A stretch of DNA of 64,000 bases, from assembly GCA_020073005.1 (NCBI GenBank), contig JAIQFX010000048.1, positions 1 through 64,000 on the forward strand. Direction: 5' to 3'. The notes beneath the pieces were generated by a model that saw only the letters and a program-made list of their open reading frames with translations, made no database searches and was not told the DNA's origin. The position numbers were made by a program, and so were the translations under genes. The DNA is from Terriglobia bacterium (GTDB lineage Bacteria; Acidobacteriota; Vicinamibacteria; Vicinamibacterales; CAVVIG01). Shown here in pieces: positions 1-64,000 of this stretch (its first letter is position 1; each line of letters opens with the position of its first letter).

Positions 1-1386
1 CCGGCCGACATCGTCAAGGAAGCGACCGGTCCGAACGGCGCGAGCGTGACGTTCGCCGTGTCGGCGAGCGACGGAGTCACGCAAGGACTGACTCCGGCCT
101 GCGCGGCCTCGAGCGGACAGCTGTTCCCGATCGGGACGACGACGATTAACTGTCCGGTGACGGACGCGGCGGGGAACACGGGATCGGCGAGCTTCAAGAT
201 CACCGTGCGCGACACGACGGCGCCCGCGGTCACGGTGTCGCCGAATCAAGTGCTCGAAGCCACCGGACCGAACGGTGCGGCGGCGATGTTCAGCGCGTCG
301 GCGTCGGACATCGTCGGCGTGACGAGCGGGCCCTCGTGCTCGTCGGCGAGCGGCGCGACGTTCGCAATCGGCACCACGACCGTGAACTGCTCGGCGTCGG
401 ATGCGGCGGGCAACACGGGGTCGGCCTCCCTCACGATCACGGTCCGCGACACGACGGCGCCGGTCGTCACCGCGCCGGCGAACCAGGTGCTCGAAGCGAC
501 CGGACCGGGCGGTGCGGCGGCGATGTTCCAGCCGTCGGCAAGCGACATCGTCGGCGTCACGTCGACGACCTGTTCGCCCGCCAGCGGTTCGTTGTTCGCG
601 ATCGGCACGAAGAGCGTGACATGCTCCGCGTCCGATGCGGCGGGCAACCAGGCGTCGGCCAGCTTCACGGTGACCGTGCGCGACACGACGGCGCCCGTGG
701 TGACGGTGCCCGGCGATCTCACGCGCGATGCGGCCACCAGCGCGGGCGTCGCCGTGACGTTCGCGGCGTCCTCGACCGACGCCGTGAGCGGCGCGCCACT
801 GGCGTCGTGCCTGCCGGCTTCCGGCAGCCTGTTCCCGATCGGTCAGACCGTCGTCACGTGCAAGGCCACCGACGCCGCGGGCAACACGGGCGCGGCGGCC
901 TTCACCGTCAAGGTCGTCGATCCGGTGACGCCGGGCGAGATGCGCGGCGACGGATTCGTGCGCAATGGCGGCACGAAGTACGACTTCGACTTCCTCGTGC
1001 GCGAGCGAGGGACCGGCGCCGATCGCGGGTTCTTCGAAGTCCGGGTGCACGACGACGAACGGAATTCGAAGGACGACAAGACGAAGCCGCGCGACGATCG
1101 CTTCGTGGCGAACACCATCACGTTCGCGGTGTTCAGCGACGATCCGACCATCCGTCCAGGCCATCCGAGGAAGCCGCAGATCGACACGGTGACCTTCAGC
1201 GGACCGGGCGACTGGGACGGCAAGCACGGCTACCGCTTTGAGGTGTTCGCGCAGGACGCCGGCGAGCCGGGACGCCACCGTGAGTCGGTGCGCATCACGA
1301 TCTGGGATCCGGCGGGGACCATCGTCGCGCACGTCGAAGGCGATCTCGACGGCGGCAACGTTCAGTCCGTCCGCATCCATCGCTGA
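1..1386 (+). CDS. HYR-repeat surface protein, 5' end cut by the window
   Basis: The reading frame is open from base 1, so the start lies outside the window; 461 codons are visible. About four HYR (hyalin-type) beta-sandwich repeats of roughly 80 residues follow each other. Each begins with a DTTAP motif, carries two cysteines (a TVNCSASD-type motif in the middle) and ends in AGNTGSASFTVTVRD. After the last repeat comes a non-repeated C-terminal domain of about 140 residues starting near GEMRGDGFVRNGG, rich in charged beta strands, like C-terminal modules of secreted HYR proteins. HYR domains are usually adhesive or structural modules of exported proteins. No sorting signal is visible at the C-terminus. 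A hairpin follows the stop. The exact role cannot be told. Confidence 0.8.
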   Translation, partial: PADIVKEATGPNGASVTFAVSASDGVTQGLTPACAASSGQLFPIGTTTINCPVTDAAGNTGSASFKITVRDTTAPAVTVSPNQVLEATGPNGAAAMFSASASDIVGVTSGPSCSSASGATFAIGTTTVNCSASDAAGNTGSASLTITVRDTTAPVVTAPANQVLEATGPGGAAAMFQPSASDIVGVTSTTCSPASGSLFAIGTKSVTCSASDAAGNQASASFTVTVRDTTAPVVTVPGDLTRDAATSAGVAVTFAASSTDAVSGAPLASCLPASGSLFPIGQTVVTCKATDAAGNTGAAAFTVKVVDPVTPGEMRGDGFVRNGGTKYDFDFLVRERGTGADRGFFEVRVHDDERNSKDDKTKPRDDRFVANTITFAVFSDDPTIRPGHPRKPQIDTVTFSGPGDWDGKHGYRFEVFAQDAGEPGRHRESVRITIWDPAGTIVAHVEGDLDGGNVQSVRIHR

Positions 1387-1402
1387 GTGTTTCCTGGGCA
1401 GG

Positions 1403-1424
1403 GCCGGGTCCGAACGGACCCGGC
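1403..1424 (+). terminator. GC-rich hairpin after the HYR gene
   Basis: A perfect 10-bp inverted repeat (1403-1412 with 1415-1424) starts 16 nt after the stop codon and is followed by a pyrimidine-rich CTTCCTTCC stretch rather than a clean T-run. It probably ends transcription of the HYR gene. A second 8-bp hairpin (1447-1454 with 1461-1468) follows. Confidence 0.55.
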
Positions 1425-1480
1425 GCTTCCTTCCGCGAATCTCTGTCGCCCGGCTTTCGGGCCGGGCGCCACGAGTCGTC

Positions 1481-1530
1481 TACAATGCGCGCATGTCTGC
1501 CCGATGATCGTGAGGGTCCACGATCGGGTA
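1481..1530 (+). promoter_or_regulatory. Candidate promoter and leader of the methyltransferase gene
   Basis: A TACAAT -10-like box lies at 1481-1486, six bases before an ATG at 1493 that opens a four-codon frame (MSAR, stop at 1505-1507). A 7-bp hairpin (1506-1512 with 1519-1525) overlaps the end of that mini-frame, and the methyltransferase ATG is at 1541. No convincing -35 box is seen. Whether the mini-frame is translated is unknown. Confidence 0.35.
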
Positions 1531-1540
1531 GAGAAACGAC

Positions 1541-2359
1541 ATGGCGAAGCAGGGCGAGATCGACTACCTGAAGAACATCGGCGACGCCGGCGTGCGCCAT
1601 GCGATCAACAAACCGTTCTCCGATCCGGACTGCGATCGATTCCTGATCGAATTCGGATTGGTGCTGTCGCTCCTGCCGCCCCCGCCGGCGCGGCTGCTGG
1701 ATCTCGGGTGCGGCACGGGCTGGACGAGCGTGCTCTTCGCCCGGCGCGGCTACGACGTCGTCGGCGTCGACATTTCCTCGGACATGATCGAGCACGCCGG
1801 CCGGAATCCCGACGCGCGCGGGCTGGCCAACCTGCGGTTCCAGGTGAGCGACTACGAGGACCTGCGCTTCGCGGAGGAGTTCGACTGCGCGGTGTTCTTC
1901 GACGCGCTGCACCACGCCGTCGACGAGAAGCTGGCCGTCGAGCGGACGTACGCCGCGCTCAAGCCCGGCGGCGCGTGCGTGGCGTCCGAGCCGGGCAAAG
2001 GGCACCAGGACGCCGAGTCCTCGCGTGAGGCGGTGAAGAAGTGGAACGTCACCGAGAAGGACATGCACCCCGACAAGATCATCGCGCTCGCGCGCGCGGC
2101 CGGGTTTCGCGAATTCAAGGTCTATCCCCATTTGTTCGACATGAGCCAGGTCGTCGCGCAAAGTTTCGACAGCAACGCGGTGCCCGCGTTCGATCCGGCG
2201 GAGAAGCCGTCGCTCAAGGCGCGCGTCAAGGAGCGCCTCGTGCCGCTCCCCAAAGAATCGCCCGCGCTTCGCCGGATGCGCTACAGCGAGACGATCAGCG
2301 CGCTGGTGTACATGCTCGCCAGCGTCGGCAACACCGGCGTCGTGCGGATGATCAAGTAG
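1541..2359 (+). CDS. Class I SAM-dependent methyltransferase
   Basis: A 272-residue soluble protein with a Rossmann-type SAM-binding core: motif I is LDLGCGTGWTS near residues 50-60, followed by a GVDISSDMI acidic-loop motif near residue 75. This matches the methyltransferase 11/25 families. The C-terminal third (residues about 170-272) is not typical of the core and may bind the substrate. It ends 22 bp before the ligase gene and may be co-transcribed with it. The substrate cannot be predicted. Small-molecule or lipid methylation is as likely as any other role. Confidence 0.8.
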   Translation: MAKQGEIDYLKNIGDAGVRHAINKPFSDPDCDRFLIEFGLVLSLLPPPPARLLDLGCGTGWTSVLFARRGYDVVGVDISSDMIEHAGRNPDARGLANLRFQVSDYEDLRFAEEFDCAVFFDALHHAVDEKLAVERTYAALKPGGACVASEPGKGHQDAESSREAVKKWNVTEKDMHPDKIIALARAAGFREFKVYPHLFDMSQVVAQSFDSNAVPAFDPAEKPSLKARVKERLVPLPKESPALRRMRYSETISALVYMLASVGNTGVVRMIK

Positions 2360-2381
2360 GACGATTCCGCCTGACGCCGCC

Positions 2382-3461
2382 ATGCCGACGCCCGCGTTTG
2401 CCGTCGCTCCGCCAATCGAGCCGATGCTCGCGAAGCTCGCGGACGCGCTGCCCGAGGGACCGTTCCTGTACGAGCCGAAGTGGGACGGCTTTCGCGCGAT
2501 CGTGTTTCGCGGCGGCCCCGACGTCTACATCCAGAGCCGCGATCTCAAGCCGCTCGATCGGTACTTTCCCGAATTGCATGACGCGCTGATCTCCGGCCTG
2601 CCGGACGGCTGCGTTCTCGACGGCGAGATCGTCATCGCCACGCCGAAGGGCCTCGACTTCGACGCGCTGCAGATGCGGCTCCATCCCGCCGCGTCGCGCG
2701 TCGAGAAGCTGGCGAAGGCGTCACCGGCGGCGTTCGTCGCGTTCGACGCGATCGCCGTCGACGGCCGGGACCTCCGCGGCGCACCGCAGACCGAGCGGCG
2801 CGCGCGTCTCGAGCACCTGCTCGCGGCGGCGAAGCCGCCGATTCACCTCACGCCGATGACGCGCGATCGCGCGCAGGCGTCCGAGTGGCTCGCGCGATTC
2901 GAGGGCGCGGGCCTCGACGGCGTGATCGCGAAGCCGGAGACCGGCACGTACCAGCCGGGCAAGCGCGCGATGATCAAGATCAAGCACGCGCGCACCGCCG
3001 ACTGCGTCGTCGCCGGCTTTCGCTGGCACAAGGCAGGCAGGAACGCGCTCGTCGGCTCGCTGCTGCTCGGGCTCTACGACGATCAGGGACGGCTCCACCA
3101 CGTCGGCGTGACGTCGTCGTTCACGATGACGATGCGGCGTCAGCTCGCCGAGGAGCTCGCGCCGCTTCGCGAGCACGCGCTCGACGATCATCCGTGGCGC
3201 GAGTGGGCCGAGGCAGGAGATGGAGAGACCGCACGGATGCCGGGCGGGCAGAGCCGCTGGAGCGCGGGCAAGGATCTGTCGTGGGAGCCGCTGCGGGTCG
3301 AGCGCGTCTGCGAAGTGAAGTACGACCACATGCAGGGCTCGCGCTTCCGGCACGCGGCCGTGTTCCGGCGATGGCGCGCGGACAAGCGTCCGGCCGATTG
3401 CCGCTACGACCAGCTCGAGGTCACGACTCCGTACGAGCTTTCGAGGGTCTTCGGGGCGTAG
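2382..3461 (+). CDS. ligC: ATP-dependent DNA ligase, LigC-like
   Basis: A 359-residue enzyme that would seal DNA nicks using ATP. Motif I, the lysine that is adenylated, is EPKWDGFRA (K33). Downstream are DGEIV (motif III), GLDGVIAKP (motif IV) and the MIKIKHARTADCVV block (motif V), then an OB-fold domain with the C-terminal VKYDHMQGSRFRH region. The length and lack of extra domains match stand-alone LigC-type ligases rather than LigD fusions. It converges on a LigD-type polymerase gene, and the two 3' ends overlap by 41 bp within a 17-bp inverted repeat. The pairing suggests an end-joining or gap-repair role. No Ku gene is in the window. Confidence 0.9.
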   Translation: MPTPAFAVAPPIEPMLAKLADALPEGPFLYEPKWDGFRAIVFRGGPDVYIQSRDLKPLDRYFPELHDALISGLPDGCVLDGEIVIATPKGLDFDALQMRLHPAASRVEKLAKASPAAFVAFDAIAVDGRDLRGAPQTERRARLEHLLAAAKPPIHLTPMTRDRAQASEWLARFEGAGLDGVIAKPETGTYQPGKRAMIKIKHARTADCVVAGFRWHKAGRNALVGSLLLGLYDDQGRLHHVGVTSSFTMTMRRQLAEELAPLREHALDDHPWREWAEAGDGETARMPGGQSRWSAGKDLSWEPLRVERVCEVKYDHMQGSRFRHAAVFRRWRADKRPADCRYDQLEVTTPYELSRVFGA

Positions 3462-4746
3462 GGGGACGGGAGTCGGCTGGGATGCTGGCCGACTCCCGTC
3501 CCCCGCCCCAGTCGTCCGGATCCAATGCTTCCTGCGCGGGACGGAGATTCTGCGGCACGTGCTGAAGATTGACGCGGATGCGCGTCCACGTGCGGAAGCG
3601 GCCGCGCATCACGTCGACGAGGACGTCGGCGGCTTGCAGGTGGGCGCTCGCGTCCCGGTGACGCGCCTTCCAGCGTTCGAGTCCGGCGAGCGCGTCCGCC
3701 TTCTCCCGCGCGCGCGCGATCTCAATCAATGGATGCGCCGGCGTGCGCCGCCGCGACGGCGCGACGCGCGGGCCTTCGCCGGCCTGCTTCCGGTAGTGCG
3801 GCGGCCACGGCGCATCGCCGAGACCCTCGGCTTCCTGTCGTTTCGAGAGCTCGAGCAGCGCGTCCAGCGATCCCGAATGGTCGTCGATCGCCGCGTGGCG
3901 ATCGCCAATCGCCGCGAACCGCGCGGGCATCGTCGCGAGCGTGAAGTCGCCGGGCTCGCACGCGTCGATCTCGTCCCAGGCGAGCGGCGCCGACACGCGC
4001 GCGTCGGCCGTCGGTCTGACCGAGTACGCGCTCGCGATCGTGCGATCCTTGGCGTTCTGGTTGTAGTCCAGAAACACCCCGTGCCGCTCTTCCTTCCACC
4101 ACCTGCTCGTCGCGATTGCCGGCGCGCGCCGCTCGACGTCGCGCGCGAGCGCCAGCGCCGCGCGGCGAACTTCGTCGAACGTCCAGCGCCGCTCGATGCG
4201 GACGTAGATGTGCATGCCGCGCGAGCCTGACGTCTTCGGCCAGCCGGTGAGGCCGACGTCGGCGAGCGTCGCGCGCACGACGCGGGCGACCTCGCGGATC
4301 TGGGACCACTCGACGCCGGGCACCGGATCGAGATCGACGCGCAACTCGTCGGGATGATCGAGATCGTCTGCGCGCACCGGATGCGGATGCAGCTCGAGGC
4401 AGGCGAGGTTCGCCATCCACACGAGCGCGGCCGCGTCGCGCGGGACGACTTCTTCCGCCGTGCGGCCCGACGGAAACTGCAGCGCAACGACGTCGATCCA
4501 CGGCGGCCGCGACTCGGGCGCGCGCTTCTGAAAGAAGAACTCGCCGCCGACGCCGTTCGGATAGCGGACGAGAACGTTCGGCCGCCCGCCCGCGCCGCGC
4601 AGCGCGCCGTCGGCGACCGCAAGGTAGTAGCGCGCGAGATCGAGTTTGGTGTGGCCCGTGCCGGGAACGAGCACCTTGCGAGGATTGGAGATCGCGACCT
4701 CGCGTCCCGCGACGGCGAGGAGCTCCTGCTCGACCCGGCTCGGCAT
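3421..4746 (-). CDS. LigD-type DNA polymerase/primase (AEP, NHEJ polymerase domain)
   Basis: A 441-residue stand-alone homologue of the polymerase domain of bacterial LigD, an archaeo-eukaryotic primase-like enzyme that fills and extends broken DNA ends. Visible motifs: the metal-binding DLD at 138-140 (RVDLDPVPG), SGSRGMH at 173-179, and the third acidic residue D227 in LDYNQNAKDRT. There is no ligase or phosphoesterase domain. The C-terminal 100 residues are charged and low-complexity, and the last 25 run through the palindromic repeat, so the tail is probably dispensable. It converges on the ligC-like gene. Confidence 0.9.
   Translation of the reverse strand: MPSRVEQELLAVAGREVAISNPRKVLVPGTGHTKLDLARYYLAVADGALRGAGGRPNVLVRYPNGVGGEFFFQKRAPESRPPWIDVVALQFPSGRTAEEVVPRDAAALVWMANLACLELHPHPVRADDLDHPDELRVDLDPVPGVEWSQIREVARVVRATLADVGLTGWPKTSGSRGMHIYVRIERRWTFDEVRRAALALARDVERRAPAIATSRWWKEERHGVFLDYNQNAKDRTIASAYSVRPTADARVSAPLAWDEIDACEPGDFTLATMPARFAAIGDRHAAIDDHSGSLDALLELSKRQEAEGLGDAPWPPHYRKQAGEGPRVAPSRRRTPAHPLIEIARAREKADALAGLERWKARHRDASAHLQAADVLVDVMRGRFRTWTRIRVNLQHVPQNLRPAQEALDPDDWGGGRESASIPADSRPPTPRRPSKARTES
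3461..3504. repeat. 17-bp palindromic repeat at the ligase/polymerase junction
   Basis: GGGGGACGGGAGTCGGC (3461-3477) is repeated perfectly inverted at 3488-3504 with a 10-nt loop. The ligase stop abuts the left arm, and the end of the convergent polymerase gene is translated through the element. The same GGGGGACGGGAGT core recurs at 22044-22104, so this is a dispersed family. It could also act as a two-way terminator. Confidence 0.75.
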
Positions 4747-4753
4747 CCGGCGA

Positions 4754-6280
4754 CTATACCGAATCTGCTACGCGGACCTGCTGGTCATTCACCGGCCGCA
4801 GCCGGCGGTCGAGGATCCGCCCCCGACGAGCGACGATGTCCGGAACGGCGTCGACGTCGGTGGCGGACGTGTGGAAGTTGACGATGCACGCGCGCAGCGC
4901 GTAGCGGCCGCGGATCACCGCATTGGACACGAACAGTTCCCCGCCACGCTGCAAATCGTCCAGCAGCGCCTCGTTCAGCTGATTGAGGTACTGCTCGACG
5001 GCGTCGCTGCCGCGCTGGGACCGCAAGTCCGCCGGGACGTACCGGAACGTCGTGATGCTCAGCGCCTGCGTCATCAGCTGCAGTTCCGGATGCCGTTCAA
5101 CCGCGCGAGCCATGGCCCGCGACAGCTCGATATCGTCGGCGATCATGCGACGGTATCCGGCCGCGCCGACCTGTCGGAGCGCCAGCCACACTTTCAGCGC
5201 GCGGAACCCCCGCGAATTCTGCACTCCGTAGTCCACGAAGTTCAGAACGCGATCGTCGAAGTGGTAGTACGCCGGGTGATACGCGAACGCGCGGCGCAGC
5301 GCCTGGCGGCTCCGCACGAGCGCGCAGCCCGCTTCGAGCGGCGCATACAGCCATTTGTGCGGATCGACCGCGACCGAGTCGGCCTCCGCCAGGCCGCGAA
5401 GCTCGGGCGGCGCGTCGGGGAGCGCGGCGGCGAAGCCTCCGTACGCGCCGTCGACGTGAAACCAGATCTTTTTCTCGCGGCAGACTTCCGCGATCTCGTA
5501 CAGCGGATCGACGGCGCCGGTGCTCACCGATCCAGCCGTGCCGACGACGAGAAACGGCAAGCGGCCCGCGGCCACGTCCGCGTCGATCGCGCGGCGCAGC
5601 GCCGCGACGTCCATCTGCAGCGTGTCGCGCGTTTCGATCCAGCTGATGGCCTCGGTGCCCAGGCCGCAGAGGTCAGCGGCCTTCTGAATCCAGGTGTGCG
5701 CTTCGGCGGATGCGTACGCGACGAGCGGCCGGCCGGCTCGGCCGCTGACGCCTTTCGCGCGAATGTCCCACGGCGCGGCCGCCGCGCGCGCCGCGAGGAA
5801 GCAGACGATGTTCGCCATGTTGCCGCCGCTGACGAGCAACCCGCCGCAGTCCGCGGGAAAACCGATCAGCTCCGCAATCCATCGCACCGTCTGCGCTTCG
5901 ATCTCCGTCGCGGCCGGCGACAGCGTCCACGACCCGACGTTCGGGTTCAGCGCGGACGCGAGGAAGTCGCCGAGGATGCCGATCGGGGCCGGTGGCGCGG
6001 TGATGTATCCGAAGAATCGCGGATGCGCGTTGAAGAGCGAGTGATCGAACAGCCGGCGCGCCGTGTCCGCCAGGAGCGCCGCCGGATCAGTGCCGTGCTC
6101 GGGCAGCGGCCCCGCGAGGTCGAGCGCGTCGCGAACGGCCGACGGAGAGTGATCGCGAGTGACCGGACGCGCCGGCACGGACGCGAGCAGTGACGCGAGT
6201 TGATCCACCAACTGATGGCCGAGGACCTTGAAGGTCTCCGCGTCCATCGCGAGCGGTGCGTGTCTCGAAGGAAGTGTCAT
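4754..6280 (-). CDS. PLP-dependent group II amino-acid decarboxylase
   Basis: A 508-residue fold-type I enzyme of the aromatic-amino-acid/glutamate decarboxylase family. The PLP lysine is K309 in SVAVDPHKWL. H195 (SAEAH) should stack on the cofactor, and D277 (HVDGAYGG) should pair with its ring nitrogen. The start at 6280 gives an ATGA overlap with the stop of the upstream deacetylase gene, so the two are probably translated together. A second ATG at codon 12 is possible. Substrate (tyrosine, tryptophan, DOPA or other) cannot be read from sequence. Confidence 0.88.
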   Translation of the reverse strand: MTLPSRHAPLAMDAETFKVLGHQLVDQLASLLASVPARPVTRDHSPSAVRDALDLAGPLPEHGTDPAALLADTARRLFDHSLFNAHPRFFGYITAPPAPIGILGDFLASALNPNVGSWTLSPAATEIEAQTVRWIAELIGFPADCGGLLVSGGNMANIVCFLAARAAAAPWDIRAKGVSGRAGRPLVAYASAEAHTWIQKAADLCGLGTEAISWIETRDTLQMDVAALRRAIDADVAAGRLPFLVVGTAGSVSTGAVDPLYEIAEVCREKKIWFHVDGAYGGFAAALPDAPPELRGLAEADSVAVDPHKWLYAPLEAGCALVRSRQALRRAFAYHPAYYHFDDRVLNFVDYGVQNSRGFRALKVWLALRQVGAAGYRRMIADDIELSRAMARAVERHPELQLMTQALSITTFRYVPADLRSQRGSDAVEQYLNQLNEALLDDLQRGGELFVSNAVIRGRYALRACIVNFHTSATDVDAVPDIVARRGRILDRRLRPVNDQQVRVADSV

Positions 6281-7104
6281 GAGTCGATGCCCTCGAACAA
6301 ATCCGATTCGCGCTGCCGTCCTGCGTTGACGAGGCTGAACACGCGATAGAACGAGAGCGATCCCCAGGGCGCCTCGCGCTGATCGGGACCGAGTCCTTGC
6401 AGCGCCGCGTACGCGCTCACCTGGGACTCGTGACACGAGACGGCGCGCCACACCGCCGGCCACCACTGTCGCGTGTCGATCACCGTCGTGACCGCCCAGT
6501 CCGGCCACGGCGTCGCCTGGCGTTCGACGCCGTCCACGGTGAAGACGAGTTTCCTGAAGGCGGCCTCGTATGCGGCCCACGCGCGCGCGTTCCAGGCGAG
6601 GTGATACAGCTTCGACACCACATGGGGCCGGCCGAGGTCGCGCCCTGCGTCGTAGGACGCGTCGGTGGCCGCGACGATCGCGGCAGTGGTCAGCTGAGAG
6701 ATCGCGATGTGATCCGTGTGGCCGTACGCGCCGTCCGGCGCGAAGGTGAGGACGACGTGCGGCCGCGCGCGGCGGATCTGCTCGACGATCGCGGGCACGC
6801 CGTCGTTCACGGCGACTTGATCGATCTGCTGATCCCGGTAATCGAGGACGGCGACGTGACCGACGCCGAGCACGGCGGCTGCCGCGCGAAGCTCGCGCTC
6901 ACGAATCGACGACAGCGCCGCGCGGCCCGGATGCTCCGCGCTGCCGGCGAGGTGACCGAAGTAGCGGCCGCGTTCGCCGCGTGTCGCCGTCACGAGAAAC
7001 GTCCCGGCGCCCTCGCTCGCGTACCGGGCCAGCACGCCGCCGAAGCCCATGGACTCATCGTCGGGATGAGCCGCCACCACCATCAATCGCCGCGCCGCGG
7101 TCAC
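6277..7104 (-). CDS. PIG-L/LmbE family N-acetyl-sugar deacetylase
   Basis: A 275-residue zinc hydrolase. The AHPDDE signature is at residues 12-17, and a second metal motif (GHTDH) at 129-133. The family removes acetyl groups from N-acetylglucosaminyl conjugates or similar amides. No signal peptide is seen, so it is cytoplasmic. It precedes and overlaps the PLP decarboxylase gene by 4 nt. The pairing suggests one small-molecule pathway, but the substrate is not clear. Confidence 0.88.
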   Translation of the reverse strand: MTAARRLMVVAAHPDDESMGFGGVLARYASEGAGTFLVTATRGERGRYFGHLAGSAEHPGRAALSSIRERELRAAAAVLGVGHVAVLDYRDQQIDQVAVNDGVPAIVEQIRRARPHVVLTFAPDGAYGHTDHIAISQLTTAAIVAATDASYDAGRDLGRPHVVSKLYHLAWNARAWAAYEAAFRKLVFTVDGVERQATPWPDWAVTTVIDTRQWWPAVWRAVSCHESQVSAYAALQGLGPDQREAPWGSLSFYRVFSLVNAGRQRESDLFEGIDS

Positions 7105-7241
7105 GCGCCCAGCCTCCCTGGCGAACGCCGAGGTCCGCCATATCCAGAGGCGACACTGTAGCGCGATCGATGCGAGTCTCGCGTCCCTCCGTCAGGCCAT
7201 TCTCGCGGGCCGCGCCGAAATGGCCTTAACGGGCCACCCGC

Positions 7242-8084
7242 CTAGCGCTTCGCGGCGATGAACGCGAACGCGTTGATGCTGCCGCTGGGATTCCGCCAGT
7301 AGAACTGGATGCTCCGCTGCGCCCAGAAGGCGCGCCCGTTGTTCCAGGCGGCCAGCGGGCCCGTGAAGATGATGTGCGCGCCGTTGACGCGCACGTCGCC
7401 GCGCCCGCCGCTCGGCGACGAGTACGTCCCGTCGGCCAGGATGTCGATTCTCGACGTGCCCTGCGAGAACCACGATCCGACGATCTCCGCCGGAACGCAG
7501 CCGCTTCGGAACAGCGCGGCGTTCTCGGTCGCGCTGCTCATCGGGAACGGCCCGCCCTTCTTCTCGGTCTCCTCCAGGCGGCAGCCGGCCGTCGTGGGTG
7601 ACGTCGGCCGCGGCGTCGTCGTCGGCGGAGTTGTCGGCGGAGTCGGCTGGCGCGACGCCGGCCCGCTGGCGACGTTGATTCTGATCTCGCGCACGGCGCC
7701 GCGTGTGTACTGGAAGCTGAGCTCGTACCGCCCGGCGATCGCGTGGTCGCCGTTGCCGAAGACGCGCTCGACCTCGGAGCGATCGCTGCCGATCGTGATG
7801 CCGCTGGCGAGGCGCACGCCGGACCCCTTGATGACGCAGTGCCACAGCTCGGTGCCGGCCGAGTTGTACACGAGGCTGAAGTCGCGATAGTTGATGCCGC
7901 CGCCCGACGATCGGAAGTCGGAGACCGGAGCGCCGAACCGCGCCCGCACCTGCTCGGCGCTCATGCTGAGCGACAGGCCGTTGGAGAGGGGCTCGACGAC
8001 GTTGTCGCCTTGCGCGGCGGTCACCGCCGTGAGGAGGACGACAAACACGAGGCGGACGAAGAAACGGCGATGCGTGATGGGCAT
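7242..8084 (-). CDS. Secreted protein of unknown function
   Basis: A 280-residue protein with a cleavable-looking signal peptide (RRFFVRLVFVVLLTAVTAAQG). The N-terminal half (about 30-135) resembles small lipoprotein-like folds, with a phrase close to RARFGAP-x-SDF and an IGSDRSEVERVFG turn. Then comes a Pro/Thr-rich linker (about 145-165), and a C-terminal beta domain with two cysteines (CRLEET; SGCVPAE). No named domain is recognised. It is transcribed away from the membrane glycosyltransferase gene, with a hairpin between them. Confidence 0.65.
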   Translation of the reverse strand: MPITHRRFFVRLVFVVLLTAVTAAQGDNVVEPLSNGLSLSMSAEQVRARFGAPVSDFRSSGGGINYRDFSLVYNSAGTELWHCVIKGSGVRLASGITIGSDRSEVERVFGNGDHAIAGRYELSFQYTRGAVREIRINVASGPASRQPTPPTTPPTTTPRPTSPTTAGCRLEETEKKGGPFPMSSATENAALFRSGCVPAEIVGSWFSQGTSRIDILADGTYSSPSGGRGDVRVNGAHIIFTGPLAAWNNGRAFWAQRSIQFYWRNPSGSINAFAFIAAKR

Positions 8085-8124
8085 GCGCCGGCGGCTACAA
8101 GCGCCGTACCGGGCCGGCCTTGGG

Positions 8125-8146
8125 CAGGAATTCGCCCCAATTCCTG
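8125..8146 (-). terminator. Hairpin between the membrane protein and the secreted protein genes
   Basis: CAGGAATT (8125-8132) and AATTCCTG (8139-8146) form an 8-bp stem with a 6-nt loop in the 144-bp spacer 8085-8228. There is no T-run. It may be a terminator for the gene ending at 8229 or an operator for the gene starting at 8084. Confidence 0.35.
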
Positions 8147-8228
8147 ACGTTCGCTTTAGCCGGCCGCGTCGGTGGCGGTCACTGCCGGTTTTCCGGCGGA
8201 GCGCCCTCGGTCTCGGGCGCGCGGCCGA

Positions 8229-9662
8229 CTAATAGCAGAGAGGCTGGAACGGATCGGCTTCCGTCAGCCGCAGGTAGAGCGAGCAGCCTCTGCCGCCGAA
8301 CTCCGTGCCCCTCCAGCAGGTGTCGCTGCGTCGCTCGCGTTCGAACGCGTCATCGTTGCCGGGATAGATCTTCAAGCCGTCCTTCACCATGTTCGGGCGA
8401 AATGGCCAGCAGACTTCGACGGCGAATCCGCCGCAGAACACCTCCGTCCCTTGCGGAAGGGAGCTCAGGAACCGGTTCGTGATCGGGAGCGGGCAATCCA
8501 CCATCGACACCGGAAGGCGATCGTACATGCCGGCCAACAGCGGCGGCAGCATCGTGGCGGCCGTGACGGCCCCGTTCACCGTGATGATCGCGAACGCGGC
8601 GATCGCGGCGACGAAGCGAGCCGCACCACTGATGCCCTTCGGCCGTCCGTCAGGGAGCCAGACCAGGGCGGAGAGACCCGCGGCGAGAATTCCGTACAGC
8701 GAGACGAACATCGCATTGCGTTCGTACGGAGGCTCGACGATCTGAAGCACGTTGACGACCTCCACCACGGCGAAATACGAGAGCACGGCGCAGCTGAGGT
8801 AGGCCGCGAACAGCGGCGCGGGCCGTTCGGCCCGGACGTCGGCCGGCTGGCTCCAGCGCGCGATGCCATACGTGCCGATCCCCGCCGCGAGGATTCCCGT
8901 CAGCAGCGGGAGTGAAATCCAGTGCCAGTCGTAGGTGACGTGAAACATCCGCAGCGTGTATCCCCACACCGGCTTGAACCCGCGATAGTCGCGGATCATC
9001 TTCCGCATGCCCGCCACCAGCGGCGCGTAGAGGAGCGCCAGGAGCAGCGTCGAGCGGGCCCAGCGCGCGACAACGCGCCTGACCGCTCCAGGACTTGCGC
9101 CTTGCTCGACGAGATCGACGAGGAGCAGTCCCGGCCAGGTGTAGGTGACCGTGAACATCGCGTAGCTCGCGAGGACGATCAGCACGTCCGAGATCCACGC
9201 GCTGAACCGTGGCCGGCGGAAGTACACCGCGGCGAGCCCGATCGTGCAGCCCATCAAGTAGCCGCGTCCGACGAGCGAAAAGAAGATCAACTCCGAGGAG
9301 GCAAAGACAGCGCTCGTGAAGAGCGCCAGCTGAAGCCACCACACGGCGCGGGGAGTGGTTTTCCACGAGCGGAACGGCGCGTCGAAGAAGAGCCCGATCA
9401 GCATGAACGCGCACAGGACCGTGATCCAGTTCGGAATGCGCATGAAGAATGGATTCCTGGTCACGAGGTCGTGCGGGAGAAGGGACGTGAGCCACGTGTA
9501 GAGCACGTGGTTGTTGAAGTTGTAGTTGGTGAGCGTGAAGAGCGGCCCATGGATGGCCGTCTCGTTGTAGTTCCAGGTCTCGTCGTAGGTGAGCGGCATG
9601 CGCGCGAACGAGAAGTACACGAACGCCAGCCACACGACGAGGAGCCAGAGGCGCTTTCGCAC
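8229..9662 (-). CDS. Polytopic membrane protein, GT-C glycosyltransferase-like
   Basis: A 477-residue protein with about 10-11 hydrophobic segments. It starts with one transmembrane helix (RLWLLVVWLAFVYFSF) followed by a periplasmic loop bearing YDETWNY. An acidic DE pair in the first loop is typical of GT-C enzymes that use lipid-linked sugars (PMT/ArnT type). A hydrophilic C-terminal stretch after the last helix (about 400-477) contains several cysteines. It may transfer a sugar to a lipid or protein at the outer face of the inner membrane. Family membership is by fold pattern only. Translation starts with GTG. Confidence 0.65.
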   Translation of the reverse strand: MRKRLWLLVVWLAFVYFSFARMPLTYDETWNYNETAIHGPLFTLTNYNFNNHVLYTWLTSLLPHDLVTRNPFFMRIPNWITVLCAFMLIGLFFDAPFRSWKTTPRAVWWLQLALFTSAVFASSELIFFSLVGRGYLMGCTIGLAAVYFRRPRFSAWISDVLIVLASYAMFTVTYTWPGLLLVDLVEQGASPGAVRRVVARWARSTLLLALLYAPLVAGMRKMIRDYRGFKPVWGYTLRMFHVTYDWHWISLPLLTGILAAGIGTYGIARWSQPADVRAERPAPLFAAYLSCAVLSYFAVVEVVNVLQIVEPPYERNAMFVSLYGILAAGLSALVWLPDGRPKGISGAARFVAAIAAFAIITVNGAVTAATMLPPLLAGMYDRLPVSMVDCPLPITNRFLSSLPQGTEVFCGGFAVEVCWPFRPNMVKDGLKIYPGNDDAFERERRSDTCWRGTEFGGRGCSLYLRLTEADPFQPLCY

Positions 9663-9676
9663 GCGCGCGAATTATA
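9662..9676 (-). promoter_or_regulatory. Consensus -10 box close to the GTG start
   Basis: On the minus strand a perfect TATAAT (9676 to 9671) lies 8 nt before the GTG at 9662. The transcript would therefore begin at or within a few bases of the start codon, a leaderless arrangement. There is no ribosome binding site. Confidence 0.5.
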
Positions 9677-9684
9677 TCGGAGTG

Positions 9685-10301
9685 CTAGCGCGAGCCGAGC
9701 GGAAGCGCGATCCCCAGGAAGAACCGCATCGTTGAGAGATCGCGTTTCTCGTCCGGCGCGAAGCGGTAGTCGTACTCGAAATGCACGGCGACGCCGTTTC
9801 GCAGGCAGTCGTCGAAGCCCACGCCGGGTTGGAACACGCGCCGCATGGGACCGATGTCGCTCCATTGCGGTCCGGCGAGCATCTGGGCGAAAAGACGTCC
9901 GGGTCTCGGGTGGCTCCGGATGAGCCGCGTGCGCACCTGCACGCCCGCGAGCGCGGATCGCACGTGGTTCGTTTCAGGGACCGGACACGGCGGCGTGCTG
10001 CCGCGTCCGGCGGGGCAGCTCCCGTAAGAGGACCATGCATTGGCGTAGACGCTCAACTCGCCCGCGATCCCGAGAGACCGCCATCAGGAAACGTCCGCCC
10101 CGTCAGGCACGGAAGCGCCAGCGCCTGGCACGCCGGCCGCTGATTGACGTCGGCTGGGCCTTCGATCGACACGCCCGCGATCACTTCGACGATCGATCGG
10201 AAGTCGTCGGCGGTCAGTATGGGCGCCGTCTGCGCGCGGGCCGGCGCCGCCGTGAGGCAGACAACCAGGAACAACAGAGATGACTCGCGTCCTCCGAGCA
10301 T
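9685..10301 (-). pseudogene. Frameshifted outer-membrane beta-barrel protein gene
   Basis: Two reading frames make one protein. The first (10301 to 10053) has a signal peptide ending ARAQ, then a segment ending RTFPDGGLSGS before a stop. The second (to 9685) continues in another frame with GELSVYANAWSSYG and ends in a barrel-type C-terminus, with strands HFEYDYRFAP and MRFFLGIALPLGSR. Together they would give about 200 residues, the usual size of small outer-membrane barrels. The frames switch near 10050-10065. This is either a real mutation or a sequencing error; the remainder looks intact. Confidence 0.7.
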
Positions 10302-10404
10302 GGAACCTCCTGCATCGGAGAATGCGAAATCCGCGCATGCGAGAGCTCAGGCCTCAAATGAGAGTAAGCTCAGGCCAACTGACTCGTCGCACCTGTGAAC
10401 CAAG

Positions 10405-11295
10405 ATGGTCGATGTGGACGATCTGCAGACGGCGTTGAAAGAACTCGGCCAGGCGATCTACAACCACGAGCAGTGGCACAAGGACTTGACGCGCGTGCTC
10501 GTCTGTCACCTGCCTTGCGATCAGCGGGACGTGGCAGTCGATGCCCATCGTCAGTGCCGGTTCGGCCAGTGGTACTACGGCAGCGGCGTTTCGCGATTTC
10601 GCGACCACGCCGGCTTCACCGCCCTCGCCCTTGAGCACGAGCGGATGCATGCGATGGCGGCGAGGTTACTGCAAGCGTCCGAGAGCGAAGCGAGCGTCCC
10701 GCCGATCGACTACGAGAACTTCAACAACGCCCTCGAACGCCTGCGTCTCCAGCTCCAGGAGCTGAAGCTCGAGCTCGAGTACGCACTCTACAATCGCGAC
10801 ACGCTCACGGGCGCCGAGAACCGAATCGGCATGGTCACCAAACTGCGCGAGCAGCTCGAGCTGGTCAAGCGGCACGTGCAGCAGTGCTGTCTCGTCCTCA
10901 TGGATCTGGACCATTTCAAAAAGGTCAACGACAGCGCCGGACATCTCGCGGGGGATCAGGTGTTGGCTGGCGCCGTGCGGCACATCAAGGATCATCTCCG
11001 GCCGTACGACAAAGTGTTTCGCTACGGCGGGGAGGAATTCCTGATCGTGCTGCCGAATACCAGTCTCCAGGCTGGCCGGGACATCATCGAGCGAATCCGC
11101 GAGGGCCTCTCGGCGATCGCCCTTGCCCACGCCGCGGGCGAACCCGTGTTCGTGACGGCCTCGTTCGGCATGACCCCGCTCGCGCCCGACGTCACCATTG
11201 AAGAGTCGATGGACCGCGCCGACAAAGCCATGTACGCGGCCAAGACGGCCGGGCGCAACTGCTTACGTCTCTGGGAGCCAGCCGGGGGAGGCTGA
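10405..11295 (+). CDS. dgcZ: Zinc-sensing diguanylate cyclase (CZB-GGDEF, DgcZ-like)
   Basis: A 296-residue enzyme that would make cyclic di-GMP from two GTP. The N-terminal CZB domain has the zinc ligands in the usual order: H21, C51 in CRFGQWY, H78 and H82. A helical linker (about 100-130) leads to the GGDEF domain, with an active-site GGEEF at 208-212 and an RxxD product-inhibition site (R199-D202) five residues before it. Length and layout match E. coli DgcZ, where zinc inhibits activity. No effector gene is adjacent. It lies just outside the left edge of the genomic island. Confidence 0.92.
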   Translation: MVDVDDLQTALKELGQAIYNHEQWHKDLTRVLVCHLPCDQRDVAVDAHRQCRFGQWYYGSGVSRFRDHAGFTALALEHERMHAMAARLLQASESEASVPPIDYENFNNALERLRLQLQELKLELEYALYNRDTLTGAENRIGMVTKLREQLELVKRHVQQCCLVLMDLDHFKKVNDSAGHLAGDQVLAGAVRHIKDHLRPYDKVFRYGGEEFLIVLPNTSLQAGRDIIERIREGLSAIALAHAAGEPVFVTASFGMTPLAPDVTIEESMDRADKAMYAAKTAGRNCLRLWEPAGGG

Positions 11296-11604
11296 GAATT
11301 CGGTTAGCGAAGACGCCGGTGTGGAGTGTTACCAGCCGAAGCTCGCCCGGCGGGGCGAGCGAAGGTTGGTGGACCAGCCGAGCGCCAATTGGAACCAAAT
11401 GACCATTTGGCTGCGCCAGCTCGACGGTTTGCGACGATAGGCCAGACCGTGGCATCGCCAGTTCCGCAGACTCCTTCGGCCAACATGACCCCGGAGCCCC
11501 TTTGTGTCGCAGCGGCGATTCCGAAAGAATGTTTCGGCCGCAGGGTTTGAGTGTTTGTGGCGGTGGACGCGTTCGGGACAAACGCGAACCTCCCGCCGCC
11601 GTGA
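11296..11604. other. Gene-free spacer with hairpins and candidate left attachment site
   Basis: No convincing gene. The 11-bp sequence TGGTGGACCAG at 11367-11377 is identical to the tRNA-Ala 3' end at 16773-16783, in the same orientation. To its left is a perfect 8-bp hairpin (GCTCGCCC 11341-11348, GGGCGAGC 11353-11360), as expected for the original downstream flank of a tRNA gene. To its right are weaker inverted repeats (about 11382-11410) and an AT-richer stretch. Confidence 0.55.
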
Positions 11605-11883
11605 TCAATCAGTGTTGACGACTTGAACTTCCAAGTTCACCGCAGTCTCAGATGTAGGATCCGGATCAGCCCTCGGTATTTCGGTGTTGACATCAAATTT
11701 CGCACACCGTTGGGGTTCGGCGCCGGCGCCATACAGATGAAGCGTCACGATCGTTTCAGGTGCCGGCCACGGCTTTCCGTGGACCCTTCGTGCGGTGAAT
11801 GGAAACTGCCAATCACTATTGCATAGCGGACAGTGAAACTTCGCGTTGAGGTTGTCTTCGTCGTACACCACTTCAATCTTCAC
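11605..11883 (-). CDS. Small protein of unknown function, possible metal-binding
   Basis: A 92-residue protein starting with GTG at 11883 behind a good ribosome binding site (GGGAGG, 7 nt upstream). It begins with beta-type sequence (MKIEVVYDEDNLNAKF), then CPLCNSDW, with one further cysteine near residue 59. One CxxC plus a lone cysteine could hold a metal, though not a full zinc ribbon. It follows the tail-anchored protein gene by 15 nt and is probably last in the same transcript. Not recognised. Confidence 0.6.
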   Translation of the reverse strand: MKIEVVYDEDNLNAKFHCPLCNSDWQFPFTARRVHGKPWPAPETIVTLHLYGAGAEPQRCAKFDVNTEIPRADPDPTSETAVNLEVQVVNTD

Positions 11884-11898
11884 AGGCCCTCCCGGAGG

Positions 11899-12765
11899 TC
11901 ATTTCAGAAGAAGCCCAAGCAACAGGGCAATGACCAATGCCACACCAACCATCTGCAGATTCCTGATCCCGTCCGCTATCCGGCGGAGAGCCTCCGTCTG
12001 ATTCGAGAAAACCTCAGGCAGGTTAGCCTTCGCGACTAGAGACTCAGGATTGGCATTCTCCTGTCCTTCGTCTTTCTCGGAGTCGCGAGTCGAAGATCCG
12101 CCGCCGGCGAGCCCGTGAGATCCTCTGAACCACTCCAAATGTGCGGCATTCATGCTGCCGTCCTCAACGTAGTAATAGTTGTGCCCGTGACCGGCATTCA
12201 GTCCGTGCTGGATGTCCGACTCGAACACGTCGACTCTGACGCTGACGTCGATTTCATCAAGGCGGCCGGCGAGGAGTTCCGCTGCGAGTTCCTTCAGCGC
12301 AGACGCGGGCATCCTGACGTCGAGGCTCAAGGGGACTTCGGCGACGTCGCTAAACACGCCGATTTCATTCATCCATTCCTCACTGAAATGCAGAAGAGCG
12401 CCGTCAGGTGGGCGACGATCGTCGGTGGCCGTTCCTACGACAAACCGCAACGAGTCGTGCTCCCATGCTAAGGTGCCATCTTTCTTGATGATCCCAATTC
12501 GGTCATATTGTTGGAGGTCGGCGGTTCCCGTGATGCGCCAACCCAACGTCTCAGAATACTTTTCAACGCCTGCGGACTTCTCGTTGCCTTCTACGCTCTC
12601 GGCACTCGCCAACACAGGCGCATTGCCACGTTCGATTGAGAACTGAAGACTTGCTCGGACGTTCGAGAGTTTCAGGAAAAGGGAGTTGGGCCGTTTGTGC
12701 CATTCGTGCCCGTCTGTTTCATGGTACAGCCGGTCATTCTCTCTCTTGAGCACTGTTGCTGACAT
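11899..12765 (-). CDS. Tail-anchored membrane protein of unknown function
   Basis: A 288-residue protein with a long hydrophilic N-terminal part and a single C-terminal membrane helix (VGVALVIALLLGLLLK), so most of it would face the cytoplasm. Residues 1-190 look like a mixed alpha/beta domain. Residues about 195-205 are His/Tyr-rich (HGHNYYY), and residues 215-245 form a Gly/Ser/Glu-rich linker before an amphipathic helix that precedes the membrane segment. A GAGG site precedes the ATG. It is the middle gene of a three-gene island cluster. Not recognised; a defence-type effector or sensor is possible but unproven. Confidence 0.6.
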   Translation of the reverse strand: MSATVLKRENDRLYHETDGHEWHKRPNSLFLKLSNVRASLQFSIERGNAPVLASAESVEGNEKSAGVEKYSETLGWRITGTADLQQYDRIGIIKKDGTLAWEHDSLRFVVGTATDDRRPPDGALLHFSEEWMNEIGVFSDVAEVPLSLDVRMPASALKELAAELLAGRLDEIDVSVRVDVFESDIQHGLNAGHGHNYYYVEDGSMNAAHLEWFRGSHGLAGGGSSTRDSEKDEGQENANPESLVAKANLPEVFSNQTEALRRIADGIRNLQMVGVALVIALLLGLLLK

Positions 12766-12864
12766 TGGTTGACCTCTGCGCGTGCCGAAAACGGAGACGT
12801 CGCGGGCGAGACTTTAGCAAGACCTGCGATCGCTGCAATCAACCACTCAACTGACTTCTCGTGC

Positions 12865-13200
12865 TCAATGACCTTTCCACAGCTTGAACACTTCCACGCC
12901 GCCGAGCAGAACGGTTATTCCTGCCAACCACCACGTCGCAATCTTCAGCGTGTTCGTGGCCGTCTTCAGTCCGACATGGGCCTCTGCCAGTTCCGACACC
13001 ATCCGAACCTGAAAGTGCGCGTTAAGCTGACTGAATAATCGAGTGCCGTTATCGAATGCCGGCGCGCCCGCGCCCTGCCCCTGCCCCGCGTATTCTCCGG
13101 CATCGTCCATCATGTCGAGCAGATCCTGCGAGGCGGTTGGCACGACGGTCGGAAACACTGGTCGACCGAAGTTGTCGCGAGCGAGCATTTTCTTCGTCAC
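12865..13200 (-). CDS. Small tail-anchored membrane protein of unknown function
   Basis: A 111-residue protein with a GTG start at 13200, preceded by GGGAGA seven bases upstream. Longer starts up to 13356 lack such a site. The first 70 residues are polar, then comes a short amphipathic helix (VSELAEAHVGLKTATNTLK), one membrane helix (ATWWLAGITVLLGGVEVF) and the basic tail KLWKGH. Topology resembles the next gene in the cluster (12765 to 11899), 99 nt downstream. Not recognised. Confidence 0.5.
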   Translation of the reverse strand: MTKKMLARDNFGRPVFPTVVPTASQDLLDMMDDAGEYAGQGQGAGAPAFDNGTRLFSQLNAHFQVRMVSELAEAHVGLKTATNTLKIATWWLAGITVLLGGVEVFKLWKGH

Positions 13201-14017
13201 CGCTCTGTCTCCCGTGTGGATGAGGCACTGAAGTTTCGAGTCGCATAATGACCCTGTGGACCAATTCGGCGAAGCGATCGCGCCAGTATTCTGCCGCATT
13301 GCGAAACTCAGGTCTTTCTCTTTCGTCGAATGGTCAAGAGCCGCGTTGTGACTCACGACACGCGCGAAGAAGATGACGTCAGAGTCTCTTCCCCGGCCGC
13401 TTCGAGGTCAACCAGGCGCCACGCGCCGACGCGCAGATGTCAACCGTCCCTTGGCGGTGATGGCGATCCGCCGGATGACCCTCGGTCGACCATGTGCTCA
13501 GAAGTCGAGTTTCTCCACCTGGTTGGCGCGTGAATACAGTCGTGCTGTGGGGGAAGAGAGGGGGGAACTGGACTCCGGGGGACCACTTCCCCCTGCCAAG
13601 GCTCGTCGCGAGCACGTCCGCGGAGTGTCCAGCAGGCGAGAATCCGCCTCGTCCGTATACCTCTTATTTACACAGCGGCGGCCAGTTACGAGACGAGGCC
13701 GAACCGCTCGGACCGGCGATCGGGCGGCGCGTTTTGCCGCCCGAGGTGGCGGGGTCGTTATCGCAGTGGGGGCGTGAGCGACCCCCCTCTGTGAGTGCCT
13801 TCGGCGTCCCAGCCCCGTCCCGGGGGTCGCTCACGCCCCGCAGTCCGTGCCCACTTCGTCCCGCAAATCCTTCCGTGCGATTGTGCCCAGCTCCTGGCCT
13901 GTGCGCTGGCCAGTCTCGTGGCGAGATGCGCGCCATTTCGAAGAATAACATCGCGCCTCAGATCATGCGCATGATGGGGCAACCGCGGGTGACGGTGGTA
14001 CCATCCCCCGAACGACA
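13201..14017. other. Gene-free 0.8-kb stretch with two strong hairpins
   Basis: No frame here looks coding in composition or similarity. It contains an 8-bp hairpin with a GCGTTTT loop (13721-13728 with 13736-13743) and an 18-bp perfect inverted repeat (13769-13786 with 13822-13839, arms GGGGCGTGAGCGACCCCC) around a 35-nt loop. Purine-rich GGGGGAAGAGAGGGGGG lies near 13549. Probably decayed or regulatory island DNA. Confidence 0.5.
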
Positions 14018-14284
14018 ATGCCGTCCGGACCAACGTTTCCCGAGTGGTGGAATTGGGAGCTGTCGTTCACGGGTCACGCGGAACTCCGGATGGAACAACG
14101 GGGCGTGACCGAGGTCGATGTCCGCGCTATGCTGGAACAGGCGACGCGGTACGAGCCGAGCGTCGTTGAAGGCCGATTCATGATCCACGTCGCGCATAGA
14201 CAGCGGCCGTGGATTGTGATCGTCGAGCCCGACGTTGATGCCAAACTTCTCGTCGTCGTCACGCCTTACGAGGTGTCCGAATGA
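14018..14284 (+). CDS. DUF4258 protein, toxin-like partner of a DUF2283 protein
   Basis: An 88-residue protein with the DUF4258 pattern: FTGHAELRMEQRGVTEVDVRAML near residues 17-39, then GRFMIHVA and VIVEPDVDAKLLVVVTPY strands. The family has a RelE/BrnT-like small fold and is often found beside DUF2283 genes in toxin-antitoxin-like pairs. It overlaps the next gene by four bases (ATGA), so the two are translated together. RNase activity is a family-level guess. The usual catalytic set is not clear beyond the conserved His and Arg residues. Confidence 0.7.
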   Translation: MPSGPTFPEWWNWELSFTGHAELRMEQRGVTEVDVRAMLEQATRYEPSVVEGRFMIHVAHRQRPWIVIVEPDVDAKLLVVVTPYEVSE

Positions 14285-14553
14285 CAGAGCGATCACTGCA
14301 GGTCACATACCGAAAAGGCAAGCCGTTCTCCGCGTATCTGTACCTGTCGCATCAGACCGGCGAGAAGAGCGCGAAGACGGTGCCGTCCGCCGACGGCTTG
14401 CTCGTGGTCGACTACGCCAAGGACGGGAAGCCGATCGGCGTGGAGATCACCGCACCAACGGCCGTCCCCTTGGACCGCCTGAACCGTCTGCTCACCGATC
14501 TCGGTGAGACACCGCTCAACGAACACGATTACCTGCCCGTCCGAGCGGCGTGA
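14281..14553 (+). CDS. DUF2283 protein, antitoxin-like
   Basis: A 90-residue protein with the DUF2283 core (YLYLSHQTGEKSAKTV, LLVVDYAKDGKPIGVEI) followed by a short helical tail (PLDRLNRLLTDLGE). DUF2283 proteins commonly sit beside DUF4258 genes and are thought to neutralise them. Start overlaps the stop of that gene. A 10-bp hairpin lies 100 bp downstream. Confidence 0.7.
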   Translation: MTERSLQVTYRKGKPFSAYLYLSHQTGEKSAKTVPSADGLLVVDYAKDGKPIGVEITAPTAVPLDRLNRLLTDLGETPLNEHDYLPVRAA

Positions 14554-14653
14554 GCTGAACGAACCCAGAGACGGTCGAGGCCGTGCACCTTGACGACTTG
14601 ACCGTGCAGATCTACTCTGGTTCTTGAAGTCGCCGTGGTCACGCGGACCACTC

Positions 14654-14675
14654 CTCCACGTCGCCCGACGTGGAG
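14654..14675 (+). terminator. Hairpin downstream of the DUF4258/DUF2283 pair
   Basis: CTCCACGTCG (14654-14663) and CGACGTGGAG (14666-14675) pair perfectly. GCTGCTTTCC follows, a weak T-rich tail. Confidence 0.5.
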
Positions 14676-14894
14676 CTGCTTTCCACTCGTCGCCTCCAGG
14701 GCACGCGGAACGAAGCACCCCACTTAATCGATTCGCATGAACGCCGCGCCAGCATTCAGTTGCTGTCCGCGAAGCGGTTCACCCGCCGTCGGCGGAAATC
14801 GGAGCGCTAGCCGCTCCTGATCAACACGCCGACTTTCGAGCCGTGCACGCGGTACATCACCGCGTGACCCAGGCCGGATAAAACGTCAACTGAT

Positions 14895-15034
14895 GCCGGG
14901 CCATCACGGTCTCGATTTTCGGGCTCGCCTCGGCCCCGTCAAGGCTCTCGCTCCGCTCGACCCGCTTCGCGGGCTGGCGGCCTTGACCGGGCGCTCGGTC
15001 GAGCCCAAAGACGGCTTTTACGTGATGGCCCGGC
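14895..15034. repeat. 140-nt nested imperfect hairpin upstream of the recombinase
   Basis: Four helices nest on one axis: 14895-14908 with 15021-15034 (14 bp), 14921-14927 with 15000-15006 (7 bp), 14938-14945 with 14980-14987 (8 bp), and 14961-14965 with 14969-14973 (5 bp). The structure could be a folded RNA, an attachment site or a MITE-like insert. It ends 22 bp before the small gene that precedes the recombinase. Confidence 0.6.
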
Positions 15035-15055
15035 GAGTTCTGGCTTGGGGGCGCG

Positions 15056-15238
15056 ATGGAAGAGATCATTTCGGCGGACGCGCCTGATCCGATCTCGATC
15101 GATCGTTGTCGCGAGTTGCTGGGCGACGAGGCCGCGGGCCTGTCGGACGAGCAAGTCGACCAGATCAGGCGCCACGCAGAGACGATGGCGCACGTGCTGA
15201 TTCTGGTATTTATGCAGGATCGCTCAACGGTCCAATAG
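15056..15238 (+). CDS. Small helical protein upstream of the recombinase
   Basis: A 60-residue acidic protein: an ISIDRCRELLGDEA helix, then LSDEQVDQIRRHAETMAHVLILVF and a polar end. It stops three bases before the recombinase ATG, so the two form one unit. The position suggests a helper or regulator of the recombinase, but no domain is recognised. Confidence 0.6.
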   Translation: MEEIISADAPDPISIDRCRELLGDEAAGLSDEQVDQIRRHAETMAHVLILVFMQDRSTVQ

Positions 15239-15241
15239 CTG

Positions 15242-16810
15242 ATGAGCACGAGCACCTTGCCAGCGTCCGCGAACGGGTCTAAGCTGCGGCCAATGGTCGG
15301 AGCTGTCACCTACATCCGCGTCAGCACAAAAGAGCAAACCGAGAATCTGAGTCTGTCGACGCAGCTCAAGGCCTGCGAGGAGTACTGCGAACGTCAGGGC
15401 TTCGAAGTACTCGCACGATTCCGCGAAGAGGGCGAGAGCGCGAAGACGGCCGACCGGACTGAGCTCCAAAAGCTTCTGCAGTACTGCCGCAGCAACAAAG
15501 GCAGGGTGCAGTTCGTCGTTGTCTTCAACTTGACCCGCTTCGCACGCGAGAAGTACGACCACTTCGCCCTGCGCGCGCATCTGAAGTCGCTGGGCATCTC
15601 CCTGCGGTCGGCGACCGAGCCGATCGACGACACGTCCACCGGAAAACTGATGGAGGGTGTACTCGCCGCCTTCGCGCAGTTCGACAACGACGTGCGCTCG
15701 GACAGAACGCGCGCTGGCATGCGAGCAGCCCTCGAACTTGGTCGTTGGACGTTCCTCGCTCCGCTGGGCTACATGAACGCGCCGCGCGCGATGGGCAAGA
15801 GCCTGATCCTCGACCCCGAGCGCGCGTCGCTCGTGCGTCGAGCGTTCCAGGACTTCGCGACGGGTCGATTCACCAAGCAGGAAGTTCGGGCGAACATTAC
15901 CGCGCTCGGTCTGAAGACGCGGCGGGGCCAACCCGTGCCGTCGCAAACCTTTGACGCGATGCTCCGGAATCAGGTGTACATCGGGCGCGTCGACGTGCCG
16001 GACTACGGCGTCTCGACGCGTGGCGACTTCGAACCGCTCGTGAGCGAGAAGGTGTTCTATCGCGTGCAGGCGATTCTGGACGGTCGGCTCGAGATGACGG
16101 CACCTCGCCAACGCAACGATCCCGATTTCCCGCTACGCGGGTACGTACGCTGCGAGTCGTGCGGGAAACCGCTGACCGCGAGCTGGTCGAAGGGACGCAG
16201 CGACTACTACGCGTACTACCACTGCCGTCCCGGGTGCCACGCCGCCTCGAATATCGCGAAAACGAAACTCGAAGAAATGTTCGTCGACGAGCTCACTAGG
16301 CTCCAGCCGACTCCAGGATTCATGCGGCTCGTGAAGGACCGCGTGCTTCACGCCTGGCGCGAAATGAAGGCGGACGCCAAGCAGCGGGTTGTCGAGGTCG
16401 AGCGGAAGCAGAAGGCGATTCACGAAAAGCTCGACCGTTTGGACGAAGCGTTCCTCTACGAGCGAACGATCGACATCGAGCGGTACGACCGGCAGCGCGA
16501 CAAGCTGCGCGAGGAGCTCACGCTCGTGCAGATGGACCGTCACGCCACCGAGCTCGAAGAAATGGACGTAGAGGGCATCCTGGCGTTCGCTGAGCGCGTT
16601 CTACCGAGCGCGTCGAACCTGTGGGTGCAGTCGTCGCTGAATCAGAAGCAGCGGCTGCAGCAGCTGTTTTTTCCTGAGGGAGTGCGCTTCGACGGAAAGA
16701 GGCTTGTTGGAACCGGGTTAACGCTTCCGGTTTTCAACTACTTAGCCCCTGCCGAGGACTCGGAAGTAAGAATGGTGGACCAGACGGGAGTCGAACCCGT
16801 GACCTCATGA
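15242..16810 (+). CDS. Large serine recombinase (integrase of the island)
   Basis: A 522-residue site-specific recombinase. The N-terminal resolvase domain (about 20-165) has the catalytic serine S28 in TYIRVSTKEQ and the GKLMEGVLAAFAQFDND helix. Next is a recombinase domain (about 180-290), a zinc ribbon (RCESCGKPL with YHCRPGC, about 300-335) and a long coiled coil (about 370-440). The last 12 residues (MVDQTGVEPVTS) are encoded by the antisense of the tRNA-Ala gene, so the end of the protein was set by integration into the tRNA. It would cut and rejoin att sites in pairs. The small upstream gene is probably in the same transcript. Confidence 0.9.
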   Translation: MSTSTLPASANGSKLRPMVGAVTYIRVSTKEQTENLSLSTQLKACEEYCERQGFEVLARFREEGESAKTADRTELQKLLQYCRSNKGRVQFVVVFNLTRFAREKYDHFALRAHLKSLGISLRSATEPIDDTSTGKLMEGVLAAFAQFDNDVRSDRTRAGMRAALELGRWTFLAPLGYMNAPRAMGKSLILDPERASLVRRAFQDFATGRFTKQEVRANITALGLKTRRGQPVPSQTFDAMLRNQVYIGRVDVPDYGVSTRGDFEPLVSEKVFYRVQAILDGRLEMTAPRQRNDPDFPLRGYVRCESCGKPLTASWSKGRSDYYAYYHCRPGCHAASNIAKTKLEEMFVDELTRLQPTPGFMRLVKDRVLHAWREMKADAKQRVVEVERKQKAIHEKLDRLDEAFLYERTIDIERYDRQRDKLREELTLVQMDRHATELEEMDVEGILAFAERVLPSASNLWVQSSLNQKQRLQQLFFPEGVRFDGKRLVGTGLTLPVFNYLAPAEDSEVRMVDQTGVEPVTS

Positions 16811-16848
16811 ATGCCATTCATGCGCGCTCCCAACTGCGCTACTGGCCC
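16773..16848 (-). tRNA. tRNA-Ala (anticodon GGC)
   Basis: 76 nt including encoded CCA. Acceptor stem GGGCCAG with CTGGTCC (one G-U), D-stem GCGC/GCGC, anticodon stem CATGA/TCATG with loop ATGGCAT giving anticodon GGC, variable loop AGGTC, T-stem ACGGG/CCCGT around TTCGACT, discriminator A. All arms close properly. The recombinase gene runs 38 bp into its 3' half on the opposite strand. Confidence 0.95.
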
Positions 16849-16884
16849 ACACTGAGAGGTCGTTCCGCAGGAACCCGAATCCTT

Positions 16885-16914
16885 ATGGTAGCCCCCGCGT
16901 CAGAGGCGGGTCAA
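16885..16914 (-). promoter_or_regulatory. Promoter of tRNA-Ala
   Basis: On the minus strand TTGACC (16914 to 16909) and TACCAT (16890 to 16885) are separated by 18 bp, with the mature tRNA beginning 36 bp downstream at 16848. The -35 box overlaps the stop of the asparaginase gene. Confidence 0.6.
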
Positions 16915-18053
16915 TATTCCGAGAACATCCGCTGAATCTCGGCGCCGTCCTTCGTCTTCGTCAGCGCCATCATCAGCAGCAGCCGCGCCTTGACCGGCGC
17001 GAGATCTTCACCCGCCACGCGCCGCGCGCGCTCTTCCGGCGTGAGCGCGGCGTTGGGATTGTTGGGATTCGCCGGTGGAGCCGCGCCGGTCGCCGTCGCG
17101 CCGGCCGGCGGTCCGCCACGTCCGCCGCCGCGCTGCGGCGCGATCCGTCCGCTGCCGGTGCGCGTCGTCGAGACGACGACGGCGCCTTTCTGAAGCGCGT
17201 ACGTGATGCCGGCCGGCTGCGTACCGGACGTTGCACCGGCGCCCGCGCCCGCGATCACGATGCCCTGCGCGCCCGCGTCCACCGCGGCCTTGATCAAATC
17301 GCCGTCCGCGCCCTGATACACCCAGATGACGTCGACGCGCGGAAGCTTCGTCACGCCCGTGATGTCGAATTCGCTCTTCGCCGTGTGGCGCTTGACGACG
17401 TCGCGATAGAAGACGACGCGATCGCTGTCGACGACGCCGAGCAGTCCGTAGCCGCGCGTCTGAAACGTCTGCAGGCGGAGCGCGTCGGTCTTCGTCGCCT
17501 CGCGCGCCGAGTTGATCTCGTCGTTCAGCACGACGAGCACGCCCTTGTTGCGCGCGCCCGGCGCCGCAGCGACGCGGAAGCCTTCGAGCAGATTCGCCGC
17601 GCCCTCGTAGCCGAGCGTGCTCGGATTGCGCATCGATCCGACGACGACGACGGGCTTCTCGCTGCGCACGGTGAGATCGAGGAAGTACGCGAGCTCTTCG
17701 AGCGTGTCGGTGCCGCTCGTGACGACCACGCCGGCCAATCCGGAATCCGTTCTGAACAGTTCGTTGATCCGCTTGCTGAGCGCGACCCACTGATCGAGCG
17801 TCAGCTCGCTGCTCGCGAGGTTGGTGAACTGTTCGAACTCGGGCTGCGCGTACCGGTCGATGCCCGGCATCGACTTCACGAGCTCTTCCGCGGTCAGGCG
17901 TCCGCCGTTGCGGTTCGAGATCGTGCCGCCGGTGGCGACGAGCCGCACCCGCGGGACATTGCTCTGTGCCGCAGGCTGCGCTTGAGTGATCGCGGCCGAC
18001 GCCAGACACAGCGCCGCCGCGCCGATTGCCGCAATCGCGCCTCGTCTCAGCAT
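16911..18053 (-). CDS. ansB: Type II L-asparaginase, exported
   Basis: A 380-residue enzyme that hydrolyses asparagine to aspartate and ammonia, probably in the periplasm, since it begins with a signal peptide ending ITQAQPAAQ. The first catalytic threonine is T44 in VATGGTISN, and the second motif is SGTDTLEE with T115-D116. An unusual Gly/Pro/Ala-rich insert of about 35 residues (near 305-340, RGGGRGGPPAG...NPNNPN) interrupts the small C-terminal domain. The insert is probably a surface loop. The stop overlaps the tRNA promoter. Confidence 0.9.
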   Translation of the reverse strand: MLRRGAIAAIGAAALCLASAAITQAQPAAQSNVPRVRLVATGGTISNRNGGRLTAEELVKSMPGIDRYAQPEFEQFTNLASSELTLDQWVALSKRINELFRTDSGLAGVVVTSGTDTLEELAYFLDLTVRSEKPVVVVGSMRNPSTLGYEGAANLLEGFRVAAAPGARNKGVLVVLNDEINSAREATKTDALRLQTFQTRGYGLLGVVDSDRVVFYRDVVKRHTAKSEFDITGVTKLPRVDVIWVYQGADGDLIKAAVDAGAQGIVIAGAGAGATSGTQPAGITYALQKGAVVVSTTRTGSGRIAPQRGGGRGGPPAGATATGAAPPANPNNPNAALTPEERARRVAGEDLAPVKARLLLMMALTKTKDGAEIQRMFSEY

Positions 18054-18062
18054 CCCGCGATC

Positions 18063-18293
18063 CTACACCGAGCCGGCGGGGGCGGCGGCCCTGGCGTGCG
18101 CGCGCGTGAGCCAGTCACACAGAAGTCTGACCGCTTCTTCAGGCGTCTTGCCGTAAAAGGGCATCAGGGCCGTCGGAACGCCGGGCACGCGGACGATGTA
18201 CGCGCGCCAGCGATCGGCGGACACCGCCATCGCTTCGATGAGGTACGGGCGTCCTGCAATGGATTCTTCGAAGCGGTGGACGGCGACGGTCAC
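18063..18293 (-). CDS. Small conserved-looking protein of unknown function
   Basis: A 76-residue protein with a GTG start proposed at 18293. The sequence VHRFEESIAGRPYLIEAMAV, then WRAYIVRVPGVPTALMPFYG and a helix KTPEEAVRLLCDWLTRAH suggests a small beta-hairpin plus helix, similar to HicB-like or DUF-type small folds. Codon use fits the neighbours. There is no clear ribosome binding site, so the start is uncertain. It lies 10 bp before the asparaginase start on the same strand. Confidence 0.5.
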   Translation of the reverse strand: MTVAVHRFEESIAGRPYLIEAMAVSADRWRAYIVRVPGVPTALMPFYGKTPEEAVRLLCDWLTRAHARAAAPAGSV

Positions 18294-18540
18294 TGTGTGA
18301 ATGAGGGCACTGAATGCTTTGGGGAAAGCGTCACCAATTGTACGCGCGCGCTCGCGGCAAACAAGCGAAGCGGCCGACGAAACGACGTGCACAGCCGCGA
18401 TCGGGACGAATCTCGAACGTCCGCGCCCAAAATAGTTTCGGATGTCGGTCCGTGCACAGGAAATGCACCATCCGTCCACAGGATTTCCACAGGCGCGGGG
18501 AATGGCGCGCTGGAAGGACGTAGTGTAGGCTTGAAACTTC

Positions 18541-19944
18541 ATGTTCAACCGCTCGCTCGCGGCCGCGGTCGCCGCGGTTGCGCTGATCGTTCCGGTGCGC
18601 GGCGCGAGCGCCGCGCCGGGCGCCGCCGGCAATGACGATGCGACGCGGCTGCGCGTGTTTCTGACCGACGGCACGTCGCTCGTCAGCTACGGCGAGCCCG
18701 CGCGCGTCGGCGACCGCATCATCTTCTCGATCCCGACGGCCACGACGCCGAATCCGCCGCTGCATCTCGTCGATCTGCCCGCGGCGCGCGTCGACTGGGA
18801 TCACACGAACCGCTACGCGGCGTCCGCCCGCGCGTCGCACTACGTCGAAACGCAGGCCGAGACCGATTACCTCGCGCTGTCGAACGACATCGTCGAGGCG
18901 CTCAACGACGTCGCGCAGGCCGCCGAGCCGGCACAGCGTCTCGCGATCGTCGAGCGCGCGCGGAAGACGCTGGCCGAGTGGCCGGCCAGTCACTACAACT
19001 ACCGCCAGGCCGAAGTCCGGCAGATGGTGTCGATGCTCGACGATGCGATCTCCGATCTCCGGGCGAACACGGCGCCGGGCCGGTTCGATCTGTCGCTGTC
19101 GGCGTTTCTCGATCCGCCGACGATTCCCGAGCCGCTCCTTCCGCCGCCGACGTTGAAAGAGTCCATCGAACAGTTGCTCACGGCCGCGCGCATCGTCGAC
19201 GCGCCCGCCGAGCGCGAATCGCTGCTCGTGACGGCAATGGCGGCGATCGATCGCGACAAGGACGCGCTGCCCGCGGACTGGGCCGAGAGCACGCGCGCGG
19301 ACACCGAAGCGGCGATTCAAACCGAAGTGCGGCTGGATCGCGCGTATCACTCGCTGACGGCGCGGACGATGACCGTGGCGTACCGCCGCGCGCGACTGAT
19401 CGACGTGCGCGGCCTCGAGCGGCTGCTGCGCGGCATTCCGCAGCGTGACGCCGCGCTCGGCGCGAGGCGTCCCGACGCGGTGAATTCGCTCATCGAAGCG
19501 GTGCAGGCCAAGCTCGACCTCGCGCGCCAGGTGCAGCTCGCGCGCGATCGCTGGGCGCTGCGCGCGCCGGCGTATCGCCGGTACCGCGTCGCGATCCGGA
19601 CGCCGCTCGATCTGTTCAGCGGGCTGAAGCCGTCGCTCGAGAACATCAAGGCGCTGTCGGGATCGTCGCCCGCCACGCTGACCGCCACCGAGCGCGCCGT
19701 CGCGCGCATCGTCACGCTCGCGTCCGCGGTGACGCCGCCGGACGAGCTCGCCGCCGCGCACGCGCTGCTCATCAGCGCGGTGCAGATGGCGGGCACTGCC
19801 GCCCAGATTCGGCGCGAAGCCACGCTCGCCGGCGACATGGCCCGCGCGTGGGATGCCTCGTCGGCCGCGGCCGGCGCGCTGATGCTGGGCGCGAAAGCGC
19901 GCGGCGACATTCAGTCGATCATGCGGCCGCCGCAAATCAGGTGA
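18541..19944 (+). CDS. Exported alpha-helical protein of unknown function
   Basis: A 467-residue protein with a signal peptide (RSLAAAVAAVALIVPVRGASA). Residues 35-85 form a short beta domain (LRVFLTDGTSLVSYGEPARV, RIIFSIPTA); the rest is nearly all helical and Ala/Arg/Glu-rich, with repeated 20-30-residue helices like a helical-repeat scaffold. It ends in a GTGA overlap with the addB-like gene, so it may be co-transcribed with the AddAB-like pair, though an exported protein is an odd partner for DNA repair. Not recognised. Confidence 0.7.
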   Translation: MFNRSLAAAVAAVALIVPVRGASAAPGAAGNDDATRLRVFLTDGTSLVSYGEPARVGDRIIFSIPTATTPNPPLHLVDLPAARVDWDHTNRYAASARASHYVETQAETDYLALSNDIVEALNDVAQAAEPAQRLAIVERARKTLAEWPASHYNYRQAEVRQMVSMLDDAISDLRANTAPGRFDLSLSAFLDPPTIPEPLLPPPTLKESIEQLLTAARIVDAPAERESLLVTAMAAIDRDKDALPADWAESTRADTEAAIQTEVRLDRAYHSLTARTMTVAYRRARLIDVRGLERLLRGIPQRDAALGARRPDAVNSLIEAVQAKLDLARQVQLARDRWALRAPAYRRYRVAIRTPLDLFSGLKPSLENIKALSGSSPATLTATERAVARIVTLASAVTPPDELAAAHALLISAVQMAGTAAQIRREATLAGDMARAWDASSAAAGALMLGAKARGDIQSIMRPPQIR

Positions 19945-22900
19945 TCACACCTCGCCGGACGCGGCTCGTGCGGGTCGCGGATCTGCACGCGTTTCGCGAC
20001 GTGATCGCGCGCCTCGCGAACCCAGAACCACGAACCCTGAACCCGGTACCCGGCACCCCGAACCCGACCGTCGTCCTCGTTCCCACTCGAAGCGCCGGCC
20101 ATCTGCTGCGCGCGTCGATCGGCGACGCGATCCCCGTCACCCGCGACGAGCTCTACGCGCAGCTCCACGCGCGGCTGGCGGCGCCGCCGCGTCTGCTGAG
20201 CGGCGTCGAACGCGACGTGCTCATGCACGCCGCGGCGCGGCAGGCGTCCGCCGGCGGCGAGTTGTCCTTCCGCCTTCGGCCGGGGCTCATCGTCGAGATG
20301 CTGCGCTTCTACGATCAGCTCCGGCGTCAGCAGCAGCAGGTCACACGGTTCGAAGAACTCATCGGCGAAGCCGTCGGCGGAGCAGACGACGATCGCGCCG
20401 CGGTGCGGCTGCGGCGGCAGACCCGCTTTCTCGCGGACGCGTTCCGCGACTACGAACGGCGCGTCGCGGCGTCGGGCGCGACGGACGAGCACACGCTGCG
20501 CGCGCAGCTCGTCGCCGAGGCCGCCCGCGATCCCGCGCGGCACGTCGTCGTCACCGTGCCGGATTGGATTGCCGACGCCGACGGATTGTTCGTCGCGGAT
20601 TTCGATCTGCTGACGCGAATCCCCGGCCTCGAGTCGCTCGACATCGTGTCGACAGAGGCGGTCCTTCGATCGGGATTCCACGAGCGGCTGCACACGTGGT
20701 GGCCCGGGCTGGAGGAGGCGACGCCCGGGGACTTGACGCGTGCGGATGTAGCGCGAGGCTTTCAGCCGAGCGGACGCGGGCCTGAAAGGCCCGCGCTACA
20801 AATCCCACCGGGCGGCTCGCCCGACGAATCCTGGTGGACGCATCGCGATCGCGAGGAGGAACTCGTCGCGGTCGTGCGGCAGCTGAAGGCCGACGAACGG
20901 CGCGGCGACGCGGTGCCGCTCGCGCGCACGGCCGTCGTCTTCAAGCATCCGCTGCCGTACCTGTATCTGGCCGCCGAAGTGTTCGGCGCGGCCGGCGTTC
21001 CGTATCAGGCCTCCGACGCGCTGCCGCTGGCCGCGGAGCCGACCGCCGCGGCGCTGGACCTCGTGTTCGACGCCGTCGCCGCCAATTTCACTCGCGATAC
21101 GCTCGTCGCGCTGCTGCGCTCGCCGCACTTCGCGTTCCAGCACGACGGCGCCGACATCACGCGCGAGACGGTCTCGGCATTGGACCACGCGTTGAGCGAC
21201 GCGCGATACCTCGGCGATCTCGATCGACTTCAGGCGCTGCTCGACGACGGCCGCGTCGCGGTGCCCGCGCTGCACGGCCTGCTGACCGCGATCCGGCCGC
21301 TCGCGCTGCTGGCGCAACCGCATCCGGCGTCGGCGCAGATTCACCGCCTGATCGATTTCTGGTCCGCGCACGCGCGTCCGAGTAAAGACGATGACCCGTT
21401 CGCCGCGCGCGAACGTCGCGCCCGCGCGGCCATCGTCGACACGCTGAATGCGATGGCCGCGGCGCAGACGGCCTACGACGATCCGGCGTGGACGATCGAC
21501 GATCTCGCCGCCGCCGCGAGGCGGTGGATTGGCGAACAGACGTTCGCGCCGGATGCCGCGCCCGATTCCGGTCGCGGCGTGCACTTGCTCGACGATCAGG
21601 CGGTCCGCTTCGGGGAGTTCGACGACATCACGATCGTCGGCTTGATCGAGCAGGAGTGGCCGGAGCGGCCGCGGCGCAACATCTTCTATCCGCCGTCGCT
21701 GCTCAAGGCGCTCGGGTGGCCGTCGGAGAAGGATCGCCGGGCCGCCGCGGACGCGCGCTTCGTCGATCTGGTCTCGTCGGCGTCGCGCCGCACGTACGCC
21801 TTCACCTTCACGCTGGACGAAGACTCGCTCGTGACGCGATCGGCGCAGCTCGACGAGATCCCGCGCGCGCGATTGTCGAGCGTGTCGTCGATGCCATTCG
21901 ACGACACGCTCGCGTTCGTCGACGAAGCGCTCTCATTGGAGCCAGTGACGCTTGCCCCCCTTGATGATGTTGCGCGCGCCTGGGCCGAGATGCGCATCGC
22001 GCGGACATCCGGCGAGGCGATGGACTTTCACGGTACGGTGCGCGGGGGGACGGGAGTCCCAGTACAGACGGTACTTAGTACAGTACAGGGACTCCCGTCC
22101 CCCCCTCGTGCGTGGTCGGTAAGCGCGCTCGAAACGTACCTCGATTGCCCGTTCAAGTTCTTCGCGCAGCGTGTCCTCCGGCTCGAGGAAGAGCCGGACG
22201 ATGACGAGGTGATGGACCCGCGGCGTCAGGGCCAGTTCGTCCACGACGTGTTCGAGAAGTTCTTCGCCGCCTGGAAGCGGGCGGGCCATCGCGCCATCAC
22301 GCCGGCGAATCTCGACGCGGCCCGCGATCTGTTCACGACGATTGTCGACGCGGCTCTCGATGACGCGCACCTGTCCGAGGCCGAGGCCGGGCTGGAGCGC
22401 ACGCGCCTGCTCGGGTCACCCGCCGCGGCCGGCCTTGGCGAGGCCGTGTTCCGCATGGAAGCCGAGCGCCCGCTCGCGGTCGTCGATCGGCTGCTCGAGC
22501 ATCCGCTGAACGGCGACTTCACGTTCGCGACCGCGGGCGGTCCGCGCACGGTCGCGCTGAAAGGGAAGGCCGATCGGATCGATCTGCTGGAGGACGGCAC
22601 GTTCCGCGTGATCGACTACAAGCTCGGCTGGCCGCCGCAGCGCGGACGCGCGCTGCAGCTGCCGATCTACGGCCTGTGCGCGCAGCAGCAGCTGACGGCC
22701 GAGCGCGGGCGGCCGTGGACGCTCGGCGAAGCCGCGTACATCGCGTTCAAGGGGCCGCGCCGTGTGGTGCCGCTGTTCTCGGCGGGCGATCGCGAGAAGA
22801 CGCTCGCCGACGCGCAGCAGCGGATGGCGGACACGCTCGACGCGATCGCGCGCGGAGAATTTCCGCCGACGCCCGACGATGTGTACCGGTGCGAGACGTG

Positions 22901-22946
22901 CAGCTTCGCGACGGTGTGCCGGAAGGACTACGTCGGCGATGTCTGA
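19941..22946 (+). CDS. addB: AddB-like ATP-dependent nuclease subunit (PD-(D/E)XK)
   Basis: A 1001-residue protein with a GTG start overlapping the previous stop (GTGA). The N-terminal 700 residues resemble the helicase-like domains of AddB, without an obvious intact Walker A. The C-terminal third is a RecB-type nuclease: SVSALETYLDCPFKFFAQRV, GQFVHDVFEKFF, KGKADRIDLLEDG, FRVIDYKLGW. A Cys cluster at the end (YRCETCSFATVC, with the Cys of the LDCPF region) would hold the iron-sulfur cluster typical of AddB. Three repeats are translated in frame: a word array near residues 27-42, a palindrome near 270-290 and the GGGGGACGGGAGT element near 702-722. The next gene overlaps by 8 bp. Confidence 0.88.
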   Translation: MITPRRTRLVRVADLHAFRDVIARLANPEPRTLNPVPGTPNPTVVLVPTRSAGHLLRASIGDAIPVTRDELYAQLHARLAAPPRLLSGVERDVLMHAAARQASAGGELSFRLRPGLIVEMLRFYDQLRRQQQQVTRFEELIGEAVGGADDDRAAVRLRRQTRFLADAFRDYERRVAASGATDEHTLRAQLVAEAARDPARHVVVTVPDWIADADGLFVADFDLLTRIPGLESLDIVSTEAVLRSGFHERLHTWWPGLEEATPGDLTRADVARGFQPSGRGPERPALQIPPGGSPDESWWTHRDREEELVAVVRQLKADERRGDAVPLARTAVVFKHPLPYLYLAAEVFGAAGVPYQASDALPLAAEPTAAALDLVFDAVAANFTRDTLVALLRSPHFAFQHDGADITRETVSALDHALSDARYLGDLDRLQALLDDGRVAVPALHGLLTAIRPLALLAQPHPASAQIHRLIDFWSAHARPSKDDDPFAARERRARAAIVDTLNAMAAAQTAYDDPAWTIDDLAAAARRWIGEQTFAPDAAPDSGRGVHLLDDQAVRFGEFDDITIVGLIEQEWPERPRRNIFYPPSLLKALGWPSEKDRRAAADARFVDLVSSASRRTYAFTFTLDEDSLVTRSAQLDEIPRARLSSVSSMPFDDTLAFVDEALSLEPVTLAPLDDVARAWAEMRIARTSGEAMDFHGTVRGGTGVPVQTVLSTVQGLPSPPRAWSVSALETYLDCPFKFFAQRVLRLEEEPDDDEVMDPRRQGQFVHDVFEKFFAAWKRAGHRAITPANLDAARDLFTTIVDAALDDAHLSEAEAGLERTRLLGSPAAAGLGEAVFRMEAERPLAVVDRLLEHPLNGDFTFATAGGPRTVALKGKADRIDLLEDGTFRVIDYKLGWPPQRGRALQLPIYGLCAQQQLTAERGRPWTLGEAAYIAFKGPRRVVPLFSAGDREKTLADAQQRMADTLDAIARGEFPPTPDDVYRCETCSFATVCRKDYVGDV
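20018..20067. repeat. Degenerate word array inside addB
   Basis: GAACCCAGAACCACGAACCC and variants (AACCCTG, ACCCGGT, CACCCCG) repeat with a 7-8 nt step for 50 bp and are translated as PEPRTLNPVPGTPNP between the first helix and VVLVPTRSAGH. Confidence 0.7.
20748..20808. repeat. TAGCGCGAGC-type palindrome inside addB
   Basis: Two inverted copies of the GTAGCGCGAGGCTTTCAGCC family face each other (about 20749-20774 and 20783-20804). They are read in frame as [19 protein letters not shown]. The same family marks stop codons elsewhere in the window. Confidence 0.75.
22044..22104. repeat. GGGGGACGGGAGT palindrome inside addB
   Basis: 17-bp arms (22044-22060 and 22088-22104) are perfectly inverted, with GTAC-rich inner symmetry (AGTAC ... 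GTACTTAGTACAGTAC). It is translated in frame between the helicase-like and nuclease parts. Same family as 3461-3504. Confidence 0.8.
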
Positions 22947-25836
22947 ATCGCGTCTTCCCTTCGATGACGACGAAGAGGTCCGCCTGAAGGCAGACCCCAC
23001 GAATCACGTACGTGGCGTCCGGCTTCAGCCGGACGCCGATCCCGTCGACGCCGCCGCGCGGCGGCACGCCGTCGATCCCGCGCAGAACGTCGTCCTCGAA
23101 GCATCGGCGGGCACGGGCAAGACGCGCGTGCTCGTCGAGCGCTACGTCAATCTGCTGCGCGCCGGCGTCGCGCCGGATCACATCCTCGCCATCACGTTCA
23201 CGCGCAAGGCCGCGGCCGAGATGCGCCAGCGCATCATCGAGCGGCTGAAAGAGGCGAGCCGCCTTTCGGAATTCGACGCCGCGCGCTGGCGCGATCTCAA
23301 GGACGGCCGGCTTGACGACATCGCCATCTCGACCATCGACGCCTTCTGCCTGTCGCTGCTCCGCGAGTTTCCGCTCGAGGCGGACGTCGATCCCGGCTTC
23401 GAGCTGGCGGACAGCACCGAGGTCCCGCGGCTGATCGCCGAGTCGCTCGATCAGGCGCTGCGCATCTGCCGGGGCGTCGCGCGAGACGACGAGGACGTCG
23501 CGCTCGTCTTCGCGCAACTGGGCGAGCGGCGGCTGCGGGCGGGCATCGCCGCGCTGCTCGATAGACGACTCGTCGCGCCGCACGCGCTGCGCCGGTTCCT
23601 GCAGAAAGGCCCCCGCAATCTGACCGCGGCGTCGGCGTGCGAGGCGTCGGCCGCGCGATTGCGGGACATCTTCAACAGCGTGCGCGGCGGCCTGGACGCG
23701 TTCCTGCAGGATGGCCCGCATCGTCATCCGCAGTTCGCGATGCTCGCGGCCGACATCCGGCGTCTGGCGGCTCTGAAGGGCCGCGCTACGAAAGACGAGG
23801 ATCGTCTGGCAGCCCTGAAGGGCTGCGCTACGAGCGACGACGGCGGCGCGACGACCGACGTCGCGCGGGGCTTCAGCCCTGCCGAGTTGCGGAACTTCAT
23901 CGATCGTCTGCGAGCCTACTTCCTGACGCAGGAGGGCAAGCCGCGCGGCGAACGCTTCGCCGGCACGCCGTTCAAGGCGGCGGACTGCAACACCGACGAC
24001 GCGTGGAAACGTCATCGCGCGGCCGCGTCGCAGATCGCGCCGCCGATCGCGGAGGCGATTCGCGCGTTCCGACGCGATCTGAACGCCGTGATGTCCCGCG
24101 GCGTCTGGCGCATCTTCGCCGTCGCGCTGCGCCAGTACCAGAGCACGCTCGACGCGCACGCGCTGCTCGACTTCTCCGGCGTGCTCGAACGCGCGATCCA
24201 GCTCCTGAAAGATCTGGACGAGTTCGCCGAGAGCCGGCTGCGCCTCGAGGCGCGGTACCGCCACGTCCTCGTCGACGAGTTCCAGGACACGAGCCGCGCG
24301 CAGTGGGAGCTGGTGCTGCAGCTCGTGCGGAGCTGGGGCGAAGGCTTCGGCGCGTCGGACGATGCGATCCCGCCGTCGATCTTCATCGTGGGCGATCGCA
24401 AGCAGTCGATCTATGGCTTCCGCGACGCCGATGTCGCTGTGGTGGATGAGGCCGCGCAGTTCGTCGAGGGGCTGCGCCCGGAAGGGCAGCCGCGCCGCGC
24501 GATCACCGTCAGCTTCCGCGCGATGCCCGAGCTCCTCGCGTTCGTCAACGACGTCTTTGCGCAGATCGTGGAGGAGTCTGGCGCGGGCGCGAGGCGCGAT
24601 GCGTTTCGGTACGGCGACACGGATCGGTTTCCGATCCACGGCGAGGTCCGCCTAAAGGCGGACGCCACGGCTCGGGGACAGGACGAGCCGACTCGTGGCG
24701 TCCGGCTCCAGCCGGACCGTGATGATCCCGTCCAGTTCATCGCGGGCGAGACCGTGCGCGCCGCGGCGGACAAGGTCGGCGACGAGATCGCGCGGCTGCT
24801 GGCGGGCACGACGATCCGCGATCGCGCGACCGGCGTCGCGCGCGCGGCGCGCGCGGCCGACGCCGCGATCCTGTTTCGCTCGCGCGACAGCCATCGCGAA
24901 TTCGAATCCGCGCTCGAGCGCCGCGGCGTGCCGACCTACGTCTACAAGGGCCTCGGATTCTTCGACGCGGACGAAATCCAGGATGCGGTCGCGCTGCTTC
25001 GCTATCTCGCCGATCCGCTTTCGAATCTCCGCGCCGACACGCTGCTGCGATCGCGCATCGTCCGCCTCTCGGACACCGCGATCGCGCAGCTCGGATCCTC
25101 TCCGGCCGACGCCATCCTGCGCACCGACGCGACGCTCGCGCTGGCGCCGCTCGGCGATGAAGACCGGCGCGTGCTCGACCGGCTGCGCGCGGCCGTGCCG
25201 CGGTGGCTGTCGTGGGTCGATCGGCTCGCGCCGTCGGCGTTGCTGGACGCCATCGTGCGCGAGACGGCGTACGCGTACGAGCTGCGCGGTCCGCGCCGGC
25301 GTCAGGCGCGCGAGAACCTGAAGAAGCTGCGCGGCATGATTCGCCGCGCGCAGAATCGCGGGTACGCCACGCTCGCGCGCATCGCCGACCATCTCGATCG
25401 GCTCGCCGTCGGCGACGAATCGAACGCCGCCATCGACGCGATCGATGCCGTCAGCCTCATGACCGTGCACGCGGCCAAGGGTCTCGAGTTTCCGATCGTC
25501 TTCGTCGTCAACATGGGCCGCGGCACCGGCGGCGCGCGGGCGCCGATCCGCGTCGTCGATGAAGCGGCGGGCGATGCGTCTGTCGCGATCGCGGACTATC
25601 AGTCGGAGGCCGACGAGGACGCGGCCGCGCGCGAGCGCGAAGAAACGAAGCGGCTGCTCTACGTCGCGCTCACGCGCGCGCGCGATCGGTTGTACTTGTC
25701 AGCGACCGTGCAGGATGGAACGGTGCGGATGGGACGCGGCAGCCTCGGCGAGGTCCTGCCCGCGTCGATCAGGACGCGATTCGTTGCGGCGTCAACCCTC
25801 AGCCCTCAGCCCTCAGCCCTCGGGAAGGACTCCTAG
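22939..25836 (+). CDS. addA: AddA-like UvrD-family helicase lacking the C-terminal nuclease
   Basis: A 965-residue superfamily I helicase that would unwind broken DNA ends with the AddB-like protein. Walker A is ASAGTGKTRVL (about 54-64). Motif II lies in VLVDEFQDTSRAQWE (about 445), VGDRKQSIYGFRDAD is motif III, VHAAKGLEFPIVF is motif V, and LLYVALTRARDRLYL is motif VI. Unlike usual AddA (about 1200 residues) it ends 50 residues after motif VI, so it has no PD-(D/E)XK domain. Three clusters of intergenic-type palindromes are translated in frame (residues about 13-33, 276-315, 570-594), and a CTCAGCC word array forms the tail. ATG 22939 overlaps the addB stop by 8 bp. Confidence 0.87.
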   Translation: MSESRLPFDDDEEVRLKADPTNHVRGVRLQPDADPVDAAARRHAVDPAQNVVLEASAGTGKTRVLVERYVNLLRAGVAPDHILAITFTRKAAAEMRQRIIERLKEASRLSEFDAARWRDLKDGRLDDIAISTIDAFCLSLLREFPLEADVDPGFELADSTEVPRLIAESLDQALRICRGVARDDEDVALVFAQLGERRLRAGIAALLDRRLVAPHALRRFLQKGPRNLTAASACEASAARLRDIFNSVRGGLDAFLQDGPHRHPQFAMLAADIRRLAALKGRATKDEDRLAALKGCATSDDGGATTDVARGFSPAELRNFIDRLRAYFLTQEGKPRGERFAGTPFKAADCNTDDAWKRHRAAASQIAPPIAEAIRAFRRDLNAVMSRGVWRIFAVALRQYQSTLDAHALLDFSGVLERAIQLLKDLDEFAESRLRLEARYRHVLVDEFQDTSRAQWELVLQLVRSWGEGFGASDDAIPPSIFIVGDRKQSIYGFRDADVAVVDEAAQFVEGLRPEGQPRRAITVSFRAMPELLAFVNDVFAQIVEESGAGARRDAFRYGDTDRFPIHGEVRLKADATARGQDEPTRGVRLQPDRDDPVQFIAGETVRAAADKVGDEIARLLAGTTIRDRATGVARAARAADAAILFRSRDSHREFESALERRGVPTYVYKGLGFFDADEIQDAVALLRYLADPLSNLRADTLLRSRIVRLSDTAIAQLGSSPADAILRTDATLALAPLGDEDRRVLDRLRAAVPRWLSWVDRLAPSALLDAIVRETAYAYELRGPRRRQARENLKKLRGMIRRAQNRGYATLARIADHLDRLAVGDESNAAIDAIDAVSLMTVHAAKGLEFPIVFVVNMGRGTGGARAPIRVVDEAAGDASVAIADYQSEADEDAAAREREETKRLLYVALTRARDRLYLSATVQDGTVRMGRGSLGEVLPASIRTRFVAASTLSPQPSALGKDS
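22977..23037. repeat. GTCCGCCTGAAGGCGGAC-type palindrome pair at the start of addA
   Basis: GTCCGCCTGAAGGCAGAC (22978-22995) and GTCCGGCTTCAGCCGGAC (about 23017-23034) are translated as EVRLKADPTNHVRGVRLQPD, close to the N-terminus and before the Walker A motif. Confidence 0.8.
23767..23884. repeat. Three palindromes of the CTGAAGGGC type inside addA
   Basis: GGCGGCTCTGAAGGGCCGCG (23767-23786), GGCAGCCCTGAAGGGCTGCG (23808-23827) and an inverted GCGGGGCTTCAGCCCTG (from about 23864) follow each other and encode RLAALKGRATKDEDRLAALK and onwards. They interrupt the helicase between motifs I and II. Confidence 0.75.
24650..24720. repeat. GTCCGCCTAAAGGCGGAC-type pair inside addA
   Basis: GTCCGCCTAAAGGCGGACGC (from about 24646) and GTGGCGTCCGGCTCCAGCCG (24697-24716) are translated as EVRLKADATARG and TRGVRLQPDRDD, between motifs III and IV. 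Confidence 0.78.
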
Positions 25837-26003
25837 GACTTTTCGCCCCACGCCCGCGCCCGCTCTTCGGCCATCTCGCGCGTTTCCGCGACGAGCACGA
25901 CCGACCGCTCGGGTTTCCCGCTGCCGTCGCGGCTGATCCAGGCGATCCAGTGCGGCCCGCGCGCCTCGCTGTGGACTTCATACGATCCGGAAGACGTCGT
26001 CAT
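25833..26003 (-). CDS. Small soluble protein of unknown function
   Basis: A 56-residue protein, MTTSSGSYEVHSEARGPHW at the start, then IAWISRDGSGKPERSVVLVA and a helix ETREMAEERARAWGEK. A beta-hairpin plus helix with natural codon use. It converges on addA, overlapping its stop by 3 bp. It looks like a genuine small conserved protein; function unknown. Confidence 0.6.
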   Translation of the reverse strand: MTTSSGSYEVHSEARGPHWIAWISRDGSGKPERSVVLVAETREMAEERARAWGEKS

Positions 26004-26121
26004 CTTGGGGCGAAAATCTATCAGATTTGGCCTGTTTTCGCGATGATCTGCGGGTTTCGGGCCGATTTACGTTGCGTCCGGGCCGAACCACCCATAGAAT
26101 CGGTTTTCGGAGGAATTGTAC

Positions 26122-26343
26122 GTGACGTTGACTTGTCCGAATTGCGGCAACGACCGGAACTTCCAGGTCAAGACGCTCCAGATGCGCGTCGTGAACCTCG
26201 AAGGCGGTCGCGTCGAAGTGTCCGAAGAAGATCGCCCGACGATTCTCGAAGTGCTGTGCGACGAGTGCGAGACCGAGCTGAAGTTCGGCGAGTTCGAGGA
26301 TGCGCTCCGCAAGGAAGTCCTGCTGACGATCGGCGCGCGCTAG
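26122..26343 (+). CDS. Small zinc-ribbon protein
   Basis: A 73-residue protein with GTG chosen at 26122 because GGAGG lies 8 nt before it; a TTG six bases earlier would be too close. CPNCGNDRNF near the N-terminus and VLCDECETEL near residue 48 give a four-cysteine zinc site around a beta-rich core (NFQVKTLQMRVVNLEGGRV). It probably binds nucleic acid or protein. No partner is evident. Confidence 0.7.
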   Translation: MTLTCPNCGNDRNFQVKTLQMRVVNLEGGRVEVSEEDRPTILEVLCDECETELKFGEFEDALRKEVLLTIGAR

Positions 26344-26364
26344 CCTGGCCGCGCCGGCACCCGA

Positions 26365-26532
26365 TCATCCTTCCTCATCGGCGTCTTCAAAGTAGTCGCA
26401 GTCGGGACACACCCATTCGCGCGTTGTCGTCGTGGCTGGCTTGGGATTGCCGGGCACCTGCGTGACGGCCTGGTGCTCCTTGAAGTGCATGGTGCCGCCG
26501 CACAACGGGCATTCCTTGGTCGCGTCCTCCAC
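26365..26532 (-). CDS. Small zinc-ribbon protein (minus strand)
   Basis: A 55-residue protein with a GTG start at 26532. CPLCGGTMHFKEHQAV and WVCPDCDYFEDADEEG form a compact four-cysteine zinc ribbon with an acidic end, like many short zinc-ribbon proteins. A stop four codons upstream limits the start to this GTG or an internal ATG. It converges on the other zinc-ribbon gene with 21 bp between stops. Confidence 0.6.
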   Translation of the reverse strand: MEDATKECPLCGGTMHFKEHQAVTQVPGNPKPATTTTREWVCPDCDYFEDADEEG

Positions 26533-26602
26533 GTCGTGACGCTACCATCCGCGCGTTGCCTTGACAAGGCGTGGATCGACTCCTATCGTTAGCGGAACTT
26601 TG

Positions 26603-27004
26603 ATGCTGCACGAGTGCTTCGCGGACGAAATCGCCATCGACTTCCCGTCGGTGGAGCGCGTCGTCGATCGCATGCGCGACGCGTTTCTCGGCGAGCGCGC
26701 GGACGCCGACGTCCTGCGCGCCGACGTGTCGGTATCGCCGCGTGAAGCCGTCGCCGGGCTCGTCGTCCCCGTCGAGGTGCCCGTTCGCGTCACGTGCCTG
26801 CAATGCGGCGGGCGCGGCGAGACGTGGACCGAGGCGTGCGACGTCTGCGGCGGCCGCGGCGACTCGGAGATGTATCACGGCGTGCGCGTGCCGCTGCCGC
26901 CGGGCGTCGCGCACGGCGCGCGGATCCGCTTCCGCCTGCGCTCGCCCGATCAGTCGTCCGTCCGCGTCGAGTTGCACGTCTCGATCCGCTCGCACGTGCG
27001 ATAA
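26603..27004 (+). CDS. DnaJ-like protein without a J domain
   Basis: A 133-residue protein. Residues 1-60 are unrelated to the J domain, which is missing along with its HPD motif. Then come two zinc motifs (CLQCGGRG and CDVCGGRG), half the four of true DnaJ, and a VRVPLPPGVAHGARIRFRLRS segment matching the C-terminal substrate-binding domain of DnaJ. Such proteins probably bind zinc and unfolded clients but cannot stimulate DnaK. The ATG at 26603 has only a weak GCGGA upstream. Confidence 0.65.
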   Translation: MLHECFADEIAIDFPSVERVVDRMRDAFLGERADADVLRADVSVSPREAVAGLVVPVEVPVRVTCLQCGGRGETWTEACDVCGGRGDSEMYHGVRVPLPPGVAHGARIRFRLRSPDQSSVRVELHVSIRSHVR

Positions 27005-27009
27005 GGATT

Positions 27010-27046
27010 CGTCACTTTTCAGTTTTCTCTTTTCACTTTTCATTTT
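27010..27046. repeat. CTTTTCA word array upstream of the membrane protein gene
   Basis: TCACTTTTCAGTTTTCTCTT and variants step by about 7-8 nt on one strand only. It ends one base before the ATG at 27048. Confidence 0.55.
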
Positions 27047-27047
27047 C

Positions 27048-27458
27048 ATGTCCTCTCACGTCGACTTTGCCGGCGTCCTCTTCATCGTCTGGGGACTGCT
27101 GACGGCGCTCGTCGGACTGTCGACGCTCGCGCTCGGCGTCGGCGCGGTCGCGCTCCTCCTGTCGGGCAGCCATGGCGGCAATGACGGCGGCCGTCAGATC
27201 GCCGCGGGACTGACCGCGGCCGTCTTCACGACGCTCGCGCTCATCGCCATTCTCTGGGGCGCGGCGCACGTGGCCGTCGGCGTGCCGCTCCGGCGCCGCA
27301 AACCGAAGGCGCGGCTCATCGCGCTGATGCTCGGATCGGTGGACCTGCTGCTGCTGCCCTACGGCACGGCGCTCGGGCTCTACGCGCTGTGGGTCCTGCT
27401 CAACGAGCGCGGAAAGGCGCTTTTCCAGGAGCCCGCGCCGCTCGGCCCCCAGTCCTAG
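27048..27458 (+). CDS. Small polytopic membrane protein of unknown function
   Basis: A 136-residue protein with four membrane helices: VLFIVWGLLTALVGLSTLAL, IAAGLTAAVFTTLALIAILW, the GAAHVAVGVPL segment and LIALMLGSVDLLLLPYGTAL. A basic loop (RRRKPKAR) lies between helices 3 and 4. No named family is recognised. It starts right after the pyrimidine-rich word array. Confidence 0.65.
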   Translation: MSSHVDFAGVLFIVWGLLTALVGLSTLALGVGAVALLLSGSHGGNDGGRQIAAGLTAAVFTTLALIAILWGAAHVAVGVPLRRRKPKARLIALMLGSVDLLLLPYGTALGLYALWVLLNERGKALFQEPAPLGPQS

Positions 27459-27488
27459 CTGCCGGCGTCGACGCCCTCCTCGGTACGC

Positions 27489-27502
27489 TATCCTTTGATC
27501 TA
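27489..27502 (+). promoter_or_regulatory. -10 box close to the Mrp start codon
   Basis: TATCCT at 27489-27494 is 7 nt before the ATG at 27502, so a leaderless transcript is likely. There is no ribosome binding site. Confidence 0.4.
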
Positions 27503-28581
27503 TGTCTGTCGAGCAACGCACGGTTCTCGAGGCGCTGAAGGTCGTCCAGGATCCCGATCTTCACCGTGACATCGTCAGCCTCGGGTTCATCAAGGAGCTC
27601 AAGATCGACGGCGGCCGGGTCGCGTTCACGATCGAGCTGACGACGCCGGCGTGTCCCGTCAAGGATCAGATGCGCGATCAGGCGCGCGCGGCCGTCATGC
27701 GGGTGCCGGGCGTGAGCGCCGTCGACGTGCAGTTGAGCGCGCGCGTGCGCGAAGCGGTCAGCGCCGACGGCGGGCGTCAGTCGATTCCCGGCGTGAAGAA
27801 CGTCATCGCGGTCGGCGCGGGCAAGGGCGGCGTCGGCAAGACGACGGTCGCCGTGAACCTCGCGCTCGCGCTCGCGAAGGCCGGCAGCAAGGTCGGCATC
27901 ATCGACGCCGACATCTACGGGCCGAACGTCCCGATCATGCTCGGCCTCAAGGCGCAGCTCACGACCGACGGCCAGAAGATCGTGCCGGCGGAAAAATTCG
28001 GGCTGCAGGTCATCTCGATGGGCTTCCTGACGGCCGACGACGCGCCGATCATCTGGCGCGGGCCGATGCTGCACGGCGCGCTGCAGCAGTTCTTCCGCGA
28101 AGTCGCGTGGACGTCGCTCGACTACCTCGTGGTCGATCTGCCGCCCGGCACCGGCGACATCGCGCTGAGTCTCAGCCAGACCGTGGCCGTTGCCGGCGCG
28201 ATCGTTGTGACCACGCCGCAGCAGGTGTCGCTTGCCGATAGCCGTCGCGCGGTAGCGATGTACAAGAAGCTGAACATCCCGACGCTCGGCGTCATCGAGA
28301 ACATGAGCTACTTCGTCTGCCGCAACTGCCAGCACGAGTCCGACATCTTCGGACACGGCGGCGGCGAGACGATGGCGGCGGAGCTCGGCGTGCCGTTCAT
28401 CGGGCGGATTCCGATCTACCAGCCGATTCGCGAGGGCAGCGACACGGGCGTGCCGCTCTTCATCAGCGAGCCGGACTCGCCGGCCGGCAAGGCGTTCATG
28501 GCGGCGGCGGAGCGGACGGCGGCGCAGGTGTCGATCGCGAGCTACAACCGGCCCACGATTCCTTTGACGGTGGTGCGATGA
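27502..28581 (+). CDS. mrp: Mrp/ApbC-type iron-sulfur cluster carrier ATPase
   Basis: A 359-residue P-loop protein that would carry or insert iron-sulfur clusters into target enzymes. An N-terminal MIP18/DUF59 domain (about 5-85, with TTPACPVKD) precedes the ATPase. The deviant Walker A is GKGGVGKTT (107-115), DADIYGPN is the switch I region, and the C273-x2-C276 pair (YFVCRNC) should bind the bridging cluster. The stop overlaps the start of the DUF3347 lipoprotein gene by four bases (ATGA). Confidence 0.92.
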   Translation: MSVEQRTVLEALKVVQDPDLHRDIVSLGFIKELKIDGGRVAFTIELTTPACPVKDQMRDQARAAVMRVPGVSAVDVQLSARVREAVSADGGRQSIPGVKNVIAVGAGKGGVGKTTVAVNLALALAKAGSKVGIIDADIYGPNVPIMLGLKAQLTTDGQKIVPAEKFGLQVISMGFLTADDAPIIWRGPMLHGALQQFFREVAWTSLDYLVVDLPPGTGDIALSLSQTVAVAGAIVVTTPQQVSLADSRRAVAMYKKLNIPTLGVIENMSYFVCRNCQHESDIFGHGGGETMAAELGVPFIGRIPIYQPIREGSDTGVPLFISEPDSPAGKAFMAAAERTAAQVSIASYNRPTIPLTVVR

Positions 28582-29057
28582 AACCATCATTCGTGCTCGC
28601 TGCGCTGCTGGCGGTTGTCGTCGTCGGGGCCGCCGGCTGTGACGAAAAAGCATTTCCGAAAGCGCCCGCCGAGGGATCCGAGATGAGCAAGGCGATCCTC
28701 GATCCGTACCTCAGGATCGAGGCCGCGCTCGTCGAGGACGGCATCGACGGCGTCCGTGCCAACGCCGGCGACGTCGCGACCGCGGCGACGGCGCTCGGCG
28801 CGCCCGCGATGAAGATCGACACGGCCGCCGTGAAGCTCGCGGCGACGACGACGCTGACCGACGCGCGCGAGCGGTTCGCCGACCTGAGCGAAGCCATCGA
28901 CACGTACATGACCGGCCTGCACTTGAAAACGCCGGAAGGTGTGAAGGTGGCGTTCTGCCCGATGCTCCGGAAGCCGTGGCTGCAGGAAGGCGAGACGCTG
29001 GCCAATCCGTATTTCGGCAAGAACAACGACATGTCGACCTGCGGCAGCTTCCGTTGA
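28578..29057 (+). CDS. DUF3347 lipoprotein
   Basis: A 159-residue protein with a lipobox ending VVVGAAGC at residue 21. The mature part is the DUF3347 domain: a four-helix region (LDPYLRIEAALVEDGIDGVR) and the end motif VAFCPM-x-KPWLQEGE-x-NPYFGKN-x-M-x-CG. This domain is found beside copper-efflux proteins and may bind metal through the conserved Cys and Met residues. The next gene, an M16 peptidase, overlaps its stop. Confidence 0.82.
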   Translation: MKPSFVLAALLAVVVVGAAGCDEKAFPKAPAEGSEMSKAILDPYLRIEAALVEDGIDGVRANAGDVATAATALGAPAMKIDTAAVKLAATTTLTDARERFADLSEAIDTYMTGLHLKTPEGVKVAFCPMLRKPWLQEGETLANPYFGKNNDMSTCGSFR

Positions 29058-30358
29058 ACATTTCCTTCAGCAAGCACACGCTCGCCAACGGCCTCGACGT
29101 CCTCCTTCACGAGGATCACGGCTGTCCGATCGTCGCGGTGAATCTCTGGTACCACGTCGGCTCGAAAAACGAGCAACCCGGGCGCACCGGCTTCGCGCAC
29201 CTGTTCGAACATCTGATGTTCGAGGGCTCGCAGCACTACGACCGCGGCTACTTCGAGCCGCTGCAGGGCGCCGGCGCGACGCTCAACGGATCGACCAACG
29301 CCGATCGGACGAACTACTGGGAAGTCGTGCCGCCCGGCGCGCTCGATCTCGCGCTCTGGATGGAATCGGATCGGATGGGCTACCTGCTGCCGGCGTTGAC
29401 CGAAGCGAAGTTCGCGAACCAGCGCGACGTCGTGCTGAACGAGCGGCGGCAGAACTACGAGAACCGGCCGTACGGCCTCGCGCCGATGGCGATCCTCGCC
29501 GCGCTGTTTCCGCCGGACCACCCGTACCACTGGACGACGATCGGCGAGATCGCGGACTTGCAGGCGGCGCATCTCGACGATGTGCAGGCGTTCTTCCGGC
29601 GCTACTACCGGCCCGCGAACGCGTCGATCGCGCTGGCCGGCGACATCAATCCCGAGGACGCGCTCGGCCTCGTGCAGCGGTACTTCGAGAATCTCGATCC
29701 GGGCGAGCCGGCCGGTCCCGTGCATGTGACCGCTGCGCTGACGCGCGACGTGCGGATCCGGTTCGAGGATCGCGTCGAGCTGCCGCGGCTGTACGTCGCC
29801 TGGCTCACGCCCGCGATGTTCGCCGCCGGCGACGCCGACCTCGACCTCGCGACCGATTTGCTCGCCAACGGCAAGATGTCGCGGCTGTACCGCCGGCTCG
29901 TTTTCGACGAGCGCATCGCGACCGACGTGTCGGCCTCGCAGAATTCGCGCGAGATCGCCGGCTACACGCAGATCACGGCGACCGCCGCGCCCGGCCACAC
30001 GCTCGCGGAGCTCGAGCACGCCATCCTCGAGGAAATCGCGCGCCTCGCGCAGGACGGTCCGACGGACGCGGAGATCGAGCGCGGCCGCGTGCAGGCCGAG
30101 TCGCAGTTCATGCTCCGGCTCCAGACCGTCGGCGGGTTCGGCGGCAAATCGGATCAGCTGAACGCGTACAACGTCTTTCTCGGCGATCCGGCGTACTTCG
30201 ATCGCGATCTCGCGCGGTATCAGGACGTCACCGCGGCGTCGCTGAAGGAGGCCGTCGCCCGGTATCTCGATCCGGCGCGCCGCGTCACCCTGAGCGTGGT
30301 GCCGCAGGGCCGCGCCGCCCTGGCCGCGTCCGGATCCGAACCGGCGGTCGTCTCGTGA
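29054..30358 (+). CDS. M16 family zinc metallopeptidase (catalytic partner)
   Basis: A 434-residue peptidase with a TTG start at 29054 overlapping the previous stop (TTGA). The inverted zinc motif HLFEH is at 49-53, and the third ligand is in the NQRDVVLNERRQNYENRPYG block near residue 134. The R/Y pair of the second domain is present. It lacks a signal peptide. It is followed at a GTGA overlap by an inactive M16 homologue, so the two probably form the usual M16B heterodimer. Confidence 0.85.
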   Translation: MNISFSKHTLANGLDVLLHEDHGCPIVAVNLWYHVGSKNEQPGRTGFAHLFEHLMFEGSQHYDRGYFEPLQGAGATLNGSTNADRTNYWEVVPPGALDLALWMESDRMGYLLPALTEAKFANQRDVVLNERRQNYENRPYGLAPMAILAALFPPDHPYHWTTIGEIADLQAAHLDDVQAFFRRYYRPANASIALAGDINPEDALGLVQRYFENLDPGEPAGPVHVTAALTRDVRIRFEDRVELPRLYVAWLTPAMFAAGDADLDLATDLLANGKMSRLYRRLVFDERIATDVSASQNSREIAGYTQITATAAPGHTLAELEHAILEEIARLAQDGPTDAEIERGRVQAESQFMLRLQTVGGFGGKSDQLNAYNVFLGDPAYFDRDLARYQDVTAASLKEAVARYLDPARRVTLSVVPQGRAALAASGSEPAVVS

Positions 30359-31743
30359 CGCCGGCGCCGGCTCCGCGAGCGGCGCCCGTCGATCGTTCCC
30401 GTCTGCCGGAGCCCGGGCCGGCGCGGCCGTTCACCTTTCCAACGATCGAGAAGTCGACGCTCGCCAGCGGCCTGCGCGTGTGGACCGTGCCGCATCCCGG
30501 CGTGCCGCTCGTCGCGTTCACGCTGCTCGTCCGCCGCGGCGCCGCGACGGATCCGCCGGGGAAGGAAGGGCTCGCCGCCGTCACCGCCGACATGCTCGAC
30601 GAGGGCAGCGGCGACCGATCGGCGATCGAGATGCACGAGGCGCTCGCGCGTCTCGGCGCGCAGTTCGACACCGACATCGGCTCCGACGCGACCGTGGCGA
30701 GCCTCACCGTGCTCACGCGCTTCGCCGAGCGCGCGCTCGCGCTGCTGTCGGACATGGTCGCGCGGCCCGCGCTGCGCGAGCAGGATTTTCTGCGCGTGCG
30801 CCAGCTGCGCCTCCACCGCCTGACGCAGCTGCGCGACATGCCAGGCGCGCTCGCCGATCGCGTGTTCCTGAAGCTGCTCTACGGCGCGCATCCGTACGGC
30901 CACCCGCCGATCGGCAGCGAGGCGTCGCTGACCGCGATGACGCCCGACGATGTGCGCGCGTTTCATGCGGGGGCGATTCGGCCGTCGGTGGCCACGCTGA
31001 TCGCGGCCGGCGATTGCGATCACGGGACGATCGTGCGTCTGGCCGCCGACGCGTTCGGCGATTGGACCGGGTCGGGCGGTGACGACGTCCGGGCGACAGG
31101 CGTCCCGCCGGCGGCGTCGCGCCTCCACATCGTGCCGCGGCCGAACGCGCCGCAGTCCGAGCTGCGCATCGGACAGGTGAGCGCCGCGCGCGACACGCCC
31201 GACTACCACGCGCTCGTCGTGGCGAACACGGTACTCGGCGGGCAGTTCGTCAGCCGCATCAATCTGAACCTGCGTGAGGACAAGGGGCTGACGTACGGCG
31301 CGCGCACGGCGTTCGAATTTCGCCGCCTGTCCGGCCCGTTCGTCCTGCAGGCCGGCGTGCAGACGAGCGGCACCGCGCGCGCCATCGAGGAATCGATCGG
31401 CGAGATCGCGGGCATTCGCGGTGCCCGTCCGGTGACGGACGCCGAGCTCGCGCTGGGCATCGCGGCGCTGACGCGCGGCTACGCGCGCAATTTCGAAACC
31501 GCCGATCACTTCGGACGCGCCGCGCTGCAGCTGGCGCTGTACGATCTGCCCGACGATTACTTCGCGCAGTTCGTCGCGCGCGTCGAGCGGGTGACAATCG
31601 ATGACGTGTCGCGCGTGATGACGCGCCATCTCGATCCCGCGCGGCTGACGACGCTCGTTGTAGGCGACGTCGATGCGATTGGTCCGGATCTTTCCCGCCT
31701 CGGCCTCGGCGAGCCGATCGTCCTGGCTCCAGACACGTACTGA
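30355..31743 (+). CDS. M16 family protein, zinc site lost (non-catalytic partner)
   Basis: A 462-residue protein with both M16 domains, but the HxxEH site is replaced by EGLAAVTADML, so it should not bind zinc. A proline-rich N-terminal extension of about 30 residues has no clear signal peptide. Together with the gene before it, it would form a clamshell peptidase that digests peptides. Confidence 0.83.
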   Translation: MTPAPAPRAAPVDRSRLPEPGPARPFTFPTIEKSTLASGLRVWTVPHPGVPLVAFTLLVRRGAATDPPGKEGLAAVTADMLDEGSGDRSAIEMHEALARLGAQFDTDIGSDATVASLTVLTRFAERALALLSDMVARPALREQDFLRVRQLRLHRLTQLRDMPGALADRVFLKLLYGAHPYGHPPIGSEASLTAMTPDDVRAFHAGAIRPSVATLIAAGDCDHGTIVRLAADAFGDWTGSGGDDVRATGVPPAASRLHIVPRPNAPQSELRIGQVSAARDTPDYHALVVANTVLGGQFVSRINLNLREDKGLTYGARTAFEFRRLSGPFVLQAGVQTSGTARAIEESIGEIAGIRGARPVTDAELALGIAALTRGYARNFETADHFGRAALQLALYDLPDDYFAQFVARVERVTIDDVSRVMTRHLDPARLTTLVVGDVDAIGPDLSRLGLGEPIVLAPDTY

Positions 31744-31762
31744 TAGACTCGCCTTCTCCGAA

Positions 31763-31856
31763 TCTGGTCATCGAGTCATCTGGTAATTTGGTCGTTGGTC
31801 TGTCCAATCTCCCAATCAATGACCAGATAACCAGATGACCAACTGACACAATTCAC
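31763..31856. repeat. Hairpin array of CTGGTCAT words
   Basis: Left arm: ATCTGGTCATCGAGTCATCT and variants, 7-9 nt steps. Right arm: the same words inverted (ATGACCAGATAACCAGATGA). The array ends at the ATG of the oxidoreductase gene. Confidence 0.7.
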
Positions 31857-31857
31857 C

Positions 31858-32886
31858 ATGAAAGCCGTCCGGTTTCATCAGCACGGCGACCCCGCCGTCC
31901 TCCGCTACGAGGAGGCGCCCGATCCGGATCTGTTGCCGGGCGAAGTGCTGGTGCGCGTCCGCGCCTGCGCGATGAATCATCTGGATCTGTGGGCGCGTCG
32001 CGGGATGCCGGGCGTGAAGATTCCGATGCCGCACATCGGCGGCAGCGACGTCGCCGGCGAGGTCATCTCGGCGATGGCGCCCGACGTCTCGATCGGCCGG
32101 CGCGTGATGCTGCAGCCGGGCGTCAGCTGCGGGCGATGCGCGGAGTGCCTCTCGGGACGGGACAACGCGTGCCGGCAGTACGAAGTGCTCGGCTATCGCA
32201 ATCACCCGGGCGGGTGCGCGGAGCTCGTGAAAGTGCCGGTCCAGAATCTCATTCCGATTCCCGACGAGATCGGATTCGCGCTCGCGGCCGCGTTCCCGCT
32301 GACGTTCCTCACCGCGTGGCACATGCTGATGACCCGCGCGCAGTTGAAGCGCGGCGAGGACGTGCTGGTGCTCGCGGCGGGCAGCGGCGTCGGCCAGGCG
32401 GCGATTCAGATTGCCTTCATGCACGGCGCGCGGGTGTTCGCGACGGCGGGGTCGGAGGAGAAGCTCGAGAAAGCGCGCGCGCTCGGCGCGTACGAGACGA
32501 TCCATCACTATCAGCAGAACGTCGCCGACGAGATCAACCGCCTCACGAACAAGCGCGGCGTCGATGTCGTCATAGAGCACGTGGGCGAAGCGACGTGGGC
32601 GGGCAGCATGCAGTCGCTGGCGCGCGGCGGGCGGCTGGTCACCTGCGGCGCGACCAGCGGCGCGAACGCGGCGCTGGACCTCAGGGCGCTGTTCGCGCGG
32701 CAGCTCACCGTGCACGGGTCCTACATGGGCACCAAGGGCGAGCTGATGCGGGCGGCGCGATTCTTCTTCGCCGGCCAGCTCAAACCCGTCATCGATCGGA
32801 CGTTTCCGCTCGCGGACGCGCAGGCGGCGCACCGGCGGCTCGAGGCGTCCGGCCAGTTCGGTAAGATCGTGCTCGAAGTGGACTAG
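31858..32886 (+). CDS. Zinc-binding alcohol dehydrogenase/quinone oxidoreductase
   Basis: A 342-residue MDR-family enzyme. The structural zinc motif is present (CGRCAECLSGRDNAC, about 90-105). The NAD(P) site follows (VLAAGSGVGQAAIQIAF, about 175), and NHLDLWARRG sits where the catalytic zinc ligands would be, so the catalytic zinc may be missing. That fits the quinone-oxidoreductase or crotonyl-CoA-reductase branch. Substrate unknown. A small membrane protein gene follows after its own promoter. Confidence 0.85.
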   Translation: MKAVRFHQHGDPAVLRYEEAPDPDLLPGEVLVRVRACAMNHLDLWARRGMPGVKIPMPHIGGSDVAGEVISAMAPDVSIGRRVMLQPGVSCGRCAECLSGRDNACRQYEVLGYRNHPGGCAELVKVPVQNLIPIPDEIGFALAAAFPLTFLTAWHMLMTRAQLKRGEDVLVLAAGSGVGQAAIQIAFMHGARVFATAGSEEKLEKARALGAYETIHHYQQNVADEINRLTNKRGVDVVIEHVGEATWAGSMQSLARGGRLVTCGATSGANAALDLRALFARQLTVHGSYMGTKGELMRAARFFFAGQLKPVIDRTFPLADAQAAHRRLEASGQFGKIVLEVD

Positions 32887-32898
32887 ACGCGGAACACC

Positions 32899-32926
32899 TT
32901 GACCCTCACGCCGCGTCAGGTACGAT
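32899..32926 (+). promoter_or_regulatory. Promoter of the small membrane protein
   Basis: TTGACC (32899-32904) and TACGAT (32921-32926) are 16 bp apart; GAGG precedes the GTG at 32945. Confidence 0.5.
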
Positions 32927-32944
32927 CATCTCCATCGAGGTCGC

Positions 32945-33142
32945 GTGAAACAGTTGGGCGTCAGCCTGGTCACGGTCGTCGCCGTCGTCAGCATCCTGCT
33001 GGCCGTGGCGACCGTGTGGCTGTTTCTGACCAATCCCATGACGGTCGCCAACGCCGTCAACGAAGGCGACGTGACGCCGCTCATCCGCAATCTCGCCGAC
33101 GCGATCTTCGCCGCGCTCAGCGGACTGTTGAAATACCTGTAG
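32945..33142 (+). CDS. Small single-pass membrane protein
   Basis: A 65-residue protein with GTG start: a membrane helix (LVTVVAVVSILLAVATVWLF) then a polar segment and an amphipathic helix (LIRNLADAIFAALSGLLKYL). Function unknown. The stop codon TAG abuts a GTCCGGCTGAAGCCGGAC palindrome. Confidence 0.6.
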   Translation: MKQLGVSLVTVVAVVSILLAVATVWLFLTNPMTVANAVNEGDVTPLIRNLADAIFAALSGLLKYL

Positions 33143-33240
33143 GTCCGGCTGAAGCCGGACACCACGGATATGTAGAGCCGGACACCACGGATATGTAGAG
33201 CCGGACACCACGGATCTGTGGCGTCCGCCTTCAGGCGGAC
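33141..33240. repeat. Palindromes plus a 23-bp tandem repeat
   Basis: A palindrome GTCCGGCTGAAGCCGGAC follows the stop at 33142. Then a 23-bp unit (CCGGACACCACGGATATG then TAGAG) is repeated at 33155, 33178 and, with changes, 33201. A second palindrome (GTCCGCCTTCAGGCGGAC, about 33223-33240) supplies the stop codon of the convergent hydrolase gene. Confidence 0.8.
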
Positions 33241-34310
33241 CCGAGAAGTTCCTTCTTCAGAAATCTCGTCAGAATCCAGCCGTCGAGAAACTTGAACGGC
33301 GCCTTGCCGGTCGAGTAGTGGCCGCAGGGGAGAACCGCCACCTCGTGCGGCACGCCGTGCTCGCCGAACGCTCGAACCAGATCCTCCGAGAGATCGACAG
33401 GGAACGTCAGGTCGTACCGCGCGTAAACGAGCAGCGTCCGCCGATCGCGCAGACGGTCCAGGTACCAGCGCGGGCTGATCGGCTTCCAGAGCGCGCGCAG
33501 CAGATCGAGATCGATGTGCCCGTCGAGTCCCTCGCGCACGTGGCGCGTCGAGAGTCCGCGCCAGACGACGTCGGCGAAGTGCGGCGAGATGTGATTGAGC
33601 GCCGCGGCGTCGATCAGCGGCTCGTGCGCCGCCGTGAGCAGCGCGAGACACGATCCGAGGCTCGTGCCCAGAACGCCGATGCGATCGTAGCCCTGCGACG
33701 CGAGCCACGCGATCGCGCGCCGCGCGTCGAGGACGGCCTGCCGGCAGACCTGCACCGTCCGCGCGATGTTCGCGCTGACGATGTAGTCGGCGCGGTGCAG
33801 CTCGGGCGGCATGCGCTGATCGTGGTACGGCAGGCTCAGGCGCAGCGCGCTGAGCCCGTTCCACGCGAGCAGCCGGCACAGGCCGACGTGACCGCCGGGC
33901 TCGGCGTTCCATTGCGGGAGAACGAGCACCGCCGCTCGGAAGTGTGAGTTGTAGCGCGAGCCTTTCAGGCGAGCGGGATAGTAGCGGCAATAGACCGTGT
34001 TGTTCGTCTCGTGCGGCGTGACGAGCGCGGAGGGAAACGTGAGAACATTCCCGCCAGGGCCATCGGGCGCGGCGCGCAGCGTGTACTCGTCGGTCGGCGG
34101 CAGCGAATAGAACGCGTCGGTGTCGGCCATCACGCTCGACACCCAGTTGCTCAGAATTGCCGACGGCTGATCGCCGTCGACGCGCGGAACGCCGGCCGCG
34201 TGACCGTTCTGCGGAATCCAGTCGAGTCCCCATTCGAACGGACGGACGACGCGATCTTTCGTGACCGAGGCGAGGCGGTGCTCCCAGGCGTGGAAGATGG
34301 CTTGCAGCAT
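33231..34310 (-). CDS. Alpha/beta hydrolase, ABHD18-like
   Basis: A 359-residue protein with the catalytic serine in GVLGTSLGSCLAL, an acidic residue in YARYDLTFPVD and the final histidine in LPCGHYSTGKAPF, in the right order for an alpha/beta hydrolase. The tail matches the ABHD18 family (uncharacterised lipases or thioesterases). An in-frame GTAGCGCGAGCC-type repeat (33950-33975) is translated as [11 protein letters not shown], and the stop lies inside a palindrome. Its 5' end overlaps the -35 box of the lysine operon promoter. Confidence 0.7.
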   Translation of the reverse strand: MLQAIFHAWEHRLASVTKDRVVRPFEWGLDWIPQNGHAAGVPRVDGDQPSAILSNWVSSVMADTDAFYSLPPTDEYTLRAAPDGPGGNVLTFPSALVTPHETNNTVYCRYYPARLKGSRYNSHFRAAVLVLPQWNAEPGGHVGLCRLLAWNGLSALRLSLPYHDQRMPPELHRADYIVSANIARTVQVCRQAVLDARRAIAWLASQGYDRIGVLGTSLGSCLALLTAAHEPLIDAAALNHISPHFADVVWRGLSTRHVREGLDGHIDLDLLRALWKPISPRWYLDRLRDRRTLLVYARYDLTFPVDLSEDLVRAFGEHGVPHEVAVLPCGHYSTGKAPFKFLDGWILTRFLKKELLGSA

Positions 34311-34329
34311 CCATCTCTCATGCTATACT
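34302..34329 (+). promoter_or_regulatory. Promoter of the lysine/DAP operon
   Basis: TTGCAG (34302-34307) and TATACT (34324-34329) are separated by 16 bp. The expected start of transcription (34336-34339) coincides with an ATG at 34339, which opens the candidate leader peptide. It overlaps the first codons of the divergent hydrolase gene. Confidence 0.6.
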
Positions 34330-34338
34330 GCCTGCTTC

Positions 34339-34458
34339 ATGCGATTCGATTCATTGACGTTGTTCACAGGGGGCGCGGCGTTCCTCTCTGTGAAGAAATC
34401 CAAGTGCATCGACCGAAAGCGGGCCTGCCGCGTCGGAGAATGTGTGCTCGAGACCTAG
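34339..34458 (+). CDS. Candidate leader peptide of the lysine operon (39 aa)
   Basis: MRFDSLTLFTGGAAFL then SVKKSKCIDRKRACRVGECV and LET. It has no ribosome binding site but would be translated from a leaderless transcript. Lys codons AAG-AAA-TCC-AAG lie at 34393-34404, and another AAG at 34417. The CCGCGTCGG word at 34428-34436 lies within it and repeats the right arm of the terminator, so ribosome position could choose between structures. Whether it is translated is inferred; it may be chance. Confidence 0.35.
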   Translation: MRFDSLTLFTGGAAFLSVKKSKCIDRKRACRVGECVLET

Positions 34459-34503
34459 TCCTCATAGCAACGAGCGTTCATGCTGCCGACCGGTTGAAAA
34501 CCG
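34428..34503 (+). promoter_or_regulatory. Possible antiterminator structure
   Basis: CCGCGTCGG (34428-34436) is identical to the core of the right terminator arm (34501-34509). It can pair with the left arm CCGACCGG (34486-34493), with one bulged base. If this pairing forms first, the terminator cannot. The two structures are mutually exclusive, as in attenuators. Confidence 0.45.
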
Positions 34504-34519
34504 CGTCGGCTTTTTTTTT
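34485..34519 (+). terminator. Strong intrinsic terminator upstream of asd
   Basis: GCCGACCGGTT (34485-34495) pairs with AACCGCGTCGGC (34499-34510), one bulged base, 3-nt loop, followed by nine T (34511-34519). It is the clearest intrinsic terminator in the window, yet it stands in front of asd (ATG 34540), so it probably controls readthrough into the operon. Confidence 0.85.
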
Positions 34520-34539
34520 GGCCAAAGGGGCTTCTTGAT

Positions 34540-35601
34540 ATGTCAGTCATCGACGTCGGCATTCTTGGCGCGACCGGGCAGGTCGGCCAGCAGTTCATCG
34601 CGCTGCTCACGAATCATCCGTGGTTCCGCGTCAGTTGGCTCGGCGCGAGCGAGCGGTCCGCGGGCAAAGCGTACAGCGAGGCGACTGCGTGGCGGCTGCC
34701 GGCGCTGCTGCCGGACTCCGTCGCGCGGCTGCCTGTGGAAAATGCCCAGGAGGCTGCGCCGCGCGCGCCGAAGCTCGTCTTCTCGGGCCTCGACTCTTCC
34801 GTCGCCGGCGAGATCGAAGCCGCCTTCGCGCAGGCCGGCCACATCGTCGTCAGCAACGCGCGCAACTACCGGATGGAAGCGACCGTCCCGCTGCTCATCC
34901 CCGAAGTGAACGCGGATCATCTCGCGCTGCTCGCCGCGCAGGGCGCGGCGGCGGGATGGAAGGGCCGCATCGTCACGAATCCCAATTGCGCCGTCGTCGT
35001 GCTGGCGATGGCGCTCGCGCCGCTGCGCCAGTTCGGATTGAAGAAGGCGATGATCACGACGCTGCAGGCGATCTCCGGCGCGGGCTATCCGGGCGTGCCG
35101 TCGTGGGACATTCTCGGCAACGTGATTCCGTTCATCGGCGGCGGCGAGGAAGAGAAGATCGAAACCGAAGCGAACAAGATTCTCGGTGCGGTGAAGAACG
35201 GCCGCCCTGTCGAGATTGTCAATCATCCCGTCACCATCAGCGCCGCGGTCACGCGCGTGCCCGTGCAGAACGGGCACACGGGATCGATTGCCGTCGCGCT
35301 CGATCAGCATCCCGATCTCGACTCGATCATCGCCGCGTGGAATTCCTTCCGCGGCAAGCCGCAGGATCTCGAGCTGCCGTCCGCGCCGCCGCAGCCGATC
35401 GTCTATCTCACCGAACAGAACAGGCCGCAGCCCTCGCTCGACGCGAATCGCGACGGCGGCATGACCGTCACGGTCGGCCGGCTGCGACGCTGTCCGGTGC
35501 TCGACTACAAGTTCGCCGCGCTCGGCCACAACACGATCCGCGGCGCCGCGGGCGCGGCGATTCTCAACGCCGAACTGATGCACCGGGAGGGACTGCTGTG
35601 A
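34540..35601 (+). CDS. asd: Aspartate-semialdehyde dehydrogenase
   Basis: 353 residues. It makes aspartate semialdehyde, the branch point to lysine/DAP, threonine and methionine. The NADP motif is GILGATGQVGQQF (8-20), the catalytic cysteine is C150 in VTNPNC, and the LQAISGAGYPG motif is that of the archaeal/fungal-type subgroup. The active-site histidine is likely in RVPVQNGHTGS. First gene of asd-lysC-dapB-dapA-dapD-dapE-like, behind a terminator that may act as a switch. Confidence 0.93.
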   Translation: MSVIDVGILGATGQVGQQFIALLTNHPWFRVSWLGASERSAGKAYSEATAWRLPALLPDSVARLPVENAQEAAPRAPKLVFSGLDSSVAGEIEAAFAQAGHIVVSNARNYRMEATVPLLIPEVNADHLALLAAQGAAAGWKGRIVTNPNCAVVVLAMALAPLRQFGLKKAMITTLQAISGAGYPGVPSWDILGNVIPFIGGGEEEKIETEANKILGAVKNGRPVEIVNHPVTISAAVTRVPVQNGHTGSIAVALDQHPDLDSIIAAWNSFRGKPQDLELPSAPPQPIVYLTEQNRPQPSLDANRDGGMTVTVGRLRRCPVLDYKFAALGHNTIRGAAGAAILNAELMHREGLL

Positions 35602-35662
35602 GACCGACGTTCTTCCCCGCGCCACCCGCCCTACCTGCCCCACCCGCCCGGAGGATCTCTTC

Positions 35663-37006
35663 ATGAGCGTCGTCATGAAGTTCGGTGGCACGTCCGTCGC
35701 CGACGCGGATGCGATCAACCGCGTGATCGCGATCGTCGCGAAAGAGAAGTCGCCGGTCGTCGTGGTCTCCGCGCTGTCGAAAGTGACCGACACGCTCGTG
35801 AAAGTCTGTCGCCTGGCTGAAGACGGCGACGGCACCGGCGCCGCGCAGGCGCTCGACGGGCTCGTCGACCGGCATGTGTCGATCGCGTCGGCCGTGACGT
35901 CGGCGAGCCGGGCGAGCGTCCTGGCCGGCGTGAAGGAGGAGTTCGACGAGTTGATCGGCCTCGTCCACGCGCTCGCCGTGCTGCGCGAGGTCTCGCCGCG
36001 ATCGCAGGACGCCGTGCTCTCGGTCGGCGAGCTCGTCAGCAGCCGCATCGTGGCCGCCGCGCTGGCCGATCGCGGGATCGCGAGCGCCTGGGTCGATGCC
36101 CGCGGCGTGCTCGTCACGGACGCGGAGTACACCGCGGCCGTGCCGGACATGACGGCCACCTGCGATCGCGTGCGCGAGACGCTCGCGCCGCTGCAGGCCG
36201 CCGGAAAGGTCGCCGTGCTCGGCGGCTTCATCGGCGCGACGGCGAGCGGCGTGACGACGACGCTCGGGCGCGGCGGGTCGGATTATTCAGCGGCGATTTT
36301 CGGCGCGTGCCTCGGCGTCGGCGAGATTCAGATCTGGACCGACGTCGACGGCATGCTGACCGCCGATCCGCGCGTCGTAGAGCATCCGCGGCTCGTCGAG
36401 CAGCTGTCGTTCAACGAAGCGTCGGAGCTCGCGTTCTTCGGCGCGAAGGTCCTGCACCCGAGCACGATCCTGCCGGCCGTCGACAAGAACATCCCGGTCC
36501 TGATCCTCAACTCGCGGCGCCCGGAGAACACGGGCACGCGGATCACCGCGACCGGCCGGCCTGACGCGCGCGGCCTGACCGCGCTGGCGTGCAAGCGCGA
36601 CGTCACGGTCGTCGACATCACGTCGACGCGCATGCTGATGGCGCACGGTTTTCTGCGGCGGCTCTTCGAGGTGTTCGAGCGCTTCAAGACGCCGGTCGAC
36701 GTCGTGACGACGTCCGAGGTCAGCGTGTCGGTCACCGTGGACGACACGCGCCGGCTCGACGACATCGTCGAAGGACTGCGGCATTTCGCGGAAGTGAGCT
36801 CGGAGCGGGAGATGGCGATTATCTGCGCCGTGGGAGAGAATCTCCGGTCGGATCCGACCGTGTTCGCGCGCGCGGTGACCGCGCTGGACCGCGTGCCGCT
36901 GCGCCTTGTGTCGCAGGCCGCGTCGCGGCGTAACATTACGTTCGTGTTGAGAGACGCCGACGTCCCAGAGGCGATGACGCGTCTCCATGACGAGTTCTTT
37001 CACTAA
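35663..37006 (+). CDS. lysC: Aspartate kinase
   Basis: 447 residues. It phosphorylates aspartate, the first step of the pathway. KFGGTSVADADAIN (5-18), RGGSDYSAAIFGACL (ATP/aspartate site) and HPSTILPAVDKNIPV are all present. Two C-terminal ACT domains (from about 310; VTVVDITSTRMLMAHGFLRR) would bind a feedback amino acid, usually lysine or threonine. A GGAGG site lies 9 nt before the ATG. The 61-bp spacer after asd contains a CCACCCGCC-type word array. Confidence 0.95.
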   Translation: MSVVMKFGGTSVADADAINRVIAIVAKEKSPVVVVSALSKVTDTLVKVCRLAEDGDGTGAAQALDGLVDRHVSIASAVTSASRASVLAGVKEEFDELIGLVHALAVLREVSPRSQDAVLSVGELVSSRIVAAALADRGIASAWVDARGVLVTDAEYTAAVPDMTATCDRVRETLAPLQAAGKVAVLGGFIGATASGVTTTLGRGGSDYSAAIFGACLGVGEIQIWTDVDGMLTADPRVVEHPRLVEQLSFNEASELAFFGAKVLHPSTILPAVDKNIPVLILNSRRPENTGTRITATGRPDARGLTALACKRDVTVVDITSTRMLMAHGFLRRLFEVFERFKTPVDVVTTSEVSVSVTVDDTRRLDDIVEGLRHFAEVSSEREMAIICAVGENLRSDPTVFARAVTALDRVPLRLVSQAASRRNITFVLRDADVPEAMTRLHDEFFH

Positions 37007-37007
37007 G

Positions 37008-37700
37008 ATGCGCATACTCCTGGTCGGTCACGGCAAGATGGGACGGATGGTCGAAGCGCTCGCGCCGGAGTACGGGTGTGACGTCGCCGGCGTCCTGGAC
37101 CCGCTCTCGCCCCGCCACGGCGGCGGGCCGGATGCCGACGCGTGGCGCGGCGTCGACGTCGCGATCGATTTCACGACGCCCGACTCCGTGATGCAGAATG
37201 CGCCGGTCCTCGCGCGCCGCGGCATCCGTCTCGTCATCGGCACGACCGGCTGGTCCGCGCACGAGGCCGCGCTGCGGAAGGTGATCGCCGACTCCGGATC
37301 GGGCATCGTCGTCGCGCCGAATTTTTCGACGGGCGTCGTGCTGTTCGAGGCGGCGGTGGCGTACGCGGCGAAGCTGTTCGCGCCGCACCAGGAGTTCGGC
37401 GCGTTTCTCCACGAAGCGCATCACAGCGCCAAGAAGGACGCGCCGTCGGGCACCGCGCTCTCGCTCAGGCGCGCGATGGAGCAGGCCGGTTATGCGCGGC
37501 CGATCGACGTCTCGTCGACGCGGGCCGGATCGATTCCCGGCACGCACATGGTCGGCTTCGACGGCCCGGCGGAAACCGTCACGCTGACGCATGCGGCGCG
37601 CGATCGCACCGCGTTTGCCCGCGGCGCCTTGACGGCGGCGAAGTGGATCAACGGCAGGAGCGGTTGGTACTCGATGAAGGATGTGTTGGGCCTGAAGTAG
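37008..37700 (+). CDS. dapB: 4-hydroxy-tetrahydrodipicolinate reductase
   Basis: 230 residues from ATG 37008; an in-frame ATG at 36987 would overlap lysC. The nucleotide-binding GHGKMG is at 7-12, IGTTGW near 79, and the catalytic site EAHHSAKKDAPSGTA (H138, H139, K143). It reduces dihydrodipicolinate in the DAP pathway. The stop TAG is followed by GGGCTGGTGGGGCAGG, a short word array. Confidence 0.94.
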   Translation: MRILLVGHGKMGRMVEALAPEYGCDVAGVLDPLSPRHGGGPDADAWRGVDVAIDFTTPDSVMQNAPVLARRGIRLVIGTTGWSAHEAALRKVIADSGSGIVVAPNFSTGVVLFEAAVAYAAKLFAPHQEFGAFLHEAHHSAKKDAPSGTALSLRRAMEQAGYARPIDVSSTRAGSIPGTHMVGFDGPAETVTLTHAARDRTAFARGALTAAKWINGRSGWYSMKDVLGLK

Positions 37701-37728
37701 GGCTGGTGGGGCAGGTGGAGGGAACGTC

Positions 37729-38628
37729 ATGAGAACACCATTCACTGGAGTCGGCACCGCGCTCATCAGTCCGTTCACGCGCGGCGGCGAGCTGGACGAA
37801 GCGGCAGTTCGGCGGCTGGCGCGGCGACAGGTGGACGCGGGCGTCCACTTCCTGTGCCCGTGCGGCACGACCGGCGAGAATCCGACGCTGACGCACGCGG
37901 AGCGGATTCGCACCGTGGACATTCTCGCCGACGAAGTGCGGGGCGAGGTCCCGATCCTCGCCGGCGCCGGCGGCTACAACACGAAAGAAGTGATCCATCT
38001 CGCCGGCGAGATGAAGAAAGCCGGCGCGACCGGGCTGCTCTCCGTCACGCCGTACTACAACAAGCCGACGCAGGAAGGCCTCTACCAGCACTACCGCGCG
38101 ATCGCCGAGAGCACGCCGCTGCCGATCGTCGTCTACAACGTGCCGGGCCGCACGGGCGTGAACGTCGAGCCCGCGACGCTCGCGCGCATGGCCGCGCTGC
38201 CGAACATCGTCGGCGTGAAGGAAGCGTCCGGCAACGTGACGCAGATGTGCGAGATCTGCCGCATCGTGCCGAAGGACTTCATCGTCGTCTCGGGCGACGA
38301 TGCGCTCACGCTGCCGCTGATGGCGGTGGGCGGACGCGGGATCATCTCGGTGGCGGGCAACGAAATCCCGTCAGAGATGGTGCAGATGGTCGAAGCGGCC
38401 GAACGCGGCGACTTCGCCGCCGCGCGCGCGATTCACACGCGCATCCTGCCGCTGATGCTCGGCAACTTCATCGAGTCGAATCCGGTGCCGGTGAAAGCGG
38501 CGATGGCGGCGATGGGATTGATCGAAGAGATCTATCGCCTGCCGATGACGTCGCCGAAGCCGGAGTCGAAGACGAAGATTCTGCAGATTCTGAAAGAGCT
38601 CGGCCTGCTGAAGGGCGCTCTCGTGTAG
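37729..38628 (+). CDS. dapA: 4-hydroxy-tetrahydrodipicolinate synthase
   Basis: 299 residues, TIM barrel. The Schiff-base lysine is K164 (GVKEASGN), with Y136 in VVYNVPGRTG and T47-T48 in CGTTGE. It condenses pyruvate with aspartate semialdehyde. A GGAGGG site lies before the ATG. The stop codon TAG is the first three bases of a TAGCGCGAGC repeat. Confidence 0.95.
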   Translation: MRTPFTGVGTALISPFTRGGELDEAAVRRLARRQVDAGVHFLCPCGTTGENPTLTHAERIRTVDILADEVRGEVPILAGAGGYNTKEVIHLAGEMKKAGATGLLSVTPYYNKPTQEGLYQHYRAIAESTPLPIVVYNVPGRTGVNVEPATLARMAALPNIVGVKEASGNVTQMCEICRIVPKDFIVVSGDDALTLPLMAVGGRGIISVAGNEIPSEMVQMVEAAERGDFAAARAIHTRILPLMLGNFIESNPVPVKAAMAAMGLIEEIYRLPMTSPKPESKTKILQILKELGLLKGALV

Positions 38629-38668
38629 CGCGAGCGGAGATGTAGCGCGAGCCTTTCAGGCGAGCGAC
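38626..38668. repeat. TAGCGCGAGC repeat starting at the dapA stop
   Basis: TAGCGCGAGCGGAGATG then TAGCGCGAGCCTTTCAGGCG. The first three bases are the dapA stop codon. No ribosome binding site is left for dapD, whose ATG is at 38676. Confidence 0.78.
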
Positions 38669-38675
38669 CGACCAA

Positions 38676-39515
38676 ATGCTGAAAAACGAAATCGCCAATC
38701 TGATTGCGACGGGCGCGTCCGTCGACCGCGAGCTCGCGCGCGAGACGTTCGCGCGGTTGCGCGCCGCGCTGTCGTCCGGCGACGTGCGCGCGGCCGAGCC
38801 GGATGAGTCGAGCCCGATCGGCTGGCGCGTCAACACGTGGGTGAAGCAGGGCATCCTCCTCGGCTTCAAGTACGGCGACATGGTCGACGCGTCGATGGAC
38901 CACGGGAAGCTGCCGTTCTACGACAAGGACACGCTGCCGCTGAAGAAACCAGGACTCGCCGCCGGCGTGCGCATCGTGCCGGGCGGTTCGGCGATTCGCG
39001 ACGGCGCGTACCTCGCGCCCGGCGTGATCTGCATGCCGCCGATGTACGTGAACATCGGCGCGTGGGTCGGCGAAGGATCGATGATCGACTCGCACGCGCT
39101 CGTCGGCTCGTGCGCGCAGGTCGGCGCGCGCGTGCACGTCAGCGCCGCCGCGCAGATCGGCGGCGTGATCGAGCCGGTCGGCGCGCTGCCGGTCATCGTC
39201 GAAGACGATGTGCTCATCGGCGGTAACACGGGAATTTACGAAGGCGCGATCGTCAAGGCGCGCGCGGTCATCGCGGCCGGCACCATCCTGACCGGATCGA
39301 CGCCCGTCTACGATCTCGTGCGCGGCGAGATCATCAAGCCGACCGCGGATCATCCGCTCGTCATCCCTGAAGGCGCGGTCGTCGTGCCCGGCGCGCGCGC
39401 CGTGACGACGGGCAAAGGCATCGAGTGGGGTCTCGCGCTCGCGACGCCCGTCATCGTCAAGTACCGCGACTCCCGCACCGACACGCGCACGGAACTCGAA
39501 GAGTGGATCCGGTAG
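38676..39515 (+). CDS. dapD: Tetrahydrodipicolinate N-succinyltransferase
   Basis: 279 residues. An N-terminal helical domain, then a left-handed beta-helix of hexapeptide repeats from about residue 100 ([20 protein letters not shown]). It transfers succinyl from CoA onto tetrahydrodipicolinate and commits the operon to the succinylase route. Sequence is typical of the family. The start codon lacks a clear ribosome binding site because a repeat sits there. Confidence 0.93.
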
Positions 39516-40519
39516 ATCTGGTCTCGCTTACACGCGCGCTGGTCGACATCGACTCGACGACCGGCCGTGAGGGCGCCGCTGGACGCCGGCTCGCCGACTA
39601 CCTGCGTGGCCGGGGCTGCGCCGTCGTCGAGCAGAAGGTCGACGACACGCGATTCAACGTGATCGCGGGCCCTCCGAACGTGGCGTCGGGCTTCAGCCCG
39701 ACCGTCGTTTTTTCCACGCACTTCGACTGCGTCCCGCCGTTCTTCCCGAGCCGCATCGAGGGCGATTGCCTGTACGGCCGCGGCTCGTGCGACGCGAAGG
39801 GCATCCTTGCGGCGCAGGTCGCGGCGGCCGATCGTCTGTGGCGCGACGGCGAGACGCGCGTCGGCCTGCTGTTCGTCGTCGGCGAGGAGCGCGGCAGCGA
39901 CGGCGCGCGAATCGCGAACGACGCCGCAAACGGATCGCGATTTCTGATCGACGGCGAGCCGACCGACAATCGTCTCGGCCTCGCGACGCGCGGCATTCTG
40001 CGACTCAAGCTGCGCGCGGCCGGGCGCGCGGCGCACTCGTCGTTTCCCGAGCTCGGCGAGTCGGCGATCGACAAACTGATCGACGCGCTGATCGAACTGC
40101 GATCGATTCCGCTGCCGGATGATCCTGTGCTGGGACACACGCATTACACGATCGGATTGATCAGCGGGGGCGTCGCGCCGAACGTCGTGTCAGCGTCGGC
40201 CGACGCTGAAGTGATGTTCCGGACGGTGAGCGATGCCGCAGAAGTGAGGCGCGCGGTCACACCGCTCGAGCGGCGCGTGACGATCGAGCATGTCCTCGAC
40301 GTGCCGCCCGTGCGCTTGAAGACCGTGCCGGGATTCGACGCGGCCGTGTTTCCCTATACGACGGACATCCCGTTTCTCGCGCGCTGGGGCGAACCGCTGC
40401 TGTTCGGCCCCGGATCGATCCACGTCGCGCACACCGCGGACGAGTTCGTGTCGATCGCGGAGCTCCGCGCCGCCGCGGATCATTACGTCACGATCGCCCG
40501 GGCTCTTGTGAAGTTGTAG
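39503..40519 (+). CDS. dapE: M20 family metallopeptidase, probable succinyl-DAP desuccinylase
   Basis: 338 residues from GTG 39503, overlapping dapD by 13 bp. Metal ligands: H73 and D75 (FSTHFDC), D97 (GSCDAKG) and the catalytic glutamate E128/E129 ([10 protein letters not shown]), the M20 arrangement. Position after dapD argues for DapE, although the sequence alone could also be an ArgE or carboxypeptidase homologue. It contains an in-frame GCGTCGGGCTTCAGCCCGAC repeat (39682-39701, translated ASGFSPT). Confidence 0.8.
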
Positions 40520-40576
40520 CGCGGGGCTTTCAGCCGAGCGTCGGTCTCGCTCGCCTGAAAGGCTCGCGCTACGGTC
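40517..40576. repeat. Paired TAGCGCG repeats between convergent genes
   Basis: TAGCGCGGGGCTTTCAGCCG starts with the dapE stop codon. An inverted copy follows, and its GCTACGG gives the stop of the amidase gene on the other strand (CTA at 40569-40571). One element thus ends both genes. Confidence 0.8.
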
Positions 40577-41906
40577 TTGAGATGTGCGGCTCGCACGCGA
40601 GCGCGACGCGCAGCAGCGCGTCGGTCGCCATCCGGTTCCCGACCAATTGAACCGAGCACGGCAGGCCCGCATTCGTCCTTCCCGAGGGCAGCGCGATCGC
40701 CGGATGACCGGTGACGTTGAAGAGCTGCGTGAGGCGCAGCATGACGTTGCGCACCGGCTCGGCCTTGCCGGCGATCTGCACCGTGTCCGCGCCGATGAGC
40801 GGCGCCGGAATCGGCAGTGTCGGCAGGATGAGCGCGTCGTGCGCGCCAAGCGCCGCGTCGACTTCGCGCCGGAGAATCTCGCGGCCGGCGAGCGCCCGCA
40901 CGTAATCCTCGGCGAGCACGTAGCGCCCCATCTCCAGCCGCAGACGAACGTTCTTCTGGTACTTCTCCGGCATCGATTCGAGGGTGGCCGCGTGATACGC
41001 CGCCGCGTCGGCCAGCACGAGGTGCAGGTAGATCGTGCCGAGGTCAGCCGCGTTGCGGATCTCGATATCGTCGAGCGTGACGCCGGCGGCGCGCAGGCGC
41101 TCCAACGCCTCTTCGAATCGCGCGCGCACCTCCTCGTCGAGCAGATCGCAGAAGTACTTGCGCGGCACGCCGAAGCGCAGCCCGCGCACGGGCACGGGCG
41201 CCGGCGGCGTCTTCCGCGGCTCGCCGATCAGCGCCTCGTAGACCAGCGCCGCGTCGCCGACGGTCTGCGTCAGCGGGCCCGCGTGATCCATCGTGCGCGA
41301 CAGCGGGACGATGCCGTCGGTCGGGATTTCGCCGAGCGTGGGCTTGAGGCCGACGGTGCCGCACGCCGCCGCGGGAATCCGGATCGATCCGCCCGTGCAC
41401 GTGCCCATCGTCGCGAGCGCCATGCCGGCGGCGAGGCTCGCGGCCGATCCGCCGCTCGATCCGCCGGGCGACCGCGCGGGATCGATCGGATTGCGCGCGG
41501 GGCCGAACGCCGAATCCTCGTTGGTCGTGCCGAACGCGAACTCGTGCAGGTTCGTCTTGCCGATGAAGACCGCGCCCGCCTGCCGCAGGCGCGCGATGGC
41601 CGTCGCGTCGCGATCGGCGACGTGGCCCTCGCGCACGCGCGACGCCGCGGTCGTCGCCGTGCCGCGGATATCGAACAGGTCCTTGATCGAGATCGGGACG
41701 CCGTGCAGCGGACCGCGATCCTTGCCCGCGGCGAGCTCGCGATCGAGCTCACGCGCCTGCGCGCGCGCCTCGTCGGCCATCACGAGGATGAACGCGTTGA
41801 GCCGAGGATTGTCGGCCTCGATCCGCCTCAGACATTCGTTCGCGATCTGTTCAGAGGTCGTCTTGCGTGCGCGGAGGGCGCGCCCGAATTCTTCAATCGT
41901 CATCAT
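40569..41906 (-). CDS. Amidase signature family enzyme
   Basis: 445 residues. The Ser-cisSer-Lys triad is visible: K75 in PISIKDLFD, S150 in SPGGSSGGSAA and S174 in TGGSIRIPAA. The GatA-like length would fit a tRNA amidotransferase subunit, but gatB and gatC are not beside it, and a small protein gene of the amidase-associated type precedes it. It is probably a catabolic amidase. ATGA overlap with the upstream small gene. Confidence 0.85.
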   Translation of the reverse strand: MMTIEEFGRALRARKTTSEQIANECLRRIEADNPRLNAFILVMADEARAQARELDRELAAGKDRGPLHGVPISIKDLFDIRGTATTAASRVREGHVADRDATAIARLRQAGAVFIGKTNLHEFAFGTTNEDSAFGPARNPIDPARSPGGSSGGSAASLAAGMALATMGTCTGGSIRIPAAACGTVGLKPTLGEIPTDGIVPLSRTMDHAGPLTQTVGDAALVYEALIGEPRKTPPAPVPVRGLRFGVPRKYFCDLLDEEVRARFEEALERLRAAGVTLDDIEIRNAADLGTIYLHLVLADAAAYHAATLESMPEKYQKNVRLRLEMGRYVLAEDYVRALAGREILRREVDAALGAHDALILPTLPIPAPLIGADTVQIAGKAEPVRNVMLRLTQLFNVTGHPAIALPSGRTNAGLPCSVQLVGNRMATDALLRVALACEPHISRP

Positions 41907-42073
41907 GGCTGAGGGCTGATCGCTGATGGCTGGCCGTCCGCTCGATCGTTGAAGTCGGCGGCGCGGAGCGCTTTCGTCGCGCGCGCGAGCGTTTCGAGAA
42001 TCGGTTTCAGTTCGGGCAGCCCGCGCCGCTCGGCGTCGGCGATGACGGCCTGCAGCCAGGTATCAATCGTCAT
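41903..42073 (-). CDS. Small amidase-associated protein
   Basis: A 56-residue protein: MTIDTWLQAVIADAERRGLP then ELKPILETLARATKALRAAD. Such helical peptides are often fused to or placed before amidases (DUF4089-like). It overlaps the amidase start by four bases and should be made with it. The last nine residues (QPSAISPQP) come from a GCTGATGGCTGAGGGCTGA word array. Confidence 0.6.
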   Translation of the reverse strand: MTIDTWLQAVIADAERRGLPELKPILETLARATKALRAADFNDRADGQPSAISPQP

Positions 42074-42077
42074 GTGT

Positions 42078-42104
42078 CCTCGCTCGCCTGAAAGGCTCGC
42101 GCTA
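42078..42104. repeat. TAGCGCGAGC repeat at the O-methyltransferase stop
   Basis: On the minus strand ATG TAG CGC GAG CCT: the TAG stop (42104-42102) is the first triplet of the repeat, which then runs to 42078. Confidence 0.75.
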
Positions 42105-42749
42105 CATCTTCTTTACTGATATCGACACGCCGTCGCGCAGCGGCACGACCGACGTCGTCAGCTGCGGATGCGACGCGACGCGCTCGTTGTACTCGGCGAT
42201 GGCGCGCGTGTCGTGACCATTTTTTACATGATCAGTGAACCCCGGCACCACGGTCCCGTCCCACAGCACATTATCGGTGACGAGCAGGCCGCCGGGCCGC
42301 AGCAGCGCGACCAGCCGATCCAGCAGCGGCGTGTAGAGCGACTTCGCGCCGTCCTGAAAGACCAGATCGAACGGCCCGGACACTTTCGCGACCATGCGCT
42401 GCGCGTCGCCGACAATCACGTTGACCCGATCGGTCAACCCGGCACGCGCGAAATTCTCGCGCGCTTCCCGCGCGCGCTCCGGATCCATTTCCATCGTGAA
42501 CAGCATGCCGCCGGCCGGCAGCGCGCCCGCCAGCCAGATGCCCGAGTAGCCAATCGCGGTGCCGATCTCGAGGATGCGCGTCGCGCCGGCCGACATCGCG
42601 AGCACGCGCAGCAGCACGCCGACTTCCGCGTCGACCAGCGGCAGGCGGCGCGCCTCGTTTTCCCGGGCGATGCCGTCGAGCACCGCGTCGCTCGCGCGAT
42701 TGAGTCCCGCCAGATACCGCTCGACCGCGTCTGGAACGATGACGCCCAT
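42102..42749 (-). CDS. O-methyltransferase (catechol/caffeoyl-CoA type)
   Basis: 215 residues of the Methyltransf_3 family. SAM site: ILEIGTAIGYSGIWLAGAL (about 60-78), EMDPERAREARENF (about 90), and the metal/substrate DNVLWDG near 160. Related enzymes methylate catechols or tRNA (TrmR). No partner indicates the substrate. The start at 42749 faces the pyk gene across the CGTTGGTC array. Confidence 0.85.
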   Translation of the reverse strand: MGVIVPDAVERYLAGLNRASDAVLDGIARENEARRLPLVDAEVGVLLRVLAMSAGATRILEIGTAIGYSGIWLAGALPAGGMLFTMEMDPERAREARENFARAGLTDRVNVIVGDAQRMVAKVSGPFDLVFQDGAKSLYTPLLDRLVALLRPGGLLVTDNVLWDGTVVPGFTDHVKNGHDTRAIAEYNERVASHPQLTTSVVPLRDGVSISVKKM

Positions 42750-42762
42750 AAAACGCTATTCT

Positions 42763-42850
42763 AGTCGTTAGTCATTCGTCGTTCGTCGTTGGTCGCACGC
42801 AGGGCCTCACGACCAACGACCAACGACCAACGACCAACGACCAACGACAT
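42763..42850. repeat. Hairpin array of CGACCAA words between divergent genes
   Basis: Left arm GTCATTCGTCGTTCGTCGTT; right arm ACGACCAACGACCAACGACC and so on, 7-nt steps. The pyk ATG is the end of the last word (AACGACATG). Confidence 0.75.
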
Positions 42851-44261
42851 GCGTCACACCAAGATCATCGCGACCGTCGGTCCGGCCTCCGACTCCGACG
42901 CCATGCTGGACGCGTTGATCGCGGCCGGCGCGGACGTCTTTCGTCTGAACTTCTCGCACGGCACGCACGAAACGCACGCGGCGACCTTCGCGCGCATTCG
43001 CGCCGCGGCCGCGCGTGCGTGCAGGGAAATCGCGATCCTGCAGGATCTCGGCGGCCCGAAGATTCGCACCGGCGCGCTCGCGGGCGGGCAGCCGCTGCAG
43101 GTGAAGCCGGGCGAGAAGCTGCGCATCGAGACCGGCGACTTCGCCGGCGGCCCCGGCCGCCTCTCCACGACGTTCGACGGCCTCGCGCGCAGCGTGCGCG
43201 CGGGCGATCGGCTGCTGCTCGCCGACGGCGTCATCGAACTGAAAGTCGACGCCACCGACGGCCGGGTGATTCAGACGACGGTCGTCGAAGGCGGGCGGAT
43301 CGGCGAGCACAAGGGCATCAACGCGCCGGGCGTCCCGCTGCCGGCGTCGGCGATCACGCCGAAGGACGTCGACGATCTGAAATTCGGGCTCTCGCTCGGC
43401 GTCGACCTGCTGGCGCTCAGCTTCGTGCAGACCGCCGCGGATCTGCGGCAGGCGCGCCAACTGATGCTCGACGCCGGCGGCGCGGGCGTGCCGCTGGTCG
43501 CGAAGATCGAGCGGCCGCAGGCGCTGGAGCATCTCGACGAGATCATCTCGTCGTGCGACGCCGTGATGGTCGCGCGGGGGGACCTCGGGCTCGAGATGCC
43601 CCTCGAGCGCGTGCCGCGCGCGCAGAAGGAGATCACGCGCAGCGCCCGCCACCACGGCATCCCGGTCATCGTCGCGACGCAGGTCCTCGAGTCCATGACG
43701 ATGGAGGCGCGGCCGACGCGGGCGGAGGTGAACGACGCGGCGAACGCCGTCGCGGACGGCGCGGACGCGATCATGCTGTCGGGCGAAACGGCGATCGGCG
43801 CGTACGCGGCAAAAGCGGTGCAGACGCTCGACGCGATCATCCGAGACGCGGAGTCGTCGCCCGAGCCGGTGTCGGAGCTTCCCGTCGCCCCGATTCACGA
43901 AGATCACGCGCAGGCGATCTGCGAAGCGGCGGTGACGCTGGCCGATCGCGCCGACGTGCAGGCGATCGTCGCCGTCACGCGCGGCGGCGCGACCGCGCGT
44001 CGCCTGTCGGCGCTGCGTCCGTCGGCGCCGATCGTGGCCGCGACCGAGCTCGGCGAAACGGCGCGGCGCCTCGCGCTGCACTGGGGCGTCGTGCCGCTGT
44101 GCATGGACCTCGGCGAGAAGCTCGACGCGGCGAGCGCGCGCGCGGGGCGGCGGCTCGTGGCGCAGGGACTTGTCAAGGCGGGCGACGCGGTCGTGTTCGT
44201 CAGCGTCAACGCCGACCTGACGCGCGCCGACGCGAATTACCTCAAGATCCAGCGACTCTGA
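42849..44261 (+). CDS. pyk: Pyruvate kinase
   Basis: 470 residues. TKIIATVGPASDS at the N-terminus, ILQDLGGPKIRTG (effector/substrate site), KIERPQALEHLDEI and MVARGDLGLEMP (metal and PEP-binding), MLSGETAIGAYA. It transfers phosphate from PEP to ADP, last step of glycolysis. The ATG sits at the edge of a word array with no ribosome binding site. The MscS gene overlaps its stop (TGATG). Confidence 0.95.
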   Translation: MRHTKIIATVGPASDSDAMLDALIAAGADVFRLNFSHGTHETHAATFARIRAAAARACREIAILQDLGGPKIRTGALAGGQPLQVKPGEKLRIETGDFAGGPGRLSTTFDGLARSVRAGDRLLLADGVIELKVDATDGRVIQTTVVEGGRIGEHKGINAPGVPLPASAITPKDVDDLKFGLSLGVDLLALSFVQTAADLRQARQLMLDAGGAGVPLVAKIERPQALEHLDEIISSCDAVMVARGDLGLEMPLERVPRAQKEITRSARHHGIPVIVATQVLESMTMEARPTRAEVNDAANAVADGADAIMLSGETAIGAYAAKAVQTLDAIIRDAESSPEPVSELPVAPIHEDHAQAICEAAVTLADRADVQAIVAVTRGGATARRLSALRPSAPIVAATELGETARRLALHWGVVPLCMDLGEKLDAASARAGRRLVAQGLVKAGDAVVFVSVNADLTRADANYLKIQRL

Positions 44262-45322
44262 TGCCGCACGTGCACTATCCGACCGTCGGCGCCGTCGTGC
44301 TCGCGTTCGCGGCGGCGGCGATCCTCGCAAGACTCGCGACGGTCATCATTCGCCGTGTGCTCGGCGCGCTGGATTTCGGCCCGGAGAACCGCGCGATCGT
44401 CGAGACGCGCGCGCGCCAGCTGACGCGCACGCTCACGGCCGTCGCGTACGGCGTCGCCGCGCTCGCCAGCATTTCGCTCGCGCTCGAGCGATTCGGCATC
44501 CAGGAGCCGGCGTGGAATCCGAGGCGCCTCGCGCGCTGGGCCGAGACGCACGGCGTCCATCTCGTCCTGACGATCGTCGGCGCGTTCATCGTCGTGCGCG
44601 CGGCGAGCCTCGCCATCAGCTACCTGCAGCACCGGCTCGGCCGCCGTCACGAGGCCGGCGATCAGGAGTGGGCGCGGCGCGCGCAGACGCTCGGCGGCAT
44701 TCTCACGAGCGTCGTGCACGTGAGCGTGGTGTTCGTGGCCACGCTCATGGCGCTCGGCGAGCTGTCGGTGGACGTCATGCCGATTCTGACCGGCGCCGGC
44801 ATCGCGGGCCTCGCGATCGGCTTCGGCGCGCAGAACCTCGTGCGCGACATCATCTCCGGCTTCTTCCTCATCCTCGAAGATCAGGTGCGCGTCGGTGACA
44901 TCGCGCGCATCAACGGCGTCGGCGGGACCGTCGAGCAGATCAACCTGCGGACGATCGTCGTGCGCGACGGCGACGGCGCGGTCCACGTCTTTCCCAACGG
45001 CACCATCACCGCGCTCGCCAATCTCACCAAGCGCTACTCGTTCGCCGTCGTCGACATCAAGATTCCATACAGCGAGGACGCCGAGGGCGCGCTCGCCGCG
45101 CTGCGAGAGGTGGGCGAGTCGCTCGCGCGGGACGCCGCGTGGGCGCCGAGTCTGCTCGGGCCAATCGAGGCGCCAGGCATCGAGTCGATGGTCGGCGGTG
45201 GGACGACTGTCCGGATCCGGTGCAAGACGCTGCCGCTGAAGCACGGTCCGGTGGCCGGCGAGCTGCGCCGCCGCATCCTGACGTCATTTCACGAGCGCGG
45301 CATCCGCTTCTCGACGCGTTAG
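44261..45322 (+). CDS. MscS-family mechanosensitive channel
   Basis: 353 residues. About four membrane helices (VGAVVLAFAAAAILARLATV first), then the TM3-like pore segment GAGIAGLAIGFGAQNLVRDIISGFFLILEDQVRVGD and the cytoplasmic beta domain (TVEQINLRTIVVRDGDGAVHVFPNG). It would release solutes upon hypo-osmotic shock. Start overlaps the pyk stop by one base. Confidence 0.9.
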   Translation: MPHVHYPTVGAVVLAFAAAAILARLATVIIRRVLGALDFGPENRAIVETRARQLTRTLTAVAYGVAALASISLALERFGIQEPAWNPRRLARWAETHGVHLVLTIVGAFIVVRAASLAISYLQHRLGRRHEAGDQEWARRAQTLGGILTSVVHVSVVFVATLMALGELSVDVMPILTGAGIAGLAIGFGAQNLVRDIISGFFLILEDQVRVGDIARINGVGGTVEQINLRTIVVRDGDGAVHVFPNGTITALANLTKRYSFAVVDIKIPYSEDAEGALAALREVGESLARDAAWAPSLLGPIEAPGIESMVGGGTTVRIRCKTLPLKHGPVAGELRRRILTSFHERGIRFSTR

Positions 45323-45370
45323 CCCGAAAAACATCCCCGTCCCCTTTTCCAAATGCTAAATTCATTCCTT

Positions 45371-46747
45371 ATGCGTACCAGTCTGCTGGCCGTCTGTCTT
45401 GCCGCGCTCGCCGGTGTCGCGCCGCCCGCGCAGGCGCAATCCAGCGCGCCCTTCTCCGTGCCGGTCGTGTACCGGAAGCTGCCCAACGGCCTGCGCGTGG
45501 TCATCAGCGAAAACCACGCGGCGCCGGTGGTCGTCGTCGAGGTCATGTACCGCATCGGCTTCCGCATCGAGCCGAAGGGCCGCACGGGCTTCGCGCATCT
45601 GTTCGAGCACCTGATGTTCCAGGGCTCCGAGCACGTCGGCAAGTTCGAGCACGTCCGCATCGTGAACGAAAACGGCGGCGTGCTGAACGGATCGACGCGC
45701 TTCGATCACACGAATTACTTCGAGGTCATGCCGTCCAACGCCCTCGAAGTCGCGATGTGGCTCGAGGCGGACCGGATGCGCTCGCTCAAGATCACGCCGG
45801 AGAATCTTCAGAATCAGAAGGACGTCGTCTCGGAAGAAGTCCGCGTCAACGTGCTGAACCAGCCGTACGGCGCGTTCGAGTGGCTCGGCCTGCCGCAGAA
45901 GGCCAATGAGAACTGGTACAACGCGCACAACTTCTACGGCGATCTCACCGAGATTCAGGCCGCCACGCTCGAGGACGTGCAGCAATTCTTCGATACGTAC
46001 TACGCGCCGAACAACGCCGTGCTCGTGGTGACCGGCGACGCGACCGTCGACGACGTGATGAGGCTCGCGCAGAAGCACTTCGGCGGCATTCCGCAGCGGC
46101 AGTTGCCGGCGCGGCCGGACATCAAGGAGCCGCCGCAGACGAAAGAGAAGACGTTCTCGGAAGGCGACAAGCTCGCGCGGACGCCGGCGCTCGCGTTCGG
46201 CTATCACCTGCCGGATCGCATGACGAAGGATTTCTTCGCGCTGTCGCTGCTCGATCCGCTGCTCGTCAGCGACGAGAGCGCGAAGATGTACCAGGCGCTG
46301 ATCAAGGAGAACCAGATCGCGTCCGACGTGTCGGGCGGGTTCAACTACGGTCTCGGCAACAACTTCGACTACAACGGCCCGATGCTCTACACGTTCCGCG
46401 TCGACTACCGGCCCGACCTGAAGGGCGAGGACGTCATGAAGGTCGTGGACAAGGTGATCAGCGCGATTCAGGAGCACGGCATCACGGCCGACGAGCTGAG
46501 GCAGGCGAAGGTGAATTTCCGATCGTCGTTCCTCGAGAACCTCGAAGGTGGCGGCATCCCCGGCTTCGGCCGATCGGACCTGCTCGCCGCGCTCGCGCTC
46601 TACGACGACGACCCGAATCGCATCAATACGATCCTCGCGGATCTGGAAAAGGTGACGACGAGCGACGTCCAGGCGGCGGCGAAGAAGTACCTGGTGCCCG
46701 CGAACCGGACGTCCATTGACCGCCGTCCGGAAGGCGGTGCGAAATGA
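45371..46747 (+). CDS. M16 zinc metallopeptidase, exported
   Basis: 458 residues from ATG 45371; an earlier ATG at 45353 is possible. Signal peptide RTSLLAVCLAALAGVAPPAQA. HLFEH zinc motif near residue 77 (GFAHLFEHLMFQG) and the third ligand near 155 (VVSEEVRVNVLNQ). Paired with an inactive partner, overlapping by four bases (ATGA). Both would act in the periplasm, probably degrading peptides. Confidence 0.88.
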   Translation: MRTSLLAVCLAALAGVAPPAQAQSSAPFSVPVVYRKLPNGLRVVISENHAAPVVVVEVMYRIGFRIEPKGRTGFAHLFEHLMFQGSEHVGKFEHVRIVNENGGVLNGSTRFDHTNYFEVMPSNALEVAMWLEADRMRSLKITPENLQNQKDVVSEEVRVNVLNQPYGAFEWLGLPQKANENWYNAHNFYGDLTEIQAATLEDVQQFFDTYYAPNNAVLVVTGDATVDDVMRLAQKHFGGIPQRQLPARPDIKEPPQTKEKTFSEGDKLARTPALAFGYHLPDRMTKDFFALSLLDPLLVSDESAKMYQALIKENQIASDVSGGFNYGLGNNFDYNGPMLYTFRVDYRPDLKGEDVMKVVDKVISAIQEHGITADELRQAKVNFRSSFLENLEGGGIPGFGRSDLLAALALYDDDPNRINTILADLEKVTTSDVQAAAKKYLVPANRTSIDRRPEGGAK

Positions 46748-48255
46748 TCTCGAAGAAGATATTCACCACGGAGGACACGGAGGTCACGGAGGGAATGAGT
46801 ACAAAGCAAAGCCTAACCTCCGTGTCCTCTGTGTCCTCCGTGGTTATGTTCTTGATCGTGGCGTTCGGATCGATGGCAACAAGTGCCAGGGCTCAAGGCC
46901 GGCCGACGGTCGGCCCGGAGAAGCCCTTCCAGCTGGCCCCGCGCGTCGAGCGAACGCTGCCGAACGGACTGCGCGTCATCGTCGCGCGGCAGGACGCGAT
47001 CCCCAAGCTCTCGATCACGCTGACCGTCCTGTCCGGCTACTCGAGCGATCCCGCGGATCTCACCGGGCTCGCCAACTTCACGGCCGACGCGATCCAGGAA
47101 GGGACGAAGACGCGCACGAGCCGCGAGATCCGCAGGGACGTCTTCGGCATGGGCGGCTCGCTGTCGTCGATCGTGTCGCAGGATTTCTCGTCGCTCTCGG
47201 CGCGCGGCCTCGCGGAGTTCGCGCCGCGGCTCATCGATCTGCTCGCCGACGTCGCCATGAACCCGGCGATCCCGGCCGAGGAGGTCGCGATCCTGAAGCA
47301 GCAGCGGATGCAGGCCGCGGCGCAGAACAAGTCGTCGCCGCAGTTCCTCGCCAACCGCGAGTTCAGGCGCGCGCTGTTCGGCAATCATCCGTACGCGCGG
47401 ACGAGCGAGACGGAAGCGACGCTGCAGGCGATCGATCGCGACAAGCTCGTCGCCTTCCATCGCGATCACTACCGTCCCAACAACGCGTTCCTCATCATCG
47501 TCGGGGCCGTCGAACCGAACGCGATGATCGCCGCGGTGGAGAAGTCGTTCGGCGCGTGGGCGAAGGGCGACGTGCCGAAGCCCGTGTTCGCCGCTGCGCC
47601 GGCGACGACCGGCCGCCACGTGTACTTCATCCAGCGGCCGAACAGCATCCAGTCGTCCATCGCCGTCGGCAACATCGCGATCACGCGCGGCGATCCGCGC
47701 TGGTACGAGCTGTCGCTCGGCAACACGATCTTCGGCGGCGCGTTCAACTCGCGCATCATCCGGAACATCCGCGAGGAGAAGGGCTACACGTATTCGCCCG
47801 GCTCCGTGCTCACCGGGTTCGCGGACGCCGGCTTCTATCGCTTCACGGCCGACGTCAGGAACGAGGTCACGGGCGCGACGCTGACGGAAGTGTTCAAGGA
47901 GATCGACAAGTTCCGCGCCGAGGGGAGCGATGGCGACGAGCTGCAGGGCGCGAAGGCGTACCTGCGCGGCCTGTTCCCGGTGCAGACCGCGACGCAGGCC
48001 GGGCTGGCGGCGACGCTGAACAACGTCTACGTGTTCGGCCTGCCGAAGGACTACACGGAGACGTACCGCGCGAAGATCGCGGCCGTCACGGCGGCGCAGG
48101 TGAAGAGCGGAGCGTCCACGCTGCTCGGGTCCGAGAACTCCGTCATCGCGATCGTCGGCGACTGGGCGAAGGTCAAGGATCAGCTCGGCGCGTACACGAA
48201 CATCACGTTCCTCGATCTCGACGGCAAGCCGATCCCGGCGCCAGCCGCCCCGTGA
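46744..48255 (+). CDS. M16 family protein, non-catalytic partner, exported
   Basis: 503 residues; the two M16 domains lack an HxxEH motif (the equivalent region is DLTGLANFTADAIQEGT). The N-terminus is odd: residues about 7-34 are a translated CACGGAGGACACGGAGGTCA repeat, and the hydrophobic signal segment (VVMFLIVAFGSMATSARA) follows it. Translation could therefore also start downstream. Forms the second M16 pair of the window. Confidence 0.83.
   Translation: MISKKIFTTEDTEVTEGMSTKQSLTSVSSVSSVVMFLIVAFGSMATSARAQGRPTVGPEKPFQLAPRVERTLPNGLRVIVARQDAIPKLSITLTVLSGYSSDPADLTGLANFTADAIQEGTKTRTSREIRRDVFGMGGSLSSIVSQDFSSLSARGLAEFAPRLIDLLADVAMNPAIPAEEVAILKQQRMQAAAQNKSSPQFLANREFRRALFGNHPYARTSETEATLQAIDRDKLVAFHRDHYRPNNAFLIIVGAVEPNAMIAAVEKSFGAWAKGDVPKPVFAAAPATTGRHVYFIQRPNSIQSSIAVGNIAITRGDPRWYELSLGNTIFGGAFNSRIIRNIREEKGYTYSPGSVLTGFADAGFYRFTADVRNEVTGATLTEVFKEIDKFRAEGSDGDELQGAKAYLRGLFPVQTATQAGLAATLNNVYVFGLPKDYTETYRAKIAAVTAAQVKSGASTLLGSENSVIAIVGDWAKVKDQLGAYTNITFLDLDGKPIPAPAAP
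46762..46846. repeat. CACGGAGGACACGG hairpin array inside an M16 gene
   Basis: Left arm TTCACCACGGAGGACACGGA and GGTCACGGAGG; right arm CCTCCGTGTCCTCTGTGTCC and TCCGTGGT. Both are translated (FTTEDTEVTEG, LTSVSSVSSVV). Such CACGGAGG arrays are known from several bacterial genomes as spurious HREHREHRE-like translations. Confidence 0.85.
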
Positions 48256-48875
48256 ACGACGCCAACTGCGACTACACGTTTCTTTCACGCTGGCGGATCG
48301 AGGGGACGTGCGGCGAAGTCGCCGACGTCCTGGGCGATCCGCTGCAGCTCACGCGCTGGTGGCCGTCGGTCTACCTGGACGTGCGGGAGCTGCGGCCGCC
48401 CGACGCGCGCGGTCTCGGCCGCCGCGTCGCGCTGCTCACGAAGGGCTGGCTGCCGTACACGATCACGTGGGAGTTCGAGGTCGTCGCCTCGGAGTATCCC
48501 AACGGCTTCACGATCGTCGCGACCGGCGATTTCGACGGCCGTGGCGTGTGGACGTTCGAGCAGGACGGCGCGTTCGTCGACGTCACGTACGACTGGCGCC
48601 TGCGCGTCGAGAAGCCGCTGCTGAAGAACCTGTCGTTTCTGCTGAAGCCGATCTTCGAGGCCAACCACCGGTGGGCGATGACGCAGGGCGAGCAGAGTCT
48701 GAAGCTCGAGTTGCTGCGTCGGCGCGCGACGTCGGACGCCGCGAGAGCGCAGGTGCCGCCGCCTCCGGGGCCGGTGACCTATGCCGGCGTCGCGATCGTG
48801 GCGGGCGCGGTGGCGATAGGGGCGGGGATGGCTTACTTACTCATACGGGCGGGTAGACGACGAGATCGAAATTAG
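48252..48875 (+). CDS. SRPBCC-fold protein with a C-terminal membrane segment
   Basis: 207 residues from a GTG that overlaps the previous stop. The first 150 residues fit a START/polyketide-cyclase-like fold (FLSRWRIEGTCGEVADVLGD, GFTIVATGDFDGRGVWTFEQ); the end has a membrane helix (VTYAGVAIVAGAVAIGAGMA). It may bind a hydrophobic ligand near the membrane. It is the third gene after the M16 pair. Confidence 0.7.
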   Translation: MNDANCDYTFLSRWRIEGTCGEVADVLGDPLQLTRWWPSVYLDVRELRPPDARGLGRRVALLTKGWLPYTITWEFEVVASEYPNGFTIVATGDFDGRGVWTFEQDGAFVDVTYDWRLRVEKPLLKNLSFLLKPIFEANHRWAMTQGEQSLKLELLRRRATSDAARAQVPPPPGPVTYAGVAIVAGAVAIGAGMAYLLIRAGRRRDRN

Positions 48876-48950
48876 GAATTAAGAATGAGGAATTGAGAAT
48901 GGAGCGGTGAGACCCTTCTTAATTCTCAATTCCTAATTCTTCATTTCTCC
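48869..48950. repeat. Hairpin array of GAATTAAG words
   Basis: Left arm AATTAGGAATTAAGAATGAG; right arm TTCTTAATTCTCAATTCCTA. The stop of the gene on the left (TAG 48873-48875) and the stop of the gene on the right (minus strand, at 48941) both lie inside it. Confidence 0.72.
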
Positions 48951-49399
48951 AGAAGGCTCTTCATCCCCCCCAGGGCTCGTTCCCAGCCGTGCGCGATCAC
49001 TTCGTAGTAGCGCCGCCACCGCGGACCTTCTTCGTAGCCGGTCTGCGTGACGCGGATGCGCGTGCCGTTGCCTTCGGCCTGCACGGTGATCTCGAGCGCC
49101 ATCGGCCCGATCGGATCGCCGTCGGGCGGCAGCCAGAACACGTCGGCGACCATGAATCCCTGGCCCGGGTGAAACTCCATCACCGTGCCGCGCAGGACGC
49201 CGCCGAGGCGGCCGAGGACTTCGTCGCGGAAATCCGTCGGCGGCCACTCGACCGAGTACGGGCCGAGCGTGCGCGGCGTCGTCACCGAGTGGGCCACCTG
49301 CCACCACGCGTGCAGCGCTTCGGCGTCAAAGAACGCCTTGAGCACGATGCCCGGAGGCGCGCCGATGACAGCGGAGATGTCGAGGCCTAATTTGGTCAT
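48941..49399 (-). CDS. AHSA1-type SRPBCC protein
   Basis: 152 residues, Aha1/SRPBCC superfamily: VIGAPPGIVLKAFFDAEALH at the start, TEWP-like SVEWPPTDF, then YEEGPRWRRYYEVIAHGWER. A stress or ligand-binding role is typical, nothing more specific. Start and stop codons both lie in word arrays (ATGACCAAATTA at 5'; TGA at 3'). Confidence 0.78.
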   Translation of the reverse strand: MTKLGLDISAVIGAPPGIVLKAFFDAEALHAWWQVAHSVTTPRTLGPYSVEWPPTDFRDEVLGRLGGVLRGTVMEFHPGQGFMVADVFWLPPDGDPIGPMALEITVQAEGNGTRIRVTQTGYEEGPRWRRYYEVIAHGWERALGGMKSLLEK

Positions 49400-49484
49400 G
49401 GAGTCATCTGGTTATCGAGTCATTGGAGTGATCAATTCACCAATCACATGACCAAATAACCAGATGACTCAATGCCCAAATTCA
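49389..49484. repeat. Hairpin array of TTTGGTCAT words
   Basis: Left TAATTTGGTCATGGAGTCAT; right CATGACCAAATAACCAGATG. It holds the start codon of the SRPBCC gene (cat 49397-49399 on the plus strand) and the stop codon of the amidohydrolase gene (49482-49484). Confidence 0.72.
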
Positions 49485-50971
49485 TCTCTGGCCCGCGGTC
49501 GCGCGAGGACGACGTTCCGCCCGAGCGCGAGCCACCATGTCCTTGACCTCGCGCATCAGCGTCGGCACGTGGTACGGGATGCCGTCCTTGATCGTCCACT
49601 CGATGCCGCCGCCGTGCGTGTTCTCCACGCGATCGCCGATCGCAATCGGCGAGTAGTTCGGCGCCGGCTTCCCGTTGATCAGCATGACGTCCGTGCCGTA
49701 CGGGTTGAGCAGCTTCAGATTCTCGAGCGGGTTGCCGTTGACGACGAGGAGATCGCCGATGAAGCCCTCGCGGACCTTGCCGAGCTTGTCGTCCATCCCG
49801 AGCAGCCGCGCGCCGTTCCACGTCGCGTGCTCGATGACCTCGAGCGGCTGGAAGCCCGCCTCTTCCTGCAGCTCCAGCTCGCGCGAGATGCCGAAGCCGT
49901 ACATCGAGAAGATGTAGCCGGCGTCGTCGCCCGTCGTGACGAGCCCGCCCTTGTTCGCGAACTCGCGGACCGCGTCCATCCAGATCCGGTACTGCTGGCG
50001 CCAGCGCGCTTCCTGCGTGGACGTCCAGCCGAAGAAGTACGAGCCGTGGTTGTCCATCGCGCCCTTGAAGTACTCCTCCATGGACGGGTGCAGGTAGTCC
50101 TTGAACCACGGCTGCGCCTGCGCGCGCTGCAGATCGCGGCTGGCTTCGTAAATCGAGAACGTCGGATCCCACGCGACCTTCTTCTCGACCATCATGTCGA
50201 TGATCTTGTGCAGCCGCTCCGGATCGGCCTGCGCGTAGAGCTCGCCCGCGCGGCCGAAGCGGTGGATCTCGTTCGAGTAGTTCATGTCGGGCGGGAAGTT
50301 CTGGATGCCGCGCAGCGCCGCGTCCGCGACGCCGTAGAAGTGCTCGATCGAGCTCACGCCCAGCTCGACGAAGTCCTTCGCCGTCGTCTCCTCGACCGCG
50401 ATGTGCGTCGCCGTCGGATCTCGTTCGGCGATCCGGTGCGGCCCTTGCTGACGAACGGATAGACCAGGATCCGCGGCGCGACGATCGAGTGCGCGTTGCT
50501 CTCGGCCTGCCACTGCTTCGACTTGTCGAAGTCGCCGCCGACCTCGCGCACGGTCGTGACGCCGGCCGCGAGGTACAGATTGCGCTCGTACTGAATCGGC
50601 TGCGGGATGCCGGGCTGCCGCTCCTCGTGCCAGTGCATGTGCGCGTTGACGATGCCGGGCATGACGTACTTGCCGGCGGCGTCGATGACGGCGTCGGTCG
50701 TCTGGCGTCCGGCGTTGGCGACGACGCTCGCCCCGGACCCGATGTACGAAATCAGCCCGTCCTGCACGACGATGTCCACCGGGCCGTACGGCGGCTTCGC
50801 GTTGCCGTAGATCACCATCGCGTTCTTGATGACGAGGCGGCGCGCCGCCCTGGCATGAATCGCGGGCGTCGCCACGGACTGCTGCGCCTCGGTGCGGAAC
50901 GTGATCAGGCCCGCGAGGACGAGGGCCGTGGACAGCATGGGGAGTGCGCGACGTGGAAGCGTGCGAATCAT
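49482..50971 (-). pseudogene. Broken exported amidohydrolase
   Basis: The N-terminal part (50971 to about 50415) has a signal peptide ending FRTEAQQ, and the metal site IVNAHMHWHEE. After RTGSPNEIR the frame is lost. The C-terminal part continues in another frame from ATHIAVEETTAKDFVELGVS through SIEHFYG to TTGDDAGY and the LGMDDKLGKVREGFIGDLLV end typical of imidazolonepropionase-like amidohydrolases. Between the halves, about 40 residues expected in the family are absent, so a deletion plus frameshift near 50415-50425 is likely. Otherwise the gene is well preserved. Confidence 0.78.
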
Positions 50972-51013
50972 GCGGAGACGGCTCCTTCGTAAAGTGTGAT
51001 GATATCGCACGCG

Positions 51014-51107
51014 ATGAATTTGGTCATTGAGTCATCTGGTTATGTGGGCATTTGGGAGACCATCCCATTGACTCGATAACCAGATGACCAGATGACCCAA
51101 TTCACCC
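51014..51107. repeat. Hairpin array of TGGTCATTG words upstream of a LOG gene
   Basis: Left GAATTTGGTCATTGAGTCAT; right ATAACCAGATGACCAGATGA. Same words as the arrays at 31763 and 49389. Confidence 0.72.
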
Positions 51108-51126
51108 AGATGATAAAGTGACGTTT

Positions 51127-51990
51127 ATGTCCCAGCAGCCTCTGGCGTATCTGTACCCGGAGTTTCTCGAGAGCGCCGACGCGCGGCCGATCCGCATTCT
51201 CTCGGAGTACCTCGAGCCGCTTCGGCGATTCAAGGATCAGAAGATTCAGGACACGGTCGTCTTCTTCGGGTCGGCGCGGATCGACAGCCGCGAGCGTGCG
51301 GAGCGGGCGCTGCGGACGCTGCGGGCACGCGGCGTGCAAGACGCGGACGATCATTATCAGCGCGAGCTGAAGAAGAGCCGCCGCGCCGTCGAGTGGGCGC
51401 GCTACTACGAAGAGGCGCGCGAGCTCGCGCGGCTGCTGACGACATGGTCCGGCTCGCTGCAGTCGGACAACCATCGCTTCGTCGTGACGTCGGGCGGCGG
51501 GCCGGGGATCATGGAAGCGGCCAACCGCGGCGCGCGCGAAGCGGGCGGGAAGACGATCGGCCTCAACATCCGGCTGCCGTTCGAGCAGGGCGCGAACCCG
51601 TACATCACCGAGGGCCTGCACTTCGAGTTCCACTATTTCTTCATGCGCAAGTTCTGGTTCGCGTACCTCGCGAAGGCGCTCGTGATCTTCCCAGGCGGCT
51701 TCGGCACGCTCGACGAGCTGTTCGAAATCCTCACGCTGGTCCAGACCGACAAGCTGTCGAAGCAAATCGGCGTCATTCTGTACGGCCGCGAATACTGGGA
51801 GCCGATCCTGAACTTCAAGCCGATGGCGGAGTGGGGCGCGATCGCCGAACACGACATCGAGCTGCTCAATTACGCCGACACGCCCGCCGACGCGTTCGAG
51901 CGGCTGCGCGCGCATCTGGTCGAGCATCATCTCGAGTCCCCGGTCCCGCAGGAAGCGGTGGCGCCGGGGATTGCGAAGACCCGCGGGTGA
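51127..51990 (+). CDS. LOG-family nucleotide monophosphate phosphoribohydrolase-like protein
   Basis: 287 residues from ATG 51127; a GTG nine bases upstream is possible. The nucleotide site SGGGPGIMEAANRGA (near 120-135) and the catalytic PGGFGTLDELFE (near 195) are complete. Family members remove ribose from nucleoside monophosphates, including cytokinin precursors. An extra N-terminal helical part of about 60 residues is present. Stop overlaps the first bases of the next word array. Confidence 0.82.
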   Translation: MSQQPLAYLYPEFLESADARPIRILSEYLEPLRRFKDQKIQDTVVFFGSARIDSRERAERALRTLRARGVQDADDHYQRELKKSRRAVEWARYYEEARELARLLTTWSGSLQSDNHRFVVTSGGGPGIMEAANRGAREAGGKTIGLNIRLPFEQGANPYITEGLHFEFHYFFMRKFWFAYLAKALVIFPGGFGTLDELFEILTLVQTDKLSKQIGVILYGREYWEPILNFKPMAEWGAIAEHDIELLNYADTPADAFERLRAHLVEHHLESPVPQEAVAPGIAKTRG

Positions 51991-52094
51991 ATTGAGTCAT
52001 TGAGTAATTGGGTAAGTGGGTAATGGCGGCGACGCCGCCAGGTCCGCGTGATCGCGCTTACCCACTTACCCAATTACCCAACTACTCAATTCCA
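51988..52094. repeat. Hairpin array of AATTGGGTA words
   Basis: Left TGAATTGAGTCATTGAGTAA and GGGTAAGTGGGTAAT; right TTACCCACTTACCCAATTAC. The LOG stop (TGA 51988-51990) is its first triplet. The array ends at 52094, three bases before the stop of the convergent hydrolase gene. Confidence 0.75.
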
Positions 52095-52096
52095 CC

Positions 52097-53293
52097 TCAG
52101 TAGATCAGAAACCGCTCTCGCGTCTTCCCGAACGCCCGCACAGACTCCTGCCAGGAACGGGCGATGTCGCTGGCCGACACGCCGGCTTCGATCGCTTCGC
52201 GTAACGCCGACGATCCGGCGAGGATGTCTATCGGCGGTTTCGTGGCCTCGTACTCGTACGGCGGCTCGCGCCACGCGAAGCGATCGCGACCGGCCGCGCG
52301 GAAGGCTTCGAGCAGCGCGACGCCCGTTTCGACCGGACGGAACGCCGCGCGATCGAGGACGTGGATCTGGCAGCCGCCGCAGCTCGCGTGCGCGTGCTTG
52401 TGGAACGTCGGCTCGAAGACGACGGGGCGGAATCGTACGCCGGGGAGATCGAGACGATTGAGCGCATCGGCGAAGTGCTCGCCGATCACCCACGGCGCAC
52501 CGATGAGTTCAAACGGGCGCGTGGTGCCGCGGCCCTCTGACACGTTGGTCCCTTCGAACAACACGGTCCCGGGATAGACGACGGCGGTCTCGTTCGTCGG
52601 AATGTTCGGGGACGGCATCACCCACGGGAGGCCGGTCTCCTCGTGGTACATCTCGCGGCGCCAGCCTTCCATCGCAATCACTTCAAGGTCCGCGCCGATG
52701 CCGAACTCGTCGTTGAACAGCCGCGCCAGCTCGCCGATCGTCATGCCGTGGCGCATCGGAATCGGATACATCCCGACGAAGGATTCGAATCCCTTGACGA
52801 GCATCGGCCCTTCGACGGCGGCGCCGCCGATCGGATTCGGCCGGTCGCACACGATCGCCTTCACGCCGTGCTTCCTCGCAGCGACGAGGCAGTTCGCCAT
52901 CGTGTAGATGTAGGTATAGATGCGCGTGCCGACGTCCTGCAGATCGATGACGAGGACGTCGACGTCGCGCAGCATCTCGGCGGTCGGCTCGCGCGTTTCG
53001 CTGTAGAGCGAGTAGACAGGCACGCGGCGGATGTCGTCAACCGCGTGCCCGGTCTCGATCATGTTTTCCTGCACGTCGGACCTGAAGCCGTGCTGCGGGC
53101 CGAAGATCGCGGTCAACGTCGTGCCGGGGTGCGTGAAGAGGCGGTCGGCGATGTGGCGAAGTTCACGGTCGACTGAGGCTGGATTACACACCACGCCGAC
53201 GCGTCTGCCGTTCAACGCTGAGGAATCAAGCAGTTGCGCGGAGCCAAGTGTGACAGTCAGAGGCTCGATTATTGCACGGTCAACGCAGGGCAT
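52097..53293 (-). CDS. namZ: DUF1343 protein (NamZ-like exo-muramidase)
   Basis: 398 residues with ATG proposed at 53293; a longer frame reaches 53410 but overlaps the divergent BACON gene. Conserved blocks: VGVVCNPASVDRELRH, IFGPQHGFRSDVQENM, VLVIDLQDVGTRIYTYIYTM, SPNIPTNETAVVYPGTVLFE and GTNVSEGRGTTRPFE. NamZ cleaves N-acetylmuramic acid from peptidoglycan. No clear signal peptide is seen in the chosen start, which is unusual for the family. Confidence 0.83.
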   Translation of the reverse strand: MPCVDRAIIEPLTVTLGSAQLLDSSALNGRRVGVVCNPASVDRELRHIADRLFTHPGTTLTAIFGPQHGFRSDVQENMIETGHAVDDIRRVPVYSLYSETREPTAEMLRDVDVLVIDLQDVGTRIYTYIYTMANCLVAARKHGVKAIVCDRPNPIGGAAVEGPMLVKGFESFVGMYPIPMRHGMTIGELARLFNDEFGIGADLEVIAMEGWRREMYHEETGLPWVMPSPNIPTNETAVVYPGTVLFEGTNVSEGRGTTRPFELIGAPWVIGEHFADALNRLDLPGVRFRPVVFEPTFHKHAHASCGGCQIHVLDRAAFRPVETGVALLEAFRAAGRDRFAWREPPYEYEATKPPIDILAGSSALREAIEAGVSASDIARSWQESVRAFGKTRERFLIY

Positions 53294-53297
53294 CGCG

Positions 53298-54704
53298 ATG
53301 AGTACCACGACCTGGTCACACCTGTTGCTGATCGCCACAGCCTGCTGCGCGGCCGGCTCATGCGGATCCTCGAGCTCGTCGCCCACGGCGCCGACGTGCA
53401 GGCCGAGCATCGCAGCCGATCAACTGAGCCGCACGGTTGACGGGGCCGGCGGCACGCTCACGATTCCCGTCACCGCGGCGGCCGGCTGCGGCTGGACCGC
53501 GCAAAGCAACGCGAGCTTTCTGACGATTGGATCGGCCGCAGGCAGCGGCACGGGCCTCGTCACGGTGACGGTGCCGGCGAACGCCGGAGACAACCCACGG
53601 ACCGGCACGATCATCGTCGCGGGACAGACGGTCACGATCACACAGCCGGCGCAACCTTGTTCGACGAGCCTCGCGCCGTCCACGTTGACGGTCGACGACA
53701 CGGCGACTGTCGTGACGATTGCCGTGACGGCCGCGCCGGCGTGCACGTGGAGCGCCCGGAGCAACGCGGCGTTCATCACGGCATCGGCCGGATCCACGGC
53801 AGGATCGGGATCCGTGAACGTCACCGTGTCCGCGAATCCTGGAAGCCCGCGGAGCGGAACGGTGACGATCGGCAGTCAGACGCTGACGGTGAATCAGCGG
53901 CAGGCCTGCGGGTACACGGTCTCGGCGACGACGCTGACGATCGCGGCCGGCGGCGCGGACACGACGGTTTCGGTCTCGACGGCCGCCGGATGCACGTGGA
54001 GCGCAAGCAGCAACAGCAGCTTCATCACGCTGTCGTCGGCTGCGGCGAACACGGGGTCCGGTGCGGCCACGTTCACCGTCGCGCCGAACGCGGGCGCGAG
54101 CCGCGCCGGGACGCTGACCGTTGCTGGTCACACAGTGTCGGTCGTGCAGGCCGGCACGACCGTCATCTCGGCGTGCGTCACCCGCATTTGCGCATTGAAT
54201 GACCCGCTGGGGAATTGCACTGCCGCCGCCGGGTTTGAAGGGAACGGCGGCATCGCCGACGTGCTGCTGTACGCCCCGGCGACCTGCAACTGGTTCGTGA
54301 CGGCTGACTCCTGGTTGACGTCGGATCCGCCCGTCGGCACCGGCAACGCGACGATACACCTTCACGCGGATCCCAATCCGTTGCCGGCTCTACGGTACGG
54401 CAGCGTCACAGCGGGAGGTGCGTCGATCACCACGGTGGAGAGTTCGTGCGTGGTGACGTTGTCTCCTGCCAATTTCAATGTGCCGGCCGAGGGCGCGACG
54501 GTCAGTCTGGCGGTGTTCACGATTTGCCCGTCCTGGAGTGTCAGAGGCAACAGTCCCTACCCGTACATCACCATCCTCGATGGCGGCCCAGGGTCCGGCA
54601 ACGGTACGGTCACGTTCTCGGTCGCGCCGAACCCTGGCGGACTGCGCACTGCGGTGTTCGGCGTGAATTTCGCCGCGGTCACCGTCAAACAGGCGGGTTC
54701 ATAG
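53298..54704 (+). CDS. BACON-repeat lipoprotein (copy 1)
   Basis: 468 residues. Lipobox-like AAGSC near residue 22 (LLIATACCAAGSCGSS), then three BACON-type beta-sandwich repeats of about 85 residues (CGWTAQSNASFLTIGS, CTWSARSNAAFITASA, CTWSASSNSSFITLSS), each closed by VTVNQ- or VTITQ-type strands. Then two divergent BACON-like domains (CNWFVTADSWLTSDPP; CPSWSVRGNSPYPYITILDG). BACON domains are thought to bind carbohydrate or mucin at the surface. Followed directly by a paralogue. Confidence 0.83.
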   Translation: MSTTTWSHLLLIATACCAAGSCGSSSSSPTAPTCRPSIAADQLSRTVDGAGGTLTIPVTAAAGCGWTAQSNASFLTIGSAAGSGTGLVTVTVPANAGDNPRTGTIIVAGQTVTITQPAQPCSTSLAPSTLTVDDTATVVTIAVTAAPACTWSARSNAAFITASAGSTAGSGSVNVTVSANPGSPRSGTVTIGSQTLTVNQRQACGYTVSATTLTIAAGGADTTVSVSTAAGCTWSASSNSSFITLSSAAANTGSGAATFTVAPNAGASRAGTLTVAGHTVSVVQAGTTVISACVTRICALNDPLGNCTAAAGFEGNGGIADVLLYAPATCNWFVTADSWLTSDPPVGTGNATIHLHADPNPLPALRYGSVTAGGASITTVESSCVVTLSPANFNVPAEGATVSLAVFTICPSWSVRGNSPYPYITILDGGPGSGNGTVTFSVAPNPGGLRTAVFGVNFAAVTVKQAGS

Positions 54705-56150
54705 ATGCCGAGGCATGTCATAGCGATGCCATCGGGCGCGTGTTTGCTGGCCGCAGTTGCTCTGGCAGCTGGAGCATGCGGGTCCACGAGTCCGACCGCG
54801 CCGAGCGGGCCGTGCACGCCAACGATCGCTGCCGATCAACTGAGCCGAATGGTGGACGCGGCCGGAGGAGCGCTCACGATTCCCGTCACGGCGCAAACGG
54901 GCTGCACCTGGACGGCGCAGAGCAACGCGAGTTTCTTGTCGATTGCCACGGTCAGCGGCAGCGGCAGCGGGCTCATCACAGTCACCGCACCGGCGAACGC
55001 GGATGGAGGCGTTCGTACCGGGACGATCACGATCGCCGGACAGACAGTGACGATCGCGCAGCCCACGACGGCGTCTTGTCCGACGAGCCTTTCGCCGTCG
55101 ACGGTAACAGTGATCGGCGATTGGGAGTCTGTCGTGACCGTCGCCGTCACCGCGGCGCCGTCGTGTGTGTGGGCGGCGAAGAGCAACGCGTCGTTCATCG
55201 TTGCGCCTGGCGGTTCTTCGACCGGATCAGGATCCGTGAACGTTACTGTGGCCGCCAATCCTGGAAGCGCACGCACCGGGACGGTGACCGTCGGCAATCA
55301 GACGCTGACGGTGAATCAGCAGCGCACGTGCGGGTATTCGCTGTCCGCGACGACGCTGAATGCGGCGGCCGGCGGCGGAGATGCATCGGTCGCGGTCTCG
55401 ACGTTGTCCGGCTGCGCGTGGAGCGCCGTCAGCAACAGCAGCTTCATCGCGCTGACCTCTGCGTCCGCGAACACGGGATCGGGCGCCGCGATCTTTTCAG
55501 TCGCAGCCAATGCGGGCGCGACTCGCGATGGCACGCTCACGCTTGCCGGCCACACGGTGTCGATCATCCAGGCCGGCTCGTCGGCCATCTCGGCGTGTGT
55601 GACGACGTTCTGCGTGCTGGGGAGCCGGGGATGCGGGCTTCCTCCTCCTTCGTTGAGCGGCGCCGGCGGCAGTGTGTCCGCCGGGGTGTTCGCGCCCTCC
55701 ACGTGCAGCTGGTTTGTGACGACCGACCCTTGGCTGACCGCTGATCCTCCTTCGGGATCGGGAAACGCGACGATCCAGCTTCGCGGGGATCCGAATCCGT
55801 CATCAGCATCACGCACCGGTAACGTGGCCGCGGGAGGCGCGACGCTCACCGTGGGGCAGGCGGCCTGCGTGGTCACGCTCTCGCCGTCCAGCATCGGCAG
55901 CTTCGGCGTCGAGACCACGTCGTTCAACGTCGCGGCCGAGGGCGCGACGATCAGTTTCTCCGTCATCACGATGTGCGCGTCGTGGAACATCACAGGCACC
56001 GATCCAGGATTCCTCACGGTCCTCAGTGGCGCGACGGGATCGGGCAACGGGACCGTTACGATCGCCGTCGCTCCAAATGCCGGCGGACCACGAAGCGCGT
56101 CCTTCGCGATCGGCAACGCCACCGTCACGATCAATCAAGAAGGGCAGTAG
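54705..56150 (+). CDS. BACON-repeat lipoprotein (copy 2, tandem paralogue)
   Basis: 481 residues. Same layout as copy 1: lipobox LAAGACGS, three BACON repeats (CTWTAQSNASFLSIAT, CVWAAKSNASFIVAPG, CAWSAVSNSSFIALTS), then the divergent pair (CSWFVTTDPWLTADPP; CASWNITGTDPGFLTVLSG). It starts at the base after the stop of copy 1. It probably arose by tandem duplication of the whole gene. An alternative start is 54726. Confidence 0.83.
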   Translation: MPRHVIAMPSGACLLAAVALAAGACGSTSPTAPSGPCTPTIAADQLSRMVDAAGGALTIPVTAQTGCTWTAQSNASFLSIATVSGSGSGLITVTAPANADGGVRTGTITIAGQTVTIAQPTTASCPTSLSPSTVTVIGDWESVVTVAVTAAPSCVWAAKSNASFIVAPGGSSTGSGSVNVTVAANPGSARTGTVTVGNQTLTVNQQRTCGYSLSATTLNAAAGGGDASVAVSTLSGCAWSAVSNSSFIALTSASANTGSGAAIFSVAANAGATRDGTLTLAGHTVSIIQAGSSAISACVTTFCVLGSRGCGLPPPSLSGAGGSVSAGVFAPSTCSWFVTTDPWLTADPPSGSGNATIQLRGDPNPSSASRTGNVAAGGATLTVGQAACVVTLSPSSIGSFGVETTSFNVAAEGATISFSVITMCASWNITGTDPGFLTVLSGATGSGNGTVTIAVAPNAGGPRSASFAIGNATVTINQEGQ

Positions 56151-56467
56151 CCGAGTCCCTTCGCGGGCTCACCGTCGCGGGGACAAACGGTGACAGTCAC
56201 GCAAGCCGGGCAGTGACCGCAACTGACTCTAGCGACAAGGGCATCGGGCACCTACCCCGAGCCGATTGACAACTTGCACGTACCGAGTCCGGTTGATAGA
56301 CTACGCACCGTTTGGTGGTTAGGCCTGCCAGCTTCGCCCGCGCCGAGAGCCGATCGAGCCTCCGTTCCGACTCGCTCCCTCCACGCCATTGCTTAGCCGA
56401 CGCGCAGCCACCTTCGGTGACGGCATCGAGCGCGCGTTAGCCGCCTGGTGCGAACGAGGAGAGTGTG
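56151..56467. other. Spacer with a remnant of a third BACON tail
   Basis: No intact gene. Near 56178-56216 CAAACGGTGACAGTCACGCA and its continuation read QTVTVTQAGQ-stop, the normal end of a BACON repeat, out of frame after one extra base. The rest (56220-56460) shows nothing recognisable except GAGGAG before the RRM gene. Confidence 0.45.
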
Positions 56468-56800
56468 ATGGGTCGAAGGCTTTACGTCGGGAATCTTCCT
56501 TACACCACCGGTGAAGCGGAACTGCAAGAGTTGTTCAGCAAAGCCGGCAACGTGGAGTCGGTCCGCGTCATGCGTGACGCCGCGACCGGCAGGGCTCGTG
56601 GCTTCGCCTTCGTCGAAATGGCGACAGACGAGGAGGCCGCCAAGGCCGCCACGGAGCTGAACCAGTATCAGCTCGGCGGACGCGCGCTGACCGTCAACGA
56701 GGCGCGGCCGAAGCCGGAAGGCGGATTCGGCGGCGGCGGCGGCTACGGCGGCAACCGTGGCGGCGGTGGCGGCGGCGGACGCCGCGAGCCGCGCTGGTAG
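56468..56800 (+). CDS. RRM RNA-binding protein with glycine-rich tail
   Basis: 110 residues from ATG 56468, behind GAGGAG. One RRM domain: RNP2 LYVGNL and RNP1 RGFAFVEM, then a glycine-rich tail (GGFGGGGGYGGNRGGGGGGG, RREPRW). This is the bacterial/cyanobacterial cold-inducible RNA-binding type. It would bind RNA, perhaps during cold or stress. Confidence 0.92.
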   Translation: MGRRLYVGNLPYTTGEAELQELFSKAGNVESVRVMRDAATGRARGFAFVEMATDEEAAKAATELNQYQLGGRALTVNEARPKPEGGFGGGGGYGGNRGGGGGGGRREPRW

Positions 56801-56830
56801 CGCTCCTCGCACCCGGATTAGGGATACCTC

Positions 56831-57046
56831 ATGAAGAACTGGTCGAAAGGCGACCGTGTCGTTCAACCCACGTACGGGGCCGGCACGCTGGTCGAGGTCA
56901 ACGAGCACCACACGGTGATTGATTTCGACGAGCACGGTCGCCGCACGTTCGCGACCAGGCTCGTCACACTTCAGGCCACGAACGAGCCGGCGCCGCACAA
57001 GACGCCGACTCGGAAGCGCGCCGTGAAGAAGAAGAAAGAGTCTTAG
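56831..57046 (+). CDS. Small DUF3553-like beta-barrel protein
   Basis: 71 residues. KGDRVVQPTYGAGTLVEVNE and TVIDFDEHGRRTFATRLVTL resemble the Tudor-like domain at the end of UvrD/PcrA-type helicases (DUF3553), here alone with a basic tail (TRKRAVKKKKES). It may bind nucleic acid or RNA polymerase. Thirty bp after the RRM gene. Confidence 0.75.
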   Translation: MKNWSKGDRVVQPTYGAGTLVEVNEHHTVIDFDEHGRRTFATRLVTLQATNEPAPHKTPTRKRAVKKKKES

Positions 57047-57049
57047 CGA

Positions 57050-57148
57050 TCAATTGGGTAAGTGAGTAGTCGGGGAATTGGGTAATCGCTTCGAAGCAAT
57101 TACCCAGCTACCCAATTACCCACCTACCCAATTACTCACCTACCCAAT
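57050..57148. repeat. Hairpin array of AATTGGGTAA words
   Basis: Left ATCAATTGGGTAAGTGAGTA; right CAATTACCCAGCTACCCAAT and ACCCACCTACCCAATTACTC. Same word family as 51988-52094. Confidence 0.72.
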
Positions 57149-57153
57149 CCGTC

Positions 57154-60100
57154 CTACTTTCCCGCGAGATAGAAATTGACCGCGGGAGTTATCACCAAAG
57201 ACAGCACCATCGACGCCAGAATGCCGCCGATCACCGCGATCGCGAGCGGCTGGAGCATCTGCGATCCCGCGCCCCATCCGAGCGCGAGCGGAATCATGCC
57301 GGCCACCGTCGCCAGCGCCGTCATCATGATCGGCCGCAGCCGCCGCTCGCCCGCGTGAATCATCGCGTCCTCCGGCGCCATGCCCTCGGCGCGGAACCGC
57401 TGATCCGCGTCGAGCAGCAGGATGCCGTTCTTCGCGACGATGCCGATCACCATGATCAGGCCCATGAAGGACGAGAGATTGAACGTCGTCCGCGTGATCA
57501 AGAGCGCGGCGAAGACGCCGACCGTGGACAGCAGCGCCGACGCGATGACCGCGACGGGCGCGGCGAAGCCGCCGAACTCGAACAGCAGCACCGTGAACAC
57601 GAGCAGGATCGCGATGACGAGGACGACGAGCAGATCGCCGAACGATTTCTGCTGCTCCTCGTAGCCGCCGCCGAAGCGGACGCGAATCGAGGACGGCATG
57701 TGCAGATCCTCGATCGTCTTCTTGACGGCGGCGATGCCCGTGCCGAGGTCGACGTCCTCGAGCCGCGCGGTGACGGTGACGTTGCGCTGCAGGTTCTCGC
57801 GCCGCACTTCCGTCTGACCCGGTATGTCCTCGACGCTCGCCAGCGTGCCGAGCGTGCCGGTCTTGCCGCTCGAGCTGACGAGCAGCGTGTTGCGGATCGC
57901 GTCGACCGACGATCGCGTCGATTCCGGGAAGCGCACGCGGATCGTGTACGCGCGATCGTTCAGCACGACCGGCGTCGGCGCGGGCTCGCCCTGCAGGATC
58001 GCGCTGACGTCGAGCTCGATCTCCTGCGGCGTGAAGCCGGCGCGCGCCGCCATCGCCTGATCGACCTTGTACATCGTCGCCGGCCCGCTGATCGTGTTCT
58101 CGATGCCGTTGAGCACGTCGACGACGCCCGGGATCTTCTTGATCGCGTCGCCGAGCTGCGGCGCCCACGTCTTGAGCAGCGCCGGATCCTGCGAGAAGAG
58201 CTTGATCGCAATAGGCTCGGGCGCGCTCGTCAGATCGCCAATCATGTCCTGCGTGAGCTGGATGAACTCCGTGTCGAGCATCGGCATCTGGTTGTGGATC
58301 TTTTCGCGCACCTCCGAGATGACGTCGTCGCCCGCTCGCGTGCGGTTCCGCTTCAGCTTGACGGCGATGTCGCCGGTGTTCGCCTCGGTGACGGTGGCGA
58401 GGCCCAGCTGCAATCCCGTGCGCCGCGACGTGCTCTCCACCTCCGGCGTCGACCGCAGGATCCGCTCGACGGCGGTCATCACGGCGTCGGTCTCGGCGAG
58501 CGACGAGCCCGCCGGCATGATGTAGTCCAGGATGAACCCCCCCTCGTCCATCTCGGGCAGCAGGTCGGTGCCGAGCAGACGATAGCCGCCGTACGCACCC
58601 AGGATGACGATGAGGCTGCCCGCGATCAGCATCGCGGGCCGCTCGAGCAGCGACTTCAGCACGCGCTCGTAGATCGCCATCAGCCGCGGTGGAACACCGC
58701 TGTGACGATTCGGGTGCTGGGTGCTCGGTGCGGGGTGCGGAGTGCCGGGTGCCGGGTGCTGGCGGGCGCCGCGGAGAAAGTAGTGGCTCAGCGTCGGCGT
58801 CCACGTGAGCGCCAGCGCGAGCGACGTCAGCAGAGCGCCGCCCACGGTGATCGCCAGCGCCGAGAAGAACGCGCCCGTGACGCCGGTGATCGAGATCAGC
58901 GGCAGGAACACGACGATCGGCGTGATCGTCGAGCCGATGAGGGGCACGCGAATCTCGTTGATGGCGCTGCGAATCGCGTCCGCGCGGCTCTGCCCGGAGT
59001 CGCGGTGCAGCACGATGTTCTCGACGACGACGATCGCATCGTCGATGACGAGGCCGACGGCGGCGGCGAGGCCGCCGAGCGTCATCAGGTTGAAGCTCTG
59101 GCCGAGCACGCGCAGCATGATGAACGTGACCGCGAGTGTCGCGGGGATCACGAGGCCCGCGACGAGTGACGTGCCCCAATCGCGCAGGAACAGCACCATG
59201 ATCAACGACGCGAGCACGAGCCCGACGATGACGGCGTCGCGCACGCTCTTGATCGAATCGTTGACCAGATCCGACTGATCGTAGAACGGCTGAAGCTCGA
59301 CGCCCTTCGGCAGCTCCTTCCGTATCTGATCGATCTCGTCGTGGACGCCGTCGGCCACGATGACGGTGTTGCTGTCCGGCTGGCGGAAGACGTTCAGCAG
59401 GACCGCCCGCTTCGTGTTCGCCGTGACCGCGACGTACACCGGCTTCACCGTCCGCGAGACGTTCGCCACGTCGCCGATGCGTATGGGCGCGCCGAGCGGC
59501 GTCGTCTTGACGACGATGTTCCCGATCTCCTCCAGCGTGCGCGCCTGGCCGCTCACGAGGCTGAGCACGAGCTGGTGGTTGTGCTCGAAGAGGCCCGGTG
59601 AGTCGATCAGGTTGCTGCGGCCGATCGCGTCCAGGAGGGACGGCACCGTGATCTGCGTCTGCACCAGCTTGGCCGGGTCGGGACGCACTTCGAACTCCGG
59701 CTCCTGGCCGCCCTGCACCACGACCGTCGACACGCCGGGCATCCGGTTGAGCCGGGGCTTGAGATCGTAGGTGGCGAGTTCCCACAGTCTCGTCTGTGGA
59801 ACCGTGTCCGACGTCAGGCTGTAGCCGAGGATCGGAAACGCCGCGAACGTCAGCCGGTTGGCGGTGACTTTCGCCGTGGACGGCAGCTCGGACTGCACGC
59901 GCGCCAGCGCGGCGTTGACACGCTCCAGCGTCTGGAACATGTCGACCTTCCACGAGAAGAACAGATCGATCTCGTTCGTGCCGCGCGTCGTGATCGATTG
60001 CACGCGCTCGAGGCCCTGGACCGTGTTGAGCGCCTCCTCGATCGGCTTGGTCACCGTGACCTGCATCTGATCGATCGGCGCGACGCCGTTGTCCACGCCG

Positions 60101-60276
60101 ACGACGATGCGCGGGAAGTCGACTTCCGGAAACACGGCGACGGGAATCGTCGACGCCAGGTAGATGCCGGCGCCGACGAGCGTGAGGATGACGAAGATGA
60201 TCGGCTTGCCGTGGCGCGCGGTCCAGTGGGCGTTGTTCACGCCGCCCGCGGCACTATTCGTGGGCGATCCGCTCAT
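57154..60276 (-). CDS. RND efflux pump permease
   Basis: 1040 residues. First membrane helix IIFVILTLVGAGIYLASTIP, periplasmic porter domains, then LRDWGTSLVAGLVIPATLAV and the GLVIDDAIVVVENIVLHRDS motif, a second half with FEFGGFAAPVAVIASALLST and GIVAKNGILLLDADQRF: the two-fold RND layout with 12 helices. The DD pair in helix 4 is the proton relay. Start overlaps the stop of the adaptor gene (ATGA). A GGTGCTGGGTGC-type word array (58711-58763) is translated as HPAPGTPHPAPSTQHPN in the middle loop. Confidence 0.92.
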   Translation of the reverse strand: MSGSPTNSAAGGVNNAHWTARHGKPIIFVILTLVGAGIYLASTIPVAVFPEVDFPRIVVGVDNGVAPIDQMQVTVTKPIEEALNTVQGLERVQSITTRGTNEIDLFFSWKVDMFQTLERVNAALARVQSELPSTAKVTANRLTFAAFPILGYSLTSDTVPQTRLWELATYDLKPRLNRMPGVSTVVVQGGQEPEFEVRPDPAKLVQTQITVPSLLDAIGRSNLIDSPGLFEHNHQLVLSLVSGQARTLEEIGNIVVKTTPLGAPIRIGDVANVSRTVKPVYVAVTANTKRAVLLNVFRQPDSNTVIVADGVHDEIDQIRKELPKGVELQPFYDQSDLVNDSIKSVRDAVIVGLVLASLIMVLFLRDWGTSLVAGLVIPATLAVTFIMLRVLGQSFNLMTLGGLAAAVGLVIDDAIVVVENIVLHRDSGQSRADAIRSAINEIRVPLIGSTITPIVVFLPLISITGVTGAFFSALAITVGGALLTSLALALTWTPTLSHYFLRGARQHPAPGTPHPAPSTQHPNRHSGVPPRLMAIYERVLKSLLERPAMLIAGSLIVILGAYGGYRLLGTDLLPEMDEGGFILDYIMPAGSSLAETDAVMTAVERILRSTPEVESTSRRTGLQLGLATVTEANTGDIAVKLKRNRTRAGDDVISEVREKIHNQMPMLDTEFIQLTQDMIGDLTSAPEPIAIKLFSQDPALLKTWAPQLGDAIKKIPGVVDVLNGIENTISGPATMYKVDQAMAARAGFTPQEIELDVSAILQGEPAPTPVVLNDRAYTIRVRFPESTRSSVDAIRNTLLVSSSGKTGTLGTLASVEDIPGQTEVRRENLQRNVTVTARLEDVDLGTGIAAVKKTIEDLHMPSSIRVRFGGGYEEQQKSFGDLLVVLVIAILLVFTVLLFEFGGFAAPVAVIASALLSTVGVFAALLITRTTFNLSSFMGLIMVIGIVAKNGILLLDADQRFRAEGMAPEDAMIHAGERRLRPIMMTALATVAGMIPLALGWGAGSQMLQPLAIAVIGGILASMVLSLVITPAVNFYLAGK
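58711..58763. repeat. GGTGCCGGGTGC word array inside the RND gene
   Basis: CGGGTGCTGGGTGCTCGGTG and variants step by 7-8 nt on one strand and are read in frame in the loop after the sixth helix. Confidence 0.7.
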
Positions 60277-61580
60277 TTGTCCTCGTCGGCTTCGTCTTTT
60301 TCGCCGGCCTTCTTCTCGCCGGGCTTCATGATGCGGACCTTGCTCTTGTCCTCGAGCCCGAGGCCGCCGGACGAAATCACGCGCTCGCCGACGTCGAGGC
60401 CCGCGATGATCTGCACCATCTCGGGCTCGCGCAGGCCGACCTGGACGACTTTCTCGTGCGCGATGTTCTTGTCGTCCACGATCAGCACGATCGTCTCGCC
60501 CTCGTCGTTGGGCAGGACGGCCGCGGTGGGAATCAGCGTCGCGCCGTCGACGGTCGCCGCCGTGATCGACACGTGGACGGATTCGCCGGCGCGCATGTGG
60601 CCGTCCGCGTTGTCGGCCTCGACCCACACCTGGATCGTCGTGCTGTTCGCGTCGGTGGCGGGGCTGACGATCGTCACCTTGCCCGGCACCAGCTCGCCGC
60701 CGTCGGCGGGCGTCACCGTCGCTTCCGCGCCGACCTTGATGTTCTTCGCCTGATCCTGTCCGAGGTTGACGCGCGCCACGACTTTCGACACGTCCATCAC
60801 GGTCACGAGCGGCGAGCCTGGGTTGACCATTTCACCGGGATAGACCGGACGATCGGTGATCACGCCCGAGATCGGGCTGCGGACCTCGGCGTAGTCGACC
60901 TGGGCCTGCGCGTTCTCGTAGTGACCCTTCGCGGCGTCGACCTGCGCCGCGGCGGTTTTGATCTGCTCTTCCTTCGCGACGCTCTGCAGCGCCTGCAGAT
61001 GCTGCCGCGCGGTCTCGAACTGGCCCTTCGCCTGCGTGTAGGCGACCTGCGCCTCGTCGACCTGCTTGCGCGCGAGCGCGCCGTCCTTGAAGAGCTGCTG
61101 CCGCGACTCGAGGAGCGTCTTCGCGGCGTCGAGGCCGTCGCGCGCGGCATCGACATCGGTCTGCGCTTTCAGCACCTGCTCGGGAACCGCCGACGCCGTT
61201 GTCGTGCGGAGATTCGATTCGGCCTGCGCCCACTGGCCTTTGCTCTCCTGCGCGGCGGCAATTAGATCGCGATTCTCGAGCTCGGCGAGCACCTGTCCCT
61301 GCTTGACGCGGTCGCCGCGATTGACGAGCACGCGGCGCACGGGCGCGCCGATCTTCGACATGACGTTGGCCTGGTCGCGCGGAAACAGGACGGCGTCCGC
61401 GTTGACGATCAACCGGATGCTGCCCTTGACGGCGGGCGCGACGCGCACCGGCGCGACGACCTCCGCTTCCTTTTCTTTCTTTCCGCAGGCGACGAGCGTG
61501 ACGCCGAGCACGGCGAGCGACGCGATGACGAGTGTCCCGTGGCGTCCGGCTTTAGCCGGACTCGCGTGATGTGTTCGCAT
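60273..61580 (-). CDS. Periplasmic adaptor (membrane fusion) lipoprotein of the RND pump
   Basis: 435 residues. Lipobox SLAVLGVTLVACGKK near residue 31; lipoyl-like halves (VLVNRGDRVKQGQVLAELEN and YAEVRSPISGVITDRPVYPG), a long coiled coil (about 115-215), and a C-terminal beta domain with IPTAAVLPNDEGE. Connects the permease and the outer membrane channel. The first residues (SPAKAGRH) are coded by a GTCCGGCTTTAGCCGGAC repeat (61547-61564). Confidence 0.9.
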   Translation of the reverse strand: MRTHHASPAKAGRHGTLVIASLAVLGVTLVACGKKEKEAEVVAPVRVAPAVKGSIRLIVNADAVLFPRDQANVMSKIGAPVRRVLVNRGDRVKQGQVLAELENRDLIAAAQESKGQWAQAESNLRTTTASAVPEQVLKAQTDVDAARDGLDAAKTLLESRQQLFKDGALARKQVDEAQVAYTQAKGQFETARQHLQALQSVAKEEQIKTAAAQVDAAKGHYENAQAQVDYAEVRSPISGVITDRPVYPGEMVNPGSPLVTVMDVSKVVARVNLGQDQAKNIKVGAEATVTPADGGELVPGKVTIVSPATDANSTTIQVWVEADNADGHMRAGESVHVSITAATVDGATLIPTAAVLPNDEGETIVLIVDDKNIAHEKVVQVGLREPEMVQIIAGLDVGERVISSGGLGLEDKSKVRIMKPGEKKAGEKDEADEDK

Positions 61581-61583
61581 GAC

Positions 61584-62960
61584 TTATAACGTCCCGGTTA
61601 AGGTTTGCAACGCGGCCAGCGCCACGCGATACCGCACGAGCCCATCGTCGTACGCGTTCCGCGCCTGGATGAGCGTGGTCTGCGCGTCGACGACTTCGAG
61701 CACCGACACTTCGCCGGCTTGATACCGGAGCAGCGTCAGCCGCAGGCTTTCCGTCGACAGATCAAGAGACGTCCGCAGCGTCGCGACCTGATCGCGCGCC
61801 ACCTGCGCCTCGCCGTAGAACGTGCTCACGTTCGCCAGCAGCTGCCGCTGCGTCAGCGTGAGATCCGCTTTCGCCTGCTGCACGCGGAGCTGCGCCTGCC
61901 GGACCTTGCTCTGCGTGGCGCCCCAGCTCCACAGCGGCACGGTCAGCTGTGCCTGCACGACGGAGCCGAGCAACCGATTGCCGTCCGGGTTGGTCGTGGC
62001 CCACTGATTGGCGTTGATGCCGTAGAAGTAGTCGACCGACACCGACGGCAGAATCCCGCCGCGCGCGACGCCGACGTCGGACTGCTGCTGCTGCACCGTC
62101 GCTTCGGCCGCCTTGAGATCGGGACTCGCGCCGGTCGCCTTCGCCTTGACGTCGTCGAGCGGCGGCAGCGCCGCGACGTCCTGCAGATCGTCGACGACCG
62201 CGAACGCGTCGCGGAAATCCGGGAAGACGAGCACGGACAGCGCGAGGCGCGCCTTCAGCGCGGCCAGCTCCGCGTCCTGCGCGTCGCGCTGCCGCTGCTG
62301 CTGCTGAATCTGCGCCTTGACGACGTCGGAGTGCGCGACTTCACCGCCGGCCTCCTGCCGCTGTGTAATGACGAGAAACTGCTGCGCCTCCTGCAGACCC
62401 TGGCGCGCGCTCGCGGCCTTGCGATTGGCGGCCACGAGACCGTAGTAGTTCTGGACGACCGTGGCGACGAGCCCGCGGATCGCGACGTCCGCCTTCGCGC
62501 GCGCGACGGCTTCCGCCGCGGCCGCGCTCTTGTACTCTGCCCACTTGCCCGGCGAGAAGAGATCGCCGTGCACCGTCAGCCACGTGTTGTAGACGTTCAC
62601 GCCGTCGTTGGCGACGAACACGCCGGACGGCGTGCCGTTGGGCTGCGTGTAGATGTACTGGCTGAACTCGCTGAGCGACGGCAGCAGCGCGCCGAGCGCC
62701 TGCTTGCGATCCTCGGCCGCGAGCTGTGAGGCCGCCTGCGCCGCGCGGAACTGCTGGCTGTTCACGCGCGCCTGCGCGAGCGCCGATTGCAGCGTCAAGG
62801 GTGTGCTGTCCTGGACGTTGTCCACACGGGCAGGCTGCGCCTGCCCTGGGGCCGCGGCCGCCGGTCCCGCGACGGCGAGATCGGCGATCAGGAGTAGAGC
62901 TGCCCACCGGGGGACAGGGGCCCCGGGAGTAACAATGCTGCGACGCATGAGCCCGCTCAC
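61584..62960 (-). CDS. TolC-family outer membrane efflux protein
   Basis: 458 residues from GTG 62960, or 454 from ATG 62948. Signal peptide ending AAAAPGQAQ; two OEP domains of about 190 residues each, with the helical SLALKRLQ-type periods (AYDDGLVRYRVALAALQTLT at the end). Forms the outer-membrane channel of the pump. Overlaps the stop of the upstream gene by GTGA. Confidence 0.9.
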   Translation of the reverse strand: MSGLMRRSIVTPGAPVPRWAALLLIADLAVAGPAAAAPGQAQPARVDNVQDSTPLTLQSALAQARVNSQQFRAAQAASQLAAEDRKQALGALLPSLSEFSQYIYTQPNGTPSGVFVANDGVNVYNTWLTVHGDLFSPGKWAEYKSAAAAEAVARAKADVAIRGLVATVVQNYYGLVAANRKAASARQGLQEAQQFLVITQRQEAGGEVAHSDVVKAQIQQQQRQRDAQDAELAALKARLALSVLVFPDFRDAFAVVDDLQDVAALPPLDDVKAKATGASPDLKAAEATVQQQQSDVGVARGGILPSVSVDYFYGINANQWATTNPDGNRLLGSVVQAQLTVPLWSWGATQSKVRQAQLRVQQAKADLTLTQRQLLANVSTFYGEAQVARDQVATLRTSLDLSTESLRLTLLRYQAGEVSVLEVVDAQTTLIQARNAYDDGLVRYRVALAALQTLTGTL

Positions 62961-63976
62961 TTCGTCATCTGATACACGAGGATGCGGAACGTGCCGGCGA
63001 CGGCCTTGGGCCGCTCCTTCGATCCGGCCGGCCGCGGCTCGTAGTCCGTCGTCGCCAGATAGATCATGTGCGTCAGCGGATCGAGCGCCATCGTCCGCGC
63101 GCCCTGCTTCGTCTTCAGCGTCTGCACGACCTTCAGCAGCGACGCCGAGTCCTCGTGCGCGACCGTCACCGTTCCGGATTCACCGGCCGACGCGAAGGCG
63201 TACTTCGTCGCAGGATCGAACGCGTTCGCGTCCACGCCTTCGCCGGCCGGCACGCTGTAGACGACCTTGCCGGTCGTGCTGTCGATCATCAGCATCAGCT
63301 TGTTGTCGCAGCCGATGAACAGGCGGTGCGTGGTGACGTCGAACGCCATGCCGGTCGCGGCTTCGCCCGGCGCGATGGGCCACGTTGCGGTCACTTTCTT
63401 CGTCGCGATGTCGAGCACTTTGATCGTGTTGAGATCCTCCATGTTCACGTAGATCTTGCCGGCCTTCGAGTCGGCCTGTCCCGTCTCGGGTTTGCCTTCG
63501 AGCGGGATCGTCGCCACGACTTTGCCGGTCTGCGCGTCGATGACCGTCGACGACTTGCCGCGGCCGTTGAACGTCCAGACTTCCTTCTTCGACGGCTCGT
63601 AGAGGATCGCGTCCGGATTCTCGCCGGTGTCGACCTTCTGGATCAGCTTCAGCGTCTTGAGGTCGACGATGCTGACTTTGTTTTCGCGGCCGTTGCTCGA
63701 GAAGCCGCGGCCGAGGTCGGCCGCGATCGCGAAGCCGTGCACGCCCGGGGTGTCGGGAATCTCGCCGACGACCTTGCCGGCCTGCGTATCGATGACGACG
63801 ACCTTCGTCGCGTGCGCGACGTAGAGCCGGTGCGCCGGCGCGTCGATGGAGAGATAGTCCCAGCCGCCTTCGCCGCCGACGGCGATCTCCTTCGAGAACT
63901 TGTAGATCTCCTGAGCCCGGGCCGGACTTGCGGCCGCCAGGCCGGCCAATGCCAGCACTGCCATTACCTTGCGCAT
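62957..63976 (-). CDS. Exported beta-propeller (YVTN-type) protein
   Basis: 339 residues with ATG at 63976 chosen because AAGGAG lies 8 nt before it. A GTG nine bases earlier would overlap that site. Signal peptide VMAVLALAGLAAASPARA. Repeats with AHRLYVAHATKVVVIDTQAG, TLKLIQKVDTGENPDAILYE, TGKVVATIPLEGKP, TKKVTATWPIAPGEA and TGKVVYSVPAGEGVDANAFD form a 7-bladed propeller. Its role with the efflux genes is unknown; perhaps it senses or binds a substrate. Confidence 0.8.
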   Translation of the reverse strand: MRKVMAVLALAGLAAASPARAQEIYKFSKEIAVGGEGGWDYLSIDAPAHRLYVAHATKVVVIDTQAGKVVGEIPDTPGVHGFAIAADLGRGFSSNGRENKVSIVDLKTLKLIQKVDTGENPDAILYEPSKKEVWTFNGRGKSSTVIDAQTGKVVATIPLEGKPETGQADSKAGKIYVNMEDLNTIKVLDIATKKVTATWPIAPGEAATGMAFDVTTHRLFIGCDNKLMLMIDSTTGKVVYSVPAGEGVDANAFDPATKYAFASAGESGTVTVAHEDSASLLKVVQTLKTKQGARTMALDPLTHMIYLATTDYEPRPAGSKERPKAVAGTFRILVYQMTK

Positions 63977-64000
63977 GACGTTCACTCCTTGCGTGATGGG

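Follow-up and report, generated by a model that had tools for sequence, protein, structure and literature searches.

A putative ribosome-mediated attenuator with lysine sensor codons ahead of the asd-lysC-dap operon in Vicinamibacterales

The leader of a lysine operon

The regulators known for lysine and methionine operons are mainly riboswitches and T-boxes. In a member of the Vicinamibacterales, an order of abundant, little-cultured soil bacteria, the operon asd-lysC-dapB-dapA-dapD-dapE-like is preceded by a leader that holds a terminator and a short open reading frame (ORF) with lysine codons, which raises the question of what this leader senses and by what means. Here, we analyzed it in the window (the whole stretch of 64,000 nucleotides under study, from a 5.86-Mb assembly) and in relatives labelled Acidobacteria or Vicinamibacterales. 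The features of the locus are as follows:

34302-34329, + strand: promoter, with -35 box TTGCAG (34302-34307), 16-nt spacer and extended -10 box TATACT (34324-34329, preceded by TGC)
34339-34458, + strand: leader peptide ORF of 39 codons, ATG at 34339 and TAG at 34456-34458, apparently leaderless, with homologs upstream of asd in relatives
34393-34404, + strand: first sensor cluster, Lys-Lys-Ser-Lys codons AAG AAA TCC AAG (Lys is enriched upstream of the switch point)
34414-34422, + strand: last sensor Lys codon in CGA-AAG-CGG, with a conserved rare Arg codon ahead of it and the switch point directly after
34410-34422, + strand: region 1, CGACCGAAAGCGG, 5' side of the 1:2 hairpin (pairing in the sequence and family permutation)
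34428-34436, + strand: region 2, CCGCGTCGG, 5' arm of the predicted antiterminator and 3' side of the 1:2 hairpin
34446-34450, + strand: stop-codon helix, 5' arm GCTCG (conserved pairing)
34471-34475, + strand: stop-codon helix, 3' arm CGAGC (conserved pairing)
34485-34495, + strand: region 3, terminator left arm and predicted antiterminator 3' arm (family-level pairing tests)
34500-34519, + strand: region 4, terminator right arm (34500-34510) and T9 (34511-34519) (sequence and family-level pairing tests)
34540-35601, + strand: asd, aspartate-semialdehyde dehydrogenase (TIGR00978, above cut-off)
35663-37006, + strand: lysC, lysine-sensitive aspartokinase 3 (NF006570, above cut-off)
36987-37700, + strand: dapB (TIGR00036)
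37729-38628, + strand: dapA (TIGR00674)
38676-39515, + strand: dapD (NF008808)
39425-40519, + strand: dapE-like M20 deacylase (family match under curated cut-offs)

Direct reading of the sequence gives the peptide MRFDSLTLFTGGAAFLSVKKSKCIDRKRACRVGECVLET; of its four Lys codons, the Lys-Lys-Ser-Lys cluster holds three, and the other (AAG, 34417-34419) lies next to region 2. The terminator is a hairpin (34485-34510) followed by T9, and the asd ATG lies at 34540. The promoter, the T9 terminator and the asd start are all where the first-pass annotation had placed them, and its 39-codon frame with Lys-Lys-Ser-Lys codons is confirmed as well, as is its repeated word, region 2, which recurs at 34501-34509 inside the terminator right arm. 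A generic scan for promoter and terminator consensus picked up neither element of the leader, because the -35 box matches at only three of six positions and the hairpin is bulged; conservation in relatives is the stronger evidence for both. A divergent gene on the - strand (33231-34310), of the RcgR family of putative quorum lactone hydrolases (NF047337), overlaps the -35 box with its first codons, and a similar layout is seen in many relatives.

Distribution in relatives

The comparison covered 78 leaders, gathered from covariance-model matches and from the regions upstream of asd and lysC. They come from 77 genomes that span 13 families of the class (Acidobacteriota, Vicinamibacterales and relatives). 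In the window's family (f1), leaders were gathered without any demand on the peptide; outside it, the leader finder demanded a Lys/Arg pair, which inflates Lys counts there and not in f1. All 27 genomes of the window's family encode asd, and 25 of them have the leader upstream of it; in G019, one of the two without it, the asd contig is broken at the leader position. With this conservation in the family, and with covariance-model matches in further families of the class, the element is far beyond chance. The leaders stand ahead of asd, or ahead of lysC where lysC does not lie behind asd, and in G105 another leader with Lys codons precedes the same gene set of asd, lysC, dapB, dapA, dapD and dapE-like. 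No such leader was found before asd in families f13 and f14 and in many f12 genomes, and no comparable one before asd outside the class (most of 80 loci).

Several loci depart from this pattern. In G010 (L017), the leader ORF and terminator are absent and asd is immediately preceded by a promoter with its -10 box, as would be expected had a deletion removed the attenuator. In three genomes (L066, L067 and L070), the leader precedes an asd family that is apparently unrelated, judged from translations only (VGLIGWRGMVGSVLLQRM...), a picture that would fit exchange of the gene with its regulator retained. Upstream of asd in G112 (L131), there is no leader of the terminator type, and a short ORF with Lys-Cys-Gly-Pro-Val repeats (VKKCGPVRKCGPVKECGPVKKC) is found.

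Apparent leaderless start of the leader ORF

Counted from the first base of the -10 hexamer, the distance to the start codon is 13-19 nt in 68 of the 78 leaders, a spacing at which the transcript should begin at or just before the start codon, and the leader ORF is apparently translated from a leaderless transcript. Such starts are common in the window genome (G000), where TATAMT-N7-11-ATG occurs 59 times against 18 for a reversed-pattern control, about three times the control for TATAMT 13-17 nt before ATG. All but one of 50 such places inspected open a long reading frame, and these further leaderless ORFs with the same -10 spacing were ordinary genes, with no second attenuator among the 50.

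Competing helices

Within the window's family, sequences are too alike to co-vary, and the covariation test was therefore moved to the level of families. Terminator words vary by family (GCCGACACGG...CCGCGTCGGC, CCCGCCGACGAG...GTCGGCGGG, ACGCCGGCCTG...CAGGCCGGCGT and others), and the ORF segment predicted to pair with the terminator left arm changes along with them. For the antiterminator (2:3), the duplex between the last 75 nt of each ORF and the left arm of its own terminator was compared with those formed with the left arms of all other leaders. The own-arm duplex was better than the foreign-family mean in 65 of 78 leaders, and 12 of 13 families agreed; when left arms were permuted among families, z was ~ -5.6 (0 of 10,000 permutations as good). 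The corresponding value was z ~ -7.3 for the terminator (3:4) and, more weakly than for these two helices, z ~ -4.1 for the 1:2 hairpin (p 0.0002, 10 of 13 families); since the leaders share ancestry, none of these p-values comes from independent events. The stop-codon helix GCTCG/CGAGC, paired in 91% of cells, would extend the antiterminator (34446-34450 with 34471-34475).

The first-pass annotation had suggested from the repeated word that an antiterminator is possible, and the 2:3 permutation result backs it. Covariation of the competing helices, proposed there as a check, is positive across families, for 2:3 and 1:2 beside 3:4 and thus not for the terminator alone; within the window's family, it is almost absent. 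This family-level co-variation argues for an antiterminator and a terminator that are mutually exclusive.

Lysine codons lie at the modelled switch point

We modelled the switch by moving a ribosome codon by codon along each ORF and computing how likely the ORF is to sequester the left arm before synthesis of the right arm. This probability is high with the ribosome upstream and collapses at a definite codon, and in most leaders the last conserved Lys codon lies a few codons (~1 to 3) ahead of the collapse. In the window's family, Lys makes up 59 of 388 residues before the switch point and 0 of 274 after it; in all leaders together, which include those selected for a Lys/Arg pair, the counts are 163 of 1222 and 12 of 858. 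Among other amino acids with AT-rich codons, Asn and Gln have no such bias, Glu is reversed, and Phe is biased, though close to the start codon. In the window leader, the final conserved Lys codon (34417-34419) is probably as important as the Lys-Lys-Ser-Lys cluster. Conserved Lys codons had been named beforehand as a sign of a functional peptide, and here they are conserved and restricted to that side of the switch on which a stall would have an effect; their placement at the modelled switch point also backs the earlier proposal that ribosomes stalled at low Lys-tRNA would free the antiterminator.

At equilibrium, the mean terminator probability was 0.97 with the ribosome at the stop codon, 0.86 with no ribosome and 0.57 with the ribosome at the first sensor codon. 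In the window leader, it was 0.78, 0.44 and 0.49 at Lys codons 1-3 and 0.96 at the fourth. The equilibrium switch is thus clear in many leaders and only partial in the window's own, and f2, f9 and most of f12 gave no clear switch in this model. Because the switch is weak in the window leader, a kinetic one is assumed, in which the antiterminator would fold before the right arm exists.

Which amino acid is read

The sensor codons appear to follow the product of the operon. In G088, G089 and G076, the operon is asd, (lysC), (hom), metY, metX (two of the three with hom), and the leader peptides are MARPTDSTPAAAMRMMAMRMTGIGGGAVSGP, MATRFLSPRPATMSMPMMAMRMTSIGGRIVSGP and VTNLLSPTGAPRLMSMRSYSIGGGAVPG, respectively. 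Together, these hold 13 internal Met codons and no Lys; the flanking Arg is kept, and Lys is replaced by Met. In methionine operons, the sensor would thus be Met in place of Lys.

As asd and lysC serve all aspartate-family amino acids, the leader could instead respond to a combination of them (Lys plus Thr, Ile or Met). Ahead of the switch, Thr and Ile too are enriched, and Thr-rich leaders occur, such as MTRTITITVTTRKRELDS (f15) and MTGRSTTTAIMTTTMRKH (f6); however, Thr is sparse in the window leader (T7 and T10) and far from the switch, and AT-rich codons there may be favoured simply for staying unpaired, so that we consider a joint sensor unlikely, if not negligibly so. The peptides of L115, L117, L124 and L134 (f15) and of L091 (G080), all upstream of asd, are very rich in Thr and Ile ahead of the RKR codons and recall thrL.

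Arginine, alone or together with lysine, is a considerably less probable target, despite the dominance of RKR motifs in the peptide: around the sensor Arg equals Lys in frequency, and it makes up 18% of leader residues and flanks nearly every Lys, and the CGA ahead of the sensor is a rare codon. Yet in the window's family, Arg is not placed relative to the switch (76 of 388 residues before, 53 of 274 after), whereas Lys is; moreover, the window operon makes lysine, and the methionine operons keep the flanking Arg while Lys becomes Met.

A protein- or metabolite-binding RNA such as a riboswitch, in which the ORF would be incidental, could account for the nucleotide-level conservation of CGAAAGCGG. 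Against it, a search of Rfam under gathering and E-value thresholds returned no family matching the leader, the T-box covariance model did not match it, and the aptamer model of the lysine riboswitch (RF00168) matched neither the leader nor the window's family, while control genomes did match, which bears out the first reading that no lysine riboswitch motif is present. Furthermore, of the 10 indels that the family alignment has within the ORF, 9 have lengths divisible by three, and the sensor codons switch amino acid with the operon; we regard a riboswitch as very improbable. In two genomes of family f17, which belongs to this class too, RF00168 lies immediately upstream of asd (G041:C292:6119-6307 and G043:C42:27115-27301); two different lysine sensors would occupy the same place in related operons. 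Least probable of all is a small-protein gene with its own terminator and asd on another promoter, since, complete as the ORF and terminator are as a small transcription unit, the peptide is poorly conserved apart from the RKR codons, regions 2 and 3 co-vary, and the gap from terminator to asd can be only ~20 nt.

A rare arginine codon before the sensor

Arg directly before the sensor codon is written CGA in 95 of 105 cases among the leaders, a count that reflects shared ancestry and not independent events, against 33 of 273 for Arg elsewhere in the leaders. Two simple causes were weighed: (i) that Arg-Lys is always CGA-AAG in these genomes was rejected, as Arg before Lys is CGA in only 7 of 76 cases in 139 ordinary genes, and (ii) that CGA is kept for 1:2 pairing was not supported, as in 77 of 95 cases the minimum-energy fold leaves the third base of the codon unpaired. 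In the his leader of Salmonella, CGA increases de-attenuation (PMC4046918). A slow CGA in the P site that sensitises the next codon is plausible but unproven, and a motif at the RNA level is an alternative cause of the conservation. Tentatively, and with rather less than even confidence, the leaders might make up a modular family of attenuators in Vicinamibacterales: a single leaderless scaffold would be re-coded to suit the operon product (Lys to Met), the rare P-site CGA would tune the stall, and sensitivity would come from the CGA-sensor dicodon and not from consecutive sensor codons.

Proposed mechanism

Comparison among relatives supports the ORF, the terminator, the co-varying competing helices, the placement of the Lys codons and the match of sensor codon and operon product. 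A ribosome-mediated transcription attenuator that senses charged tRNA-Lys is, with high likelihood, the best explanation of the leader. The course of events, in which we infer actual termination, stalling, the lysine response, leaderless initiation and the default state, would be the following. Transcription would begin near 34336, and a ribosome would load at once on the leaderless 39-codon ORF. When Lys-tRNA is short, the ribosome would stall at the Lys codons (34393-34419) and leave region 2 free to pair with the left arm (34485-34495); with the aid of the stop-codon helix, this antiterminator would let transcription continue into asd-lysC-dapBAD(E). When lysine is plentiful, the ribosome would reach the stop codon and disrupt region 2 and the stop-codon helix, and termination would follow at 34485-34519. 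If no ribosome translates the ORF, region 2 would be masked by the 1:2 hairpin, which would make termination the default.

Relation to known systems and significance

The proposed attenuator resembles the classical ones of amino acid operons (trp, his, thr, leu, ilv and pheA in Proteobacteria; trp and ilvB in Actinobacteria, PMC1262725; and ilvBNC, PMC11857589) in its short ORF rich in codons for the product and in its alternative 1:2, 2:3 and 3:4 helices with an intrinsic terminator before the first gene. It differs in its predicted specificity for lysine, or in relatives for methionine, in an ORF that is apparently leaderless, in the rare CGA ahead of the sensor, and in a helix that encloses the stop codon, which lies ~20 nt beyond region 2. 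Leader-peptide attenuation by lysine was reportedly described by Tsubouchi et al. in 2005 for the lysine cluster of Thermus thermophilus, and the two would share transcription attenuation of lysine synthesis; however, lysine is made in Thermus by the alpha-aminoadipate pathway, and the phylum is a different one. The lysine riboswitch RF00168, present before asd in the two f17 genomes, likewise places lysine genes under lysine control, whereas the present leader has no aptamer and would read translation and tRNA charging, not free lysine.

The survey of Actinobacteria found no RNA regulatory structure at operons for lysine or methionine and named riboswitches as their RNA regulators elsewhere (PMC1262725), and in Acidobacteria almost no predicted attenuator had an assigned function (PMC2965389). 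Our literature search, which covered few subscription journals, found no paper describing the present element, which is very probably an amino acid sensor read by the ribosome and one not previously described for the phylum.

The whole order appears to read Lys-tRNA, and in relatives Met-tRNA, via ribosomes. The swap from Lys to Met that tracks the operon product would amount to a natural experiment in sensor specificity, and the near-invariant CGA before the sensor poses a testable question on how codon context may set the sensitivity of an attenuator.
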